Shown piece after piece: positions 1 through 59,194 of a stretch of 59,194 nt of DNA; position 1 is the stretch's first letter; every line of letters starts with the position of its first letter. Under the pieces are notes generated by a model. The model saw only the letters and a program-made list of their open reading frames with translations, had not been told where the DNA came from and did not search any database. Location: the NCBI GenBank assembly GCA_017651265.1, contig JAGCDO010000015.1, positions 1 through 59,194 of the forward strand, read 5' to 3'. This DNA is from Prevotella sp. (GTDB lineage: Bacteria; Bacteroidota; Bacteroidia; Bacteroidales; Bacteroidaceae). Made by a program: the position numbers and the translations under genes.

Positions 1-255
1 GAGCAAGGCCGCAACACAAGCGGCAGCCAACCAAGGCCATAGCCTGATGATGCGGGGCTTTTGTTTGCGCGCTGCTGTCATCTGGTCGAAGAGTGCCTCG
101 TCAATGGTTAGCTCGCCAAGCATTCCGGCAATAATCTTCCAGTCTTCGGGAGCATCTTCACGAGAGACTTCCAGAGCCAGCAGCCTCTCCTCCTCGGCTG
201 TCGTCTCGCCGTTGAGGTATTTCTGAATCAATAATTCGGTGTCGTTACGTGTCAT
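1..255 (-). CDS. Putative anti-sigma-like membrane protein, partial (C-terminus outside window)
   Basis: Translating the minus strand from the ATG at 255 gives 85 codons open to the left window edge. The N-terminal part is short, acidic and helical (LLIQKYLNGETTAEEERLL), and a hydrophobic, Trp-containing segment begins at about residue 72 as the window ends. The start codon overlaps the TGA of the upstream sigma-factor gene as ATGA, so the two are probably translationally coupled. Known pattern: small ECF sigma genes in Bacteroidales are often followed by a one-pass membrane anti-sigma gene. I infer that role from position and layout only; no FecR or zinc motif is visible in the part present. 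Confidence 0.6.
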   Translation of the reverse strand, partial: MTRNDTELLIQKYLNGETTAEEERLLALEVSREDAPEDWKIIAGMLGELTIDEALFDQMTAARKQKPRIIRLWPWLAAACVAALL

Positions 256-767
256 GTTCTTAACTTTTTAATTTCTTCAAACACTTTCTTTCTCGCTGCA
301 GAAACGATGCTTTTGACTGAAGGCTTTGCAATATTGGTCTGCTTTGCTATATCATCAAGTTCAAGACCTTCTACCTGTCTCATTTCAAACAGTCGTCGCT
401 CACTCGGTTTCAGATGTTGCACCGCTTTTTTCACGGCTTCATGCAGTTCCTTCGCTTCCAAAACCTCATGAGGCGATGCGTCAATATCCTTGTCTGGTGG
501 GGAAATCTCCTTGATGAACTTGCCCGATACAATGGGGCTGGATTTCCTTTTCCTAACCATATCCATGCAGCAATGTTTGGCCACCCTAATGGCAAGACCA
601 TCATGCTGTGCGCCAGACTCCATTCTGTCAATGAACCTAAATAGAGCCACCAGTCCCTCCTGCGCGACATCCTCGGCATCATCGTCATTACCGAAGAAAC
701 TGCGACCAACCGAAAGCATCAACTCACGGAGCGCAGGGGCAATATGTTCAAACTCATCTTGTGTCAT
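252..767 (-). CDS. RNA polymerase sigma factor, ECF / sigma-70 family
   Basis: This 171-residue protein has the two-domain layout of a small sigma factor. A region-2 segment lies near residues 22-50 (DDAEDVAQEGLVALF), a polar linker covers about 80-105, and a C-terminal region-4 helix-turn-helix (LDDIAKQTNIAKPSVK) follows the usual Leu-x-Pro-x-Glu-Arg lead (LKPSERRLFEMR). It should direct core polymerase to a limited set of promoters. It overlaps the downstream membrane-protein gene by four bases, which fits a sigma/anti-sigma pair. The stress or signal it answers to cannot be read from the sequence. Length is normal for the family. Confidence 0.85.
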   Translation of the reverse strand: MTQDEFEHIAPALRELMLSVGRSFFGNDDDAEDVAQEGLVALFRFIDRMESGAQHDGLAIRVAKHCCMDMVRKRKSSPIVSGKFIKEISPPDKDIDASPHEVLEAKELHEAVKKAVQHLKPSERRLFEMRQVEGLELDDIAKQTNIAKPSVKSIVSAARKKVFEEIKKLRT

Positions 768-895
768 CTGCTATATAAGCGAAAGTCAGAACGAAAAGTT
801 AAGTAGAAAAAACAGGTTTTTTGTTTATTTGTTCTCTTCCATATTCTACACCATTTTAAACACTGTACATCCAATCGGGTTGGGTTTTGAACATG

Positions 896-903
896 CAAAT
901 ATA
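896..903 (-). promoter_or_regulatory. Possible -7 box for the sigma-factor gene
   Basis: On the minus strand this reads TATATTTG, matching the Bacteroidetes -7 consensus TAnnTTTG, about 130 bases upstream of the sigma gene start. No convincing TTTG -33 element sits 19-20 bases further upstream, so the call is weak. Confidence 0.3.
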
Positions 904-1067
904 CAATTTTTTTTGTTCTGATCGTCTGCAGCGATGGTTTTTTTATCTCACACTTTACCAACTCACAGAAATGATTGTCCTCACTCGTTCGTCGTTTCCG
1001 ATATTATTAAAACATAAAGTGGTTACGATTTGAAACTGACGTTGAAATTTTGTAAACATTTAAGAAT

Positions 1068-1101
1068 AAAAAGCTGACGCCCTATGGAGCGTCATTTTTT
1101 A
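1068..1101. terminator. Bidirectional terminator-like hairpin
   Basis: TGACGC (1075-1080) pairs with GCGTCA (1089-1094) around an 8-base loop. A T-run follows on the plus strand and an A-run precedes it, so the structure could end transcripts from either side. No annotated gene ends here; the neighbours are divergent and read away from it. Confidence 0.6.
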
Positions 1102-1278
1102 GCCATTTTTTTCAACCCGATAATTTTAGCGTTTTGCTAATTGTTACTGTTTGAAACATTGTGCCTATCGGCATCTTTCACTGCAAACACCTATTCCCTT
1201 TCACTAAATAGTTATAATCTCCAACTGATACTCCAATTTGGTATCTTATAACGACAGGTAAGGGTTGTGGGATTATGA

Positions 1279-1759
1279 GAATGCATACTTATGCATATTC
1301 AAAATAAGCTATTTAGAAAGTATGGCACTTTGAGGGAGAGAATGACGTAAACGCTCCCAGCGTTTGACGTATTCTCTCTCGGCGTTTGGTATGTTTGAAT
1401 ATTTATGCAGAACAAGGGACTCTCAGTTCCCTGCATAGGAACAAGTTATTCCCACACTGGGAATAAAAAGTTCCCACGTTGGGAATAATTGAAAATCATG
1501 ATGAATCTGCGAAAATATGCCAACATCTAACCCAAGATCTCTGAAATGCCCTGTCATAAAGGCTTTGACGTGGGTTAGATGTTTCTTAAACATATCCCGT
1601 ACATCTAACCTACATCTAACCCATGTTTTACCTGAATAACAAAATGAACGGGATATGAACGGGATATGTGGGTTAGATGATGGTTAGATGTTTGAGCATC
1701 ATCTAACCTGCCTTAAACCCTTTGTACATCGATGTTTCAAGAGATTAGGGTTAGATGTT
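1279..1759. repeat. Cluster of different inverted repeats
   Basis: In order: GAATGCATA-type inverted repeat (1279-1300); a long imperfect hairpin (1336-1378) with core AAACGCT-ccc-AGCGTTT; ATGCAG/CTGCAT arms (1405-1410, 1431-1436); TTATTCCCA-cac-TGGGAATAA (1446-1466); TTCCCACGTTGGGAA (1471-1485); AACATCTAACCCA (1522-1534) with its exact complement at 1571-1583; ACATATCCCG (1590-1599) with its complement at 1660-1669. GGTTAGATG or its complement occurs about eight times between 1524 and 1759. Function unknown. Confidence 0.75.
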
Positions 1760-1883
1760 GTTCAATTTCAGCTCGACAAAATTAAAGAAAAACATTATTT
1801 TTCTTTGTTTTGTCCTTACTTATCCGTACTCTGGCTTCGCCGAAGATACTTACGCTCGACAATAAAAATAAATCTTTATTTAT

Positions 1884-1914
1884 TTTGTATTGTCCTCACT
1901 TATCCGTATCTTTG
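1884..1914 (+). promoter_or_regulatory. nadK promoter
   Basis: TTTG at 1884-1887 and TATCTTTG at 1907-1914 are separated by exactly 19 bases, a full match to the Bacteroidetes housekeeping promoter. The nadK ATG follows 23 bases after the -7 box. An older copy of the same block lies at 1771-1828 with a degraded -7 (TACTCTGG at 1827-1834), so the promoter region appears to have been tandemly duplicated. Confidence 0.8.
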
Positions 1915-1937
1915 CCCAATAAATTATTCATTCACGC

Positions 1938-2831
1938 ATGGAGAAGGAAGGAAAGAAGAAACTACGGTTCGCCATCTTCGGCAATGTGTATCAGGCGAAG
2001 AAGTCGGCCAGCATCCAGAAAATACTCTCGTATCTCTCTGAGCGGGAGGCTGATGTGTATATGGAGCGGGAGTTCTACGACTTCGTCACGAAAGGACAGC
2101 ACCTGGAGGTGCAGGTGACGAGGGTGTTCGAGGGGAATGACTTCGATGCAGACTTCGTGATCTCCATGGGAGGTGACGGAACGTTGTTGAAGTCGGCTCA
2201 TTTCGTGGGTGGTAAGGGTATTCCCATCATGGGTGTGAACATGGGGCGCTTGGGATTCCTCGCGGATGTGAGTCCGCAGGAGATAGAGAGTGCCATTGAC
2301 GCGCTCTACCGTGGGGAGTATGACTTGGAAGACCATGCGGTGATTCAGGCGGAGTTGGAAGGACAGCAGCTGCAGACCTGTCCGCGGGCGCTGAACGATA
2401 TTGCGGTGCTGAAACGTGACAATGCCTCGATGATCTCTATCCGCACATGTATCAACGGTGAGTATCTGGTAACCTATCAGGCTGACGGTCTGATAGTGAG
2501 TACACCCACGGGTAGTACGGCCTATTCGCTCTCGAACGGCGGACCGATCATTGTGCCGCAGGCAGGAATCTTTTGTCTGACACCTGTTGCTCCACATAGT
2601 CTGAACATCCGTCCCATCGTGGTTAAGGACGACAGTGAGATCACCATCACCGTGGAGAGTCGTTCGCATAACTTCCTGATTGCCATCGACGGCCGGTCGG
2701 AGCGTTGTGAGGAGGGTACACGACTCACCATCCGTAAGGCGCCATACGGCATTCATATCGTGAAACGGCGTGGGCAGAAGTATTTCTCCACGCTGAGAGA
2801 GAAGATGATGTGGGGGATGGATCAGAGGTAG
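1938..2831 (+). CDS. nadK: NAD kinase
   Basis: The protein (297 residues) phosphorylates NAD to NADP with ATP in the cytoplasm. The family's signature is present: VISMGGDGTLL near residue 75 (GGDG nucleotide site), followed by GVNMGRLGFLAD, NDIAVLKR near 151, and TPTGSTAYSLSNGGPI near 190, which supplies the conserved Thr-Ala-Tyr of the substrate pocket. Length is normal. The ATG at 1938 follows a good promoter at a short distance. The gene stands alone; the following gene is separated by a repeat-filled spacer. Confidence 0.95.
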   Translation: MEKEGKKKLRFAIFGNVYQAKKSASIQKILSYLSEREADVYMEREFYDFVTKGQHLEVQVTRVFEGNDFDADFVISMGGDGTLLKSAHFVGGKGIPIMGVNMGRLGFLADVSPQEIESAIDALYRGEYDLEDHAVIQAELEGQQLQTCPRALNDIAVLKRDNASMISIRTCINGEYLVTYQADGLIVSTPTGSTAYSLSNGGPIIVPQAGIFCLTPVAPHSLNIRPIVVKDDSEITITVESRSHNFLIAIDGRSERCEEGTRLTIRKAPYGIHIVKRRGQKYFSTLREKMMWGMDQR

Positions 2832-2937
2832 GAGACTTCTCCCCCGGAGGGGAAGGAGTCTTCTGGAGGAAGGAGGAAGGACGAAGGAGGAAGGAGATAT
2901 GCTTCAAGGATAGTGAAGCAAGAGGCAAGAGGCAAGA

Positions 2938-2995
2938 ACTTTTGGAGCAGCGAGTGCCACCATGCTTGCATGATTGGCCGAGTCGTGACAAAAGT
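2938..2995 (-). repeat. Dispersed hairpin element, diverged copy (inverted)
   Basis: On the minus strand this reads ACTTTTG...GCCA-at-CATGC-aa-GCATG-g-TGGC...CAAAAGT, 58 bases from outer arm to outer arm. The length and architecture match the copies at 3265-3322 and 10229-10286, but the inner stem is CATGC/GCATG instead of TGTAC/GTACA, so three of five base pairs differ with both sides changed. Confidence 0.75.
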
Positions 2996-3009
2996 CAACG
3001 AAGTTAAGC

Positions 3010-3120
3010 AAGAGATATGCTTTAAGGCTAGAGAAGCAAGAAGCAAGAGGCAAGAAGCAAGAGATATGCTTTAAGGCTAGAGAAGCAAGAGGCAAGAAGC
3101 AAGAAGCAAGAGATATGCTT
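3010..3120 (+). repeat. Short tandem units with AAGCAAG heptamers
   Basis: AGAGATATGCTT recurs at about 3011, 3060 and 3109, roughly 49-50 bases apart, with a further copy at about 2895. Between them lie runs of AAGCAAG/AGGCAAG heptamers. Confidence 0.7.
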
Positions 3121-3129
3121 CGAGTACAA

Positions 3130-3204
3130 GTGGTTCAGTATATGATAACAGTATCTCAGTTCTATTCTCCCTCCTCCCTCCTCCTTCCTCCTTCCTCGAA
3201 AAAA
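3130..3204 (-). repeat. Inverted partial copy of the 12.75-kb spacer element
   Basis: Read on the minus strand, this stretch contains a purine heptamer tract, then ACTGAGATAC, TATACTG and ACCACT in the same order as 12791-12836. The homology includes interior sequence, not only the low-complexity arm. Confidence 0.65.
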
Positions 3205-3234
3205 ACCTCACTCCTCCCTCCTCGAAACAAAAGT

Positions 3235-3330
3235 AATCATAAAGTTATATCACTTCGTTCTATGACTTTTGTCACGACTCAGCCAAATGTACAAGTACAA
3301 TGGCCCTCGCTGCTCCAAAAGTTCAAAGTT
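3235..3330 (+). repeat. 96-base dispersed repeat, copy 1 (contains hairpin element 3265-3322)
   Basis: It is identical over 96 bases to 10199-10294. The core is ACTTTTG (3265-3271), GCCA (3282-3285), TGTAC-aa-GTACA (3288-3299), TGGC (3301-3304), CAAAAGT (3316-3322). It overlaps the 5' end of the longest frame of the ABC exporter, so translation of this repeat as an N-terminal extension is most likely artefactual. Confidence 0.85.
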
Positions 3331-3385
3331 GAAAATTCGGGAGTATTTTAGTAGGAAGGAAAGCAAGTATAGCGCCAAGGTTATT

Positions 3386-5002
3386 ATGAAATGGCTGTGG
3401 CGCGCTTGGCGGGGCAATCAGCTGCAGGCTGTGCTGAATGCCTCGTTAGGATTGCTGAGTGTGGTGGTGAGCTTAGCTCAGGTATGGGCTATTCAGCATG
3501 CCATCGACGTGGCCTCTCATACGGCCGAAGGCTCCCTCTATTGGGCTGTTGCCTATATGGGTTTCCTGATCTTGGCCAATTTCGCCATCAGCATCAGTAG
3601 TATCTGGGTGCGGAACATCTTGGGAATACGCGCACAGAACCGTATGCAGCAACGAATGCTCGACAGGATCCTGCGCTCTGAATGGCGCGGGAAGGAACGG
3701 ATGCATAGTGGTGATGTGATTAACCGACTGGAAGGCGATGTGGGTAATGTGGTGAGTTTCCTTACTGAGACCTTGCCCGGCGCCCTCTCCACACTGGCCA
3801 TGTTCCTCGGTGCGTTCTTCTACCTGTTCTCCATGGACAAGTGGCTGGCACTCATCATCATCGTGATGTTACCGCTGTTCCTGGCAGTAAGTAAGATTTA
3901 TGTCAACCAGATGCGGCACTTTACCCGTCAGGTGCGCGATAGTGACTCGAAGGTGCAAAGTGTATTACAGGAAACGGTGCAGAACCGAATGCTCATCAAG
4001 ACACTGGAGAGTGATACGATGATGGTTGACCGACTGGAGAACACGCAGAGTGAGCTGCGGCAGAACGTGGTGAAACGCACGATGTTCTCGGTGTTCAGTA
4101 ACCTGATTCTGAACTTCGGCTTCGCCTTAGGTTACCTGGTGGCCTTCCTATGGTCGGCCCTCCGCATGTCGGCCGGTACGCTTACCTTCGGTGGCATGAC
4201 CGCCTTCCTGCAGCTGGTGAACAGGATTCAGGGTCCGGCACGTGGACTGACCAAGCTGGTGCCTGCCTTCGTGAGTGTGTTCACGGCAGCAGAGCGTTTG
4301 ATGGAACTGGAGGAGGATCCTATGGAGGAGCAGGGAGAGCCCATAGAGCTGGAAGGACCGTGTGGGGTGCAGCTGGAAGCGGTTTCGTATGAGTATGAAC
4401 CTACCGACGGGAAGGTGATAGACAACCTGTCGTTTGATTTCTACCCGGGTAGCTGTACGGCCATCTTGGGCGAGACGGGAGCAGGTAAGACCACCCTTGT
4501 ACGTTTGATTCTGGCTTTGCTGCGCCCGCAAAGTGGAGAAGTCTCCATCTATAATGAGAAGATGAAGAAAACCCTCTCTCCCCGCATGCGTTGTAACTTT
4601 GTGTATGTACCGCAGGGAAACACCCTGATGAGCGGTACGATACGTGAGAACCTGCGTTTAGGAAAGCTGGACGCCACAGACGAGGAGATGAAGGAGGTGC
4701 TGATGCAGGCTTGTGCCGGCTTTGTCTTTGATCTGCCCAAGGGTTTGGACACCTCTTGTGCCGAATCCGGTGGCGGCTTGAGTGAAGGTCAGGCGCAGCG
4801 CATTGCCATTGCCCGTGCCTTGTTGCGCAACCGTGGCATCATGCTGTTTGATGAGGCTACCAGCGCCCTTGATCCTGACACGGAACGGCAGCTGCTGCAG
4901 AATATCCTGCAGAAGCGCGACAAGACCGTCATCTTCATCACCCACCGTCCTGCAGTGGTTGATTATTGTGATCAGACCTTAAAGATTGAGAAACTGGCTT
5001 AA
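3386..5002 (+). CDS. ABC exporter, fused membrane and ATPase domains
   Basis: The N-terminal half (about residues 1-290) is a six-helix ABC exporter membrane domain and the C-terminal half is the ATPase: Walker A GETGAGKTT, signature LSEGQAQR, Walker B GIMLFDEATSALD and a switch His in FITHRP. It probably works as a dimer in the inner membrane, exporting a lipid, drug or peptide; the substrate cannot be told. I chose the ATG at 3386 (538 residues, MKWLWRAW) because the 39 codons upstream in the frame are the 96-base dispersed repeat rather than protein. The neighbour downstream is convergent, so this is likely a single-gene unit. Confidence 0.85.
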   Translation: MKWLWRAWRGNQLQAVLNASLGLLSVVVSLAQVWAIQHAIDVASHTAEGSLYWAVAYMGFLILANFAISISSIWVRNILGIRAQNRMQQRMLDRILRSEWRGKERMHSGDVINRLEGDVGNVVSFLTETLPGALSTLAMFLGAFFYLFSMDKWLALIIIVMLPLFLAVSKIYVNQMRHFTRQVRDSDSKVQSVLQETVQNRMLIKTLESDTMMVDRLENTQSELRQNVVKRTMFSVFSNLILNFGFALGYLVAFLWSALRMSAGTLTFGGMTAFLQLVNRIQGPARGLTKLVPAFVSVFTAAERLMELEEDPMEEQGEPIELEGPCGVQLEAVSYEYEPTDGKVIDNLSFDFYPGSCTAILGETGAGKTTLVRLILALLRPQSGEVSIYNEKMKKTLSPRMRCNFVYVPQGNTLMSGTIRENLRLGKLDATDEEMKEVLMQACAGFVFDLPKGLDTSCAESGGGLSEGQAQRIAIARALLRNRGIMLFDEATSALDPDTERQLLQNILQKRDKTVIFITHRPAVVDYCDQTLKIEKLA

Positions 5003-5005
5003 TCC

Positions 5006-6019
5006 TTATTCTGTTTTCCCTTCTGAATACAGCACTTGCACCAATGTCTGTCCTACAGCTTGGAGCGTGTTCTTGTCGATATGCTCCATATCGTCGTTAA
5101 TGGTGTGCCAGGTAGGTCCGAACCCGCTCTGCTGACAATCGGGATAGAAAGGAATGATATCAATAGTCGGAATATGCGCCTGGGTATTGATAGGCGTATG
5201 GTCGTCGGTGATATACTCCCCACTACTGTCGGGGAAATAGCTGCCAAAGCCCACCACCTTGGCGGCTGCCCATACCTTATTTAATATAGGCTGCGCATAT
5301 TGCTTGGAGAAACGCTCCTGATAGAACTGCGCACCCTGGCCGCCCACCATGTCGAGGAGGATTCCGTAGCGAGGACTGTAGTTGGCTACATGCGGGTTGT
5401 TGGCCCAATAGGCTGCTCCCAAAGCCCACACATCGCCTGTGGTGTTATACGTATTGGTATCCCACTGCGGCGTACCCCAGTCTTCTGCATCAAAGCAGAT
5501 GAAGTCAACCCCCACCTTCAGCGAGTCGGCAGTCTGTATCAGCCGCGCCAGCTCCAGCATCACGGCCACGCCGCTGGCTCCATCGTTCGCAGCCATCACG
5601 GGCGTCTTCCAGTTCCTCTCATCCGGGTCGTTATCAGCCCACGGCCGACTGTCCCAATGGGCACAGAGCATCACCCTCGTGGTGTTGTCGGGCTGTGTGG
5701 AGGCAATGATATTCGTACTGTTCAGTGCCGTTCCGTCATAGCCTTGGAGGACAGTCTTCTGGGTGACGGTCTGACAGCCGAACTGCTGGAATTGCTTGAT
5801 GATCCACGCCTCACATTGGTCGTGTGCAGCACTGTTCATCGTTCGTGGACCGAAGTCGCATTGTGCCTGACAAAACGCAAAAGCGCTATCAGCATTGAAT
5901 GCAGGCCCCGTAGGAGCACTGAGCACCAGCACATCCTGATGGGATTTACTGCTCTTACAAGCCACGAGCAGGAGTAGAAGTAAAGGAAGGAATCGTTTCA
6001 GGTTCTTGATGATCATCAT
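5006..6019 (-). CDS. M28-family lipoprotein, likely glutaminyl-peptide cyclotransferase
   Basis: A lipoprotein signal ends at LLVAC (Cys21), so the protein is probably anchored in an envelope membrane. The remainder (337 residues in all) is an M28-type zinc fold: AHWDSRPWA near 120, AANDGASG with Asp146, CFDAEDWG with Glu179/Asp180, and DDHTP with His274. This single-zinc spacing and the HWDSR motif resemble bacterial type II glutaminyl cyclases, which convert N-terminal Gln of exported proteins to pyroglutamate; Bacteroidales are known to carry such enzymes. An aminopeptidase remains the alternative. It lies 19 bases downstream of the C26-M19 fusion and may share its transcript. Confidence 0.75.
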   Translation of the reverse strand: MMIIKNLKRFLPLLLLLLVACKSSKSHQDVLVLSAPTGPAFNADSAFAFCQAQCDFGPRTMNSAAHDQCEAWIIKQFQQFGCQTVTQKTVLQGYDGTALNSTNIIASTQPDNTTRVMLCAHWDSRPWADNDPDERNWKTPVMAANDGASGVAVMLELARLIQTADSLKVGVDFICFDAEDWGTPQWDTNTYNTTGDVWALGAAYWANNPHVANYSPRYGILLDMVGGQGAQFYQERFSKQYAQPILNKVWAAAKVVGFGSYFPDSSGEYITDDHTPINTQAHIPTIDIIPFYPDCQQSGFGPTWHTINDDMEHIDKNTLQAVGQTLVQVLYSEGKTE

Positions 6020-6038
6020 CGTGTATTCGTTTTTTTGT

Positions 6039-7787
6039 TTATCTGTCTATGCGCTGCACCTGAGCCATCACTCTCAGCCAGTTGCCGCCCCAGATCTTCT
6101 CAATATCGCGTTCACTATATTTGCGCCTGAGCAGGTGCAGGGTGAAGTTAATGGCCTCGCTGCTGTTGGCCATACCCACCACACCACCGTCGCCGTCGAA
6201 ATCTGTACCCAAGCCCACATGATCTATTCCCATGACGGCTATGGCATGCTCCAGATGAGCAATCGCATCAAGGATGGTTGCCTCTCCCTCTTTCCGCAGG
6301 AAGCCGTGGTAGAGAGTGGTATGGGCCACACCGCCCTTTGCTGCCAATGCCCGCATCTGGTCGTCGGTGAGGTTGCGGGGATGGTCACATAGGGTACGAC
6401 TGCTGCTATGACTGCATACAATAGGTGTACGACTGATTTCCAGGGCGTCGTAGAAGCTCTTCTCGTTCGCATGACTCAGGTCAACCATCATTCCATTGGC
6501 GTTCATGGCCTGAATCACTTTCTCGCCGAAGGCACTCACACCATTGTGTGTGTTGCACCCCTTGGCCGAGTCGCAGATATCATTATCCCCGTTATGGCAA
6601 AGTGTGATATATACCACCCCTCGCTGGGCGAAATGTTTTACGTTTGCCACGTCGTGGTTCAGGGCCAATCCGTTCTCAATGCCGAACATAATGCTCTTGC
6701 GCCCCTTCCGCTTGTCTTCGTACAAGTCGCTGGGCGTGCGGGCAATACTGATATACCGACTGTTGTTGCGCACAATCTCCTCGATCTTGTCGAAGATCAG
6801 GTCGGCATAGGCCATCGGACTGTTCACATCGAACGGTACGATCTGCGAGAACTGTTCCCCGATCTTGGGCTGTGGCAGGTAAGCCGCCATGATGACAGCA
6901 TCCTGTCGGCCTTCGGTCATCTTATGCAGATCCACGAGGATGCGCGGGTCGCGCTGTTCAAAATGAATACCCTGCGGGAAGAACATCGGCGTGTCGCAGT
7001 GCGTATCCAAGGTAAGGATTCTATGATGCAGTCGTTTGGCCACCTGGAAATTCGTAGCCTGTTTCACCAGCCAGCTGAACAACGGGAGTCCGCTTTCCAG
7101 CCATTCGGGATGCCACTGCACACCTAAGATAGGTTTGAATTCACTGCTCTCGATGGCCTCGATGGTACCGTCGGGAGCCGTAGCCACCACATGGAAGCGC
7201 GAACCGGGGTCGGAAACGGCCTGGTGGTGGAAGGAGTTCACATAGATGTTCTGCGTTTTGTACAGTTCATATAAGATACTGTCCTTATGCAGTGTCACGC
7301 TATGGGTGAGTTCGTTGCGGTTCGCATCCTGCGAATGCTTGATGGTGGTGGCGCTGATGTCCTGTGCCACATGACCGTCGAGAGCCATCACGATGGTCTG
7401 TATTCCCCGGCAGATGCCCAAGATAGGAATCTGACGGTTATACGCCAGTCGGGTGATGAGCATTTCGGGGAGGTCGCGTTCGGCATTGATGCCGTGCAGC
7501 TTGGGTGAAGGTTCCTCACCGCACCACAGAGGGTTATAATCTGCACCGCCGCTGAGCAGCAGACCGTCGAGGTGGTCCAGGGTGTTCACCAGTACGTTCT
7601 TATCGGCCACAGGAGGAATAATCACAGGCGTTCCACCTGCCTGGATCACCTGTTTGTAATACCTGTCACGCAGGGAAGCATCCCCTTCCGTGAAGTTACT
7701 GGTAATACCTATAAGAGGTCGATGGTCGGCCTCGGGGAATGTCGCATAGATCTTACTGAGGTGCGACTGCAGATTAAAGTTCTCCAT
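6039..7787 (-). CDS. Fusion of class I amidotransferase (peptidase C26) and membrane dipeptidase (peptidase M19)
   Basis: Two complete enzymes appear in one chain of about 582 residues. The N-terminal part has the C26/PuuD layout: LLLSGGADYNP, nucleophile Cys in GICRGIQ (about 126) and a His-x-Glu in QWHPEW (about 230). The C-terminal part begins LTLDTHCDTP near 265 (metal-binding His-x-Asp) and continues with HSSSR and GTDFDGDG, typical of renal-dipeptidase-like M19 enzymes. Expected activities are hydrolysis of gamma-glutamyl amides and of dipeptides; a joint role in degrading gamma-glutamyl peptides is inference. No signal peptide is seen, so it is probably cytoplasmic. I prefer the start at 7787 (MENF); an in-frame ATG at 7805 would overlap the Lrp gene. 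An Lrp regulator lies just upstream. Confidence 0.85.
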   Translation of the reverse strand: MENFNLQSHLSKIYATFPEADHRPLIGITSNFTEGDASLRDRYYKQVIQAGGTPVIIPPVADKNVLVNTLDHLDGLLLSGGADYNPLWCGEEPSPKLHGINAERDLPEMLITRLAYNRQIPILGICRGIQTIVMALDGHVAQDISATTIKHSQDANRNELTHSVTLHKDSILYELYKTQNIYVNSFHHQAVSDPGSRFHVVATAPDGTIEAIESSEFKPILGVQWHPEWLESGLPLFSWLVKQATNFQVAKRLHHRILTLDTHCDTPMFFPQGIHFEQRDPRILVDLHKMTEGRQDAVIMAAYLPQPKIGEQFSQIVPFDVNSPMAYADLIFDKIEEIVRNNSRYISIARTPSDLYEDKRKGRKSIMFGIENGLALNHDVANVKHFAQRGVVYITLCHNGDNDICDSAKGCNTHNGVSAFGEKVIQAMNANGMMVDLSHANEKSFYDALEISRTPIVCSHSSSRTLCDHPRNLTDDQMRALAAKGGVAHTTLYHGFLRKEGEATILDAIAHLEHAIAVMGIDHVGLGTDFDGDGGVVGMANSSEAINFTLHLLRRKYSERDIEKIWGGNWLRVMAQVQRIDR

Positions 7788-7791
7788 CTTG

Positions 7792-8253
7792 TTAATCCAA
7801 TGCAATGGGTATCTCTCTCTTCACGCTTTGCTCCAGCGAGATGAGCGTCTCGGTAGCCACCACGCCGGGAATGTCCTGCAACTGGTTGTTGAGCAGGTCC
7901 ATGAGCTGTTCATTATCGCGTGCATAGAGTTTGACGAGCATGGTGTACGGACCGGTAGTGAAGTGACATTCCACGATTTCGGGGATGTGCACGAGTCGTT
8001 CCACCACTTGCTTATACATACTACCACGTTCAAGGTTAATGCCTACATAGGTACATGTGCTGTAGCCCAACGATTTGGGGTTCACATCGAAACCACTACC
8101 AGTAATCACGCCCTCGTCGGTGAGACGCTGCACGCGCTGGTGGATGGCTGCACGAGAGACGTTGCATTCTGCTGCCACGTCTTTGAAAGGTATCCTCGCG
8201 TTTTTCGAGAGGATGTTCAGGATTTTCTTGTCCAGACTGTCAATCTTGTCCAT
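7792..8253 (-). CDS. Lrp/AsnC-family transcription regulator
   Basis: This 153-residue protein has an N-terminal winged helix-turn-helix (LDKKILNILSKNARI, then VAAECNVSRAAIHQRVQRL) and a C-terminal RAM ligand-binding domain (VGINLERGS, VECHFTTGPYTMLVKLYA). Such proteins form octameric assemblies and respond to amino acids. The C26-M19 fusion starts four bases after its stop, so the regulator probably leads that operon and controls it. A 17-base inverted repeat with one mismatch surrounds its promoter region (8316-8369), consistent with autoregulation. The start at 8253 fits the family N-terminus. Confidence 0.9.
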   Translation of the reverse strand: MDKIDSLDKKILNILSKNARIPFKDVAAECNVSRAAIHQRVQRLTDEGVITGSGFDVNPKSLGYSTCTYVGINLERGSMYKQVVERLVHIPEIVECHFTTGPYTMLVKLYARDNEQLMDLLNNQLQDIPGVVATETLISLEQSVKREIPIALD

Positions 8254-8292
8254 TTGATTGCCTAATTCTTGTTAAGTAATGAAATCTGTTAG

Positions 8293-8369
8293 CAAAAATA
8301 GGCATTTAAAATGAAATATGCAACATTTTGACATGAAAATTGTGCAAATTCAGTCAAAATGCTGCATAT
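8293..8369 (-). promoter_or_regulatory. lrp promoter with flanking inverted repeat
   Basis: The minus-strand -7 box is TATTTTTG (8300-8293). About 20 bases upstream the sequence reads GTTG, inside the first arm of an inverted repeat: ATATGCAACATTTTGAC (8316-8332) and its complement with one mismatch (8353-8369), arms 20 bases apart. Position over the -33 region suggests a binding site for the Lrp protein encoded just downstream; that is inference. Confidence 0.55.
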
Positions 8370-8392
8370 ATGTCAGGAAAACGGACCTGATA

Positions 8393-9241
8393 CTATTTTT
8401 CAATGCCCACCAGCTCCACGATAAAGATCAGTGTGCTGTAGGCAGGAATATCACCTGTTTCACGGGCACCGTAAGCCAGTTCCTGTGGGATATAGAGCTC
8501 CCACTTGCTTCCTACAGGCATCATGGTGAGCGCCTCGGTCCAACCCTTGATGACATCCGTAGGACGGAACTTATTGGTTTGTTCCTCGCGTTTGTAACTG
8601 CTGTCGAATACCGTTCCGTCAATCAGTCGGCCCTCGTATTTCACAATCACCTGATCGTCTTTGGTGGGCACCTTTCCCTTACCCTTTGTCAGGATCTTAT
8701 ACTGCAGTCCGCTGGGGGTTACCTGCACGCCTTCCTTCTTGCTGTTCTCGCTCAGGAACTGCTCGCCAGCTTTGCGCACAGCCTCTTTCTTGGCATTGAC
8801 AACAGCTCCCATGCGGGTGTTGAAGTAGGGTTTGGGATCCTGACCAAAGACGGTGGAGTCTTTCTTCAGTGAGGCCATGAAGCCTTTCGTGAACAACTCC
8901 TCCTGTATGGTGTAGTCGGAACCCTGCAAATCATTAGAGATAGACGGCAGCATGCGCTCTTTCACCATGCCTGCAATCTGGATACCGGCACTGTAGGCTT
9001 TCTTCTTGCCGTCAACACCGCTTTTCATGGCCTCCTCAAAGCTACTCAGGAAATCATCGAGGTAGGCTTCATCCATATCGTACTGCTGTTTCAGGAAGGT
9101 CATCAAACCATCGGTCATGGATGCTCCCGCAGCATAGCTAAGGGAGTCGGAAGGTGTGGTTAGTGTTACCTTCTGAGCAGATGCTGTATAGAAAGAAGCA
9201 CTCACCATGACGGTGAGTGCTATAAGGATGATTCTCTTCAT
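8393..9241 (-). CDS. FKBP-type peptidyl-prolyl isomerase, secreted
   Basis: A cleavable signal (MKRIILIALTVMVSASF...ASAQ) is followed by a helical FKBP N-terminal dimerisation domain (about 30-165) and a C-terminal FKBP catalytic domain (about 180-282) with VKYEGRLIDGTVFDSSY and the GSKWELYIPQELAYG segment. This is the FkpA/Mip layout: a periplasmic prolyl isomerase and chaperone. It follows a second FKBP gene by 11 bases, so the two are probably co-transcribed. The length of 282 suits the family. Confidence 0.9.
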   Translation of the reverse strand: MKRIILIALTVMVSASFYTASAQKVTLTTPSDSLSYAAGASMTDGLMTFLKQQYDMDEAYLDDFLSSFEEAMKSGVDGKKKAYSAGIQIAGMVKERMLPSISNDLQGSDYTIQEELFTKGFMASLKKDSTVFGQDPKPYFNTRMGAVVNAKKEAVRKAGEQFLSENSKKEGVQVTPSGLQYKILTKGKGKVPTKDDQVIVKYEGRLIDGTVFDSSYKREEQTNKFRPTDVIKGWTEALTMMPVGSKWELYIPQELAYGARETGDIPAYSTLIFIVELVGIEK

Positions 9242-9252
9242 AATGGAAAAGA

Positions 9253-10125
9253 TTATTTCTCAATACCCAGCAGCTCAAGCTTGAAGATCAGCGCAGAGAA
9301 AGGCTTGATACCTCTCTGAGCACGGTCGCCGTAAGCCTGCTCCTGCGGAATAACGATCTCCCAAACAGAACCAACAGGCATGTTGGTCAGTGCAGTAGTC
9401 CAACCGGGAATAACCTGGTTAGCAGCCAGCGTAACGGGCTCGCCACGCTTGTAAGAGCTGTCGAACACATTACCATCAATGGTCTTACCTTCATAATGTA
9501 CCTTTACCATAGAGGTATCGGTGGGGAGAGCACCTGTACCAGCCTTGATTACCTTGTACAGAACACCGCCCTTGAGCTTCTTCACGTCCTTACCCTTGGC
9601 ATAGTTGGCAACGTACTTCTCGCCTTCAGCCTTGTTTTCACTGAACTGCTTCTCGGTCTGGTTCTTCTTGTAGTCGGTCATCAGCTTCTGTGCCAGCTCA
9701 CCAGCCTGCTCCATAGTCATCAGACCCTTAGTACCTGTTGTACCGCTGATGAAACCAGCCATGAAGTTCTTCTTGGAGATGGTTTTGGTTGAGTCCTCAC
9801 CGAAGATCTCGAGGTTGATACCCTTGATCATTTGGTTGCCCACCTGCTTACCGATCTCGATACCTGCATAGTAAGCGTTCTTCTTCTTGTCGTCACCAGC
9901 ATTAGCACCTTCGTTCAGACCTTTGATAAAGTCGTCCAAGTAAGCTGTGTCAACACCGAGGCGCTGTACCAGATAGTCCTTCAGACCCTGTGTCTGTGCC
10001 ATACCCATGGCATAGCTCATACTGTCGAGATCACTCTTCAAGTTAGCCTTGGGAGTGGGGTTGCCGCATGATGTGAAAGCGGCGGCTACGATAGCCATAG
10101 CGGCTACGATTGTTACTTTTTTCAT
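9253..10125 (-). CDS. FKBP-type peptidyl-prolyl isomerase, lipoprotein
   Basis: The N-terminus ends in a lipobox-like AFTSC, suggesting a membrane-anchored protein. It has the same two-part layout as its neighbour: FKBP_N helices (about 30-180) and an FKBP catalytic domain (about 190-290) with VHYEGKTIDGNVFDSSY and GSVWEIVIPQEQAYG. Clear similarity to the genes on both sides suggests tandem duplication with divergence. It is first in a two-gene unit; upstream lies the 96-base dispersed repeat, and I see no convincing -7 box between repeat and start. Confidence 0.9.
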   Translation of the reverse strand: MKKVTIVAAMAIVAAAFTSCGNPTPKANLKSDLDSMSYAMGMAQTQGLKDYLVQRLGVDTAYLDDFIKGLNEGANAGDDKKKNAYYAGIEIGKQVGNQMIKGINLEIFGEDSTKTISKKNFMAGFISGTTGTKGLMTMEQAGELAQKLMTDYKKNQTEKQFSENKAEGEKYVANYAKGKDVKKLKGGVLYKVIKAGTGALPTDTSMVKVHYEGKTIDGNVFDSSYKRGEPVTLAANQVIPGWTTALTNMPVGSVWEIVIPQEQAYGDRAQRGIKPFSALIFKLELLGIEK

Positions 10126-10198
10126 TGCTTTTCTTATCTATTTAAATTACGATTTTACAATTTTACCATTTCACCATTTCACAATTGAACTAAGTTCA

Positions 10199-10294
10199 AA
10201 TCATAAAGTTATATCACTTCGTTCTATGACTTTTGTCACGACTCAGCCAAATGTACAAGTACAATGGCCCTCGCTGCTCCAAAAGTTCAAAGTT
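10199..10294 (+). repeat. 96-base dispersed repeat, copy 2
   Basis: Base-for-base identical to 3235-3330, about 7 kb away, in the same orientation. The hairpin core is 10229-10286. It sits between two FKBP genes, 50 bases from the stop of one and 73 from the start of the other. Confidence 0.9.
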
Positions 10295-10347
10295 CTTCGC
10301 ATAGCGAAGCGGCAGAGCCGAGCGCAATGTTCAATGTTCAATGTTCA
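10295..10347. repeat. Hairpin and TTCAATG heptamer tract
   Basis: CTTCGC-ata-GCGAAG forms a 6-base-pair hairpin at about 10295-10309. Then CAATGTT is repeated about three times (10325-10345), running directly into the stop codon of the cytoplasmic FKBP gene. Confidence 0.6.
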
Positions 10348-10956
10348 AAGAACTTCAATCAGTTCCACATCGAAGATCAGTGCGGCATACGGAGGAATAC
10401 TGTTGCCAGCGCCACTCGGACCGTAAGCCAGCAGGTAGGGGATGAAGAAGCGGGTCTTACCACCTTCTTTCATCAACTGCAGACCTTCTGTCCAACCAGC
10501 AATCACACCGTCCAGGGGGAATACAGCCGGCTCACCACGCTGCACACTGCTGTCGAACACTGTTCCGTCAATCAGGAAACCTTCGTAGTGGCACTTCACC
10601 TTATCGGTGGCCTTCGGACTCTTGCCCGTTCCTTCTTTCAAAACCAGGTATTGCAGACCGCTCTCGCGGGTTACCACACCTTCTTTCTTGGCATTGGCTG
10701 CCAGATATTTCTCGCCTTCTTCCTTGGCAATCTTGCCTTTTGCTTCTTTTTCGCGGTTCAGTTTCTCTTCCTGCTGTTGGAAATAGGTCTGTACAATGGT
10801 CTGCGCCTCACGGTGTCCTATCTGCGGATCCTTTCCTTCCAGCACGTCCTTGACAGCTGCTGCAAAGTCGTTCACATCGAACTCGTCGATACCCATCTGC
10901 AGCAATTGCTGACCGATGCCGAGACCTAACGAATAACTCAGTTTGTTCATCTTCAA
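10345..10956 (-). CDS. FKBP-type peptidyl-prolyl isomerase, no signal peptide
   Basis: At 203 residues with no signal sequence, this third FKBP resembles the cytoplasmic FklB type: helical N-terminal dimerisation domain (about 1-95) and a catalytic domain (about 110-203) with CHYEGFLIDGTVFDSS and FFIPYLLAYGPSGAGN. It starts MKMNKLSYSLG; the second Met is an equally possible start. It has its own promoter (TAACTTTG at 10987-10980), divergent from the sirtuin gene, and is separated from the other two FKBP genes by the dispersed repeat. Confidence 0.9.
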   Translation of the reverse strand: MKMNKLSYSLGLGIGQQLLQMGIDEFDVNDFAAAVKDVLEGKDPQIGHREAQTIVQTYFQQQEEKLNREKEAKGKIAKEEGEKYLAANAKKEGVVTRESGLQYLVLKEGTGKSPKATDKVKCHYEGFLIDGTVFDSSVQRGEPAVFPLDGVIAGWTEGLQLMKEGGKTRFFIPYLLAYGPSGAGNSIPPYAALIFDVELIEVL

Positions 10957-10979
10957 TTATAAATATTATTAATAACGTG

Positions 10980-11038
10980 CAAAGTTACACATTTTCTTGA
11001 ATTTCATCGCCTTTATTGAAGAAAAATGTGTAATTTTG
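10980..11038. promoter_or_regulatory. Divergent promoter pair (FKBP minus, sirtuin plus)
   Basis: The minus-strand -7 box is TAACTTTG (10987-10980); the plus-strand -7 box is TAATTTTG (11031-11038). The bases before each are nearly the same word (AAGAAAATGTGTAA on the minus strand, AAGAAAAATGTGTAA on the plus strand), so the region is an inverted repeat of two promoters. Neither has an obvious TTTG at -33. Confidence 0.55.
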
Positions 11039-11113
11039 TGCATTGTTAAGATTCAACAACCCGTTTTTCCGTATTTCGGAGCTTGCGGGAACCTAATAGA
11101 AAGGAAAAGGAAC

Positions 11114-11818
11114 ATGAAGAAAATTGTTGTGTTGACAGGTGCGGGAATGTCTGTGGAAAGCGGACTGAGCACATTCCGTGATGCTGACGGTCTTTGGGAG
11201 AACTACCCGGTGAGTCGTGTGGCAACGCATGAGGCATGGGAAGACGATCCTGAATATGTGAATAATTTCTATAACATGCTGCGTAAGAAACTGTTGGCTG
11301 CCAAGCCGAACGAAGGTCATAAACTGGTGGCCAAGCTCGAAGAGCAGTACGAAGTGACGGTCATCACGCAGAATGTGGACAACCTGCATGAGATGGCGGG
11401 ATCGACGCATGTCATCCATCTGCACGGGGAACTGATGAAGGTATGTTCCAGCAGGGATGTGGACAACCCCCGTTATCAGAAGACGTTAGGCGGCGACAAC
11501 CTCGAAGTGAAACCGGGCGAGAAAGCTGGCGACGGCTCTTTGCTGCGCCCCTTCATCGTGTTCTTCGGCGAAGGTGTGCCCAATATCAGCATTGCCGCCG
11601 AGGAGGCTTCCAAAGCCGATATCTTCATCATCATCGGTACCTCGTTGGTGGTCTATCCGGCAGCAGGTCTTGTACAATATGTATCACCCGACGTTCCTGT
11701 CTATCTCATTGATCCTAACCCTGTGATGAAGACGGGCTACCGCCATATCGAGCATATCCAGAAAGGGGCTTCTGAGGGTATGAAGGAATTGGTTGAACGC
11801 TTATTGGAAAAGAAATGA
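11114..11818 (+). CDS. Sir2-family NAD-dependent protein deacylase
   Basis: The 234-residue protein has the sirtuin core: GAGMSVESGLSTFRD near 8-22 (NAD site), TQNVDNLHE near 93, and catalytic His in HLHGEL near 112. It removes acyl groups from lysine using NAD. Two oddities are visible. Only one Cys (MKVCSS) remains where most relatives have four zinc-binding Cys. The class III Tyr-x-x-Arg motif reads FYNMLRKKL, with Leu in the usual Arg position. I chose ATG 11114 because of the AGGAAAAGG upstream and because the family begins at KKIVVLTGAG. It overlaps the next gene (ATGATGA), so the two are coupled. Confidence 0.85.
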   Translation: MKKIVVLTGAGMSVESGLSTFRDADGLWENYPVSRVATHEAWEDDPEYVNNFYNMLRKKLLAAKPNEGHKLVAKLEEQYEVTVITQNVDNLHEMAGSTHVIHLHGELMKVCSSRDVDNPRYQKTLGGDNLEVKPGEKAGDGSLLRPFIVFFGEGVPNISIAAEEASKADIFIIIGTSLVVYPAAGLVQYVSPDVPVYLIDPNPVMKTGYRHIEHIQKGASEGMKELVERLLEKK

Positions 11819-12732
11819 TGAATACACCTCAGCTGGAGAAAAAGAAGGTGTGGAAGGAGGTGCGCGACTATCTTTTCATCGCTGTAGCCATGCTTTCCTA
11901 CTGTGTGGGCTGGTCGATCTTCCTCTTACCTAACGGCATTCCTGCGGGAGGCGTGGCGGGTGTCTCGTCTATCCTTGAATGGAGTGCGTTGCATATTCCT
12001 GCCCAGGCATCCTACTTCGCCATCAATGCCACCTTGTTGATTATCGCCCTGCGCATCTTAGGGTGGAAATTCTGTGTGAAGACAGTATATGCGGTGATGG
12101 TTCTCACTGTGGCGCTCACGCTGACGCGTGAGTTCACGGCGAACCTTCATCTGTTGCACGACCAGCCTTTCATGGCGGCCATCTTAGGTGCTGTGTTCTG
12201 CGGAAGTGGTGTAGGACTGGGATTAGGTGTGAATGGAAGTACGGGTGGTACTGATATCATTGCCGCCATCATCAACAAATACCGCGATATCTCCTTGGGA
12301 AGGGTGATCCTGATCTGCGATGTGGTGATTATCTCGTGCAGCTATATCGTGTTGCGCGACTGGGAGAAGGTGATCTATGGTTACGTGGTGCTGTATGTCA
12401 CGGCCTTCTGTATCGACCAGGTGGTGAACTCCATGCGCCGAAGCGTGCAGTTCTTCATCATCTCCGAGCGGTATGAGGAGATCGGTCACCGCATCAACTT
12501 CGACCCGCACCGCGGCTGCACTGTTATCAACGGACAGGGTTTCTATAGCGGACGCGAGGTAAAGATGCTGTTCGTGCTGGCCAAGAAGAGCGAGAGCGCG
12601 AAGATCTTCCAACTCATCGACGAGATTGATCCCAACGCGTTCGTCAGTCAGAGTGCCGTCATCGGCGTCTATGGCGAGGGCTTCGACCGATTTAAGGTGA
12701 GTCATAAGCATTCTAAGCCTGCCTCTTCGTGA
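11815..12732 (+). CDS. YitT-family membrane protein (DUF161/DUF2179)
   Basis: Several hydrophobic helices fill residues 15-190, with the family's GIPAGGVAGVSSIL and GVNGSTGGTDIIAAIINKY segments. The C-terminal soluble DUF2179 domain (about 205-295) contains GCTVINGQGFYSGREVKMLFV. The protein is an inner-membrane protein of unknown transport or sensing role. The start overlaps the sirtuin stop; two tandem ATGs (11815 and 11818) are both possible. Length 305 is usual. Confidence 0.85.
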   Translation: MMNTPQLEKKKVWKEVRDYLFIAVAMLSYCVGWSIFLLPNGIPAGGVAGVSSILEWSALHIPAQASYFAINATLLIIALRILGWKFCVKTVYAVMVLTVALTLTREFTANLHLLHDQPFMAAILGAVFCGSGVGLGLGVNGSTGGTDIIAAIINKYRDISLGRVILICDVVIISCSYIVLRDWEKVIYGYVVLYVTAFCIDQVVNSMRRSVQFFIISERYEEIGHRINFDPHRGCTVINGQGFYSGREVKMLFVLAKKSESAKIFQLIDEIDPNAFVSQSAVIGVYGEGFDRFKVSHKHSKPASS

Positions 12733-12740
12733 TGGTGGAC

Positions 12741-12886
12741 TTTCGAGGAAGGAGTCTTTTGGAGGAAGGAGGAAGGACGAAGGAGGAAGGAGAATACTAC
12801 TGAGATACAGGCATTTTATACTGGATAGAACCACTGGCACATAGTGCTAATCTCCTTCCTCCCTCCTCCTTCCTCCTTCCTCGAAA
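12741..12886 (+). repeat. Spacer element with heptamer inverted arms
   Basis: A purine tract beginning TTTCGAGGAAGGAG is followed by GAGGAAG heptamers (to 12793). A non-repetitive interior (12794-12850) comes next, then a complementary pyrimidine tract (12852-12882) ending CCTTCCTCGAAAA. The two arms could pair. The purine arm matches 2852-2897 with one difference in 46 bases, and the interior matches the minus strand of 3130-3165. Confidence 0.65.
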
Positions 12887-12906
12887 ATAATATTAAACAA
12901 CAAAAT

Positions 12907-14880
12907 ATGCAAGAAAAGAAAAACATTCAGCTGCCTGAGAATGCGTTCACAGAGCTGAAAGAAGGAGAACAGTATGAGCCGGTAATGTCGCCCATGAAGC
13001 AGTATGCTGAGGTGAACGGCTGGTCGGTAACATGGGGCATTCTGATGGCCGTGCTCTTCTCGGCCGCTGCCGCCTACCTCGGACTGAAGGTGGGACAGGT
13101 GTTCGAGGCTGCCATTCCCATTGCCATCATCGCCGTGGGCGTGTCAACAGCGGCACACCGTAAGCAAGGACTGGGCGAGAATGTCATTATCCAGAGCATC
13201 GGTGCCTGCTCGGGTTCCGTGGTGGCTGGTGCTATCTTCACCCTGCCTGCCATCTATATCCTGCAGGCGAAGTATCCTGAGATGACCGCCTCGTTCATCA
13301 ACATCTTCCTGAGTTCCTTGCTGGGTGGTATCTTGGGTATTCTGTTCATGATACCGTTCCGTAAGTATTTCGTGAGCGATATGCACGGCAAGTATCCTTT
13401 CCCTGAGGCCACAGCCACCACGCAGGTGCTGGTAAGCGGCGAGAAGGGTGGCTCACAGGCTAAACCGCTGCTCATCGCAGGTATCGTGGGTGGTTTGTAC
13501 GACTTCTTCGTGGCTACCTTCGGCTGGTGGAACGAGAATGTCACCACGCGCATGATGGGGTGGGGAGCCGATCTGGCCGACCGTGCCAAGCTGGTGCTGA
13601 AGGTGAATACAGGTGCTGCCGTTTTAGGTCTGGGGTATATCATCGGACTGAAATATGCGTTTATCATCTGTCTGGGTTCGCTGGCCGTATGGTGGATCAT
13701 CGTGCCGGGCATGGCCCTTTTGTTCCCTCATGATATTCTCAACACCTGGGATCCCAGTATTTCCACGGCAGTGGGGGATATGACTCCCGAGCAGATCTTC
13801 AAGTTTTATGCTAAGTCGATAGGTATTGGCGGTATTGCCATGGCTGGTATCATCGGTATTGTGAAAAGCTGGGGCATCATCAAGAGTGCCGTGAGTCTGG
13901 CCACCAAGGAGATGAAGGGCGGCAGTAGCGAGAGTAAGAACCTGCTCAGGACGCAGCGCGATATTGCCTTTAAGATCATCGCTATCGGCTCTATTGTCAC
14001 CATCCTCGTCACCTTCCTCTTCTTCTGGTTCGGCGTGATGGATAACCTGCTGTTTGCCGTTGTGGGAATCCTACTCGTTACCGTCATTGCCTTCCTGTTC
14101 ACCACCGTGGCAGCCAATGCCATTGCCATCGTGGGTAGCAATCCTGTGAGCGGTATGACGCTGATGACCTTGATTCTTGCCTCTGTTGTCATGGTGGCTG
14201 TAGGCTTGAAGGGTTCTGGTGGTATGCTGGCTGCCTTGATCATGGGTGGTGTGGTATGTACGGCTTTGTCTGTGGCAGGTTCGTTCATTACCGACCTGAA
14301 GATCGGCTATTGGCTCGGAACCACGCCGAAGAAACAGGAGCAGTGGAAGTTCTTAGGCGTACTCGTCAGCGCAGCCACTGTGGGCGGTGTGATGCTTCTG
14401 CTGAACAAGACCTACGATTTCGCCAGTGGTGAGCTCGCAGCGCCTCAGGCTAACGCCATGGCGGCCGTCATCGAACCCCTTATGAGTGGTGTGCAGGCCC
14501 CGTGGTTGCTCTATGGTATTGGTGCTGCCATTGCTCTTATCCTTACCTTCGTCAAGGTTCCTGCCTTACCCTTCGCCTTGGGTATGTTCATCCCCCTGGA
14601 ACTGAACATCCCGTTGTTGGTAGGTGGAGCCGTGAACTGGTACGTCACCTCACGCAGTAAGGATGAGAAAGTCAATAAGGAACGAGGCGAGAAAGGTACT
14701 CTCCTTGCCAGTGGCTTCATTGCCGGTGGTGCGCTCATGGGTGTTGTCTCTGCCCTTCTCCGTTTCGTGGGCTTCAATCCCATCAACGAGACGTGGCTGG
14801 CCAATCCCCTTTCTGAGCTCTGCTCCCTCATCGCCTACATCCTCTTGATTGTCTATCTGGTACGCGCTACGAAGAAGTAA
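12907..14880 (+). CDS. OPT-family oligopeptide transporter
   Basis: The 657-residue inner-membrane protein has about 14-16 hydrophobic segments and the OPT features near the N-terminus (YAEVNGWSVTWGILMAV, AAYLGLKVGQVFEAAIP). Bacterial members import oligopeptides or metal chelates by proton symport. Start at ATG 12907 (MQEKKNIQLPE); the longer frame would translate the pyrimidine repeat arm. An intrinsic terminator follows its stop. Confidence 0.9.
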   Translation: MQEKKNIQLPENAFTELKEGEQYEPVMSPMKQYAEVNGWSVTWGILMAVLFSAAAAYLGLKVGQVFEAAIPIAIIAVGVSTAAHRKQGLGENVIIQSIGACSGSVVAGAIFTLPAIYILQAKYPEMTASFINIFLSSLLGGILGILFMIPFRKYFVSDMHGKYPFPEATATTQVLVSGEKGGSQAKPLLIAGIVGGLYDFFVATFGWWNENVTTRMMGWGADLADRAKLVLKVNTGAAVLGLGYIIGLKYAFIICLGSLAVWWIIVPGMALLFPHDILNTWDPSISTAVGDMTPEQIFKFYAKSIGIGGIAMAGIIGIVKSWGIIKSAVSLATKEMKGGSSESKNLLRTQRDIAFKIIAIGSIVTILVTFLFFWFGVMDNLLFAVVGILLVTVIAFLFTTVAANAIAIVGSNPVSGMTLMTLILASVVMVAVGLKGSGGMLAALIMGGVVCTALSVAGSFITDLKIGYWLGTTPKKQEQWKFLGVLVSAATVGGVMLLLNKTYDFASGELAAPQANAMAAVIEPLMSGVQAPWLLYGIGAAIALILTFVKVPALPFALGMFIPLELNIPLLVGGAVNWYVTSRSKDEKVNKERGEKGTLLASGFIAGGALMGVVSALLRFVGFNPINETWLANPLSELCSLIAYILLIVYLVRATKK

Positions 14881-14910
14881 GTCTTACCCCAACCCTCTCT
14901 CTTATATATA

Positions 14911-14938
14911 CCCCTCTCCAATGGACGAGGGGTTTTTT
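14911..14938 (+). terminator. Intrinsic terminator after the OPT gene
   Basis: CCCCTC (14911-14916) pairs with GAGGGG (14927-14932), with further pairing in the interior, followed by six T residues. Confidence 0.85.
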
Positions 14939-15010
14939 ATTTATATAATAAGGTGTAAGTGTAAACGAAAGTTAAATATTACGTTTCCAAGAAAAAAAGT
15001 TGCTGAAATA

Positions 15011-15066
15011 TTTGGAGCGTATTCCTAAAAGCACTACTTTTGCAGTGTACTATTAAAGTAGTACAC
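15011..15066 (+). promoter_or_regulatory. Promoter with GntR/YtrA-like operator for the DUF3836-ABC operon
   Basis: TTTG (15011-15014), a 20-base spacer and TACTTTTG (15035-15042) make a strong promoter. Overlapping the expected transcription start is a perfect inverted repeat, GTGTACTA-N6-TAGTACAC (15045-15066). GTAC-type dyads of this form are typical operators of GntR-family YtrA regulators, and one is encoded at the end of this operon. Repression by that protein is inference. Confidence 0.7.
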
Positions 15067-15139
15067 CATTACACTCAACAAAACAGGGGGTGAGATGGTA
15101 ATAAAAAAAGGAATAAGTAATCATTAAAAATATACAGTT

Positions 15140-15622
15140 ATGCAGACAATCATTACAGCAGCTACAATTCTCAGTATGTATCTGAGTGCAGCAGAGAACA
15201 GCAACTCATCGTATTATTACAATGCCGACATGGAGAACGGTAAGGTGACAACGATGTATGTTTATGAATCAGACAGCGAGGTGCTCACATCGAAGTTGGC
15301 GTATAACTATACTTACGACGAGCAGGACCGTCTGGTGAAGAAAGAGGTGATGCGCTGGAACAGCGTGTCGGGTAAATGGGAGAATGACTATAGTCTGGAT
15401 CTGATCTACAATGAGGATGGTTATGAGTTGTCAAGAAGTGTATGGGACAAGCGTACGCAGGCTTACCTCCCTACTATGGAGAAGGCTGTTTACCAGTATG
15501 TGACCGATAAGGTGGTGGCCGTGAACTACTTGCGCCGCCATGAGAGCCAGGAGCAGTTTGAGTCGGTTGACAGTATGTTGGTGATGAATCCTACAGACGG
15601 ACTCTTATTAGCAACACGGTAA
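15140..15622 (+). CDS. DUF3836-like secreted protein
   Basis: This 160-residue protein has a short hydrophobic N-terminus (probable signal) and a repetitive beta-rich body with YTYDEQDRLVKKEV and LIYNEDGYELSRSVWDK, the style of the DUF3836 family common in Prevotella and Bacteroides. Function unknown. It is the first gene after a strong promoter with an operator-like dyad, and lies 53 bases upstream of an ABC ATPase gene, so it is probably controlled with the transporter. Confidence 0.7.
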   Translation: MQTIITAATILSMYLSAAENSNSSYYYNADMENGKVTTMYVYESDSEVLTSKLAYNYTYDEQDRLVKKEVMRWNSVSGKWENDYSLDLIYNEDGYELSRSVWDKRTQAYLPTMEKAVYQYVTDKVVAVNYLRRHESQEQFESVDSMLVMNPTDGLLLATR

Positions 15623-15625
15623 TAA

Positions 15626-15658
15626 CTTTGAACTTTGAACTTTGAACATTGAACATTC
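15626..15658 (+). repeat. TTTGAAC heptamer tract
   Basis: AACTTTG/AACATTG units repeat about four to five times with a strict 7-base period in the spacer between the DUF3836 gene and the ABC ATPase gene. Confidence 0.75.
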
Positions 15659-15675
15659 TAAAATCGTAAAAAGCC

Positions 15676-16497
15676 ATGATCGAAATTAAGAATATCAGTT
15701 ATAAGTATGCAGGGGGTAAGACTCCGGTGTTCTCGGATTTCAGTCTGAACCTGCCAGAGAGCAATATCTACGGTCTGCTGGGTAAGAACGGAACAGGTAA
15801 GAGTACTTTGCTTTACCTGATCAGCGGACTGCTTCGTCCGCAGGGCGGAACCGTGAGTTTCGACGGAAATGAGAGTCGTAAGCGCCGCCCTGAGATGCTG
15901 GAAGAGATGTTTATCGTTCCCGAGGAGTTCGACCTCCCGGCCATGTCGCTCGACGAATATATCGAGATCAACAGACCGTTCTACCCGCGATTCGACAGAG
16001 AGGTGCTGGAGAACTGTTTGAACGACTTCGAGCTCTCCACCTCACTTCAGTTAGACGCCCTCTCGATGGGTCAGAAGAAGAAGGTGTACATGAGCTTCGC
16101 CTTAGCAGCTGGTACAAGACTGCTGCTGATGGACGAGCCCACCAACGGTCTTGACATTCCTTCGAAGGCGCAGTTCCGCAGGGTAGTGGCCAACCACATG
16201 AGCGATGATCGCACGTTAATTATCAGTACGCACCAGGTGCATGATGTGGAGCAGCTGCTGGATCATATCCTGATTCTCGACCAAGACAAGATGCTCTTGG
16301 ACGCTAGCGTGGCTGATATCTGCGACAAGTATGTGTTTGAATACCGCCAGCCAGGACAGATGGGCGACGACGTGATTTATGCTGAGCCTTCACTGCAAGG
16401 CAATGCCGTGATTGTTCCCCGTAAGGAGGGTGATGAGGAAACGCAGGTGAACCTGGAACTGCTGTTTGATGCAGTGACTATGGGGAAGATCTGTTAA
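15676..16497 (+). CDS. ABC transporter ATP-binding protein
   Basis: The 273-residue ATPase carries Walker A GKNGTGKST (about 37-45), signature LSMGQKKKV, Walker B LLLMDEPTNGLD and the switch His in ISTHQVHDV. Its C-terminal 60 residues extend past the ATPase core. It lacks a membrane domain; the next two genes encode membrane proteins, so they probably form one transporter. The YtrB/YtrA pairing with a GntR regulator is a known arrangement for envelope-related ABC systems. Confidence 0.85.
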   Translation: MIEIKNISYKYAGGKTPVFSDFSLNLPESNIYGLLGKNGTGKSTLLYLISGLLRPQGGTVSFDGNESRKRRPEMLEEMFIVPEEFDLPAMSLDEYIEINRPFYPRFDREVLENCLNDFELSTSLQLDALSMGQKKKVYMSFALAAGTRLLLMDEPTNGLDIPSKAQFRRVVANHMSDDRTLIISTHQVHDVEQLLDHILILDQDKMLLDASVADICDKYVFEYRQPGQMGDDVIYAEPSLQGNAVIVPRKEGDEETQVNLELLFDAVTMGKIC

Positions 16498-16523
16498 GTG
16501 GTAGTGATAATAGACTATTGGTT

Positions 16524-17294
16524 ATGAAATGTTTCAATATACAAAGGTTTAAGCGAATGCTGATTTGGACCTACAAGCACGACAAGCATGAATGGATGCA
16601 TCAGGTGCTGTCGGCTATCTTGGGTACATCGCTTTGCTTCGCCTTCATTCGGCTGGGGGTTGCTGATTCGAGCGGAACCCATTTTGATATCTTCCCTCCG
16701 ATCATCGCCATGTTCCTCATCATTGATGGTGTTATCACTGCCAGTGGTATGCACTATGCCATGAAGACAACCGACGATTGGCGCAGTTTGACGATGCTGC
16801 CTGCCAGCAACCTGGAGAAATTCCTTGCACGCTATTTCTCAGCTATAACAATAGCATTGGGTATATTGCTGACCATTCCTGTGGGCGATGCAGTGCAGTA
16901 TTTGACATCACTGATCTACGATGCACCGAACGCGCAATCGGTATTGGCCTATGTGTATAACAGTTCTGCTTTTTCGTTCCTTACGAAATACGAGCATTGG
17001 TACAATGTCATCCTATCGTTACTTGCCTTTCACAGCATGTATCTGCTGGGTGCCAATTTCTTCCGTACACGCAGGTACTCATGGGTATTCGCCAGTATAG
17101 TACTCTGGTTACTGTTCGCCATTATTGCAGGACTGATTTACTTGCGTACCGATGGTTTTAAGGCTACGCTTTGTGTCGATGCTCCCACATGGCCGGGAAC
17201 CTTGATGAACATCGCGATTATCTTTGTATGTTATTGGCTGTCGTTCCGACTGTTCTGCCGTCGTCAGCTCATTGCTAAATATATCAATTATTAA
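16524..17294 (+). CDS. ABC-type membrane protein 1
   Basis: A 256-residue polytopic membrane protein with about six hydrophobic segments and no recognisable catalytic motif. The ATG at 16524 (MKCFNIQRF) is preferred over the TTG two codons upstream. Its N-terminal pattern (short, basic, RFKRML) resembles the next protein, so the two are likely paralogous permease subunits working with the ATPase upstream. The gap to the next gene is three bases. Confidence 0.7.
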   Translation: MKCFNIQRFKRMLIWTYKHDKHEWMHQVLSAILGTSLCFAFIRLGVADSSGTHFDIFPPIIAMFLIIDGVITASGMHYAMKTTDDWRSLTMLPASNLEKFLARYFSAITIALGILLTIPVGDAVQYLTSLIYDAPNAQSVLAYVYNSSAFSFLTKYEHWYNVILSLLAFHSMYLLGANFFRTRRYSWVFASIVLWLLFAIIAGLIYLRTDGFKATLCVDAPTWPGTLMNIAIIFVCYWLSFRLFCRRQLIAKYINY

Positions 17295-17297
17295 GAT

Positions 17298-18137
17298 ATG
17301 GAAAAATTCAGTTTCAAAAGGTTCTTCAGGGTGCTGAACTGGTACCTTCGTACCAACAGCAAACAGCTGCTGATGTGGTTCGCCGGTACTGCTACCTGTG
17401 TGTTCCTGCTGCAGATGATAGTTACCTTGACGGGAGTAGTGGTCAAGACGTCTGGTGGAAATGCCAATACCATGGGCTTTACTCCTGAGACCTATAAGCA
17501 CGCACTTTCCGTGGTAGGATCGGTTTTGATGGTGGGTATGAGTATAGCCACGCTGTTTGTCCTGTCGGGAGTGTTCCGTCAGTTGTACAAGAAACAGAAG
17601 GCCATCTCGTTCCTGATGTTGCCGGCAACAAACAAGGAAAAATACTGGGTGCTGCTCGTTTACGTGACAGTGGTTTGGACCTTGTGCATCTTCTTAGGTT
17701 ATGTGGTGGCTGATGTGCTGCGCATGGTGATTGTTCCGATGTTCAAAGACCTGCCGTATGTGTCAAGCCTGACAAGTCTGCACCTCTTTTTCATCCCTTC
17801 CAATGGGAGCATCGCACTAAAGATCGAAGTATTTATCTATTCCTTGACAACCATCGTATGGGTACATTCCTGCTATATCGCAGCAGGATCGGTGTTCCGC
17901 AAGAACGGGTTCGTCATTGCCAGTGCAGGATTACTGCTCATTGGGGCTCTCTTTGAAGATGTATGGATAAAAAACTTCGGTGCTCTGATTAGTGTACAAG
18001 ACAATACGCTAAGCGTGAACCACATGGTTTGGGTAGTGGAGCTCGTGCTGCTGGCATGGATTATCTACAACTACCGTCTGAGCTACCGCTTGTTCAAGAA
18101 TTATCAAGTAATCAATAATAAAAGAACGAATCTATGA
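17298..18137 (+). CDS. ABC-type membrane protein 2
   Basis: A 279-residue membrane protein with about six hydrophobic segments. The opening (MEKFSFKRFFRVLNWYLR) and the overall helix spacing resemble the preceding protein, including the AISFLMLPATNKEKY segment that parallels WRSLTMLPASNLEKF there. This supports duplication of a permease gene. Its stop overlaps the start of the regulator gene (ATGA). Confidence 0.7.
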   Translation: MEKFSFKRFFRVLNWYLRTNSKQLLMWFAGTATCVFLLQMIVTLTGVVVKTSGGNANTMGFTPETYKHALSVVGSVLMVGMSIATLFVLSGVFRQLYKKQKAISFLMLPATNKEKYWVLLVYVTVVWTLCIFLGYVVADVLRMVIVPMFKDLPYVSSLTSLHLFFIPSNGSIALKIEVFIYSLTTIVWVHSCYIAAGSVFRKNGFVIASAGLLLIGALFEDVWIKNFGALISVQDNTLSVNHMVWVVELVLLAWIIYNYRLSYRLFKNYQVINNKRTNL

Positions 18138-18502
18138 ATTTCAATAACGACAAAGCCATATACATTCAGATAGCCGACCGCCTGTGCGATGAGATCCTGG
18201 CGGGGACTTATCAGGATGATGAACGCATCCCCAGTGTAAGGGAATATGCCGTACTGTTACAGGTGAATACCAACACGGCTGTGAAGGCGTATGATGAGCT
18301 TGCCCGAAGCGAGATCATCTACAACAAGCGCGGACTGGGTTACTTCGTCACCAAAGGGGCGAAGAAGAAGATCCTGAAGGAACGCAAGCAGTTGTTCATG
18401 AAAGAGAAGCTGCCCGAGATGTTCCGACACATGCAGCTGTTAGGTATCGACATCTCTGAGATCGGGGAGGAATGGAACCGATTCAGTGAAAAGAAAAGTT
18501 AA
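18134..18502 (+). CDS. GntR-family regulator, YtrA subfamily
   Basis: The protein is 122 residues: a winged helix-turn-helix (about 12-75; YIQIADRLCDEILAG, RIPSVREYAVLLQVNTNTA) and a short helical C-terminal tail with no ligand domain, which is the YtrA layout. It is translationally coupled to the membrane-protein gene. The perfect dyad at 15045-15066 at the head of the operon is its probable binding site, giving feedback control of the transporter. Confidence 0.9.
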   Translation: MNFNNDKAIYIQIADRLCDEILAGTYQDDERIPSVREYAVLLQVNTNTAVKAYDELARSEIIYNKRGLGYFVTKGAKKKILKERKQLFMKEKLPEMFRHMQLLGIDISEIGEEWNRFSEKKS

Positions 18503-18583
18503 AAGACATGCTGGGCTTGTAATAATTGCAACCTTGCAACCGTCTAATTCGTCAAAAAGACGATAAAAAATAAGTATTAGCAC

Positions 18584-19303
18584 GTGATACATCTAAAAGA
18601 CATTAACAAGACCTACTTCGGTGCGCAGCCGCTCCATGTGCTCAAGGGCATCAACCTCGACATTGAGAAGGGGGAGTTCGTGAGCATCATGGGAGCCAGC
18701 GGCTCGGGCAAGTCAACTTTATTGAATATTCTGGGAATCCTCGACAACTACGACTCAGGTGAATACACCCTTGCAGGGACGTTGATCAAGGACCTGAGTG
18801 AGCGGAAGGCGGCGGAGTACCGAAACCATATGATTGGTTTTATCTTCCAGAGCTTTAACCTCATCTCGTTCAAGACTGCCGTGGAGAATGTGGAACTGCC
18901 ACTGTTCTACCAGGGGGTATCCAGAAAGAAACGTCATACGCTGGCTATGGATTATCTGGATCGGCTCGGTTTGTTAGACTGGGCCGACCATTATCCTAAT
19001 GAGCTGTCGGGTGGACAGAAACAGCGTGTGGCCATTGCCCGCGCCTTGATTACTCATCCGCAGATTATTTTGGCCGACGAGCCGACGGGTGCGCTCGACT
19101 CCAAGACCTCAGTGGAGGTGATGCAGCTGCTGAAGCAACTGAACGCCGAAGAGGGGATGACCATCGTGGTGGTGACACATGAGAGTGGTGTGGCTAACGA
19201 GACCAACAAGATCGTGCACATCAAAGATGGAATCATCGGAAATATCGAAGTGAATCTTGAACACAACGCCTCGCCCTTCGGCATGGGAGGCATCATGAAA
19301 TAA
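18584..19303 (+). CDS. ABC transporter ATP-binding protein, MacB/LolD type
   Basis: The 239-residue ATPase has Walker A GASGSGKST (about 39-47), the Q-loop FQSFNLI, signature LSGGQKQR and Walker B ILADEPTGALD. It is the energising subunit for the two FtsX-type permeases that follow. The start is a GTG at 18584; no in-frame ATG lies nearby and MIHLKDINKTY matches the family N-terminus. An 81-base gap separates it from the GntR gene, so a separate promoter is possible but not identified. Confidence 0.9.
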   Translation: MIHLKDINKTYFGAQPLHVLKGINLDIEKGEFVSIMGASGSGKSTLLNILGILDNYDSGEYTLAGTLIKDLSERKAAEYRNHMIGFIFQSFNLISFKTAVENVELPLFYQGVSRKKRHTLAMDYLDRLGLLDWADHYPNELSGGQKQRVAIARALITHPQIILADEPTGALDSKTSVEVMQLLKQLNAEEGMTIVVVTHESGVANETNKIVHIKDGIIGNIEVNLEHNASPFGMGGIMK

Positions 19304-19337
19304 CTAGTAAGACTAGGAATACTAGTAAAACTAGAAA
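19304..19337 (+). repeat. ACTAG 9-base periodic tract
   Basis: ACTAGTAAG, ACTAGGAAT, ACTAGTAAA, ACTAGAAAT follow each other with a 9-base period between the ATPase and first permease genes. A sister tract with the same period fills the next spacer. Confidence 0.75.
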
Positions 19338-19340
19338 TAT

Positions 19341-20597
19341 ATGAGAGATATCATCACAGAAATATGGTCAACAGCACAGCGTAACAAGCTGCGTACCACC
19401 CTGACAGGCTTTGCCGTGGCGTGGGGAATCTTCATGCTGATCGTGCTGCTGGGGGCTGGTAACGGTTTGATCAATGCCACGATGAAGCAGGCGGGCGACG
19501 TTCTCACCAACTCGATGGAGGTGTATGGAGGGCAGACCTCGAAACCCTTTAACGGACTGAGTGAGGGGCGCTATATCAGCATCAACGAGAAGGACTATAC
19601 CATTACCGATTCGGAATACAAGAATACCATTGATGACGTAGGAGCTGTTTACTACGTGAGTTCAATGGTTACTCATGGCGAGGAGTATATGAGCATGCAG
19701 ATTGCAGGTGTCTATCCCGTTCATACTGAGATTTCGAAACAAGATCTGCTCTATGGCAGGTTCATCAACGATATTGACCTTCATGAGAAACGAAAGGTGC
19801 TGGTGCTGAGCGACACTCAGGCCAAGGAACTGGCCCCCAAGGATTACAAGACGCTGATTGGCAAGTATGTGAAGGTGGGTAATTTCGCCTTTAAGGTGGT
19901 GGGAATCTATAAGAGTCGTGGCGATGGCGAATCGAACGCTTTCTCTGCGTATTCTACTATCAAGAGCATCTTCGGTGCGAACACAGATGCCTTGGGAAAT
20001 ATCGAGTTTACCTTCCATGGCTTGGCAACGATGAAAGAGAATGAGGACTTTGAGAAGGTTTACCGTCGCAGACTGAATGCTAACCACCAGGCTCATCCCG
20101 ATGATGAGCGGAGTATATGGATATGGAACGGTTATACGCAGAATATCCAGATGCAACAGGGTCTGGGCATTATACGCACTTTCCTGTGGATTGTGGGACT
20201 CTTTACGCTGCTGAGCGGAATCGTGGGTGTTTCGAACATCATGCTCATTACCGTGAAGGAACGTACGCATGAGTTCGGCATACGCAAGGCTATCGGTGCC
20301 AAGCCATGGTCCATACTGAAACTCATCATCATAGAGAGTGTGATCATTACTACCTTCTTCGGTTACATCGGAATGCTGCTGGGCATCGCAGCCAATGAGT
20401 ATATGGATGCTACGCTGGGGCATAAGGTAACCGACCTGGGTGTGGCGAAACTGACACTCTTTGTGAATCCTACGGTAGGTCTCGATGTGTGTTTCGAGGC
20501 TACCATGGTGATGATTATCGCGGGAACCATTGCTGGCTTGATACCTGCCTTCAAGGCCAGTAGGATTCGTCCGATAGAAGCACTGCGCGCTGATTAA
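19341..20597 (+). CDS. ABC transporter permease, MacB/FtsX type
   Basis: A 418-residue permease with one N-terminal membrane helix (about 20-40), a large periplasmic MacB core domain (about 45-270) and three C-terminal helices, including IVGVSNIMLITVKERTHEFG, a hallmark of the FtsX domain. It should form a mechanotransmission-type exporter with the ATPase upstream and the adaptor and TolC-like proteins downstream. Confidence 0.9.
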   Translation: MRDIITEIWSTAQRNKLRTTLTGFAVAWGIFMLIVLLGAGNGLINATMKQAGDVLTNSMEVYGGQTSKPFNGLSEGRYISINEKDYTITDSEYKNTIDDVGAVYYVSSMVTHGEEYMSMQIAGVYPVHTEISKQDLLYGRFINDIDLHEKRKVLVLSDTQAKELAPKDYKTLIGKYVKVGNFAFKVVGIYKSRGDGESNAFSAYSTIKSIFGANTDALGNIEFTFHGLATMKENEDFEKVYRRRLNANHQAHPDDERSIWIWNGYTQNIQMQQGLGIIRTFLWIVGLFTLLSGIVGVSNIMLITVKERTHEFGIRKAIGAKPWSILKLIIIESVIITTFFGYIGMLLGIAANEYMDATLGHKVTDLGVAKLTLFVNPTVGLDVCFEATMVMIIAGTIAGLIPAFKASRIRPIEALRAD

Positions 20598-20599
20598 CA

Positions 20600-20637
20600 A
20601 CCTAGTAACACTAGTACAGCTAGTTCAACTAGAAACA
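20600..20637 (+). repeat. CTAGT 9-base periodic tract
   Basis: CCTAGTAAC, ACTAGTACA, GCTAGTTCA, ACTAGAAAC: the same 9-base period as 19304-19337 but different variable positions, in the spacer between the two permease genes. Confidence 0.75.
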
Positions 20638-20646
20638 AGATATTAT

Positions 20647-21900
20647 ATGAGAATAGATTTAGATTCATACAGAGAAATCCTCGATACGCTGACACGTAAC
20701 AAGGCGCGTTCGTTTCTTACGGGATTCGGCGTGTTCTGGGGGGTGTTCATGCTCATTGGTCTGATGGGAGGCGGAAAGGCAATGAGGGAACAGCTCGACA
20801 ACACGTTCGAGGGTTTTGCACAAAATACAATCGTTATAGGAGCCAATCAGACTACCAAGGCTTACAAGGGATTCCGCAAAGGGCGCTGGTGGAGCATGGA
20901 CTATAAAGATATTGAGCGCTTGAAGCAGCGGGTGCCTGAGCTGGAAGTGGCCGTGCCTATGATTTTCTCGCGTTGGGGTGGTAATAATACGGCTTACTAT
21001 GGTGACCAGAAAACATCTCCCCGAATACAGGGTACGGTGCCCGATCTGGCAAAGGTGATGGAGCCGAAGATGTATTATGGGCGCTATCTCAACGAGATGG
21101 ATGTGCGAGAACATCGTAAGGTGTGCGTGATTGGGAAGAAGATCTATAAGGATCTCTTCAAGGAGGGAGGCGACCCCTGCGGGAAGAAGATTCGTGTTGA
21201 CTCTACCTACTTCGAGGTGATAGGCGTGGATTATAGCACCAGTAATGCGTCCTTTAACGGACGGGCTGAAGAGAAGATCACCATGCCGATTACGCTGATG
21301 CAGGCTTTGTTTAATCGCGGTAATGAAGTTGACCTGATTGCTGCAGTTGGTCGTGAGGGCGTGGTGATGAGTAAGATTACTGATCGTGTCCGTGAGACCG
21401 TAGCCAGAGCGCATTATGTAGATCCTACCGATGAACAAGGGGCGTTCGTGTTTAATACCGAACTGCTGTTCCAGTTGATGGATAATATGTTCAAAGGCGT
21501 TAACTTCCTGATATGGCTGGTGGGTTTGGGAACCTTGCTGGCAGGTGCCATCGGCGTGTCGAACATCATGATGGTTACCGTGCGGGAACGAACCACCGAG
21601 ATTGGTATTCGCAGGGCCATCGGCGCCACACCCAAGATGATTCTTAGTCAGATTATCTCTGAGAGTATCCTTCTGACATTGGTGGCGGGAATGAGTGGAA
21701 TCCTCTTCGGCGTGATGATCCTCCAGATGCTGGAGGTGGCGAATACTGAGGACGGAATAGTGAATACCCACTTCCAGGTTGGTTTCTGGACCGCTATCCT
21801 CGCTGCCGTTGTGGTGTGTACGGTGGGGGTTCTGGCAGGCTTGGCTCCTGCTGCCCGCGCCATGAGCATCAAACCTGTAGATGCGATGAGGGACGAGTAA
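20647..21900 (+). CDS. ABC transporter permease, MacB/FtsX type (second copy)
   Basis: This 417-residue protein is a paralogue of the preceding permease, with the same layout: N-terminal helix, MacB periplasmic core and a C-terminal FtsX domain with IGVSNIMMVTVRERTTEIG. Having two different permeases suggests a heterodimeric exporter, unlike the homodimer of E. coli MacB. Starts at ATG 20647. Confidence 0.9.
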   Translation: MRIDLDSYREILDTLTRNKARSFLTGFGVFWGVFMLIGLMGGGKAMREQLDNTFEGFAQNTIVIGANQTTKAYKGFRKGRWWSMDYKDIERLKQRVPELEVAVPMIFSRWGGNNTAYYGDQKTSPRIQGTVPDLAKVMEPKMYYGRYLNEMDVREHRKVCVIGKKIYKDLFKEGGDPCGKKIRVDSTYFEVIGVDYSTSNASFNGRAEEKITMPITLMQALFNRGNEVDLIAAVGREGVVMSKITDRVRETVARAHYVDPTDEQGAFVFNTELLFQLMDNMFKGVNFLIWLVGLGTLLAGAIGVSNIMMVTVRERTTEIGIRRAIGATPKMILSQIISESILLTLVAGMSGILFGVMILQMLEVANTEDGIVNTHFQVGFWTAILAAVVVCTVGVLAGLAPAARAMSIKPVDAMRDE

Positions 21901-21948
21901 AGCGCCTAATGGTGAAATTGTCAAATGGTAAAATTGTAAAATAAACAT

Positions 21949-23061
21949 ATGAAGAAGTACAGTAAACTGATTATTGCCGCCATTGTGGCGCTGATCTTTA
22001 TCGGAACCTTTGTGTTCCTTTGGCAGAAATCGCAGCCGAAACCTGTAGTGTATAACGAGTTTACACCCACGACTGCCGATATCGTCAAGACGACTATCAT
22101 TACGGGCAAGATCGAACCACGTAATGAGGTGAACGTGAAACCGCAGATCTCGGGTATCATCACCGAACTGCTGAAAGAGGCTGGCGACTATGTGTCGGCG
22201 GGTGAGGTGATTGCCAAGGTAAAGGTGATTCCAGACATGAGTCAGCTGAGTAGCGCCGAGATGCGTGTGCGGTTGGCCGTGATTAACTTGAAGCAGGCTC
22301 AGACAGATTTCGACCGTGAGAAGAACCTTTATGACCAGAAGCTGGTGTCGGCGGATGAGTTTGATAAGGCTAAGCTGGCATTGAGTCAGGCCAAACAGGA
22401 GAAGGTGGCAGCTGATGATGCTTTGGCCGTTGTGCGCGATGGTGTCTCGAAGAGTAATGCCAAGGCAAGCTCAACATTGGTGCGTTCTACCGTCTCGGGT
22501 GTGATTCTCGATATTCCAGTGAAAGTGGGAAACAGCGTCATCTTGAGTAATACGTTTAACGATGGTACTACCATTGCCAGCGTTGCGAACATGAACGACC
22601 TGATTTTCCGTGGAAACATCGATGAAACGGAGGTGGGTCAGTTGGTGTCAGGAATGCCGATGAAGATTACCATTGGAGCCTTGCAGGATCTGTCGTTCGC
22701 TGCTATGCTGGAGTACGTATCTCCCAAGGCCGTGGAGAACAATGGTGCCAATCAGTTTGAGATCAAGGCTGCCGTTCAGGTGCTCAAGGGTAGTAAGATT
22801 CGCTCGGGCTATAGTGCAACGGCAGAGATTGAGCTGGCTCGTGCCTCTAAGGCGCTTTCTGTTCCCGAGAGTGCTATTGAGTTCAGCGGTGACTCTACCT
22901 TCGTCTATCTCATCAAGGAGAACGGAAAGGAGAAGACCTACGAACGCAAGCAGGTGGTGACAGGCTTGAGCGATGGTGTGAGCATCGAGATCAAATCGGG
23001 TCTTACCCTGAAGGATAAGGTGCGTGGACCGATGGTGGTGGCTGATGAAGTGGAGAATTAA
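21949..23061 (+). CDS. Efflux periplasmic adaptor (HlyD/MacA family)
   Basis: A 370-residue protein with one N-terminal membrane anchor (about 5-25), a lipoyl/barrel-sandwich half-motif (VNVKPQISGIITELLKEAGD), a helical hairpin (about 95-165) and the second half-motif (STVSGVILDIPVKVGNSVI). It links the inner-membrane permeases to the outer-membrane channel encoded next. No lipobox, so it is anchored by its helix. Confidence 0.9.
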   Translation: MKKYSKLIIAAIVALIFIGTFVFLWQKSQPKPVVYNEFTPTTADIVKTTIITGKIEPRNEVNVKPQISGIITELLKEAGDYVSAGEVIAKVKVIPDMSQLSSAEMRVRLAVINLKQAQTDFDREKNLYDQKLVSADEFDKAKLALSQAKQEKVAADDALAVVRDGVSKSNAKASSTLVRSTVSGVILDIPVKVGNSVILSNTFNDGTTIASVANMNDLIFRGNIDETEVGQLVSGMPMKITIGALQDLSFAAMLEYVSPKAVENNGANQFEIKAAVQVLKGSKIRSGYSATAEIELARASKALSVPESAIEFSGDSTFVYLIKENGKEKTYERKQVVTGLSDGVSIEIKSGLTLKDKVRGPMVVADEVEN

Positions 23062-23092
23062 CCATTGACCATTGACCATTTTGAAATTGTCA
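23062..23092 (+). repeat. CCATTGA heptamer tract
   Basis: CCATTGA repeats about three times with a 7-base period directly after the stop of the adaptor gene, followed by related A/T-rich words. The longest frame of the TolC-like gene reads through it. Confidence 0.65.
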
Positions 23093-23113
23093 AATCGTGA
23101 AATGATCAAATAT

Positions 23114-24439
23114 ATGAAGATATTTATAACAGCCACGGTGGCATTGCTATTGATGCCCGCCAGTGTTTCAGCCCAGCAGCAATGGTCGCTGAGACAGTGC
23201 ATCGACTATGCGGTGGAGCATAATATCCAGGTGAAACAGCGGGAAGTGAGTCGCATGCAGCGAGAACTGGATGTGAACACGGCGAAGAACAGTCGTCTGC
23301 CCGACCTGTCGGCCTCGGCTTCCGAGAGCTTCTCGTTTGGACGCGGACTGACGGCTCAGAATACTTATTCGAATAAGAACACAAATAGTACATCGTTCAA
23401 CCTCTCATCCAGTGTACCTCTGTTCACGGGCTATCGCATACCCCGAACGCTGGAGATGCAGAAGCTGAACCTAGAGGCGGCCACAGCCGACTTGGAGAAG
23501 GCGAAGAATGATATACGTATGCAGGTGGCGCAGGCTTACGTACAGATTCTCTATAACCTGGAGCTGTGCGACGTGGCGAATCGTCAGATTGCCATCGACT
23601 CCATGCATGTGCATCGTCTGACGGAGATGATGAAGAACGGAAAGGCAAGTGGCACGGAGGTGGCGCAGCAGGAGGCTTCGCTGGCACAGAGCAGACTTAC
23701 CGCCACACAGGCTGATAACGACTATCGTTTGTCGTTACTGTCACTTACGCAGCTGTTGGAACTGCCGTCACCTGAGGACTTTACCATCTCAAGGGAGGTG
23801 AACCAGGAACTATGGAACGAGATCCATGCCCTTCCTTCTCCTGATGTGATTTACCAGGAAGCACTGATGATCAAGCCTGAGATACAGGCCGAGCAGTCGC
23901 GACTGGCCAGTTCTGCCAAGAACATTGATATTGCCAAGAGTGCCAAGCTACCGAGTCTGTCATTACAAGGTAGTCTGGGAACGAACTATTACAAGACCAG
24001 CGGTATACCTAGTGACAGATTTTTCAAGCAGCTGAATAATAACTTCAGTCAGTACTTGGGCCTGAGTCTGAACGTTCCCATCTTCAACCGTTTCGAGACA
24101 AGAAACAATATCAAGAATGCGCAGCTGAATCAGTATAACCAGCAGCTGCAGCTCGATAATGCGAAGAAGAATTTGTATAAGGAGATTCAGCAGGCTTACT
24201 ACAATGCGGTTACCTCTGAGGCGAAATACCAGAGTAGTGAGCAGGCAAAACGCAGTCAGGAGGAAGCCTTCCGTCTGATGTCGGCGAAGTATGAATACGG
24301 CAAGGCGAACATCACGGAGTTCAATGAGGCCAAGAACAACCTCATGAAGGCGGAAAGTGATCTTGTAAGAGCCAAGTACGAATACCTCTATCAGAATGCA
24401 CTGATAGAATTCTATCGCGGAAAGGCTCTCTCTTTTTAA
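23114..24439 (+). CDS. TolC-family outer-membrane efflux channel
   Basis: A signal peptide (MKIFITATVALLLMPASVSAQ) precedes two homologous OEP repeats (about 30-220 and 235-435) rich in long helices and Ala/Gln/Asn, as in TolC. It forms the outer-membrane exit for the ABC exporter encoded upstream. I chose ATG 23114; the ATGs at 23102 and 23072 would add a few residues, the latter reading through the repeat tract. A strong terminator follows. Confidence 0.9.
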   Translation: MKIFITATVALLLMPASVSAQQQWSLRQCIDYAVEHNIQVKQREVSRMQRELDVNTAKNSRLPDLSASASESFSFGRGLTAQNTYSNKNTNSTSFNLSSSVPLFTGYRIPRTLEMQKLNLEAATADLEKAKNDIRMQVAQAYVQILYNLELCDVANRQIAIDSMHVHRLTEMMKNGKASGTEVAQQEASLAQSRLTATQADNDYRLSLLSLTQLLELPSPEDFTISREVNQELWNEIHALPSPDVIYQEALMIKPEIQAEQSRLASSAKNIDIAKSAKLPSLSLQGSLGTNYYKTSGIPSDRFFKQLNNNFSQYLGLSLNVPIFNRFETRNNIKNAQLNQYNQQLQLDNAKKNLYKEIQQAYYNAVTSEAKYQSSEQAKRSQEEAFRLMSAKYEYGKANITEFNEAKNNLMKAESDLVRAKYEYLYQNALIEFYRGKALSF

Positions 24440-24490
24440 GTAATTACTCTCTTTTTAGTTATTAAGGTTAAGATAGATTGTTTATCATGG

Positions 24491-24520
24491 AGGCACGCCG
24501 GGAGGCGTGCCTTTCCTTTT
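24491..24520. terminator. Terminator between convergent tolC-like and GH53 genes
   Basis: AGGCACGCC (24491-24499) pairs perfectly with GGCGTGCCT (24504-24512) around a 4-base loop, followed by TTCCTTTT on the plus strand. Confidence 0.85.
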
Positions 24521-24551
24521 CCTCCACGAATAAAACAAATGAGACGGATGT

Positions 24552-25826
24552 TTAATTCACCGCCTTTCTACCGTTCATAATATATATCCCCTTTACGTTT
24601 GGCTCTCCTTGCAACTTCCTTCCATCAAAGGTGAACCATTCTTTACTTTGACCATTGTCCTTTGTCCTTAGACCTTCGTCCTTAGACCTTAGGTCAAGCG
24701 TAATCTCGCTGACTCCCGTTCCTGCACCTACAAATTGTTTCAGTTCGTAGAAAGCGGCGTATGGCTTTCCTGTATCATGGTTATATAGGGCAGCATTCCA
24801 CCAACGCTGTGTCACATCCTTGTTCCCATTGTCCTCGGGCCACCACCAGAAGAGTCCGTTCACTGATGCATGTCTATTCAGGAGCGCGATGAGATCAGCC
24901 GTGAATCGTCTTTGTCCTTCTTCTGTATAGGGATAGGTGGACGAGTAGTTGAAGTCGTTGCCGATGGCCCAGGCATAGCTATAGCCCGTCTCCACAATCA
25001 TGATATCCTTACCATACTGCTTGTTTTCCAAGGTGTTCAGTGCTGTTTCCAGTGAGTTCAGATCACCATGGTAGTCGGGGTAGTAGCTCAGACCGATGAT
25101 GTCATAATCCACACCAGCCGCCTTCATACGGTCGAAGAAATCTGTCATGACCGCAGGTTTGGGTGTGCGCTCATTATGCAGGATGATCTTTGCCTGCGGG
25201 CATTCCTCACGACAAGCCTTACCTGCTTGTTTCAGCAGATTGATGAAACGGTTCCAATTGGCTTCGGGAGAGGTGGTGTAGCAGCGGTTGTTCTGGTTGT
25301 TCTTGGCCTCTGCTTCCGTTCCCCACAACATCCCGTACGAGATTTCATTCCCCGTCTGAATCATGTCGGGAGTGGCTCCTGCAGCCTTCATCTGCTGCAG
25401 ACAGTCCTTGGTGTATTCGTAAATTTTCTGGTAGAGTTCCTCGTTGGAGAGCGATTTCCACGCAGCCGGTGTCCACTGCTTGGCAGGATCTGCCCACGTG
25501 TCGCTGTAATGGAAGTCGAGCATCAGCTGCATACCCGCCTCCTTGATGCGCTTACCAAGCTTCTTCACGAAGTCCAGATCCTGGCACACCGCCTTGTCGT
25601 AGTCGTGCGACGGATCAACGAACAGTCGTACCCGCATGGCGTTCAGTCCTTCCTCGCTGAAGAAGGCGAGCACATCACTTACCGCCTGACCGTCTGCATT
25701 CCTATACACCACTCCCGCCTCCTCGTATTTCGGCAGCAGGGAAATGTCTCCTCCCACATACTTCTGCGCCTGCAACCCAAAGCCGCTGGTCAGCAGAGCA
25801 GCTAATATCATCACGGTTCTTTTCAT
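24552..25826 (-). CDS. GH53 arabinogalactan endo-beta-1,4-galactanase
   Basis: A 424-residue secreted enzyme cutting beta-1,4-galactan. The signal is MKRTVMILAALLTSGFGLQAQ. The GH53 barrel shows Glu161 in QTGNEISYG (acid/base) and Glu279 in IMIVETGYSY (nucleophile). A charged linker (about 378-396, encoded by 7-base repeats) precedes the C-terminal tail WFTFDGRKLQG...KGIYIMNGRKAVN, shared with the two amylases upstream. I start it at 25826; the longer frame translates the upstream 97-base leader repeat. It is the last gene of the glycosidase operon and is the odd member, acting on pectin galactan rather than starch. Confidence 0.9.
   Translation of the reverse strand: MKRTVMILAALLTSGFGLQAQKYVGGDISLLPKYEEAGVVYRNADGQAVSDVLAFFSEEGLNAMRVRLFVDPSHDYDKAVCQDLDFVKKLGKRIKEAGMQLMLDFHYSDTWADPAKQWTPAAWKSLSNEELYQKIYEYTKDCLQQMKAAGATPDMIQTGNEISYGMLWGTEAEAKNNQNNRCYTTSPEANWNRFINLLKQAGKACREECPQAKIILHNERTPKPAVMTDFFDRMKAAGVDYDIIGLSYYPDYHGDLNSLETALNTLENKQYGKDIMIVETGYSYAWAIGNDFNYSSTYPYTEEGQRRFTADLIALLNRHASVNGLFWWWPEDNGNKDVTQRWWNAALYNHDTGKPYAAFYELKQFVGAGTGVSEITLDLRSKDEGLRTKDNGQSKEWFTFDGRKLQGEPNVKGIYIMNGRKAVN
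24656..24700. repeat. Heptamer tract inside the GH53 linker
   Basis: GTCCTTT, GTCCTTA, GACCTTC, GTCCTTA, GACCTTA follow with a 7-base period. The tract is in frame and encodes the Lys/Asp/Arg-rich linker before the C-terminal tail. A similar tract (about 26067-26092) encodes the matching linker of the first amylase. Confidence 0.7.
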
Positions 25827-25890
25827 GTCTTTATCATTTTTAAGTGGTATCCACGGACTCCCTCCCTTTTGGGGAGGGTTGGGGTGAGGC
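25794..25890 (-). repeat. 97-base leader repeat, copy 1
   Basis: It matches 28534-28630 at 95 of 97 positions. It covers the start of the signal-peptide coding sequence, the ribosome-binding region and a spacer palindrome CCCTCCC-tttt-GGGGAGGG (25860-25878). Confidence 0.9.
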
Positions 25891-25962
25891 TTATTTAACA
25901 ATGGCCTTGAGCTACGCTCGAGCCCGTTCACGCTCGAAAGTGAAAGCAAGTTTCCACTTTAC

Positions 25963-28566
25963 TCACTTAATCACGGCCTTTCTGCCGTTGTAGATATACA
26001 CTCCCTTGGCGTTTGGATTCCCTTGCAGCTTTCTGCCATCAAGTGTGTACCAACCTTCCCTTTGACCTTCTACCTTCGACCTTTGACCGTATCCTTCCTT
26101 TTGGGGATTGATACCTGTGGCTACGCCTTCATAGTCGAACAGTGCACCTTTGAGTGTGGCACTCGAACTGCCACTCTTAGTGAAGTAGGCACGATAAGGT
26201 AGAATATCCACACCCGTTTCTATTCCAATCTCCACGAATGCGTTATTATTGTAGTCATAGTAGGTGGTCGAACTATTGCTTATGACGGTCTGATTGTTGT
26301 CAGAGCCGATGAACGAGAAGTCGCCAACTGTAACAGTCTGCGCCTCACCTTCCTCCATTCCCTTCTTGGCAAACTTGTAGAACGGTCTGCCCGTTTCATC
26401 AGCAATAAAGATATACGGCTTGAAGGCTTCCACGTGGTTAACAGAGCTGAAGAGCAAGTATCCGTTCATGTATCCGCTCATTTCGTACATCTTTCCAGTG
26501 AGCGACTCCGTTTCTTCCTCGTTGAGGCTGAACGGCAGACACACCGTGTAGCGTCCTCCTGCAGTCAGCTCGCGGTAGAGCAGCTGTGCATAACGGGCAT
26601 TCATGGTGCTCACAGTAATGGTCTCCACGGGTCCGTTGACATTGTAATAGGCTGCGTTCACAAACTCCAAGTCTTCAGTCTGTTTACCATTGTTGCCATT
26701 GTTGAAGATGATGGTAGTCGGAGTGGTTGTACCAGCAGTGGCAGTCCAACGGTAGACATCGTGGCCGTTAGCCGACTGTCCCACCTTTTCCATCGCTTCA
26801 CCAGGCCAATCGCCAGTAAAGCCGATGAATTCCTCACCGTTTTTGTAGAAAGCGTATGCATACACGTTGTCCCAATCACCAGTGTTCTCAAAGTAGGCAT
26901 AGGTTCCTTCTTGTCTTACAGCACATTCGGGCAGGTCCTGGTAGATGTAATCGATATACTGGTCAGTCACATTCTGATAGTTTCCTCCGCCAGTATAGGT
27001 AAAGAACTGGTCGCCCACAAGGTTCTCTATGTTAACCGTCTGATTACCATCTCCATTATTGCCGTTGTTCAGAATGGCATTGAGCGTAATGGCGTCGTAG
27101 GTGCGGTAGTACCAGGTCTTGTCCTTCACCGTCTTGGTTTTGAAACTGCTTACCTTGTCGCCTGGCCATGCAGTGGTCAACGGTTCGCTTCCTTTCCAAG
27201 TGTAGAGGTGGGCATTTGTCTCTTCAGGCTTGGTATCCACATAGATGGTCATACCGTCAGTAACCTCTGTCTCGATAAACTCTTCGGGTATGGTGAGATC
27301 CTTACTCATATAGAAAGCGAAGTTGGGGTTAGCCGCATCACCACTCACCACCAGCTTATAGTTGTCGTTGAGGAGCTTATCCAGATACTCATTGCCAACT
27401 ACATATCCACAGATGACAAGTACACGTCCGTTGGTTCCTTCAGTCTCAATGACACGTCCACCATTTACATCGTTCCAGTCCCATGTCTCGCTTTGATTAG
27501 TAATACCCGCAGCCTTGCGAGCCAGAATCATTTTCTTCAGCTGAGGCTTGTAGTGTTTCCAGTGGGGAAGGAAGATACAGGGCGTGCCGGGCAGACCCAA
27601 GATAAGTGCGTTGGCTGCCAATACATTATTGCTGAGGCGGTTTCCATCGCGGTAGGTGTCATGGTTATCTACAAAGGTCACCGACCAGCGACGATAATCT
27701 TCCACGCCAACGAGTCCTTTGTCGGACAACCCGTTCCAATTGCTATTGCCGAATACATTGTTGATGCTGAATTTCAGGGGGAAGTCGAAGGCAGCCGACT
27801 TACCATAACCATAGTCGTATTCAGCAGTCTTGTTAATCCACGCACTTGTATTGTCGTAGTTGTCCCAGTATTCGCCTACTGAGAACTGCGGTTTTGCCGT
27901 GGCGTTATACATTCCTGTGTACCAGCCGCTGTAGCCTTTTACCATGTCGTAGCGGAAGCCCGCATAACCTAAGTCGTTGAGCAGGAAGTCGAGATACCAA
28001 TTCACGTTCTGCTGCACATTCTCACTGGTATGATCCAAGTCGCGCGTTCCGTCGAAATTGTCACCAGTGTCTTTGGCACCTGTTGGCTCATAACCGTTGC
28101 TGGCCGCCTCGTCGTTGCTGCAGATATCATCCAACGACCAGACGAGCGTATGATCGTTCCATGTTTCCTCTGCAAAGTCGCACCAGCTTTCTACACCTGC
28201 TTTATGGTTGATTACCACATCCTCGATGATGCCCACGTTCTTGCTCTTGAACGTGTTGATCATGCTGCGCAGCTCGTCCTCGGTTCCAAAGGTACCGTTA
28301 TGGTCGAACCACCAAATGGGCATATAGCCCATGCCCTTACCTGATCCGCAGTTACCCGAGTTGGGCACCCATATCAGGTCGAATATCTGCGCCAGCTCAT
28401 CAGCCTGCTGTTCGAGCTTGGTCCACTTCGTATCCGAGAACGAATCCCAATAGAACCCCTGCAGCATCACGCCCCCATAGTTCTCAGGCCAGCAGCCCTG
28501 TTCCTGAGCCTGCAGTCCGATGCTCCAAATCAACAGAGCAGCTAATATCATCACGGTTCTTTTCAT
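25963..28566 (-). CDS. GH13 alpha-amylase with two starch-binding modules
   Basis: An 867-residue secreted enzyme. Signal peptide MKRTVMILAALLIWSIGLQAQ is nearly identical to that of GH53. The GH13 catalytic domain (about 25-420) has Asp207 (GFRYDMVKG), Glu232 (SVGEYWD) and Asp303 (FVDNHDT). Two CBM26-like starch-binding modules follow (about 445-520 with LYTWKG...TAWPGD, and 555-640 with YAFYKNG...FTGDWPGE). A long unassigned beta region and the shared tail WYTLDGRKLQG...KGVYIYNGRKAVIK complete it. It hydrolyses alpha-1,4 glucan outside the cell or at its surface. The upstream amylase ends 65 bases away on the same strand. Confidence 0.9.
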   Translation of the reverse strand: MKRTVMILAALLIWSIGLQAQEQGCWPENYGGVMLQGFYWDSFSDTKWTKLEQQADELAQIFDLIWVPNSGNCGSGKGMGYMPIWWFDHNGTFGTEDELRSMINTFKSKNVGIIEDVVINHKAGVESWCDFAEETWNDHTLVWSLDDICSNDEAASNGYEPTGAKDTGDNFDGTRDLDHTSENVQQNVNWYLDFLLNDLGYAGFRYDMVKGYSGWYTGMYNATAKPQFSVGEYWDNYDNTSAWINKTAEYDYGYGKSAAFDFPLKFSINNVFGNSNWNGLSDKGLVGVEDYRRWSVTFVDNHDTYRDGNRLSNNVLAANALILGLPGTPCIFLPHWKHYKPQLKKMILARKAAGITNQSETWDWNDVNGGRVIETEGTNGRVLVICGYVVGNEYLDKLLNDNYKLVVSGDAANPNFAFYMSKDLTIPEEFIETEVTDGMTIYVDTKPEETNAHLYTWKGSEPLTTAWPGDKVSSFKTKTVKDKTWYYRTYDAITLNAILNNGNNGDGNQTVNIENLVGDQFFTYTGGGNYQNVTDQYIDYIYQDLPECAVRQEGTYAYFENTGDWDNVYAYAFYKNGEEFIGFTGDWPGEAMEKVGQSANGHDVYRWTATAGTTTPTTIIFNNGNNGKQTEDLEFVNAAYYNVNGPVETITVSTMNARYAQLLYRELTAGGRYTVCLPFSLNEEETESLTGKMYEMSGYMNGYLLFSSVNHVEAFKPYIFIADETGRPFYKFAKKGMEEGEAQTVTVGDFSFIGSDNNQTVISNSSTTYYDYNNNAFVEIGIETGVDILPYRAYFTKSGSSSATLKGALFDYEGVATGINPQKEGYGQRSKVEGQREGWYTLDGRKLQGNPNAKGVYIYNGRKAVIK

Positions 28567-28630
28567 GTCTTTATTATTTTTAGGTGGTATCCACGGACTC
28601 CCTCCCTTTTGGGGAGGGTTGGGGTGAGGC
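28534..28630 (-). repeat. 97-base leader repeat, copy 2
   Basis: It differs from 25794-25890 at two positions only. The palindrome CCCTCCC-tttt-GGGGAGGG lies at 28600-28618. The GGGGAGGGTTGGGGTGAGG word is of a kind common in Bacteroidetes spacers. Confidence 0.9.
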
Positions 28631-28631
28631 T

Positions 28632-30701
28632 TTATTTAATCACGGCTTTTTTGCCGTTGTAGATATACACTCCTTTCTTCGTAGGCTTTCCACTCAGTCT
28701 TCGTCCATCAATCGTATACCAGGAATGATCCATTATCCGTTGTTCATTGTCTATTGATTTGATGCCTGTTGAGGTAACCACGCCCTTCAGTCCGTCCTTA
28801 TCATAGTAACCGCCATTCTGGAAGGGAAGGTCGGCGGTTTGTGGTGATCCTGCATTACTGAAGATGATCTTGGCAGGTTGGGTAGCCGATGAGTTCTTCT
28901 CCTTTTTGCCGTCCCATGACCATTTCCATACGTCGTTGCCATTGTCTGCTTTACCGATCTTCACACAGTCAACGCCAGGCCAACCACCGCGCTGTGAGAA
29001 AGTGAAGTTCTCAGAAGGCGTATCGCACCATGCCCAGCAGGCAACAGTAGATGTCCAGTTGACAGGAGCCTCGAAGAAGGCACACACCTCATTCTCGTCC
29101 ATGGTACAGCATGCTGGGATGGCGAACTGCTCAGGATAGTTTATGGTGTACGAACGTGTGATGATGCTCTTCACATTGCCGTCAACCAACAATCCTACCT
29201 TTAAGGTATAAGTACCTTCTTCAGAGAAAGAAAGCGTGGTTCCGTTGTCGGCTTTCGTGCTTGCTGCCGTTGGCTCCGAGCCATCGAGTGTATAGACCAG
29301 CTGCGCATTGTTGTTCTCGGATACAGCAATAAGACGTACGTTGAAAGCCTCCTTGTAGGTGCCCGACATCTTATCTGCCCATGCCACCTCAGCCTTCTTG
29401 GTAAGGTAGTATTTGTAATGATGACCCGAGAGAATCTCCTGCCACTGACTGTTGGGCTGATAACCATCGGTATTGCTTCCCACAACCACAATCAGTCGGT
29501 TTTCATCGTTTACCTTGATCAGGTTGGCATAGTAATCGTTTGCACCGCGCATATTGGTATATGTACTGGTATTGGTGATGCCTGCCACCTTACGAGCCTC
29601 CACCATGGCCTTGATCTCTGGCTTGTAGGCCTGCCAGTGTTTGAGGAACACACAGGGTGTTCCCGGCATGGCCAGCAGGAAGGCATTGCCTGCCAGTGTA
29701 TCCCTCCTGATGGGATCCTGTTCAGCATTCGAACGCTTCTCTGTATCGTGGTTCTCAATGAAGGTCACGGCATATTGGCGGTAGGAAGCATCAGCCATGA
29801 CACTGGTGTTCGCCAGTTTCCTCCAATCTTTGCTGTTGATGGCATCACGCACGGTATAGCGGAAGGGGAAGTCGAAGACCGCACTCTGTATCTTACCGTC
29901 GTATTTGGTGGCATCTACCCATTTCTTGCAGTTGGTGGCATTACCATCCCAGAACTCTCCCACAGAGTAGGTGGGGTTACTGGCGTTGTTGTATATTCCG
30001 AAATACTTGGCAGGGAAGCCCTTCGCCACATCGTAACGGAAACCGGCATAGCCAAATTCATCACTGAGAAGCATACCAAGGTAAGCCTTCACGTTGGTCT
30101 GTACGTTCTCGCTTGCATGGTCAAGGTCGCGCATACCATTCCAACCTTCACACTTTCCTCCATACACCTCACTGGTTCCTTCGGTATTGGAACTAAGACT
30201 ATAGCCATTGCTGTCAGCCCACTTTTTCGTTGCCCCTTCATCATCATCTGCAACGATGTCGGTTGACTTCAGCTCATAGGTCACGCCATTATAGGTTTCT
30301 TTGGGGAAGTCCACCCAGCTGCTTACATTACTACGATGGTTGATGACAATATCCGCAATGGTTCCCAATCCTTTCCCTTTGAAGGTCTTGATCATCGAAA
30401 CGAGCTGTTCCTTTGTTCCAAACGAGGAATTGTAGTTGGAAAACCAGTAAAGGGGATCATAACCCATCGACATGGAATTGGCAGCTTTGGCGCTCTGCGG
30501 AATCCATATCAAACTGAACGTGCCGGCCAACTCATCAGCCTGCCTCTCTAACAATGCCCACTGCGTGTCATCGAATGAGTCCCAGTAGAACCCCTGCAAC
30601 ATCACGCCGCCGTAGTTCTGCGGCCATCCCTGAGCCATGGCACTATTAGTGCCCAGCCAAATCGCCAATAAGGCGAGTGTGTATCTGATCTTCGTTTTCA
30701 T
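28632..30701 (-). CDS. GH13 alpha-amylase with Fn3-like and starch-binding modules
   Basis: A 689-residue secreted amylase. Signal peptide to about 24; the catalytic domain has Asp224 (GFRYDVAKG), Glu249 (SVGEFWD) and Asp319 (FIENHDT). A domain like the CHB_HEX_C/Fn3 type (LVYTLDGSEPTAAST) sits near 460-530 and a CBM26-like module near 545-640 (RGGWPGVDCVKIG). The tail WYTIDGRRLSG...KGVYIYNGKKAVIK closes it. The catalytic domain resembles the downstream amylase, so they are probably duplicates that took on different accessory modules. The upstream GH13 gene ends six bases before its start. Confidence 0.9.
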   Translation of the reverse strand: MKTKIRYTLALLAIWLGTNSAMAQGWPQNYGGVMLQGFYWDSFDDTQWALLERQADELAGTFSLIWIPQSAKAANSMSMGYDPLYWFSNYNSSFGTKEQLVSMIKTFKGKGLGTIADIVINHRSNVSSWVDFPKETYNGVTYELKSTDIVADDDEGATKKWADSNGYSLSSNTEGTSEVYGGKCEGWNGMRDLDHASENVQTNVKAYLGMLLSDEFGYAGFRYDVAKGFPAKYFGIYNNASNPTYSVGEFWDGNATNCKKWVDATKYDGKIQSAVFDFPFRYTVRDAINSKDWRKLANTSVMADASYRQYAVTFIENHDTEKRSNAEQDPIRRDTLAGNAFLLAMPGTPCVFLKHWQAYKPEIKAMVEARKVAGITNTSTYTNMRGANDYYANLIKVNDENRLIVVVGSNTDGYQPNSQWQEILSGHHYKYYLTKKAEVAWADKMSGTYKEAFNVRLIAVSENNNAQLVYTLDGSEPTAASTKADNGTTLSFSEEGTYTLKVGLLVDGNVKSIITRSYTINYPEQFAIPACCTMDENEVCAFFEAPVNWTSTVACWAWCDTPSENFTFSQRGGWPGVDCVKIGKADNGNDVWKWSWDGKKEKNSSATQPAKIIFSNAGSPQTADLPFQNGGYYDKDGLKGVVTSTGIKSIDNEQRIMDHSWYTIDGRRLSGKPTKKGVYIYNGKKAVIK

Positions 30702-30707
30702 TGCTTG

Positions 30708-32033
30708 TTATTTTATGATGATATATTCAAAAGGTTGAAGAATGATTTCCTTGTCGAGCGTGATCTTCTTTCCGTTGGTCAGACTCACGCCCTTATATCC
30801 GTTCCAATCGGCAGGAGTAGTCATTCTCTTCTCAGCGTTTCGTACGTTTACCGCTACGAGGATGCGTTCCTTGTCGGTATTACGTTCAAAGAGCAGGATG
30901 TCATCATTGGGGAAGGGAACAACATTCCCGTTGCGAATAGCCTCCTGATCGTTGATCACCTTGATAAGCGTGGCATATTCCTGATAGAGTGCAGGATTTG
31001 CGTTCCAGTCAACAGCTACATATTTGAAGAAGTTGATAGGTTCAGGATAACCCACTTCCTGCGAGCCGTAAACCAAAGGACAGCCATGTAGGAAAACAGT
31101 GGCCACATAGGCAGCCATGGATCCCCGCAGGTTGGTGAACTGTACAGGTGGTGTCACCTCCGTACTGTGGTCGTGGTTGGTGGTGAAGCGCATCTTCCGT
31201 TTGCCGTCGGGAATACTGTCATATTCTTTCTTATCTGCCTCAAAAAGCATGGATGCGGGCTTCTCCTTGCAGAACACCTGTACAAGCGAGTCTTTGAAAT
31301 CCCAACCGTAGTTCATGTCGAACCCAGCCGTGAAGTTATCGCTACGCTTTCCCTCTGCAAGCATAAGGATGTCGCGACCCTTGGCAGCAGCCCGCAACTG
31401 GTCGATGGCATCTTTCCAGAAGTCGGCCGGAACACCGTCAGCCACATCACAGCGGAAGCCGTCGATGCCTACCTCTGTAATCCAGAACTTCATCGCATCA
31501 ATCATAGCAGCCCGCATATCCTGGTTGTCGTAGTTCAAATCGGCCACGTCAAACCAGTCCCAAGGACGTGGATGGATAATCGTATCGGCTTTCTCATCAT
31601 GGGTGTACCAGTCAGGGTGTTCTTTCACCCAAGGATGATCCCATGCTGTGTGGTTGGCCACCCAGTCGAGAATGATACCCATACCATGCTCATGACAAAC
31701 TTGTGCAAGATGCTTGAAGTCGTCAATAGTGCCGAATTCAGGAGCCACGGCTTTATAATCGCTGATGCAGTAGGGAGAGTTTTTGCCTTTCTCCATACCG
31801 ATAGGGTAGATGGGCATCACCCACATGACGTTCACACCCAGGTTACGGATGGAATCAATACGGTCGGCCACTGCATTCAGTGAGTTCTCCGGAGCAAACA
31901 CCCGAGGGTTCACCTGATACATGGCCACATCGCTCACTGCCGGCATCTTGAAAGATTCCTGCTTCGAATCAGTCGAAGGCTTACACGCCATTAGGATAGC
32001 AATGATGCTAAATAGGTACAATAGTTTTTTCAT
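30708..32033 (-). CDS. GH13 glucosidase lipoprotein (SusG/neopullulanase-like)
   Basis: A lipobox (AILMAC) marks a 441-residue surface or periplasmic lipoprotein. The GH13 barrel has Asp196 (GFRCDVADG), Glu227 (LMLAEGK) and Asp288 (TTNHDHS). It is short, without the extra modules of the two secreted amylases, and has a small C-terminal beta domain (GVSLTNGKKITLDK). It probably trims maltooligosaccharides at the cell envelope. It is first in the glycosidase operon and carries the promoter and LacI-type operator (32063-32139). Confidence 0.85.
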   Translation of the reverse strand: MKKLLYLFSIIAILMACKPSTDSKQESFKMPAVSDVAMYQVNPRVFAPENSLNAVADRIDSIRNLGVNVMWVMPIYPIGMEKGKNSPYCISDYKAVAPEFGTIDDFKHLAQVCHEHGMGIILDWVANHTAWDHPWVKEHPDWYTHDEKADTIIHPRPWDWFDVADLNYDNQDMRAAMIDAMKFWITEVGIDGFRCDVADGVPADFWKDAIDQLRAAAKGRDILMLAEGKRSDNFTAGFDMNYGWDFKDSLVQVFCKEKPASMLFEADKKEYDSIPDGKRKMRFTTNHDHSTEVTPPVQFTNLRGSMAAYVATVFLHGCPLVYGSQEVGYPEPINFFKYVAVDWNANPALYQEYATLIKVINDQEAIRNGNVVPFPNDDILLFERNTDKERILVAVNVRNAEKRMTTPADWNGYKGVSLTNGKKITLDKEIILQPFEYIIIK

Positions 32034-32062
32034 GAAAGAAAAATGTTTAGGTTACTTTTGTG

Positions 32063-32139
32063 CAAAGATAAGCATTTTTTGCATGGGTTGTATGCCTTGT
32101 CACTATTTTTCTTTGTGTAAATCATGCAAACGGTTGCAT
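32063..32139 (-). promoter_or_regulatory. Amylase-operon promoter and LacI-type operator
   Basis: Minus-strand -7 box TATCTTTG (32070-32063); a non-consensus CATACA (32094-32089) lies where -33 would be; the palindrome ATGCAAACGGTTGCAT (32124-32139) is of the CAAACG/CG-centred LacI type. The susC promoter has CATACA at the same distance and a related palindrome one base further. The weak -33 and the upstream operator suggest activation, probably by the LacI-family protein at 56036; this is inference. Confidence 0.6.
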
Positions 32140-32207
32140 TTGTCTTCATTCATAAAACAAATGGCATAAGTAATGTGGTCAAAGGACTGGTGGCAAATTC
32201 TGTGACA

Positions 32208-33110
32208 TCATTTCAACAGTTCGAGTATTCTCTCTGGTGCTGTAGTCATTTTTGTGACAGCGCAGAGGCCACTACCCATATCTTTAAGACTGGCTCCCAT
32301 AAGGTACACCTTATTGTCGATAATGAGGAATCTGTCATGATTCTTGTGAGATAGCTGAACAAATTCAATTACTGGGTACTGTTCATTGTGCTTATTCAGA
32401 TCTATCTGAAACTGCTTGTAATAACGGCTGTGTATAGCTGCTGTCACCCCATCTGCACGCTTATCCAATAGCGACAAAACGCGATCATCCACAAAGTTGT
32501 CAATCAGAACTATCCTCTTCTTAGCGTTCCTTACCAAATCAGACACAAACGCCCAAGCATCCCACACGCAACCAGTGCCAAATATCTGCTCTGGCAAGAG
32601 TTTAGGCGAGCGTTCATCCATCTTGTCAAGGATCAAATCAATCTTCTCGTCTGTTTCGATCTGATGGCGCTCCAAATTTGCTATGCGCATTAATATTCCT
32701 GCATTCTGCACAATAAAACGGCGCATAGCCACAAAAGCATCAATAATGCGGATACTGGTATCAATGGCTTTCTGGCTACTCAGAACAGAAGGCAACATAG
32801 ATACACCATACTCAGTAAAAGCAAAAGGAGTAGTTGTTGAGTGTTTCAAAGTTTTGAACCGGTCGCAATTTGCGACCAGTTCTGTCATCTCTTCTCTTGT
32901 CAGTTGAAATCTGTATCTTTCAGGAAATCTTGCAACATTTCTTTTTACCTGTTCATTCAGGCGCTTTGTTTCCACGCCATATAACATGGCCAAATCTCTA
33001 TCTATCATAACCTGAACTCCTCTAACTGTAATGATGAGTTTCTCAATGTCATGTTGGCTAAGAGTAATCTCGCCTTTTTCGAGGTGGTTGCAATTTGCAT
33101 CCACTTTCAA
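32208..33110 (-). CDS. ORF6N-domain protein with a PLD-like C-terminal region
   Basis: This protein of up to 300 residues begins with an ORF6N domain (about 20-115; IITVRGVQVMIDRDLAMLYGVETKRLNEQVKRN split across the core, then FPERYRFQLT), a DNA-binding-associated domain of phage and chromosomal KilA-N-type proteins. A coiled middle follows, then a C-terminal region (about 180-300) with KRIVLIDNFVDDRVL and HDRFLIIDNKVYLMGASLKD, reminiscent of half a phospholipase-D fold, though with HxR where HxK is usual. The start is uncertain: the frame opens with TTG, with GTG two codons later; no ATG fits. Role unknown. It lies between the amylase operon and a repeat-rich gap. Confidence 0.65.
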   Translation of the reverse strand: MKVDANCNHLEKGEITLSQHDIEKLIITVRGVQVMIDRDLAMLYGVETKRLNEQVKRNVARFPERYRFQLTREEMTELVANCDRFKTLKHSTTTPFAFTEYGVSMLPSVLSSQKAIDTSIRIIDAFVAMRRFIVQNAGILMRIANLERHQIETDEKIDLILDKMDERSPKLLPEQIFGTGCVWDAWAFVSDLVRNAKKRIVLIDNFVDDRVLSLLDKRADGVTAAIHSRYYKQFQIDLNKHNEQYPVIEFVQLSHKNHDRFLIIDNKVYLMGASLKDMGSGLCAVTKMTTAPERILELLK

Positions 33111-33347
33111 GAAATTGTCCCCTCATGTGAAGAGGGGAGTAAAGAATAATTGGATCCGTTTCTGAAACCTATGGTTTCGAGGTGCAATATCATAGGTATT
33201 GGAGTCTAAAACCATAGGTATCGCAAAGCAAAACCTACAATCCTAAAATTTGAATTCACAAAACTGGCGCAACATACACGGATTTCGCTGGAAATGCCTT
33301 TATATACAAGGAAAATGGGTATTCTCAACATACACGCAACATACACA

Positions 33348-33603
33348 AACATACACTATACGGGCTTTAACATACACGCAACATACACTGCTATGTAGGA
33401 TACTTGGGCATAGAAACTATGGCACTTTCTCATAGAAACTAGGCTGATTACCACTTCAAACTAGGCCACTTTCTCATAGCAAGTAGGCTTCTTACTCGAC
33501 ATTCCCACGTTGGGAACAATTTATTCCCACGTTGGGAACAATAACTCGTTTGTAAATCTCGCGTGTATGTTGCGTGTATGTTAAAGCCCCTATAGTGTAT
33601 GTT
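33348..33603. repeat. 41-base inverted repeat, 40/41 identical
   Basis: The arms are 33348-33388 and 33563-33603. They are complementary at 40 of 41 positions and built from AACATACAC words around a CTTTAA core. The 174 bases between hold both TTCCCACGTTGGGAA palindromes and the CACTTTCTCATAG direct repeats. Confidence 0.85.
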
Positions 33604-33931
33604 GGTGAACCCATTGTGTATGTTATAACTGATAGATTTCCCTTTGTTTATCGGCATTTTCAGCATTTTGCGTGTATGTTCGCGCGTTTTTACTATTCAT
33701 TTTTTACTTTGTAGTTTCTACAAGGCAAAAAACGGGGTGTTGTGGATGCGTCTAAATGAGAGAAGAAGTCACCCCTTGTCACCATGAGGAGGTAAAGAAA
33801 TAACCCAGCATTTTGGGAGATGTCAATACATTCCGGAGGGTATTTGATACATCATGGAAGGTAAAAGTTAAAAATAATTATAGGGGCACCAAATAAAAAG
33901 AGATGTAAAAGGAAGTCATGGCTTTTTTCAT

Positions 33932-33939
33932 TACTTTTG
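33932..33939 (+). promoter_or_regulatory. -7 box for the hybrid two-component regulator
   Basis: TACTTTTG matches the Bacteroidetes -7 consensus, 20 bases before the ATG at 33959. No clear -33 element. Confidence 0.5.
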
Positions 33940-33958
33940 TAAGGTAAACCCAAGTAAT

Positions 33959-36900
33959 ATGAAGAAGTTACTTACCATGGTCATCTGGGTGATTCTCTCA
34001 CCCTTAATAGCAAACTCTACTTTTGGATTCTATTTCCGTACCGTTGACGTGAAAGACGGTTTGGCAGATAATTTCGTGAGGGATATCGTGCGTGACAGCT
34101 ATGGATATATGTGGTTCTCCACCATCAACGGATTCTGTCGTTATGATGGTTACCTGTTCAGAAACTATATGCCTCAGCAGTTTGGAGGAAGTAGCAATGA
34201 TGTCTCCATGGTGAGGGAAACGGCCGACAAGACGCTGTGGATGGTGAGTTTCGGAGAATTGTATACATATACACGTGTAACCGATACCTGGCAGAAAGAT
34301 GGTACAGCCCAGCTGGCAGCACTCGGAATAAAAGGGGGCATGAAGGTGTTCTATGTGGATGAAAAACACAACCTATGGGTAGCCACCGACGCCGGACTCT
34401 TCTATTACGACTATTCCGTTCAGAAACTCCATGTGGTTTCGAGTTATAATAAGTCACCCGTCCGTCACATCATTTCAAAGGACGGCACCGTGGTGGTGGT
34501 CACTGCCGACTACAAGGTGTATGAGGTGGCAGAGGGCATGAACCGTCTGATTCCTGTTACTCAGGTTCCCAACATGACATACAGTCGTGACAACCGTGTG
34601 TATCTCGATAACCAGATGAACCTGTGGATATACAACTCACACTCGCAGGCAGGAACCCAATGGCTCTTCTCGCTGAAGACCAGACGCTGGCAGCAGCTGT
34701 CGGAACTGGCTCAGATGGGAAACGTCTTTATGAATGCCGTGGCAGAGGATAACGAAGGAAACCTATGGGTGGGAACAGAGAATGCAGGCATACAGGTGCT
34801 TGCCTATCAGAATAGTACACAGACCTTTAACAAGGTAACAAACATTAAAGCCTTCTTGATGCGAAGCAGTCATATATATTGTTTCTACCTCGACGACAAT
34901 AATACCATGTGGGTAGGCTCCGCCAAGCTGGGTGCTGCCTTTGCCGACATGAGCAGTCCTACTTTCAGTCTTGTTTCAACAGGCGAATACGAGGATGTGA
35001 GTGCATTGGTGCAGGACAAGATGGGTAACCTGTGGATAGGTTTCGACGGTGAGGGAATCATGCAGAAGACCGCTGCAGGGGGCGAGGTGCATTACACTGC
35101 ATTGCGCGGACAGCTGCCTTCGAACATTGTAACCTCGCTTGTGCTGCGTGCCGACGGATCGCTCCTGACTGGTACCTATGGTGGCGGCATCGCCAAATTT
35201 AACGGATCAGGATTCACACCCGTCTATGCCGATAATCCCACCCTGCAATATGTGAAGTCGATGACTGTAGATATCCATGACAATTTATGGGTGGCCACGG
35301 TTGACAGGGGCGTGGTGCGAATCAATCCGCAGGGGAAGGCCGTGAACTATACTGCCGAGAATTCACCACTGCCGTCGAACGGAACGCTCTGTATAGTCAG
35401 CGACATCCTTCGCGGTGTGTTATATATAGGTACCTCCATGGGAGTTGCCGCATATGATTGCACAAAAGGACAGTTCTTGCAGCTGGAGCCGATCAATGAG
35501 CTGAAGAATTCTTTTGTCTCGTCACTGCTGGTTGACAACCGCAGTAACTTATGGATCGGCACCAGGAACGGACTGTGGATCTATCATCCCAAAGATGGCG
35601 CGATGGATCATTTCACAACCGAGAACGGAATGTCACATAATGCTGTGAGAGCCATGACCATGGCAGCCGACAGAATCAGTAATCCAGACAGAGAAGGGAC
35701 GTGCGTATGGGTCAGCACTGACAACGGACTGACTTGCATCACCATGCAGGTGAATGAGAAAAGGGAAATGAGCTATAAGTGCTACCCGTTCCTTGAATCC
35801 GATGGACTGCAAGACGTGGCGTTCTCGAACAATGCTGCCTTGACCACAGCCGACGGTACGGTATTGCTGGGCGGCTTCACAGGCTGTGTGAGCATCCCGA
35901 AGGAGAGCATTGCCATTCAATATCCCCGAATGATGATGCAGTTTTCGGAAATACGCGTCAACGGAAAAGAGGTATATCCAACTGACAAAGGGATCAGCGT
36001 GGATTACAACGACCGCTTCAGAATCTCGGTATCGGCTATGGCACCTGCGCTCAGCAAGAAGATCAAATACTTGTACCGCTTAAAGGGCGATGAGGAATGG
36101 TCGCGGGCACCTACCAGCTCACTCTACTTTGCGTCGTTGACGCCAGGAAAGTATGTACTGCAGGTGAAAGCGGAACTTCCTGGTGTGATGGAGAGCGAGA
36201 TTGTCGAGCTTCCTATCAAGGTGTCACCACCTCTGTGGCAGTCGAAACCCGCACTGCTCTTCTACCTATTGTTGCTGTTGGGAGCCGTCTATTTGGTATA
36301 TAGGTCCTTGTCGTATAGACAAAGACGAGAGATCGCCATGAAGCAGATGGAAATCAACTTGAAAAAGTATGAGATGGAAGAACAGAAGATACAGTTCTTT
36401 ACCAATATCAGTCACGACCTCAAGACACCGCTTACACTGGTGGTTGCTCCCTTGGAGAAGATACGCGAGGCCAGTCTGCCGGCACCTATTCGGACAGAGG
36501 TGGACGTGGCTTGGCGGAATGCCCGTCAGCTCTATGACCTGGTCTTGGAGCTGTTGGATTTCCGCCGACTGGATGTGGGAAAGGAGAAACTGAATCTCAA
36601 ACATGGCGATATTGTGAGCTTTGTACGTCAGACCGTTCAGGGCTTTGCCTATTATGTTGTCCGTAAGCAGATCAAACTGCAGATGCAACTGCCGCAGGAA
36701 GCCGTGGAGATTGACTTCGACGAGAACAAGATGCGACGGATTGTTACCAACTTGCTGTCCAATGCCTACAAATATAATGTAGATAATGGTAGTGTGACGG
36801 TTTCCCTCACAACGACAACCTCTCCAAACGCTTCGCTGCTTCTCAGTGTGGCTGACACAGGAATCGGCGTGAACGACAAGCGCCATATCTTTGATCGCTT

Positions 36901-37891
36901 CATTCAGGAAACGCACGGACAAGAGCAAGAGGGTAGCGGACTGGGTTTGCATATCGTCAAGCAGTACGTGGAGATGATGGGAGGTAGCATCGACGTGACT
37001 GACAACAATCCGAGGGGAACCATCTTCACAGTGACATTGCCTATCACAGAATCCAATGAAGCATTGATTGAAGATATCACTGACAATGATGCTACATTCC
37101 TGACAGAGAAGTCCACAACGGAAAAGACTTCTACGAAGCCCGTTGTTCTGGTGGTTGATGACAATGAGGATGCCCGGTTGTTCCTGCAGCGGAGTCTGGA
37201 TGATGAATACCATGTGCTTGTGGCAGCAAACGGCAAGGAGGCTCTCGATCTGTTAGCCAAGAACGACGATGTGAGTATTGTGATCTGTGACGTGATGATG
37301 CCTGTGATGGATGGTATCACGTTCTTTAGAAACGTCAAGAACGATATTCGCTATTCGCATATCCCGGTAGTGCTGCTGACGGCCAAGAGTGGGGAGGAGA
37401 ATATTGTTGCCGGACTGGAAGAGGGTGTGGCAGATTATATCACCAAGCCTTTCAGCTTGGCGGTATTACGATTACGTATCCGGAAGATACTGGAATGGTC
37501 GCAGAACGTGCATAACAAGGTGGCTACAGGAATAGAAATCAAACCCAGTGAGATTACCGTGAGCTCGCTCGACGAGGAACTGATCAGTCATATCATTGCC
37601 TTGATCGAGGAGAATATGCAGGATATGGAGTATTCCGTATCGCAGCTGAGTAGTGCTGTGGGAATGACGCGCGGTCATCTATACAAGAAACTTATGGCTA
37701 TCACGGGTAAGTCGCCAGTGGAGTTTATCCGCATCATCAAGATGAAACGAGGGAAGAGTCTGCTTGACCAAGGTAAGACGAATATCTCTGAGGTGGCCGA
37801 CATGGTGGGCTTCTCGGCCAAGATGTTCGCCCATTATTTCAAGATGATGTATGGCAGTACGCCGTCGGATTATTTGAGGAAACGCAAATAA
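33959..37891 (+). CDS. Hybrid two-component system regulator (HTCS)
   Basis: This 1310-residue protein joins sensor and response regulator. In order: signal peptide (1-22); two-component propeller repeats (about 25-640; LWVGT/LWIGT motifs); Y_Y_Y domain (about 690-755); membrane helix (about 764-783); HisKA with His819 in NISHDLKTPL; HATPase (about 915-1030; DTGIGV, GSGLGLHIVK); receiver with Asp1111 in VICDVMMPVMDG; AraC-type helix-turn-helix (about 1205-1310). HTCS proteins bind an oligosaccharide in the periplasm and switch on nearby polysaccharide genes. The GH3-SDR-GH9-barrel genes downstream are its probable targets; the GH content suggests a beta-glucan or cellooligosaccharide signal. 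Confidence 0.95.
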   Translation: MKKLLTMVIWVILSPLIANSTFGFYFRTVDVKDGLADNFVRDIVRDSYGYMWFSTINGFCRYDGYLFRNYMPQQFGGSSNDVSMVRETADKTLWMVSFGELYTYTRVTDTWQKDGTAQLAALGIKGGMKVFYVDEKHNLWVATDAGLFYYDYSVQKLHVVSSYNKSPVRHIISKDGTVVVVTADYKVYEVAEGMNRLIPVTQVPNMTYSRDNRVYLDNQMNLWIYNSHSQAGTQWLFSLKTRRWQQLSELAQMGNVFMNAVAEDNEGNLWVGTENAGIQVLAYQNSTQTFNKVTNIKAFLMRSSHIYCFYLDDNNTMWVGSAKLGAAFADMSSPTFSLVSTGEYEDVSALVQDKMGNLWIGFDGEGIMQKTAAGGEVHYTALRGQLPSNIVTSLVLRADGSLLTGTYGGGIAKFNGSGFTPVYADNPTLQYVKSMTVDIHDNLWVATVDRGVVRINPQGKAVNYTAENSPLPSNGTLCIVSDILRGVLYIGTSMGVAAYDCTKGQFLQLEPINELKNSFVSSLLVDNRSNLWIGTRNGLWIYHPKDGAMDHFTTENGMSHNAVRAMTMAADRISNPDREGTCVWVSTDNGLTCITMQVNEKREMSYKCYPFLESDGLQDVAFSNNAALTTADGTVLLGGFTGCVSIPKESIAIQYPRMMMQFSEIRVNGKEVYPTDKGISVDYNDRFRISVSAMAPALSKKIKYLYRLKGDEEWSRAPTSSLYFASLTPGKYVLQVKAELPGVMESEIVELPIKVSPPLWQSKPALLFYLLLLLGAVYLVYRSLSYRQRREIAMKQMEINLKKYEMEEQKIQFFTNISHDLKTPLTLVVAPLEKIREASLPAPIRTEVDVAWRNARQLYDLVLELLDFRRLDVGKEKLNLKHGDIVSFVRQTVQGFAYYVVRKQIKLQMQLPQEAVEIDFDENKMRRIVTNLLSNAYKYNVDNGSVTVSLTTTTSPNASLLLSVADTGIGVNDKRHIFDRFIQETHGQEQEGSGLGLHIVKQYVEMMGGSIDVTDNNPRGTIFTVTLPITESNEALIEDITDNDATFLTEKSTTEKTSTKPVVLVVDDNEDARLFLQRSLDDEYHVLVAANGKEALDLLAKNDDVSIVICDVMMPVMDGITFFRNVKNDIRYSHIPVVLLTAKSGEENIVAGLEEGVADYITKPFSLAVLRLRIRKILEWSQNVHNKVATGIEIKPSEITVSSLDEELISHIIALIEENMQDMEYSVSQLSSAVGMTRGHLYKKLMAITGKSPVEFIRIIKMKRGKSLLDQGKTNISEVADMVGFSAKMFAHYFKMMYGSTPSDYLRKRK

Positions 37892-37935
37892 TAGAATTGA
37901 AGAATTGAAGGATTGAAGAATTGAAGGATTGAAAA
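37892..37935 (+). repeat. ATTGAAGG 8-base periodic tract
   Basis: AATTGAAG and GATTGAAG alternate about five times with an 8-base period in the spacer between the regulator and GH3 genes. Confidence 0.75.
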
Positions 37936-37944
37936 ATAACATAT

Positions 37945-40239
37945 ATGACTAAGAAGAATCATCAGAAGATCCTATTGACGACAGTCGTTGCGCTCACTGT
38001 CGCCATACAGGTTGTAGCCCAACCCTCGAATGTGGGGAAATATCCCACCCGTCTGTTGAGCAACGAACAGCAGATTGAGTCGATTATCAAGAGTATGACG
38101 CTTGAAGAGAAGGTCGCCATGTTGCATGGTAAGAACATGTTCTCCTCGGCAGGTATCCCACGATTGGGCATTGCTGATGTGGAATATGCCGACGGTCCTT
38201 TTGGTATTCGGGAGGAGATGGAGCCGCACTCATGGAACTCCGCCCATCTGACAACCGACTCTGCCACGTTCTTCCCCACGGGTTCGGCATTGGCTGCCAC
38301 CTGGAGCACCGACTGGGCTTATGCTTATGGAAAAGGGATGAGTCGTGAGGCCCGAATGCGTGGAAAGGATATGATTCTCGGACCTGCCATCAACATCCAG
38401 CGCATCCCTACAGGCGGACGTACCTATGAATATTTAAGCGAAGACCCGCTGTTGAGCGGAATGCTTGCCGTGGCTTATACGAAAGGTTCGCAGGAGGATG
38501 GAACAGCGGTATGTTTGAAGCATTATGCGCTGAACAACCAAGAGGATTACCGCGGTACTGTGGATGTGCAAATCTCTGACAGGGCGATGCATGAGATCTA
38601 TCTAAGACCGTTTGAAATGGCTGTACGCGAGGCTGATGCCTGGGGCGTGATGGCTGCCTATAACAAGGTAAACGGACGGTGGTGCTCTGAAAACGAACAA
38701 CTGCTCAATACCATCCTTCGTCAGCAGTGGGGATTCCCGGGTATGGTCATCAGCGACTGGGGTGGTGTACATTCTACCGTTGATGCAGTGACAGCTGGTA
38801 TGAACGTGGAGATGCCCGGTAACCGCTTCTTCGGTCAGGCACTTTTCGATTCCGTGAAGACGGGTAAGGTAAGCGAGGACATCATTAACCAGCGCGTAAG
38901 GGAGATTCTGCGTGTAAGACTGACGGTGAAACCTATCGACAAGGCAGTAGCGAATAGTAAGCCTGTAGGTAATGACGAAGAGATGCTGACAGCCCTACAG
39001 GTGGCTCGGCGCTCTATCGTACTACTGAAAAACGAACCCATCATCGGTAAGCATGCGCTGAAGGCTGCAATGAAACAACCTTGGCCCTTGCTGCCCATCA
39101 ATCTGACATCAGTGAAAAGCATTGCCGTTATCGGCGAGAATGCCGTGACGAAGATGGCTCTTGGTGGGGTAGGTGCTGGTGTGAAGACACGAAAGGAGAT
39201 TACACCCCTTGAAGGTTTACAAGCTGTTCTTGGTGGTGGAACAAAGATTACCTATGCACCGGGCTACAAGAGCTTCGACAGAGATAGTCGTAATAAACGC
39301 CAGAGTCCGCAGCAACCTGCCGACAAGGAATTGATGGCTGAGGCCGTGAAGGTGGCAAAGGGTGCCGACATGGTGATCTTCTTCGCTGGGGATAACCGTG
39401 AGGTGGAGACGGAAGGATCCGACCGCAAGAGCATCACTCTGCCTTCAGGACAGGACGAACTGGCTGTTGCGCTTGCCAAGGCAAACCCACGTCTTGTTAC
39501 TGTTATCGTTGCGGGTGGGCCAGTGGACATCAGTACGGTGAATGAACTTTCACCCGCCCTTGTGATGTCGTGGTTCAATGGCTCTATGGGCGGTCTGGCT
39601 CTCGCAGAAGTGCTGGCGGGCACCATCTCACCCTCTGGTAAACTACCTATGTCATGGCCGAAGAAACTGGAAGATGTGCCAGCTTATGCTACAGGCACCT
39701 ATCCGCAGAAAGCTGACAATAGTCAGGGCGACATCTTCGTGGGTCTGGTGAATCAGGGACAAAACGCCCGTGCCGCCCGTGCCTCATTCCAACCTGTGGC
39801 CAAATATGCTGAGGAACTACTTGTTGGTTATCGTTGGTACGACTGTCATAATGTTGAGGTGGCCTATCCTTTCGGACATGGACTCTCTTACGCCACGTTC
39901 CAATACAGTAATCTGAAAGTGACACCTACCCTCGATGGCTTTGATGTCAGCTTCACATTAGCCAATAACACCCAATTCGAAGGCGAAGAGGTGGCACAGG
40001 TGTATGTGTCGCGTCCTACCTCACATATTGAGCGCCCCGTGAAGGAACTCAAAGGTTTCAGTCGTGTGGCGCTGAAGAGAGGAGAAAGCAAGACCGTTAC
40101 CATTCCCCTGCGCCGTTCCGATCTCTGTCATTGGGATGAATCGGCACAGTCGTGGATGATGGAGCCTGGGCAACTTGTCATTTCAGTTGGAGGTTCTTCC
40201 GATAATCTTCCGTTGAAACATCATACAATAATTCAATAA
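37945..40239 (+). CDS. GH3 beta-glucosidase
   Basis: A 764-residue exported enzyme: signal to about residue 26, GH3 N-terminal barrel with Asp271 in GMVISDWGG (nucleophile), GH3 C-terminal domain (about 370-600) and Fn3-like domain (about 665-760). KHYALNNQE and GRTYEYLSEDP are typical substrate-site motifs. It removes terminal beta-glucose (or xylose) residues in the periplasm. First in the plus-strand module that also encodes GH9, so cellooligosaccharide or beta-glucan is the likely substrate. Confidence 0.9.
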   Translation: MTKKNHQKILLTTVVALTVAIQVVAQPSNVGKYPTRLLSNEQQIESIIKSMTLEEKVAMLHGKNMFSSAGIPRLGIADVEYADGPFGIREEMEPHSWNSAHLTTDSATFFPTGSALAATWSTDWAYAYGKGMSREARMRGKDMILGPAINIQRIPTGGRTYEYLSEDPLLSGMLAVAYTKGSQEDGTAVCLKHYALNNQEDYRGTVDVQISDRAMHEIYLRPFEMAVREADAWGVMAAYNKVNGRWCSENEQLLNTILRQQWGFPGMVISDWGGVHSTVDAVTAGMNVEMPGNRFFGQALFDSVKTGKVSEDIINQRVREILRVRLTVKPIDKAVANSKPVGNDEEMLTALQVARRSIVLLKNEPIIGKHALKAAMKQPWPLLPINLTSVKSIAVIGENAVTKMALGGVGAGVKTRKEITPLEGLQAVLGGGTKITYAPGYKSFDRDSRNKRQSPQQPADKELMAEAVKVAKGADMVIFFAGDNREVETEGSDRKSITLPSGQDELAVALAKANPRLVTVIVAGGPVDISTVNELSPALVMSWFNGSMGGLALAEVLAGTISPSGKLPMSWPKKLEDVPAYATGTYPQKADNSQGDIFVGLVNQGQNARAARASFQPVAKYAEELLVGYRWYDCHNVEVAYPFGHGLSYATFQYSNLKVTPTLDGFDVSFTLANNTQFEGEEVAQVYVSRPTSHIERPVKELKGFSRVALKRGESKTVTIPLRRSDLCHWDESAQSWMMEPGQLVISVGGSSDNLPLKHHTIIQ

Positions 40240-40248
40240 TACACGATT

Positions 40249-41268
40249 ATGAAGATATTAATAATAGGTGGAACGGGTACCATCAGCAGTGCTATTACCC
40301 GTCAGTTGGCAGCCAGTGGGCACGACCTGTGGTTGCTGAACCGCGGTACTCGTAAGAACGAGGTGCCGGCGAATGTAAGACAAGTGATTACGGATATCGA
40401 CGATGAGGCTGAGGTGCTTCGTCAGATAGGTAACGAGCAGTTCGATGCTGTTTGTGAATTCATCGGTTTTGTAACCGCTCAGGTGGAACGGGATATCCGA
40501 CTCTTCAAGGGGCGCACCCGCCAGTATGTGTATATCAGTTCAGCTTCGGCCTATAACAAACCAGCAGCCAGTCATATGATTACGGAAGGCACATCATTGG
40601 CTAATCCTTACTGGGAGTACTCGCGCAATAAGATTGCCTGCGAGGAACTGCTGATGCACGAATACCGTGAGACAGGCTTCCCAGTCACCATTATCCGACC
40701 CAGTCATACGTATTGCGAACGGGCTGTACCCCTGAGCGTACATGGTCCGAAGGGTAGCTGGCCGGTGCTGAAGCGCATGTTAGAGGGAAAGAAGGTTCTG
40801 GTGCATGGTGATGGCAGTTCATTATGGACGCTGACATGGAACGAGGACTTTGCCCGCGGGTTTATCGGATTGTTAGGTAATCCGAAAGCCATCGGCGAGG
40901 CTTTCCAGATCATGAGCGATGAGTCGTTGTCATGGACTCAGATCTACCAATCTACTGCCAATGCCTTGGGCGTGGCGTTCCATCCCTATTATGTCACCTC
41001 GGAATTCCTTGCAGCAGTAGCACCCAAGGAGTACGACCTGACAGGTAATCTCATAGGCGACAAGACTGTGACGGTAGTCTTTGACTGCAGTAAGCTGAAA
41101 CGTGCCGTTCCTGGCTTCAAGGCCACTACCCGCTTTGATGAAGGTGTTCGCCGCTGCGTGGCCTATCTGTTGGAGCATCCTGAGTTGCAGGTGGAAGATC
41201 CGGAGTTTGATGCGTGGTGCGACCGTGTGATCGAGGCACAGGAAAAAGCAAAAAAAGAAATAATTTAA
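40249..41268 (+). CDS. NAD-dependent epimerase/dehydratase-family protein (extended SDR)
   Basis: A 339-residue cytoplasmic protein with an N-terminal Rossmann motif (IGGTGTISS), VYISSASAY near 100 and the catalytic Tyr-x-x-x-Lys in YSRNKIA near 125. The C-terminal half is like sugar-nucleotide epimerase relatives (CSP41/atypical SDR). Substrate unknown. It lies 9 bases after GH3 and 15 before GH9, so it is part of the glycan module; a role in modifying an imported sugar is inference. Confidence 0.75.
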   Translation: MKILIIGGTGTISSAITRQLAASGHDLWLLNRGTRKNEVPANVRQVITDIDDEAEVLRQIGNEQFDAVCEFIGFVTAQVERDIRLFKGRTRQYVYISSASAYNKPAASHMITEGTSLANPYWEYSRNKIACEELLMHEYRETGFPVTIIRPSHTYCERAVPLSVHGPKGSWPVLKRMLEGKKVLVHGDGSSLWTLTWNEDFARGFIGLLGNPKAIGEAFQIMSDESLSWTQIYQSTANALGVAFHPYYVTSEFLAAVAPKEYDLTGNLIGDKTVTVVFDCSKLKRAVPGFKATTRFDEGVRRCVAYLLEHPELQVEDPEFDAWCDRVIEAQEKAKKEII

Positions 41269-41283
41269 TAAATGGAATAGGAT

Positions 41284-43893
41284 ATGAGATACTTGTTATC
41301 ACTATTTGCAGTTTTACTGACAGGAGTAACTGTTGGTCATGCACAGGATTTGAAGTTGAACGACCGCGAGTACTTCGAACGTCAGGGAGTGAATATTCTG
41401 GTATTCAGCAATAGTTTCAACGGTGGTTTCAATGACGAGAAGAACTCGGGTATTGAGATTATACAACATGGCGTACGGTCTATTCAAGGTGGTGCCGTGC
41501 GACTGAACAATACACCAGAACAGTGGGACCTTGTGCCGAAGATGACCAGCAGGAAGGTGAACCGTGAGGATGGTAGTATTGAGGTGGCCATGCGTTATGA
41601 CGACTACGACTTTGACAGCAGGGTGGTGGTAACCGCCAAGGGTAAGGCCGTGGAGATTGCCGTATGGCTCGATAAACCAGTACCGGAAAAGCTGGCTGGT
41701 GAGGCTGGCTTCAATATGGAGTTCCTGCCTTCGAAATATTGGCTGAAGACCTTCATCATGGATGGTCGTCTGAACCGTTTCCCGCGCTATGCAACGAGTC
41801 AGACCATCACCCGACCCAACAGTGAGAAGCCTCGTCAGTTCAAGGGCTTCAAGACCTACGATGACCGCGGTACGGATCGCTTTGTGGATCCCATTCCTCT
41901 TGAGACGGGTCACAACATCGTGATGGCTACTGATGATCCTGAACACATGATTACAATCAGTTCCGACGATGCAGAACTGAAACTCTTCGATGGAAGAATG
42001 CTGGCGCAGAACGGCTGGTTCGTGTTGCGCAGTGTGCTGCCGAAGGGAAAGACGGGAAAGGTGGTTACGTGGACTGTGGAACCTCATGCTATTCCTAACT
42101 GGATCCGTGAGCCGAATATCGGCTTCTCGCAGGTGGGCTATATTCCTGATCAGCCGAAGGTGGCCGTGATTGAGCTCGACAAGAATGATCAGCCGCAGAC
42201 TACAGCTTCTCTGATGCGTATCAAACCGGATGGAACAACGGAGCAGGCTTTCACTGGGAATATCGAGAACTGGGGTCCTTACTTCAAATATAATTATGTG
42301 AAGTTCGACTTCTCTTCGGTCAAGCAGCCGGGTGTCTATTATATCCAGTATGGTAAGACACGTACCAATGATTTCCTGATTGATGAGCATGTGTATGACA
42401 AGATTACGGATGCTACTACCGATGTGTGGGTGCCTATCCACATGAACCATATGTACGTGACTGAGGGTTACCGTACCTGGCATGGTGAACCGTTCAAGGA
42501 GGGTTACCTGCAGGCGCCGCCCAGCGATCACTTCGACCTGCACAGACAGGGGCAGACCACAGATACCAAGTATAAGCCTTATGAACTGATTCCAGGACTG
42601 AATATCGGTGGCTTCTTTGATGCAGGTGACTTTGACATTGAGACGGGTTCGAACATCAATGTGGTACAGAACTTCATCCGTACCTGGGAACTGTTCAAGC
42701 CGCAGCGCGACGAGACCTTCGTGAGTCAGGAGCAGCGCTATGTCGATCTGCACCGACCAGACGGCAAACCGGATATCCTGCAGTTCATTGAGCATGGTAC
42801 ACTGAACCTTGTGGCTCAGGCTGAGCAGATCGGACACATGGCCTCGACGCTCTCTAACTCCATTCTCGACAACTATCATCACTTAGGCGACGCAGCCAGC
42901 ATCACCGATGGATTGCATTACGATCCGAGTCTGAAGCCTTACGAGGTGTCGGCCGACGGAAAGCGCAGCGGTACGCCGGATGACATGTGGGCCTTTACCA
43001 CCCGTAATCCGAGTCTTGACTTCCAGGCAGCCACGATGTTCGCAGCTGCCAGTCGTGCGCTCACAGGCTATAACGATGATCTGGCCGCCCGTGCCTTGAA
43101 GCAGTCGAAACGACTGATGCAGGAGGCTACCGACCTGATGAATCAGCGCAGAAACCAAGCGTTCGAGGGTCAGGGGAACTGGGACGGCAATAACAATAAC
43201 AACAATAACAACGCTAACAACGCGAACCGTCGACAGTTCCGTGGTCGTAACAACCGTGGTGACTTGGCTACTAACCTGCAGCTCTATGCTGCTACGAAGG
43301 AGAAGCAGTATCTGGACAACTTCCAGCAGCAGATCTGGCAGGCGCTCGATCGGAATGTTTCCAATACCATGCAGACTGCCTTGGATGCTGTTCCTTATAT
43401 GGATGAGGCTTATCGGAAGCAGTTGCGCCCCTATGTGGAGAAGTATGAGGAATACATTAAGAACTTCGATACGCAGAATCCTTATGGGGTACCTATCGGT
43501 TTGGGTAACTGGGCTGGTGGTAATGCTGTACTCAGTTTTGGAACAACGGTGTGCTTTGCCCATCTCTACTTCCCCGAAATCGTTCCTGAGAAAGAGGTGT
43601 ATCGTGTAGCTAACTGGCTCTATGGCTGTCATCCCTACCACAACTACTCATTTGTAGCTGTAGTGGGTGCCACCCGTCCCAAGCAGGTGTTCTATGGAAA
43701 CAACCGTGCCGACTTCTCGTTCATCCCGGGTAATGTGGCACCTGGTCTGCTGTTCCGTCAGCCCGACCATTTCGAGAACTTCGACGACTGGCCATTCCTG
43801 TGGGGACAGAACGAGGGTACCATTGCCGGTAATACACAATATGTGATCTTTGGTTCCGCATTGAAGGATGCTGTGAAAGGAGATAAGAGATGA
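41284..43893 (+). CDS. GH9 endoglucanase/cellulase
   Basis: An 869-residue secreted enzyme. After the signal (to about 20) comes an unassigned beta-rich region (about 25-270), then an Ig-like CelD_N domain (about 275-360), then the GH9 catalytic domain with Asp446/Asp449 in FFDAGDFD and Glu844 in GQNEGTI. GH9 enzymes cut beta-1,4 glucan by inversion. An Asn-rich insert (about 636-650, from AAC/AAT repeats at 43187-43223) interrupts the catalytic domain. The stop overlaps the next gene's start, so enzyme and outer-membrane barrel are made together. Confidence 0.85.
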   Translation: MRYLLSLFAVLLTGVTVGHAQDLKLNDREYFERQGVNILVFSNSFNGGFNDEKNSGIEIIQHGVRSIQGGAVRLNNTPEQWDLVPKMTSRKVNREDGSIEVAMRYDDYDFDSRVVVTAKGKAVEIAVWLDKPVPEKLAGEAGFNMEFLPSKYWLKTFIMDGRLNRFPRYATSQTITRPNSEKPRQFKGFKTYDDRGTDRFVDPIPLETGHNIVMATDDPEHMITISSDDAELKLFDGRMLAQNGWFVLRSVLPKGKTGKVVTWTVEPHAIPNWIREPNIGFSQVGYIPDQPKVAVIELDKNDQPQTTASLMRIKPDGTTEQAFTGNIENWGPYFKYNYVKFDFSSVKQPGVYYIQYGKTRTNDFLIDEHVYDKITDATTDVWVPIHMNHMYVTEGYRTWHGEPFKEGYLQAPPSDHFDLHRQGQTTDTKYKPYELIPGLNIGGFFDAGDFDIETGSNINVVQNFIRTWELFKPQRDETFVSQEQRYVDLHRPDGKPDILQFIEHGTLNLVAQAEQIGHMASTLSNSILDNYHHLGDAASITDGLHYDPSLKPYEVSADGKRSGTPDDMWAFTTRNPSLDFQAATMFAAASRALTGYNDDLAARALKQSKRLMQEATDLMNQRRNQAFEGQGNWDGNNNNNNNNANNANRRQFRGRNNRGDLATNLQLYAATKEKQYLDNFQQQIWQALDRNVSNTMQTALDAVPYMDEAYRKQLRPYVEKYEEYIKNFDTQNPYGVPIGLGNWAGGNAVLSFGTTVCFAHLYFPEIVPEKEVYRVANWLYGCHPYHNYSFVAVVGATRPKQVFYGNNRADFSFIPGNVAPGLLFRQPDHFENFDDWPFLWGQNEGTIAGNTQYVIFGSALKDAVKGDKR

Positions 43894-46790
43894 AATACAG
43901 AGCATTATTGATTATACTGTTGGGGGTGCTGATGCCCTGCGTAATGCATGGGCAGACGGAATACCAGCGGTTGACCATCAGCGGTCAGCTGCTGGATGCT
44001 GACGAGAAGGAGCCGGTTATTCAGGCAACGGTACAGTTGTTCACTGCCAACGACAGTACGTTCGTGGGCGGAACAGTGAGTGATAACAAGGGTAATTTCT
44101 CCATTGAGGCACCATCAAACGGTACCTATCGTCTGAAGATCTCTTCGATTGGCTATCAGTCCATTGAACGCGAAGTAACGCTGAGACGCGAGCAGAACCA
44201 GGAACTGGGTAGTCTGCGGATGGCGCCTGAAAGTGTGATGCTGAAAGAGACAATTGTCACAGCCCAAGCTCCGCAGGTGGTGGTGAAGAAGGATACGCTG
44301 GTGTATAACCCGGATGCCTTCCGAACGCCCGAAGGTTCTGCCATAGAGGAGCTCATCAAACGTATGCCTGGTGCAGAGGTGGATGAGGATGGTAATATCA
44401 CCGTGAATGGCAAGGAGGTGAAGAAGATCCTGCTCGACGGTAAGGAGTTCATGCTCGGTGATGTGGAGACGGCGCTGAAGAACCTGCCTGTATCCATCAT
44501 CCAGAATGTGAAGTTCTACGACCAGCAGAGTGATCAAGCTCGTATCACAGGTATTGAGGATGGGGAGAAGGAGACGGTGCTCGACTTCACCATCAAGAAA
44601 GGTATGAACCGCGGGTATATGACCAACCTCGACTTGGCTGGCGGTACCAAGCACCGCTATGCTTCTCGTGCCATGGGTAGCAGTTTCACCGACAAGACGC
44701 GTTTCGTGCTGATGGGGAACCTGAACAACAAGGAGGATAATGCGGGCTGGTGGAACCGCCGCGGTCTGAACGCACGGAAGATGTTAGGTACCAACCTGAA
44801 CTACGATGACGGAAATAAGCTGAAGGTGGATCTGAGTATCCGTTGGAACCATCGCGACGGTGACAACGAGAATGAGAACACCAGTGAGAACTTCTACAGT
44901 CAGGACTACCGTACCTTCTCGAACAACAACTCGAAGAGCATGTCGCGCAGCGATAACTGGAACGGGAACTTCCGCGTGGAGTGGAAACCGGATACGCTGA
45001 CCACCATCTTGGTACGCGCCAACGGCAGTACAGGAAAGAACGATGGTACCCAGACCTCCGTGGCAGCCACGTTCTCGGATGATCCCTACCTCTATGTAGA
45101 TGATCCGCTGGGAGTGTTTGATCCATCAGCCTCATCAAGCGCATTAGACCCCTATCTGGTAAACTATAACCGTCAGGCCAGTCTCTCGTATGGGGAGAGC
45201 AAGAATGCCTGGGGAATGCTGCAGCTGTTCCGTCGGTTGAATGCCAAAGGCAGAAATATCACCTTCCGTGTGGAGGGCAGCGCAGGCGATAACCAGCAGG
45301 AGAGCACTTCGAACAATGAGGTGCATCTGTTCCGTATCAAGAATATCGCAGGCGAGGACTCTACCTACTACACGGCCCGATACAACAGTACGCCCAGCGA
45401 TAATAGTGGTTATGTGCTCAACCTGACCTACAGTGAGCCGCTTTGGAAGGGAGCGCACCTGCAGACGAGCTACGAGTTGCGGTACAACCAGAACAAAAGC
45501 GACCGTCAGACGTATGATTTCAGTCATGAGCCACAGAACATCTTCGAGGGTATCGTTCCTCATTACCGCGACTGGGATACATGGCTCTCACCGGTGTATG
45601 GATCGCTGGATGCCTTCCTTGACAGGAACTTGAGTCGTTACTCGGAATATAAGAACTATACGCATAACATCAGGATGATGCTGCGCTATTATCAGGAGAA
45701 ATACGACTATAACGTGGGATTCCTGATCCAGCCGCAGCACTCGAACTATATTCAGGACTATCGCGGAATCTATGTGGATACGATCAGGAACGTCACGAAT
45801 CTCACGCCCACGCTCGACTTCCGCTATAAGTTCACCGACCAGAGCAGTTTCCGCATCCAGTATCGTGGCGATACCCGTCAACCGGATATCACCCAGCTGC
45901 TGGATATCACCGATGACTCGAACCCGCTCTACATCACACAGGGTAATCCGGGATTGAAACCGCAGTTCACCAACTCGCTGAATCTGTATTACAACAACTA
46001 TATCAGTAAGTACAAGCGTTCCATCGTGGTGTATGCCAACTACCGCAATACGCGCAACAGCATCTCGAACTTGGTGCGATACAATGCCGAGACGGGTGGA
46101 AGCATCTCACGACCGGAGAATATCAACGGTAACTGGAATGTGAACAGTGGTATCACCTTCAACACCGCTATCGACACAACCGCTCATTGGAATGTGGGTA
46201 CCGATACGAGGGTGCGCTACAATAACTATGTGAGCTATGTGGCGCAGCAGAAAGCGGATGCACAGAAGAATACAACACGCTCTACGAATATCTCTGAGCG
46301 TCTGAATGTCAGCTACCGCAACGACTGGCTGGAAATCACGCTCGATGGATGGTGTAACTACCAGCATTCCCGCAACGAACTGCAGCCCACGGCGAATCTC
46401 GACACCTGGCAGTTTAACTACGGAGGACGATTCCTATTACGACTCCCGCTTGATATCGAGGTGAGCAGTGATCTGCATGAGCGTAGCCGACGAGGTTATA
46501 ACGATCCGTCGTCGAACACCAACGAACTGATATGGAACGGTCAGGTATCCAAGACCTTCCTGAAGAGCAAGTCGTTGATTGTGGCGCTGAACTTCTACGA
46601 CCTGCTGGCTCAGCAGAGTAACTATGAACGTTGGGTAGGTGCTACCGGTCGTAGTGATACACGCTATAACAGCATCAACTCGTACGCCATGCTGCACGTA
46701 CGCTACCGCTTGAATATGTTCGGTGGTAAGATCGACACTGAAGGTCGTTATGACAAGAAGTGGGGTAACCGGGATCAGAGGAGAAGATGA
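43890..46790 (+). CDS. Outer-membrane beta-barrel protein, TonB-receptor-like (OMP_b-brl_3 type)
   Basis: A 966-residue outer-membrane protein. Signal to about 22, carboxypeptidase-regulatory-like domain (about 28-105), plug-like region with KRMPGAEVDEDGNITVNGKE near 155-175, and a large barrel rich in Asn/Tyr/Arg. No SusD partner is adjacent, so it is not a standard SusC pair. It is coupled to GH9 by an ATGA overlap and may import or display products of that enzyme. Its C-terminus ends in a basic run (RDQRRR) just before a heptamer tract, so the last residues may be affected by that repeat. Confidence 0.8.
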   Translation: MKYRALLIILLGVLMPCVMHGQTEYQRLTISGQLLDADEKEPVIQATVQLFTANDSTFVGGTVSDNKGNFSIEAPSNGTYRLKISSIGYQSIEREVTLRREQNQELGSLRMAPESVMLKETIVTAQAPQVVVKKDTLVYNPDAFRTPEGSAIEELIKRMPGAEVDEDGNITVNGKEVKKILLDGKEFMLGDVETALKNLPVSIIQNVKFYDQQSDQARITGIEDGEKETVLDFTIKKGMNRGYMTNLDLAGGTKHRYASRAMGSSFTDKTRFVLMGNLNNKEDNAGWWNRRGLNARKMLGTNLNYDDGNKLKVDLSIRWNHRDGDNENENTSENFYSQDYRTFSNNNSKSMSRSDNWNGNFRVEWKPDTLTTILVRANGSTGKNDGTQTSVAATFSDDPYLYVDDPLGVFDPSASSSALDPYLVNYNRQASLSYGESKNAWGMLQLFRRLNAKGRNITFRVEGSAGDNQQESTSNNEVHLFRIKNIAGEDSTYYTARYNSTPSDNSGYVLNLTYSEPLWKGAHLQTSYELRYNQNKSDRQTYDFSHEPQNIFEGIVPHYRDWDTWLSPVYGSLDAFLDRNLSRYSEYKNYTHNIRMMLRYYQEKYDYNVGFLIQPQHSNYIQDYRGIYVDTIRNVTNLTPTLDFRYKFTDQSSFRIQYRGDTRQPDITQLLDITDDSNPLYITQGNPGLKPQFTNSLNLYYNNYISKYKRSIVVYANYRNTRNSISNLVRYNAETGGSISRPENINGNWNVNSGITFNTAIDTTAHWNVGTDTRVRYNNYVSYVAQQKADAQKNTTRSTNISERLNVSYRNDWLEITLDGWCNYQHSRNELQPTANLDTWQFNYGGRFLLRLPLDIEVSSDLHERSRRGYNDPSSNTNELIWNGQVSKTFLKSKSLIVALNFYDLLAQQSNYERWVGATGRSDTRYNSINSYAMLHVRYRLNMFGGKIDTEGRYDKKWGNRDQRRR

Positions 46791-46826
46791 GAGAGGAGAG
46801 ATGAGAGATGAGGGAGGAGAGATAAC
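46785..46826 (+). repeat. GATGAGA heptamer tract
   Basis: GATGAGA, GAGGAGA, GATGAGA, GATGAGG, GAGGAGA, GATAACG: six units with a strict 7-base period, starting inside the last codons of the barrel gene. Confidence 0.8.
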
Positions 46827-46828
46827 GA

Positions 46829-46868
46829 AAGCTCCCAGTCTGTGATGTTCAGACTGGGAGCTTGTTTT
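46829..46868. terminator. Strong terminator between convergent barrel and ompA genes
   Basis: AAGCTCCCAGTCTG (46829-46842) pairs perfectly with 46850-46863 around a 7-base loop, followed by GTTTTTG. The 14-base-pair stem could serve both directions. Confidence 0.9.
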
Positions 46869-46911
46869 TGTACAAGGAGTTCGATGAATTCTAACTCCTA
46901 TCGTTTTTGCT

Positions 46912-47982
46912 TTATTCACCCACTACGATGACGCAACGGTTCAGGTCGTTCTCCGTGAACGGCTGTACCGTGTCACCATATGAGCTGACCGTCATGCGGT
47001 CGGCAGAGAGCCCTTTCTCCTGCAGGGCCTTGGCCACCTTCTCGGCACGTGCCTTGGCATAGCCTACGTTGATCTGCGGATTACCTGTACCACGATCGGC
47101 ATAACCCTTGATGGTGATACCCTTCTCAGGATACTTGTTACACCATGCCACAATCCTGTTAAGCTTAGCCTCGGGATCAGGATCTGAGAGACGGATGTTG
47201 TAGAAGAAGGTCTCCTCCAGTGGTTCGGGCTTCACCACAGGCTTAGGCTCTGGCTTAGGCTCTGGCTTCACCACGGGCTGTGGTGCCGGAGCGGGAGCAG
47301 GAGCCGGCTCCTCATAGACGACAGGAGCAGGTGCTGCCTTCTTCTTACCAAGCTTGAAGGTCAGACCGATCAAGGCGGTCAGCTGCCAGTCGGGGTTGTA
47401 GTTGCGCTTCAGGTTGAACTCGTCGTTCTTGTAGTTCGCATCTATTTCAAGACCGATGGCCATCTTCTCCGAGAGGTTCAGGTTGAACTGCGTACCAAAG
47501 CGTCCGTTATAGGTGGAGTGCTTCGTGCCGCAGAGCTCAGGATTCTGCACAAAGTAGGTAGCACGGTTCTGTGCGTTGAACTCATCAAAGTCCCATCCGT
47601 AGTTCACACCGAAACCAGCCAGCAGCACCCAGTCGAGCTTGTCGTTGGTGCGGTTCGGGTTGATGATATTGCTCATGTTCATCAACAGGTCGAGGTCGCC
47701 AGTAACAGCATTGAACTTGTACGTATCATTGATAGCACCCTTTTTCTGCCAGCCCTGGAAATGGGCGCGTGCACCAACCTTCGAGTTAAAGTAACGACCG
47801 AAGGAAACGGCAGCCTGTGGGGTGATGAGCTTGGTGAAGTCGTAGTTGGTGAACGTTCCTTGTGCTCCACCTTGTATCGTGATGAAGTTATAGGGGTAGT
47901 TGTCCTCTACACTCTGTGCCTGAGCAGTGGACACTCCGAAAAGGAGTGCCACCGCGGCAAGGATATAATTGATCTTTTTCAT
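46912..47982 (-). CDS. OmpA-family outer-membrane protein
   Basis: A 356-residue protein: signal MKKINYILAAVALLFGVSTAQAQ, eight-stranded barrel-like N-terminal domain (about 28-215), Pro/Lys/Glu-rich linker (about 222-262; repeated PEPKPEPK) and an OmpA C-terminal peptidoglycan-binding domain (about 265-356; IKGYADRGTGN, NVGYAKARAEKVA). It ties the outer membrane to the wall. The ATG at 47982 is preferred over a GTG two codons upstream. It starts 20 bases after susF on the same strand, which makes it the last gene of the sus-like operon, an uncommon companion. Confidence 0.9.
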   Translation of the reverse strand: MKKINYILAAVALLFGVSTAQAQSVEDNYPYNFITIQGGAQGTFTNYDFTKLITPQAAVSFGRYFNSKVGARAHFQGWQKKGAINDTYKFNAVTGDLDLLMNMSNIINPNRTNDKLDWVLLAGFGVNYGWDFDEFNAQNRATYFVQNPELCGTKHSTYNGRFGTQFNLNLSEKMAIGLEIDANYKNDEFNLKRNYNPDWQLTALIGLTFKLGKKKAAPAPVVYEEPAPAPAPAPQPVVKPEPKPEPKPVVKPEPLEETFFYNIRLSDPDPEAKLNRIVAWCNKYPEKGITIKGYADRGTGNPQINVGYAKARAEKVAKALQEKGLSADRMTVSSYGDTVQPFTENDLNRCVIVVGE

Positions 47983-48002
47983 AATCACCTAAATTATCGT
48001 TA

Positions 48003-49808
48003 TTACTTTTTCTCAATGGTAGCATACATCTTGTTGCTCTGGGTACGACTGGGATACAACTTGATGGTGTAGGTGCCGGCCTCGTTAATTCGGAGGTTCG
48101 GACCACCCTCTGTCAAGTCATCAATAGAGTTGCCACCCAGGTTGATGTCCCAACTGCCATTGGTGGTGAACTTGAACTCATCGGCATTGAGGTCTGTGGT
48201 GATTTCCCAGCAGTCGTCAGCCATGTTGTAGCTCATAACAGTGTATGCAGCAGCATCCCATCCACCAGCTGTAGCAGGTCCTACAAGACCCCAAGTGAGC
48301 TTGGTGGCAGTGAGTGAACCATTGGCTACGTCAGCAACGAGTCGGTAGTAACCAGGCTCTGAACAGTTGATGTTCGTGCCTTCACCAATAGAGAAGATCG
48401 GATCATAAGAGGTGAAGCTCTCATAGTTGTATTCAGCATTCCAGTTACGCTGCTTGGTGAACTTGAAGTCACCATCCATGTAGGCATAGCCCTCATACTT
48501 TCCATCGGAGTTTGCAGAGTACAAGGCTGGTGCCAGCTCAGGAGTCCAACCATAGTCGGGCATACCTGCGGCAGAGGTGTTGTACTTCTGTGCATTACCG
48601 GGCACATAGATATACTCTTCGAAGTTCAATGCAGTGATCTCATAAGTGTAGGTCATCATGTTGATGGAGATCTTGTAGAACTTCGCTGCACCGTCAACGT
48701 GGAAGGAGTGGTCACCGTCGAGGTTGTAACGACGGTCGAAGGTACCGCTCAGGTCTTCACTGGCTCCCGTTGTACCGAACAGTTTTGTCCAGTTGCCCTC
48801 GCCGACAGCATCCATGGCCTCGTCGTCACCAAAGGCGAACCACATCTCACCACCCGTGCTGGCAAATGTATAGGTGAATACAGGATCATCGAACACGCTC
48901 TTGTCGCTGTGCGAGAACTTCATGTCCTTTGAACTGTTCCACTCGCCAGGACCACCAATGAGGTAGTAGTTGTCGGCGATGTTCAGCGGCTCGATCTGGT
49001 AGGTGTAGTCCATCATGTTGATGGTAACCTTGATGAGTCTGTTACCTGCGGGAACACAGAATGAACCATCATCAGAGAGGTTGTAGCGGCGATCGAGATT
49101 ACCTGTCAGGTCGGTGTTACCGTTACCCTTGGTGGTACCGAACAGCTTCGACCAGTCATTGTCGTTACCGATAGCCTCACAAGCCTCGTCATCACCGATG
49201 GCAAACCAGGTGTCACCCTCAGAAGCATTGAATACGACGGTGAAGACAGGATCTTCATAAACGTCCTTGCCACTGTGTGTGAACTTCAACATCTTGTTGG
49301 CAGCCGACTCATACCAGTCGTTCGGACCACCTACGATGTAATAGTTCTCAGAGATCTGTGGAGCCTGCGGGATGGCTTTGATATGGAACTCACCTGATGT
49401 AGCCGACTTCACAGCAGTCTTGCCATTGCTCAGCCACATACTGACAGTAGCAGCCACCTCACGCTCTACAGGGCGACGACCGTACTGACTGATGATGTAG
49501 TTCTCCAGATCAGCTGCTGACATAGTACCGTCGGCATTGATGTTATAGGTATTCTCACCCAGCGAGATGGTATATATCGGGGTGTAGGAAGCATCGGTAG
49601 ACGTCGGCGGAGTGATGTTACACACCTTCACCAGCTCGTCTTTAACACTGTTGAAGTCGATGACTCCAACGGTAGAGATGCTGCCGTCGCCGAAGGATAC
49701 GATTTCCGGCTGGTCAACTTTCTGCGGGTCGGCCCAGTCTTTGTAGTCGTCGGTGCAGGAAATCATCGACGCTACAAATGCTATTGCGAATAATATTTTC
49801 TTAGTCAT
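48003..49808 (-). CDS. SusF-like starch-binding outer-membrane lipoprotein
   Basis: A 601-residue lipoprotein (lipobox SMISC) with an N-terminal SusE/F Ig-like domain (about 30-145), two tandem and closely similar modules (155-276 and 280-396; both contain NYY-GGP, FAxGDDEA, WxKLFGTT, DRRYNL and NMMxYTY), then two further starch-binding modules (about 398-500 and 505-601). SusF proteins sit on the cell surface and hold starch near the SusCD complex. The duplicated pair has clearly arisen within this gene. Confidence 0.85.
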   Translation of the reverse strand: MTKKILFAIAFVASMISCTDDYKDWADPQKVDQPEIVSFGDGSISTVGVIDFNSVKDELVKVCNITPPTSTDASYTPIYTISLGENTYNINADGTMSAADLENYIISQYGRRPVEREVAATVSMWLSNGKTAVKSATSGEFHIKAIPQAPQISENYYIVGGPNDWYESAANKMLKFTHSGKDVYEDPVFTVVFNASEGDTWFAIGDDEACEAIGNDNDWSKLFGTTKGNGNTDLTGNLDRRYNLSDDGSFCVPAGNRLIKVTINMMDYTYQIEPLNIADNYYLIGGPGEWNSSKDMKFSHSDKSVFDDPVFTYTFASTGGEMWFAFGDDEAMDAVGEGNWTKLFGTTGASEDLSGTFDRRYNLDGDHSFHVDGAAKFYKISINMMTYTYEITALNFEEYIYVPGNAQKYNTSAAGMPDYGWTPELAPALYSANSDGKYEGYAYMDGDFKFTKQRNWNAEYNYESFTSYDPIFSIGEGTNINCSEPGYYRLVADVANGSLTATKLTWGLVGPATAGGWDAAAYTVMSYNMADDCWEITTDLNADEFKFTTNGSWDINLGGNSIDDLTEGGPNLRINEAGTYTIKLYPSRTQSNKMYATIEKK

Positions 49809-49829
49809 AATCGTAATCTCTTTATTCTG

Positions 49830-51035
49830 TTATTGTTCGATTAACATGTAGTCACCGGTGATATCGTTGAACAGCAGGAGGTATTTGCCGTCGGGAATGA
49901 CAAGGTTGCCGTCACCGTCGGCTTCTCCAGCCAAACCGTTCTTATAACCCCAGTTGGTGTCCCAGCTGCCAGGAGTCTTTATCTTCAGGTGGTCACCACC
50001 GTTTACCTCATATGACCAGAGGTGGTTCTCTGCGCCGTCGAGGGTAAAGACAGGTGTCATGTCAGAGTCAGACCAATCATTGAAGGTACCTGCAATGCTG
50101 AGCTGGTCAAAGACCTTCACATCCTTCTCGTACTTCTCGATGATGATCTCGTTGGTACGGGTATCCACATTGATGGTGTAGTAGCCCTTCTCGCCAATGC
50201 CGATGTTGTGGTTGTCACCGTCGGCGTCGATGAGGAAGCTACCCGGATTCTTCACATTGGTGAAGTTCATCTGCGTGTTCCAGTCACCCGGTGTGAGCAC
50301 GAACTTGAACTGACCGTCCTCGGGGAAGTAACCTGTGAAAGAGGTCATACCACCACCTGTGGCCTTGTCATATTCTCCATTTGGTACAAGGAACATCGGA
50401 ACGAGACCCTTGCCGACACCGTTGGCATCATTGCTCCAGGAAGCACTACCGATGCAGTTACCCACCATGTACCAGATGATCGGTGCGGCCGGTTTCAGCT
50501 CAATATAATAAGGTACGGCCTTCATGGTCACCACGTTCGAGTAGATGGGGTAGTACTCGCGGAACGAAGCATCCCTGATCGCAGCCTTCACGCGGAAAGC
50601 GAGATCAACGATAGAAGGAACCTTACCTGCCTCGTTCCAGCCATTGAGCTGGATCAGCATACGGTCGATGGTCTCAGCATTCAGTTCCACATTCTTACCA
50701 CTGGTGTAAGTCTCATCCATGGTGAAGAAGTCAGCTCCGGTATTATCCTCGGCGTTGACGTCGAAAGCCTTGTTGAAAGAGCCTGTCGGTGATACCTCTA
50801 CCGTATAGGTAGGCACCACGGGGGCATTGAAATCATTATAGGCTGTAGGTTGTGACCAAGAGAGTGCTAAGGAAGCAGTTTTCTCCAGGTCGATATTTCC
50901 ATTGACGGCAAATTCATTGAGCACGAACTGTGTAGGCTGTGTCAGCGTGGGGTTCGACTCGTTGTCGTCGGTACAGGCAGTCAGTGCAAATGCGCCGGCA
51001 AGCAGCAGCATTGACAATTGATATATCTTTTTCAT
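49830..51035 (-). CDS. SusE-like starch-binding outer-membrane lipoprotein
   Basis: A 401-residue lipoprotein (lipobox ALTAC). The N-terminal SusE domain (about 25-165) precedes two starch-binding modules (about 180-290, WYMVGNCIGSASWSN; 295-401, LSIAGTFNDWSDSDM). It works with the SusF-like protein encoded 21 bases downstream to tether starch. Third gene of the operon susC-D-E-F-ompA. Confidence 0.85.
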   Translation of the reverse strand: MKKIYQLSMLLLAGAFALTACTDDNESNPTLTQPTQFVLNEFAVNGNIDLEKTASLALSWSQPTAYNDFNAPVVPTYTVEVSPTGSFNKAFDVNAEDNTGADFFTMDETYTSGKNVELNAETIDRMLIQLNGWNEAGKVPSIVDLAFRVKAAIRDASFREYYPIYSNVVTMKAVPYYIELKPAAPIIWYMVGNCIGSASWSNDANGVGKGLVPMFLVPNGEYDKATGGGMTSFTGYFPEDGQFKFVLTPGDWNTQMNFTNVKNPGSFLIDADGDNHNIGIGEKGYYTINVDTRTNEIIIEKYEKDVKVFDQLSIAGTFNDWSDSDMTPVFTLDGAENHLWSYEVNGGDHLKIKTPGSWDTNWGYKNGLAGEADGDGNLVIPDGKYLLLFNDITGDYMLIEQ

Positions 51036-51077
51036 ATTTTATAATCTTAATGCTTTGTTTCTTACAGACGATTCACA

Positions 51078-52694
51078 TTAATAGCCAGGATTCTGCGTGA
51101 GGTTCGGATTGGCGTTGATGTCCTCAGCAGGAATCGCAAAGAGGTTCAGGTCGGCCGAGAAGGCTGCACCATTCTGTGAGCCACCCTTCCACTCCCAGAG
51201 ATATCTGCCGCTGTTCGAGCCACCGAAGTATCCGTAGCGGATAAGGTCGGTGCGGCGGAAGCCCTCGAAATAGAGCTCGCGAGAGCGCTCATCGAGAATC
51301 TGCTCTGTGGTATAGCTGTTAAAGGTAGAGGTATGGGCACGTTCGCGCAGTGCGTTGATGTAGTTGGCACCAGCGCTGCTTGTTGTACCACCATTCAGTC
51401 GTGCGTCAGCCTCAGCGGCAATCAGGTATGCCTCGGCAGAGCGCATCAGGAAGAAGTCGGTGTCGATGAACTGTGAGTTATGAGGACTGCCGCCTCCTGC
51501 GTATGTATTGCGGAACTTTCCTACTGAATAGCCAGAGGTGAACTCTGTAGGTGTAGAGATAGAAAGTTCACGGTCGATACCGAAGAACAGCGCACGGTCG
51601 TCACCGGCAGCTACTGCCATATCCTTGATGCTCACCTGCGGTGCGTCGTTGTTGGGGAAGAACTTTGCCACTAACTGGATGCGGGCGCGGTTACCAGCCC
51701 AAAGCTCACTGGTGTTGTAGTTGCCCTCAGTATCCATGTCTGCCTTCCATGTGGAAGCCATCAGGAACAGAGAAGTACACCATGCGGTAGTCTTCACACC
51801 ATCCTGTAACAGCGGGAGGATAGCTTCCTGAGAAGCACCGTTACTACCATTGTCACCCATGAAGAGCATCTGGTAGGCGCTGAATCCGTTCGTGCCAGTG
51901 GTCCAAAGCTTGTGCGGACCGTTGATCACCTTCTCGGCATACTCCTTGGCTTCTGCCCAGCGGGCGGAGCCAGTATAAACCTCTGCATTCAGGTACATAC
52001 GGGCCAGCAGCAAGTTAGCTGCATCCTGGTCGGCACGACCATAGCCATTGTCGGAATCCTTGCGTGCAGCAGGTGCCATCAGCTGATCCTTCACTGCCAG
52101 CAGTTCTTCTTCAATCCACTTGAAGAGGTCGGCGCGCTGGATCTGGGGAGGAGGTGTTGACATCAGTGTGGTAGCAAACGGTACATTACCGAACGCATCC
52201 ATCAGATGATAATAGTAGAGGGCACGGAGGAAGCGAACCTCAGCTTCGTGGGTAGCGTCCATGCCGGCACATACTTCCAGATAGTGGTTGCAGTATGCAA
52301 TACCTGTATAAAGACGATAGTAGAAACCTTGCAACATCGGGTGGGAAGCATCCCACTGGTTGTAGTTGAAAGCAGGAATACCTGGGTCACCCCATGCACA
52401 GATCGCTTCATCGGTTGTGAGTTCATTACTGTTCCAAAGCTGACGGACAAATCCTGCGGTACCACCGTCGAGACCGTCGATGTCGCAGTCACCATTAGCA
52501 CCTGTCTGACCCTGCAGTGCCATGTTCGAATAGCATTTGGTAAAGAGAGATGCCTCATCGGGAACCATGGTCTTACTGGGATCAATCGGTGTGACGTCGA
52601 GGTCGCCCGTGCAAGAACTCAGTCCTACGGCAGCAAAGAGAACTGCTGCTGCGGGAATTATGTTTTTGAAATATCTTAAGTTCATAATCTTCAT
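51078..52694 (-). CDS. SusD/RagB-like nutrient-binding lipoprotein
   Basis: A 538-residue surface lipoprotein (lipobox VGLSSC) with the TPR-like SusD fold: PDEASLFTKCYSNM near the N-terminus, FLRALYYYHLMDAFGNVPF near 135, RSAEAYLIAAEADARLNG near 430 and the C-terminal ERSRELYFEGFRRTDLIRYG. It caps the SusC channel and binds glycan. ATG 52694 or 52685 are both possible. SusE/F and amylase neighbours point to starch as the ligand. Confidence 0.95.
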   Translation of the reverse strand: MKIMNLRYFKNIIPAAAVLFAAVGLSSCTGDLDVTPIDPSKTMVPDEASLFTKCYSNMALQGQTGANGDCDIDGLDGGTAGFVRQLWNSNELTTDEAICAWGDPGIPAFNYNQWDASHPMLQGFYYRLYTGIAYCNHYLEVCAGMDATHEAEVRFLRALYYYHLMDAFGNVPFATTLMSTPPPQIQRADLFKWIEEELLAVKDQLMAPAARKDSDNGYGRADQDAANLLLARMYLNAEVYTGSARWAEAKEYAEKVINGPHKLWTTGTNGFSAYQMLFMGDNGSNGASQEAILPLLQDGVKTTAWCTSLFLMASTWKADMDTEGNYNTSELWAGNRARIQLVAKFFPNNDAPQVSIKDMAVAAGDDRALFFGIDRELSISTPTEFTSGYSVGKFRNTYAGGGSPHNSQFIDTDFFLMRSAEAYLIAAEADARLNGGTTSSAGANYINALRERAHTSTFNSYTTEQILDERSRELYFEGFRRTDLIRYGYFGGSNSGRYLWEWKGGSQNGAAFSADLNLFAIPAEDINANPNLTQNPGY

Positions 52695-52739
52695 TGTTTT
52701 ATTTGTTTCAAGAACTACAATTCTTCAATCCTTGCATTT

Positions 52740-55700
52740 TTAGAAATTGAGGTTCAGACCAACCTGTACGGTAAATGGACGGGGGTACATGTTGTTGTCG
52801 ATACCGCCGAACACCTCGGGGTCGATACCCTCGTACTTGGTGATGGTGAACACGTTTGTAGCTGATGCATAGATTCGTCCGGAGAGTCCACTGTAGTTAC
52901 CACCCTTGAAGAGATTATCGAAGGAGTAGCCCAGTGTGATGTTATCGCATTTCAGGAATGAGCCATTGTGCACGAAGTAGTCAGAGAGCTGGTGATCGTA
53001 GGTTGACCAGTTACGCTGTACGGCACCTGGAATGACATTCTGCAGATAACCGAAAGAGGAGTCGTAACGCTTGGAAACGTTAGAGTATCCTGCTTCCTTG
53101 TCCCAATATACATAGTTGTCGAAACTTGCGCGGAGTCCGAAGCCGAAGTCCCAGTTCTTGAACTGTAGACGAGAGCTCAGACCTGCGGTGTAAGGAGCAT
53201 CAGGACTCTTGTAGAAGTAACGGTCAGAGTCGTTGATGATACCATCGGCATTGCGGTCAACATATACACCTTCGAGCGGCTGACCGTTCTGGTCGTACAC
53301 CTGCTGGAACACATAGAAGGAGTGATGCGGATAGCCCACGGAGTGTGCTTGGCAATAGTTACCTGTACCGGCAGAGATACCACCAGTCATGACGAGTGAT
53401 GACTCACCAGTGAGCTCGGTGATCTCATTCTTGTTATAGGTGAAGTTAGCTGTAACCTCCCACTGCCAGTCCTGAGTTTGAATAGGACGTACGGTCAAAG
53501 AAGCCTCGATACCTCTGTTCTCCAAAGAACCGATGTTCGAGCGTACCATGTTACGGAAGTTCGAACCTGCCGATACGGAAGCATCGTTAATCAGGTCGGT
53601 GGTCTTACGGTAGTAGTAATCCACGCTACCGCTGACACGGTTGTTGAACAGAACGAAGTCAAGACCGATGTTCGATGTCGTGGTGGTCTCCCACTTCAGG
53701 TCGGGGTTGTAAGCATCCGGACGATAGAGCAAACCGCTGTCGTTGACACCGATAAGCGGATAGCGTCCGTTGACATTGGTTGTGTTGACATTATAGGTAG
53801 CGAAGTAGTTGTAATCGCCGATACCATCCTGCTGACCAGTCTTACCCCATCCCAGACGGAGCTTCAACTCATCCATCCACTTCACGTTCTTCAGGAAGGC
53901 TTCCTCGTTGATCTTCCAACCGAGAGCTACAGAGGGGAAGGTTGCCCAGTGCTCCTTGAAGCGGCTGGAACCGTCGCGACGTACTGTAGCAGTGATCATA
54001 TAGCGGTCGAAGGCAATGTAGTTGGCACGACCGAAGAAGCTGACGAGGTAGTTCTCAGACTTCCAGATGCTGGTGCTTCCGTTATAGGGCTTACCTGCAG
54101 CGGGCTCGGTAGTACCATCGTCATGGGTAATCACCTGGTTGGTGGTTCTGGGATATACTCCTGCATAGAATGAATCACCCCAGTACTTGGTGTGGCTCCA
54201 CTCATAACCAGCCATGATATCGAAGTGCTGTGTCTTAAGGAAATCCTTGTAGTACTGAGCATAAGCCGAGAAGGTCAGGTTATATTTCCTCTCATAGGTA
54301 TAACCGCTGTTGCCATAGTAGAAGTTCGACGGACCCCAGTTAGCATAGTCGGTATCCTGCGTACCGTTGGCCCAGTCGCCACTGGCATTAGCATGCAGAC
54401 GCAGATCCTCAAAGCCGTGAATCTTATAGTCAGCCTCTATATTACCCATATAGTCGTATGAGTTGGCGCGGTCGTTCTTCTCATACAGACGAGACAGTGG
54501 GTTGGCAACGGTGTTGCGGTTCCACATAGTAGCATAGTTCTCATCCTTCAGGGAAGCACCACTGTCAAGCCACTGCCAGTAGCCGTGGTAGTTCTTGTAC
54601 TTCGGATCTGAAGAGTAGATGGGCTGTGTGGGATCCATGCGGGTAGCATCACCGATGGCATCACCGTTAGCATAACGGTTGTGGGCATACATGAACTTAC
54701 CGTTGATGTTGAATGTCAGGTGGTCCTGCAGCAACGAGGGGTTCAAGGTCACACTGGCCGTTGTACGCTGGAAGTTAGAGGTCTTCAAGATACCGTTCTG
54801 GTCGGTGTAGCCTACGCTGATGCGGTAGGGCATATTACTGATGCCACCCTGAACGGTAACGTTATGGTCGCTGGATACAGCGGGATGGAAGATCTCGTCC
54901 TGCCAGTTGGTGTTGGCATTGCCTAAGAGAGAGGCTGCTTCTGAGTCGGCACCGTAGTACGACTTGATAAAGCTGCGATACTCATCGGCGTCCAGCACGT
55001 CAAGAGTTTTTTTCTTCACTGAGTAAGAAACATTTCCGTTGTAGCTTACTTTGGGAGCCATTCCCTTACGACCCTTCTTGGTGGTGATGATGATGACACC
55101 GTTAGAACCACGACTACCATAGATGGCAGTAGCTGAAGCATCCTTCAGCACCGTGAAACTCTCAATGTCGTTCGGGTTCACCATCGTTAACGGGTTGGCT
55201 GCACCTTTGATACCCTGGTTGTCCATGGCCAGACCGTCGATCACGATTAACGGGTCGTTAGAAGCATTCAGTGACGAACCGCCACGAATACGGATGGTAG
55301 CACCACCACCAGGGGTACCACCACCAGAGGTGATGTTTACACCGGCAATCTTACCCTGCATCATTTCCTGTGCATTGGTAATCAAACCGTGGTTCTTCTC
55401 ATCGGGTTTGATAGCTGTTACCGAACCGGTTAAGTCGTTTTTCTTGGCTACACCATAACCGATGACCACCACTTCGTTCAATGACAGGGCGGCATCGTCT
55501 TGTAGCAAGACTTCCACTTGCGGCGCTGCGGCCACAACGGCATCTTGATAGCCAATGAAGGAAACGGAAATCTGGTCGCCTTGATTAGCTTTGATCGTAA
55601 AGTTACCATCAAAGTCAGTCACCGTACCCGCCTGTGTTCCGACAACGCGGACAGTAGCGCCGATGACATCTTCGCCGGTAGCATCTTTCACATGGCCATT

Positions 55701-55799
55701 CACAGTGATTTGCTGTGCGAAGGCCGTAGCAGAAAGGATCAGCCCACATATAAGTGCGAGCATCCTTAAAGGCATTCTGAATTTTACCTGCTTCATCAT
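52740..55799 (-). CDS. SusC/RagA-like TonB-linked outer-membrane transporter
   Basis: A 1019-residue channel: signal (to about 28), carboxypeptidase-like domain (about 30-105; VNGHVKDATGEDVIGATV), TonB-box/plug (VVIGYGVAKKNDLTGSV, IRIRGGSSLNASNDPL, YGSRGSNGVIIITTKKG) and a 22-strand barrel ending with NMYPRPFTVQVGLNLNF. It imports starch oligosaccharides with its SusD partner, powered by TonB. First gene of the operon; its promoter (55879-55910) resembles the amylase-operon promoter, and a LacI-type operator lies upstream. Confidence 0.95.
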   Translation of the reverse strand: MMKQVKFRMPLRMLALICGLILSATAFAQQITVNGHVKDATGEDVIGATVRVVGTQAGTVTDFDGNFTIKANQGDQISVSFIGYQDAVVAAAPQVEVLLQDDAALSLNEVVVIGYGVAKKNDLTGSVTAIKPDEKNHGLITNAQEMMQGKIAGVNITSGGGTPGGGATIRIRGGSSLNASNDPLIVIDGLAMDNQGIKGAANPLTMVNPNDIESFTVLKDASATAIYGSRGSNGVIIITTKKGRKGMAPKVSYNGNVSYSVKKKTLDVLDADEYRSFIKSYYGADSEAASLLGNANTNWQDEIFHPAVSSDHNVTVQGGISNMPYRISVGYTDQNGILKTSNFQRTTASVTLNPSLLQDHLTFNINGKFMYAHNRYANGDAIGDATRMDPTQPIYSSDPKYKNYHGYWQWLDSGASLKDENYATMWNRNTVANPLSRLYEKNDRANSYDYMGNIEADYKIHGFEDLRLHANASGDWANGTQDTDYANWGPSNFYYGNSGYTYERKYNLTFSAYAQYYKDFLKTQHFDIMAGYEWSHTKYWGDSFYAGVYPRTTNQVITHDDGTTEPAAGKPYNGSTSIWKSENYLVSFFGRANYIAFDRYMITATVRRDGSSRFKEHWATFPSVALGWKINEEAFLKNVKWMDELKLRLGWGKTGQQDGIGDYNYFATYNVNTTNVNGRYPLIGVNDSGLLYRPDAYNPDLKWETTTTSNIGLDFVLFNNRVSGSVDYYYRKTTDLINDASVSAGSNFRNMVRSNIGSLENRGIEASLTVRPIQTQDWQWEVTANFTYNKNEITELTGESSLVMTGGISAGTGNYCQAHSVGYPHHSFYVFQQVYDQNGQPLEGVYVDRNADGIINDSDRYFYKSPDAPYTAGLSSRLQFKNWDFGFGLRASFDNYVYWDKEAGYSNVSKRYDSSFGYLQNVIPGAVQRNWSTYDHQLSDYFVHNGSFLKCDNITLGYSFDNLFKGGNYSGLSGRIYASATNVFTITKYEGIDPEVFGGIDNNMYPRPFTVQVGLNLNF

Positions 55800-55878
55800 T
55801 CTATTGTTTAAAGTTAGTATATAAAATATAAATTCTCGTTAGTTCCAAAATCGACAAGTAGTATAGACTTTTCGATTG

Positions 55879-55910
55879 CAAATTTAGTATTACTTTCGTT
55901 AAGGTGTATG
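55879..55910 (-). promoter_or_regulatory. susC promoter
   Basis: Minus-strand -7 box TAAATTTG (55886-55879). The -33 region is CATACA (55910-55905), the same word at the same spacing as in the amylase-operon promoter at 32094-32063. There is no TTTG, which fits a promoter needing an activator. Confidence 0.6.
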
Positions 55911-55940
55911 AAAAAATGATATAAATCAAGTAAATACATT

Positions 55941-55956
55941 GCGCAAACGTTTGCGC
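55941..55956. promoter_or_regulatory. LacI-type operator between susC and the LacI gene
   Basis: GCGCAAACGTTTGCGC is a perfect 16-base palindrome with the central CG of LacI-family sites. It is 54 bases upstream of the susC -7 box (the amylase site lies 53 upstream of its box) and overlaps the -33 element of the divergent LacI gene promoter. Likely outcome: activation of susC and autorepression of the regulator. Confidence 0.75.
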
Positions 55957-55981
55957 GTTTCATACATTATTATTATATTTG
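55950..55981 (+). promoter_or_regulatory. LacI-gene promoter
   Basis: TTTG (55950-55953), a 20-base spacer and TATATTTG (55974-55981). The -33 lies inside the palindrome. A second -7-like TAACTTTG at 56011-56018 lacks a matching -33. Confidence 0.6.
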
Positions 55982-56035
55982 CAAGCGAACTACCGAAACA
56001 ATCTTTTGCATAACTTTGCAAAAAGAAAATAGCCT

Positions 56036-57061
56036 ATGAACGAGAACTCGAACATAACGATGAAAGATATTGCACGGGAACTGGGCGTTTCCGTCGCAAC
56101 TGTTTCGCGAGCCTTGAAAGACAGTCCTCGTATCAGTATCCAGCAGCGTGAACGAATCAAGTCGTATGCGCGCGAACATAATTTTTATCCTAACTACCTG
56201 GCAGAGTCGCTCCGACACAGTAGGGTATCTTCCCCGAAGATCATCGGTGTCATCGTACCGCAGATAGCCCATTATTATTTCTCTACGATCCTTTCAGGAA
56301 TCGAGGAGCAGGCACGGGTACGGGGCTATCGTATCATGGTGGCCCAGAGTGAGGAACGCTACGACCGTGAGGTACGCATCTGCGAGTCGTTCATGGAGAA
56401 CCGTGTTTGCGGCATCATCGTCTCACAGGCAAAGGATACGGTGGTTTACGACCATTTCAAGAAACTGATCAACAGTCATGTACCCCTTGTCTTCTACGAC
56501 CGTATCTGTACGGCCATCAACACCAACCGTGTGGTGGTGGATGATTACATGGGCGCCTTTACGGCTGTCACCCATTTGATTCAGACAGGATGCAAACGCA
56601 TCGCTTTCTATGGATCACCCATGCAGCTGGAGATTTCAAAGAACCGTTACAATGGCTATGTTGATGCGTTACTGAAGAACGGATTAAGACCAGACGACAG
56701 TCTGCGCCTTTTCTGCGACAACCGTATGGAAGCAGAGAAGATCACCCCGGAGATCCTGTCTCGGGAGGACCGTCCTGATGCCTTTTTCGCCGTGAACGAC
56801 GATACAGCCATCGGCATTCTCTATACGGCGAAACGTATGGGATTCAATGTTCCCGCCGACATCAGCATCTGTGGTTTTACCAACGGAGAGCGAGCCATTG
56901 CCTGTGAGCCTATGCTTACCACCGTGGAGCAGAGAGGCCACATGGTTGGCGAGGAAGCTGTGGATATTCTGGTGAACCTTGTCGAGGGCATTACACCGAT
57001 GGACAAGGTAGTGAAGAAGGTGGTTCGCACCCGACTTGTTGTGCGGGGAACCACGAGGTAA
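56036..57061 (+). CDS. LacI-family transcription regulator
   Basis: A 341-residue regulator: N-terminal helix-turn-helix (about 9-30; MKDIARELGVSVATVSRALK) with the hinge LAESLRHSR, then a periplasmic-binding-protein-like effector domain (about 62-335; IGVIVPQIAHYYFS, AFFAVNDDTAIGIL). It lies divergent from susC and 37 bases upstream of the sugar MFS gene, and probably senses a maltooligosaccharide or glucose derivative. Palindromes at 55941 and 32124 are its likely sites. The ATG at 56036 is favoured; 56060 is possible. Confidence 0.9.
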   Translation: MNENSNITMKDIARELGVSVATVSRALKDSPRISIQQRERIKSYAREHNFYPNYLAESLRHSRVSSPKIIGVIVPQIAHYYFSTILSGIEEQARVRGYRIMVAQSEERYDREVRICESFMENRVCGIIVSQAKDTVVYDHFKKLINSHVPLVFYDRICTAINTNRVVVDDYMGAFTAVTHLIQTGCKRIAFYGSPMQLEISKNRYNGYVDALLKNGLRPDDSLRLFCDNRMEAEKITPEILSREDRPDAFFAVNDDTAIGILYTAKRMGFNVPADISICGFTNGERAIACEPMLTTVEQRGHMVGEEAVDILVNLVEGITPMDKVVKKVVRTRLVVRGTTR

Positions 57062-57098
57062 ATGTGGAATGATTATTTGAAACTAAAAACAAGATAGT

Positions 57099-58424
57099 AT
57101 GAAAGTAAAACCTGATTTAGGCTTTTGGCCACTGTGGAACCTGAGCTTCGGGTTCTTTGGCGTGCAAATTGCGTATGCCCTGCAAAGTGCGAACATCTCG
57201 CGTATCTTCAGAACGTTGGGGGCTGATCCCCACTCACTGAGCTTCTTCTGGATTCTCCCGCCGCTGATGGGTATCCTTGTGCAACCGATTGTCGGAACCT
57301 TGTCTGACAAGACCTGGTGCCGCTGGGGTCGTCGTATACCTTATTTATTTATAGGAGCCGCCGTGGCAGTAGCAGTGATGTGTTTGCTGCCCAATTCCGG
57401 GTCGTTAGGACTGAGTATCTCGGCTGTGATGATCTTTGGTCTGTTGATGCTGATGCTGTTAGACACGAGTATCAACATGGCCATGCAGCCGTTCAAGATG
57501 CTGGTGGGCGACATGGTGAATGAGAAGCAGAAGGCGAAGGCCTACTCCATCCAGTCGTTCCTGTGCAACGCCGGTTCGGTAGTAGGATTCCTCTTCCCGT
57601 TTGTGTTTACATGGCTTGGATTGAAGAACGTAGCCCCGGAAGGTGTTGTACCCGATTCTGTGATCTGGTCGTTCTATGTAGGTGCAGCCATCCTCATCCT
57701 TTGTGTGATCTATACCACTATCAAGGTAAAGGAGTGGCCGCCGCAGGAATATGCGATGTATAACGGAGAGAACAAGAAAGAAGAAGGAAGCGGTAATTGG
57801 TTCAAGTTGTTGAAGAATGCTCCCGCCACCTTCTGGAGAGTGGGATTGGTACAGTTCTTCTGCTGGGCAGCCTTGCTGTACATGTGGACCTATGTGGTGG
57901 ATGCTGTGTCTGAAACCGTGTGGGGGACCACCGACTCAGCTTCGGAAGCCTATCAAGAAGCTGGTAACTGGACCGGTGTGCTCTATGCCATTCAGGCCAT
58001 GGGTAGTGTAGTATGGGCCACCATGCTGCCGCGATTCAAGAATACGAAGGTGGCTTATGCGCTGAGTCTGCTCATCGGTGGTATCGGCTTCGCACTCATT
58101 CCATTCGTACCGAATCAGTACGGACAGATCATTCCGTTCCTGCTCATCGGTTGCGCTTGGGCTGCTATGCTGGCCATGCCGTTCACTTTTGTCACGAACG
58201 CCCTCCAAGGTTACGGTCATATGGGTGCTTATCTGGGCTTGTTCAACGGTACTATCTGTCTGCCGCAGATTGTTGCAGCCCTGTGTGGCGGAATGGTGTT
58301 CAAGTTGGTTGGCGGTCATCAGAGTACGATGATGATCGTATCGGGTGTGTTACTGATCGTCGGTGCCCTTTGCGTAACGGCTATTAAGCCACATTCCACA
58401 CTCCACACTCCACAAAATACTTAA
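57099..58424 (+). CDS. MFS sugar transporter (SLC45/GPH-like)
   Basis: A 441-residue inner-membrane protein with 12 predicted helices. The N-terminal LSFGFFGVQIAYALQSANIS, the D-K-W-C-RWGRRIPYLFIGA loop between helices 2 and 3, and the C-terminal MPFTFVTNALQGYGHMGAYL belong to the MFS group that imports maltose or other disaccharides by proton symport. It is co-oriented with the LacI gene. The last residues (HSTLHTPQNT) are encoded by a 7-base repeat. Its stop overlaps that of the convergent chromate-transporter gene. Confidence 0.85.
   Translation: MKVKPDLGFWPLWNLSFGFFGVQIAYALQSANISRIFRTLGADPHSLSFFWILPPLMGILVQPIVGTLSDKTWCRWGRRIPYLFIGAAVAVAVMCLLPNSGSLGLSISAVMIFGLLMLMLLDTSINMAMQPFKMLVGDMVNEKQKAKAYSIQSFLCNAGSVVGFLFPFVFTWLGLKNVAPEGVVPDSVIWSFYVGAAILILCVIYTTIKVKEWPPQEYAMYNGENKKEEGSGNWFKLLKNAPATFWRVGLVQFFCWAALLYMWTYVVDAVSETVWGTTDSASEAYQEAGNWTGVLYAIQAMGSVVWATMLPRFKNTKVAYALSLLIGGIGFALIPFVPNQYGQIIPFLLIGCAWAAMLAMPFTFVTNALQGYGHMGAYLGLFNGTICLPQIVAALCGGMVFKLVGGHQSTMMIVSGVLLIVGALCVTAIKPHSTLHTPQNT
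58389..58418 (+). repeat. CACACTC heptamer tract inside the MFS C-terminus
   Basis: CACATTC, CACACTC, CACACTC, CACAAAA follow with a 7-base period and encode the final residues of the transporter. Confidence 0.75.
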
Positions 58425-58996
58425 TACAGTAGAACAAGTCCTGCAACCGCGCAGTAAACGATCATTCTGATAGGATTGATCTTGAAGAACTTGGTACCAA
58501 CGAACGTGGCAAGGAAAAGGAAACAACTGATCCAGAACTGCCACGGGTTGATGCTGGGAGTAGAGAAGTTCTCGGGAGTCATCAACATCAGTGTGGCAGC
58601 TGCCAGTAAACCTACTACGGCAGGACGTAATCCCGTGAAGACGCTGTTGACTAACGGCGTCTTCATGTATTTCATGAACATCTTACTGATCAGGATCATG
58701 AGAATCAGCGAGGGCAGTACCAACGCAAACGTTGCAGTAAAACTGCCCAGAATGGCCATGGGCGTACTGTATCCTGCATTCACCACCGCTGTATAGCCGC
58801 AGTAGGTGGCCGAGTTGATGCCCACAGGACCCGGTGTCATCTGACTGATGGCAACGATATCGGTAAATTCTGCCGTGTTCATCCAGTGCCAATGATAGAT
58901 CACCTCGTTCTGAATCAGCGAAAGCATACCATAGCCGCCGCCGAATCCAAAGAGACCGATCTCAAAAAACGTGATGAACAGATACAGGTAAATCAT
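58421..58996 (-). CDS. Chromate transporter, half-size (CHR family)
   Basis: A 191-residue membrane protein with the CHR motif GLFGFGGGYGMLSLIQ near residue 15 and ISQMTPGPVGINSATYCGY near 50, followed by about four more helices. Half-size CHR proteins usually act as a pair of different subunits; a second CHR gene lies 12 bases upstream. The transported anion (chromate or sulfate) is known for the family, not shown here. Confidence 0.9.
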   Translation of the reverse strand: MIYLYLFITFFEIGLFGFGGGYGMLSLIQNEVIYHWHWMNTAEFTDIVAISQMTPGPVGINSATYCGYTAVVNAGYSTPMAILGSFTATFALVLPSLILMILISKMFMKYMKTPLVNSVFTGLRPAVVGLLAAATLMLMTPENFSTPSINPWQFWISCFLFLATFVGTKFFKINPIRMIVYCAVAGLVLLY

Positions 58997-59008
58997 GGCA
59001 GTCTCCTT

Positions 59009-59194
59009 TTATTCTGTGGGTTGAACATATTGACCATAGACGTAACCACCCAGTCCGGCCACCAGGATGATGATAATAGGTGATACCCCCAGGGCCCAGA
59101 TGGCTAAGGCACCCACAATGGGAATCCAGCAGTTAGAGAGATTGATCTTCGCGCTCTTGGCGAGGTTGAAGGTAGGAACGGCAATCAAGGCCAC
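59009..59194 (-). CDS. Chromate transporter, half-size, partial (N-terminus outside window)
   Basis: Only the C-terminal 61 codons are present; the frame is open to the right window edge. It has two hydrophobic helices (WIPIVGALAIWALG and IIIILVAGLGGYVYG), consistent with the end of a CHR protein. Its position 12 bases upstream of the other CHR gene, on the same strand, supports a two-subunit transporter. Confidence 0.75.
   Translation of the reverse strand: MALIAVPTFNLAKSAKINLSNCWIPIVGALAIWALGVSPIIIILVAGLGGYVYGQYVQPTE

Follow-up and report, generated by a model that had tools for sequence, protein, structure and literature searches.

A dispersed, recently mobile hairpin element associated with 7-bp tandem repeats in Prevotella

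The window, by which we mean the whole stretch of DNA analyzed, comprises 59,194 nucleotides of a Prevotella sp. genome (assembly GCA_017651265.1, contig JAGCDO010000015.1). As read in the original prediction, it contains three copies of a 58-base hairpin at 2938-2995 (minus strand), 3265-3322 and 10229-10286 (both plus strand). All three carry the outer arms ACTTTTG/CAAAAGT and the inner hairpin GCCA...TGGC, and the inner stem is TGTAC/GTACA in two of them and CATGC/GCATG in the third, with both sides changed in three of the five pairs. The predicted 96-base block is present as well, positions 3235-3330 being identical to 10199-10294. This block is not the mobile unit, since its left 12 bases also occur in the empty site of a relative, and the 58 bases fall short of the full element length, because a mini-hairpin and an NNNNNTT terminus belong to the unit (Table 1). 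Copy A consists of the mini-hairpin AAC-TTC-GTT, an outer arm, the first strand of the internal loop, the inner and apical stem, the second loop strand and an outer arm that terminates in AAAAGTT. Its boundaries were set by a rule derived from two empty sites (C34:21417 and C23:55682), while the left boundary of copy B was taken over from copy C, to which it is identical and for which an empty site was available. The covariance model spans 3255-3323 of copy B and 10219-10287 of copy C. Frames overlying the window copies were short or N-terminal extensions and several frames are used elsewhere, and the possibility of a coding-sequence remnant was rejected for these copies. The element carries no gene and is probably non-autonomous, measuring 69-73 bp in its common forms and 77 bp in the copy B/C variant.

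A second, shorter element adjoins copy C. Element 2 is composed of the hairpins CTTCGC-ATA-GCGAAG and CGGC-AGA-GCCG followed by AGCG. It shares the heptad array with copy C, is missing at the corresponding site of the close relative G110, and obeys the same flank rule as the 69-77 bp hairpin element in that it lies at heptad junctions.

Table 1. Hairpin elements and 7-bp units in the window. Bit scores (80.4-90.9) are from a covariance model built on an alignment that includes copies such as the three scored here.
Feature	Position	Strand	Evidence
Heptad AGGCAAG beside copy A	2930..2936		part of a lag-7 run that begins at 2918
Element copy A, 69 bp	2937..3005	-	cmsearch 90.9 bits
Heptad AAGCAAG, other side of copy A	3006..3012		6/7 match to opposite flank
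Heptad TAAAGTT left of copy B	3240..3246		sequence and flank comparison
Element copy B, 77 bp, longer left hairpin ATATCACTTCGTTCTATGAC	3247..3323	+	cmsearch 80.4 bits
Heptad CAAAGTT right of copy B	3324..3330		sequence and flank comparison
Heptad TAAAGTT left of copy C	10204..10210		also in empty site
Element copy C, 77 bp, same sequence as copy B	10211..10287	+	cmsearch 80.4 bits; site empty in G110
Heptad CAAAGTT, between copy C and element 2	10288..10294		sequence and G110 comparison
Element 2, 30 bp	10295..10324	+	30 pattern matches in own genome (at most 2 mismatches) vs 0 in control
Heptad array CAATGTTCAATGTTCAATGTTCAA	10325..10348		lag-7 run

The hairpin element is dispersed and has recently been mobile in Prevotella. 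The model search recovered at least 46 copies in its own genome, and a core pattern matched 22 times there but not once in the reversed control, so that the element is not a product of chance. Of 100 sampled Prevotella genomes, 65 contained at least one copy and 35 gave no model match, with copy numbers ranging within the genus from 0 to at least 50. Among the copy-rich relatives are G110, G079 and G048 (44, 31 and 26 copies), genomes that are 97-99% complete. Identical or near-identical element cores were found in differing outer neighborhoods in G065, and copies in tandem were observed. A search of the open-licence PMC literature, a partial body of text whose silence is not proof of absence, returned no description of the Prevotella element.

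Mobility follows from the comparison with G110, in which the sites of three compared copies are empty (C23:55682, C34:21417 and window position 10211). A further five copies were common to both genomes, four by direct flank match and one via a third locus, and one site had element 2 in the same array. Positions 2938, C23:60979 and C23:63673 were too rearranged in G110 to be read, and C55:24430 gave a partial flank match only. At C23:55682 the two genomes differ by a single gap of exactly 69 bases, with four heptads in the filled and four in the empty site. Three left heptads are present in both genomes at C34:21417, where G110 shows some additional base differences, and at window position 10211 the heptad count is less straightforward owing to element 2 and to additional heptads. 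A 7-bp target duplication, our initial reading, was dropped after these counts because they were equal at C23:55682 and C34:21417. The cleanest insertion, C23:55682, thus occurred without target duplication; it is the only clean empty site. The original suggestion of a REP/MITE-like element holds in so far as the element is dispersed and mobile, whereas defining features of REP/RAYT systems and of DDE-type MITEs were not found. As regards the latter, the target duplication was absent from C23:55682 and C34:21417, few sites as these are. With respect to terminal inverted repeats of fixed sequence shared with a parent transposon, the outer arms vary in sequence among copies, and the ORFs screened for a parent element were ten in the window.

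Many copies sit between 7-bp tandem units whose sequence is a property of the site and not of the element. The flanks of 116 copies with full flanking sequence (107 distinct) were compared, and 43 of the 107 distinct pairs were identical in at least six of seven heptad letters, a level reached by no more than 14 pairs in 5000 shuffles; data and shuffles alike were allowed a choice of four left boundaries picked post hoc. With a single fixed boundary, flank identity was 46% compared to a shuffle maximum of 41% (2000 shuffles). The other 64 of 107 pairs fell short of six in seven letters, and a group of copies beside promoter-like boxes is without recognizable heptads. In a sequence pool enriched for element loci, 99 runs were counted at lag 7. 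Lag 14, the double of 7, gave 63 runs, and each remaining lag between 2 and 15 gave 2-20. The number of heptads differs among strains. Arrays were also present without the hairpin element, in the window at 12864, 15624, 23061 and 58395 as well as in G008, which had no model match, yet 19 matches to a query sequence, all along the heptad stretches of that query. Since arrays occur without elements, the view that heptads are part of the mobile unit was rejected as a sole explanation.

Copies were also found inside genes. A relaxed pattern produced 198 distinct matches and 37 candidates for enclosing ORFs, and a Pfam scan of 29 distinct ORFs identified four in which a copy is flanked on either side by conserved sequence, namely IspD, a glycosyltransferase (GT4), a U32 peptidase and an amidohydrolase. 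When eleven ORFs that resembled chance matches of the relaxed pattern were rechecked with the model, ten had no model match there and one contained a true copy. This copy, L040:6408-6476, scores 82.6 bits, and a metallo-hydrolase-fold domain was recognized in its ORF to one side of it but not to the other. Most copies lie outside such conserved genes, and those within genes fall in several frames. Such hairpins can thus be accommodated in the open frames of conserved genes, ispD among them, and slippage of the heptads there could shift the frame. By a crude ORF caller that allowed TTG and GTG starts, 81 of 151 copies were intergenic, 43 inside an ORF, nine partially so and 18 near an ORF end; crude calls overstate the inside class, and these counts were therefore used for orientation only. 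Between tandem genes, the orientation of copies was skewed 37 to 18 (p 0.014, again with crude ORF calls), a bias that would not be expected if the arrays were landing sites and nothing more.

The fold of the element was analyzed in an ungapped alignment of 88 out of 124 copies (A1; distinct, with a 43-base core and full flanks) and in a second alignment of 85 copies, obtained by thinning near-identical rows (A2). The outer arms, the apical stem and the flanking mini-hairpin ranked highest in an unsupervised covariation scan, and the ten top APC-corrected scores in A1 comprised nine pairs on the arm/apical axis and one pair of the mini-hairpin. One of these nine, column pair 44-57, is occupied by T.T or A.A and is not a base pair; pairing leaves its covariation unexplained, which counts against our best explanation. 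Inversion of the apical hairpin as the source of this column pair was rejected, since the bases of the loop are not inverted along with it. Both-side changes amounted to 215 cells, whereas shuffled alignments gave 53.6 and slid controls no more than 52. The original notion of selection on the folded form is therefore upheld in spirit, covariation being far above both shuffled and slid controls, although the depletion of G-T speaks against RNA as the folded molecule. The predicted fold energy of two window copies was unremarkable (DNA z -0.6 to -1.6, RNA z -1.6 to -2.7).

Changes in the stems were nearly all Watson-Crick swaps, with outer arms that vary among copies and a constant internal loop, the two strands of which are non-palindromic and nearly invariant, most of their positions being fixed by the search pattern. 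G-T was kept at 0.10 (outer arms) and 0.05 (apical stem) of the shuffled level and other mismatches at 0.36 and 0.32, respectively, a statistic that stands without an RNA-family positive control from the same genomes, in which four tRNAs were found. Watson-Crick swaps together with a G-T class rarer than other mismatches favor DNA pairing, or templated copying, over a conserved RNA, and point to pairing that acts in DNA or through such copying.

A dispersed gene for a structured RNA, regulatory or self-processing and selected for its RNA fold, would account for the strong covariation and the conserved internal loop. The minus strand reads a CUUG apical loop and a GNA mini-hairpin loop, both of which are stable loops, and has RNA z values of -2.1 and -2.7. 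It is co-directional with the genes in 37 of the 55 copies between tandem genes, and a few copies lie, in plus orientation, between a box that we take to be promoter-like and a possible start codon. Nevertheless, depletion is strongest for G-U pairs, both orientations occur, and copies are located inside genes in several frames. No Rfam family reached its gathering score in the window, and in nine loci none matched across the element with E <= 5; five weak matches were to plant or animal families far below gathering scores. This alternative, raised in the original prediction, is accordingly disfavored and we consider it quite improbable.

Even less probable is a palindromic double-stranded binding site for a host protein that has spread by selection. 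Apical pair 49-52 covaries over two bases only, as a duplex palindrome would, but the arms vary freely in sequence as long as they stay complementary, and neither a range of 0 to at least 50 copies in one genus nor tandem and in-gene copies are suggestive of such a site. Rather unlikely, although less so than either of these, is an origin without any dedicated enzyme, in which hairpins and heptads are spread and corrected through replication errors. Template switching at quasi-palindromes would rewrite one arm on the model of the other, slippage would expand the heptads, and recombination via the arrays would duplicate the element. Templated correction predicts strict both-side changes without intermediates, and both tandem copies and strain differences in heptad number would fit. 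On the other hand, the non-palindromic internal loop is conserved and not corrected (with the reservation that most of its positions were prescribed by the search pattern), and the identical or near-identical cores in differing neighborhoods of G065 as well as the precise insertion at one array junction look enzyme-made.

The predicted absence of a transposase nearby was confirmed by a Pfam scan of ten large ORFs located between about 0.2 and 11.8 kb of the window. Profile searches for Y1_Tnp (PF01797) gave no match in the element's own genome, which is 94% complete, or in G110, G079 and G048. The REP-associated tyrosine transposase for which the original prediction advised looking was thus not found in the element's own genome or in three more of the five copy-richest, and neither the Y1 profile search nor the Pfam scan of the ten window ORFs identified a mover enzyme. 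Movement as a REP element by a RAYT or IS200-type Y1 transposase would be consistent with a dispersed hairpin that has a bulge and orientation-specific ends and leaves no target duplication, and a Y1 match was present in 63 of the 100 genomes including G065, the fifth of the five copy-richest, with four. However, there is no GTAG-tagged stem, and Y1 was absent from 8 of 27 genomes with at least seven copies versus 29 of 73 others, which indicates no clear association. With no match in four of the five copy-richest genomes, RAYT/Y1 was rejected as the mover and is in our view extremely unlikely.

The explanation that we prefer, and regard as somewhat more likely than not, is a non-autonomous mobile element which, judging from the G-T statistic and by analogy, would be recognized in the form of a folded single strand of DNA. 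An enzyme acting in trans may read the conserved internal loop and the bulge, while the outer arms would require complementarity alone. Cutting would take place behind the TT that closes a heptad (NNNNNTT) and behind the matching TT at the element end (NNNNNTT), and the strand would be joined into the heptad array. The arrays would exist independently and receive hairpins of two or more families, and in-gene insertions would persist where the reading frame remains open. A more far-reaching and rather doubtful reading is that Prevotella harbors an undescribed type of transposition, in which a putative enzyme moves folded single-stranded DNA hairpins into the junctions of 7-bp arrays without target duplication. 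In that case the target rule would be common to several unrelated families, the arrays might themselves be a product of the same machinery, and the same solution would have arisen independently in cyanobacteria as SDR and STRR repeats.

Very small repeats in 7-bp arrays were reportedly described by Elhai et al. in 2008 as a puzzle of cyanobacteria. Their SDR elements of Nostoc punctiforme are said to be very small (21-27 nt), recently mobile hairpins with compensatory changes that are often embedded in tandem heptamers. By this description, compensatory hairpins, embedding in heptamers (although not for every copy) and recent mobility are all shared with the Prevotella element, which differs in its 69-77 bp, its conserved asymmetric internal loop and its Bacteroidota host; element 2 with its 30 bp is nearer to SDR size. 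That this arrangement recurs in a distant phylum, together with empty sites, two families under one target rule and strict Watson-Crick covariation, makes the mechanism testable. The 2008 study is a reference in PMC3116915 and PMC4390886, and the latter states that SDR5 inserts precisely at a fixed HIP1 position. STRR heptamer repeats are cyanobacterial tandem repeats of usually 7 bp (PMC2670836), whereas in Prevotella the heptad sequence varies by site and hairpin elements enter at unit junctions.

Like REP/REPIN sequences with their RAYTs, the element is a short dispersed hairpin without genes, but its basal stem is variable, its internal loop conserved, its target a 7-bp array, and four of the five copy-richest genomes gave no Y1 match. 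The REP feature of an unpaired GTAG/CGTC tag beside a fully paired basal stem was absent from the hairpin element, in which the GTC/CGTC bases precede the unpaired loop strand and their G pairs in the outer stem. Membership in the CGTC REPs was considered and not adopted, the tag not being located beside a paired stem. According to PMC3733652, CGTC REPs occur in five phyla including Bacteroidetes and, like the hairpin element, are without a known dedicated transposase; the same paper treats RPE-6 and RPE-4 as equivalent to tagged CGTC REPs, a form that the Prevotella element lacks. Rickettsia palindromic elements, of about 150 bp, reside in frame within unrelated genes (PMC10969869). Compared by description, in-frame placement in conserved genes is shared (four genes), while many of the Prevotella copies are intergenic and flanked by heptads. 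The closest known kinds are the cyanobacterial SDR elements in heptamer repeats together with the Rickettsia palindromic elements.

The three copies of the hairpin first recognized in the window were present as described and turned out to be members of a larger family. Searches of the own genome, Prevotella sp. GCA_017651265.1, matched 25 places by BLAST with a 141-base query spanning one copy, 22 with the core pattern (versus none for the reversed control), and at least 46 at E <= 1e-5 with a covariance model trained on 85 copies. With this model, at least one match was detected in 65 of the 100 genomes sampled from the genus, own genome counted, and the richest were G065 (at least 50), the own genome (at least 46), its close relative G110 (at least 44), G079 (at least 31) and G048 (at least 26), the high counts being lower bounds as up to 50 candidates were scored per genome. 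A burst was apparent in G065, where copies whose cores are the same or almost the same (L208-L221) occupy differing surroundings within CAATTTT/CAATCTT arrays; some of them form head-to-tail tandems with CCAAATT at the joint. Among 247 genomes of the class, with up to 20 candidates scored in each, the own genome was the sole match; two other genus members among the listed rows of this sample were without one. A pattern scan of GTDB genomes matched at least 103 stretches, and the 80 titled matches among those listed all belonged to Prevotella, Prevotellaceae, Bacteroidaceae or Bacteroidales, many bearing ruminant gut sample names. The single IMG/VR contig with the element (L129, 709-751; 5.9 kb, classed viral) could represent prophage carriage or misclassified host DNA.

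Anatomy of the element in its common form, oriented like the window copy at 3265, and positions of the hairpin units
Feature	Position	Sequence or form
Element, copy A	window 2937-3005 (-)	
Element, copy B	window 3247-3323 (+)	
Element, copy C	window 10211-10287 (+)	
Mini-hairpin	5' end	AAC-TTC-GTT
Outer arm, left	after mini-hairpin	GACTTTTG
Loop strand 1	after left outer arm	TCACGACTCG
Inner stem, left		GCCAA with bulged base
Apical stem		two-base loop AA
Inner stem, right		TTGGC
Loop strand 2	after TTGGC	NCTCGCTGCTC
Outer arm, right	3' end	CAAAAGTT
Element 2	window 10295-10324 (+); L250-L269	CTTYGC-NNA-GCRAAG-CGGC-AGA-GCCG-AGCG
Third repeated hairpin-like unit	window 2896-2919, 3014-3037, 3063-3086	GATATGCTTYAAGG..TAG.GAAGC

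The left hairpin is longer in copies B and C than in the common form. The compensatory stem changes and the fold proposed in the original prediction were borne out by covariation: with the structure supplied, both sides differed in 215 cells, whereas shuffles gave 53.6 and slid controls no more than 52. Counted by pair, 13 showed at least one both-side change, which does not exceed shuffling (111 of 500 shuffles reached this number). In an APC-corrected mutual-information scan of the ungapped 88-copy alignment, run without a supplied structure, nine of the ten top-scoring pairs fell on the outer-arm and apical-stem axis and the remaining one in the mini-hairpin. The search pattern had left the arms, apical stem and mini-hairpin free. 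The third highest of these scores belonged to an axis pair adjoining the bulge of the inner stem (columns 44-57), whose covarying states are T.T and A.A, neither of them a Watson-Crick pair. Invariance of the loop strands and inner stem is partly built in, because the search pattern fixed both loop strands for the most part and the inner stem in part. Most copies read in G065 have the inner stem swapped to GCAGAGT/ACTCTGC with the bulge kept, and therefore this stem, too, can change by compensation.

G-U is the mismatch best tolerated in a helix selected as RNA. In the element, G-T cells numbered 4 in the outer arms and 2 in the apical stem versus 42 expected from shuffling in each, while other mismatches numbered 63 versus 177 and 36 versus 111, respectively; the contrast was weaker in the mini-hairpin (0.32 versus 0.59). 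Since G-T was the more strongly depleted class, whereas an RNA helix should tolerate G-U best, we favor pairing of the stems as DNA strands, either in a folded single strand or through templated correction of a quasi-palindrome, with the contrast judged against shuffles alone. This depletion disfavors a structured RNA. In favor of an RNA, by contrast, are the co-directionality of the minus strand with the genes in 37 of 55 copies between tandem genes (p 0.014; crude ORF calls; 151 loci) and an RNA folding of the minus strand modestly more favorable than that of shuffles (z -2.1 and -2.7).

The element is often flanked by 7-bp tandem repeats (heptads) whose sequence is particular to each site, including CAAAGTT, CAATTTT, CCACATT, CTTGCCT, GATAGTT, CAAGATT and CATAATT. 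Of 107 distinct flank pairs, 43 had heptads before and after the element that agreed at six or more of the seven letters, and in 16 the two were fully identical; 5000 shuffles gave at most 14 and 6, respectively. Perfect periodic runs numbered 99 at lag 7 and 63 at lag 14 versus 2-20 at other lags between 2 and 15 in a pool enriched for element loci, and only 2 and 4 in 93 kb of comparison loci (28 loci from other genus genomes around one gene). Four of the eight period-7 runs in the window (12864, 15624, 23061 and 58395) had no model match nearby. The arrays are independent of the element, because genome G008, without any element match, gave 19 hits to a query, covering its heptad stretches. 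Copies L118, L088, L051, L131 and L148 form a subgroup that adjoins promoter-like boxes of the form TAnnTTTG, without clear heptads, and their similarity extends outside the element, e.g. ...TTCGGAAATG...CACTTATTCGTACCTTTG.

Empty sites were found in G110, which is 89-99% identical to the own genome at the compared loci and, with several loci identical to JAEEWT01 records, is evidently Tb.RUG.501. G110 lacks the own copy at C23:55682: the alignment shows a single gap, exactly 69 bases long, that falls between two heptads, and each genome has four heptads. It likewise lacks the copy at C34:21417, without duplication. At window position 10211 G110 lacks the element as well as element 2 and reads TAAAGTT-CAAAGTT-CAAAGTT-CAATGTT, and in 23 more loci of the genus whose flanks match, an insert would not fit at this point. 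The heptad position corresponding to window 3247 holds element 2 in G110, so this junction type is common to two hairpins of different sequence. Element 2 itself had 30 matches in the own genome (up to two mismatches) versus none in the control, and exhibits a compensatory stem change as well as flanking heptads. The third hairpin-like unit lies beside or inside a GCAAGAR heptad array.

Copies were also found in open frames of conserved genes, lying between two domains in a glycosyltransferase and a U32 peptidase gene, within the domain itself in an amidohydrolase, and in IspD, where the sequence to either side is conserved and about 52 residues are added relative to PDB 5ddt. For other copies within ORFs, e.g. 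L106, L119 and L040, a domain was detected on one side only. Among the other IspD proteins read from the genus, the loop at the insert position is mostly short; a few carry longer ones, some apparently heptad-coded. The ispD gene is open across the insert in two relatives (L079, L191); in the own genome (L006/L271, contig C55, about 81.2-82.0 kb) the stretches flanking the insert are in different frames. A phase switch is one possibility, because heptad slippage shifts the frame; others are gene disruption, a misassembly in this MAG, or compensation by another copy.

In agreement with the original prediction, no transposase was present among ten large ORFs scanned in the window (0.2-11.8 kb). 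The REP-associated tyrosine transposase for which it had suggested a search did not materialize: Y1_Tnp, the sole transposase family searched, had no match in four of the five copy-richest genomes (the own genome, G110, G079 and G048). Its presence does not track copy number, as it is absent from 8 of the 27 genomes that have seven or more copies and from 29 of the 73 others.

Among known systems, the best match in kind is the cyanobacterial SDRs, small repeats embedded in heptamers. SDR work is cited in PMC3116915 and PMC4390886, and 7-bp STRR repeats of cyanobacteria are covered in PMC2670836. The Rickettsia RPEs, as presented in PMC10969869, have the in-gene habit in common with the element. 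As regards the earlier choice between a REP/MITE-like element and a structured RNA, the dispersed mobile hairpin is supported and the RNA is disfavored by the G-T depletion. The element lacks a defining feature of the GTAG/CGTC REPs described, together with the RAYT classes, in PMC3733652 and PMC6006769. PMC8040213 lists candidate RNAs of palindromic form from Bacteroidetes of the human microbiome. We file the element with the small mobile hairpin repeats, as a variant new among them.
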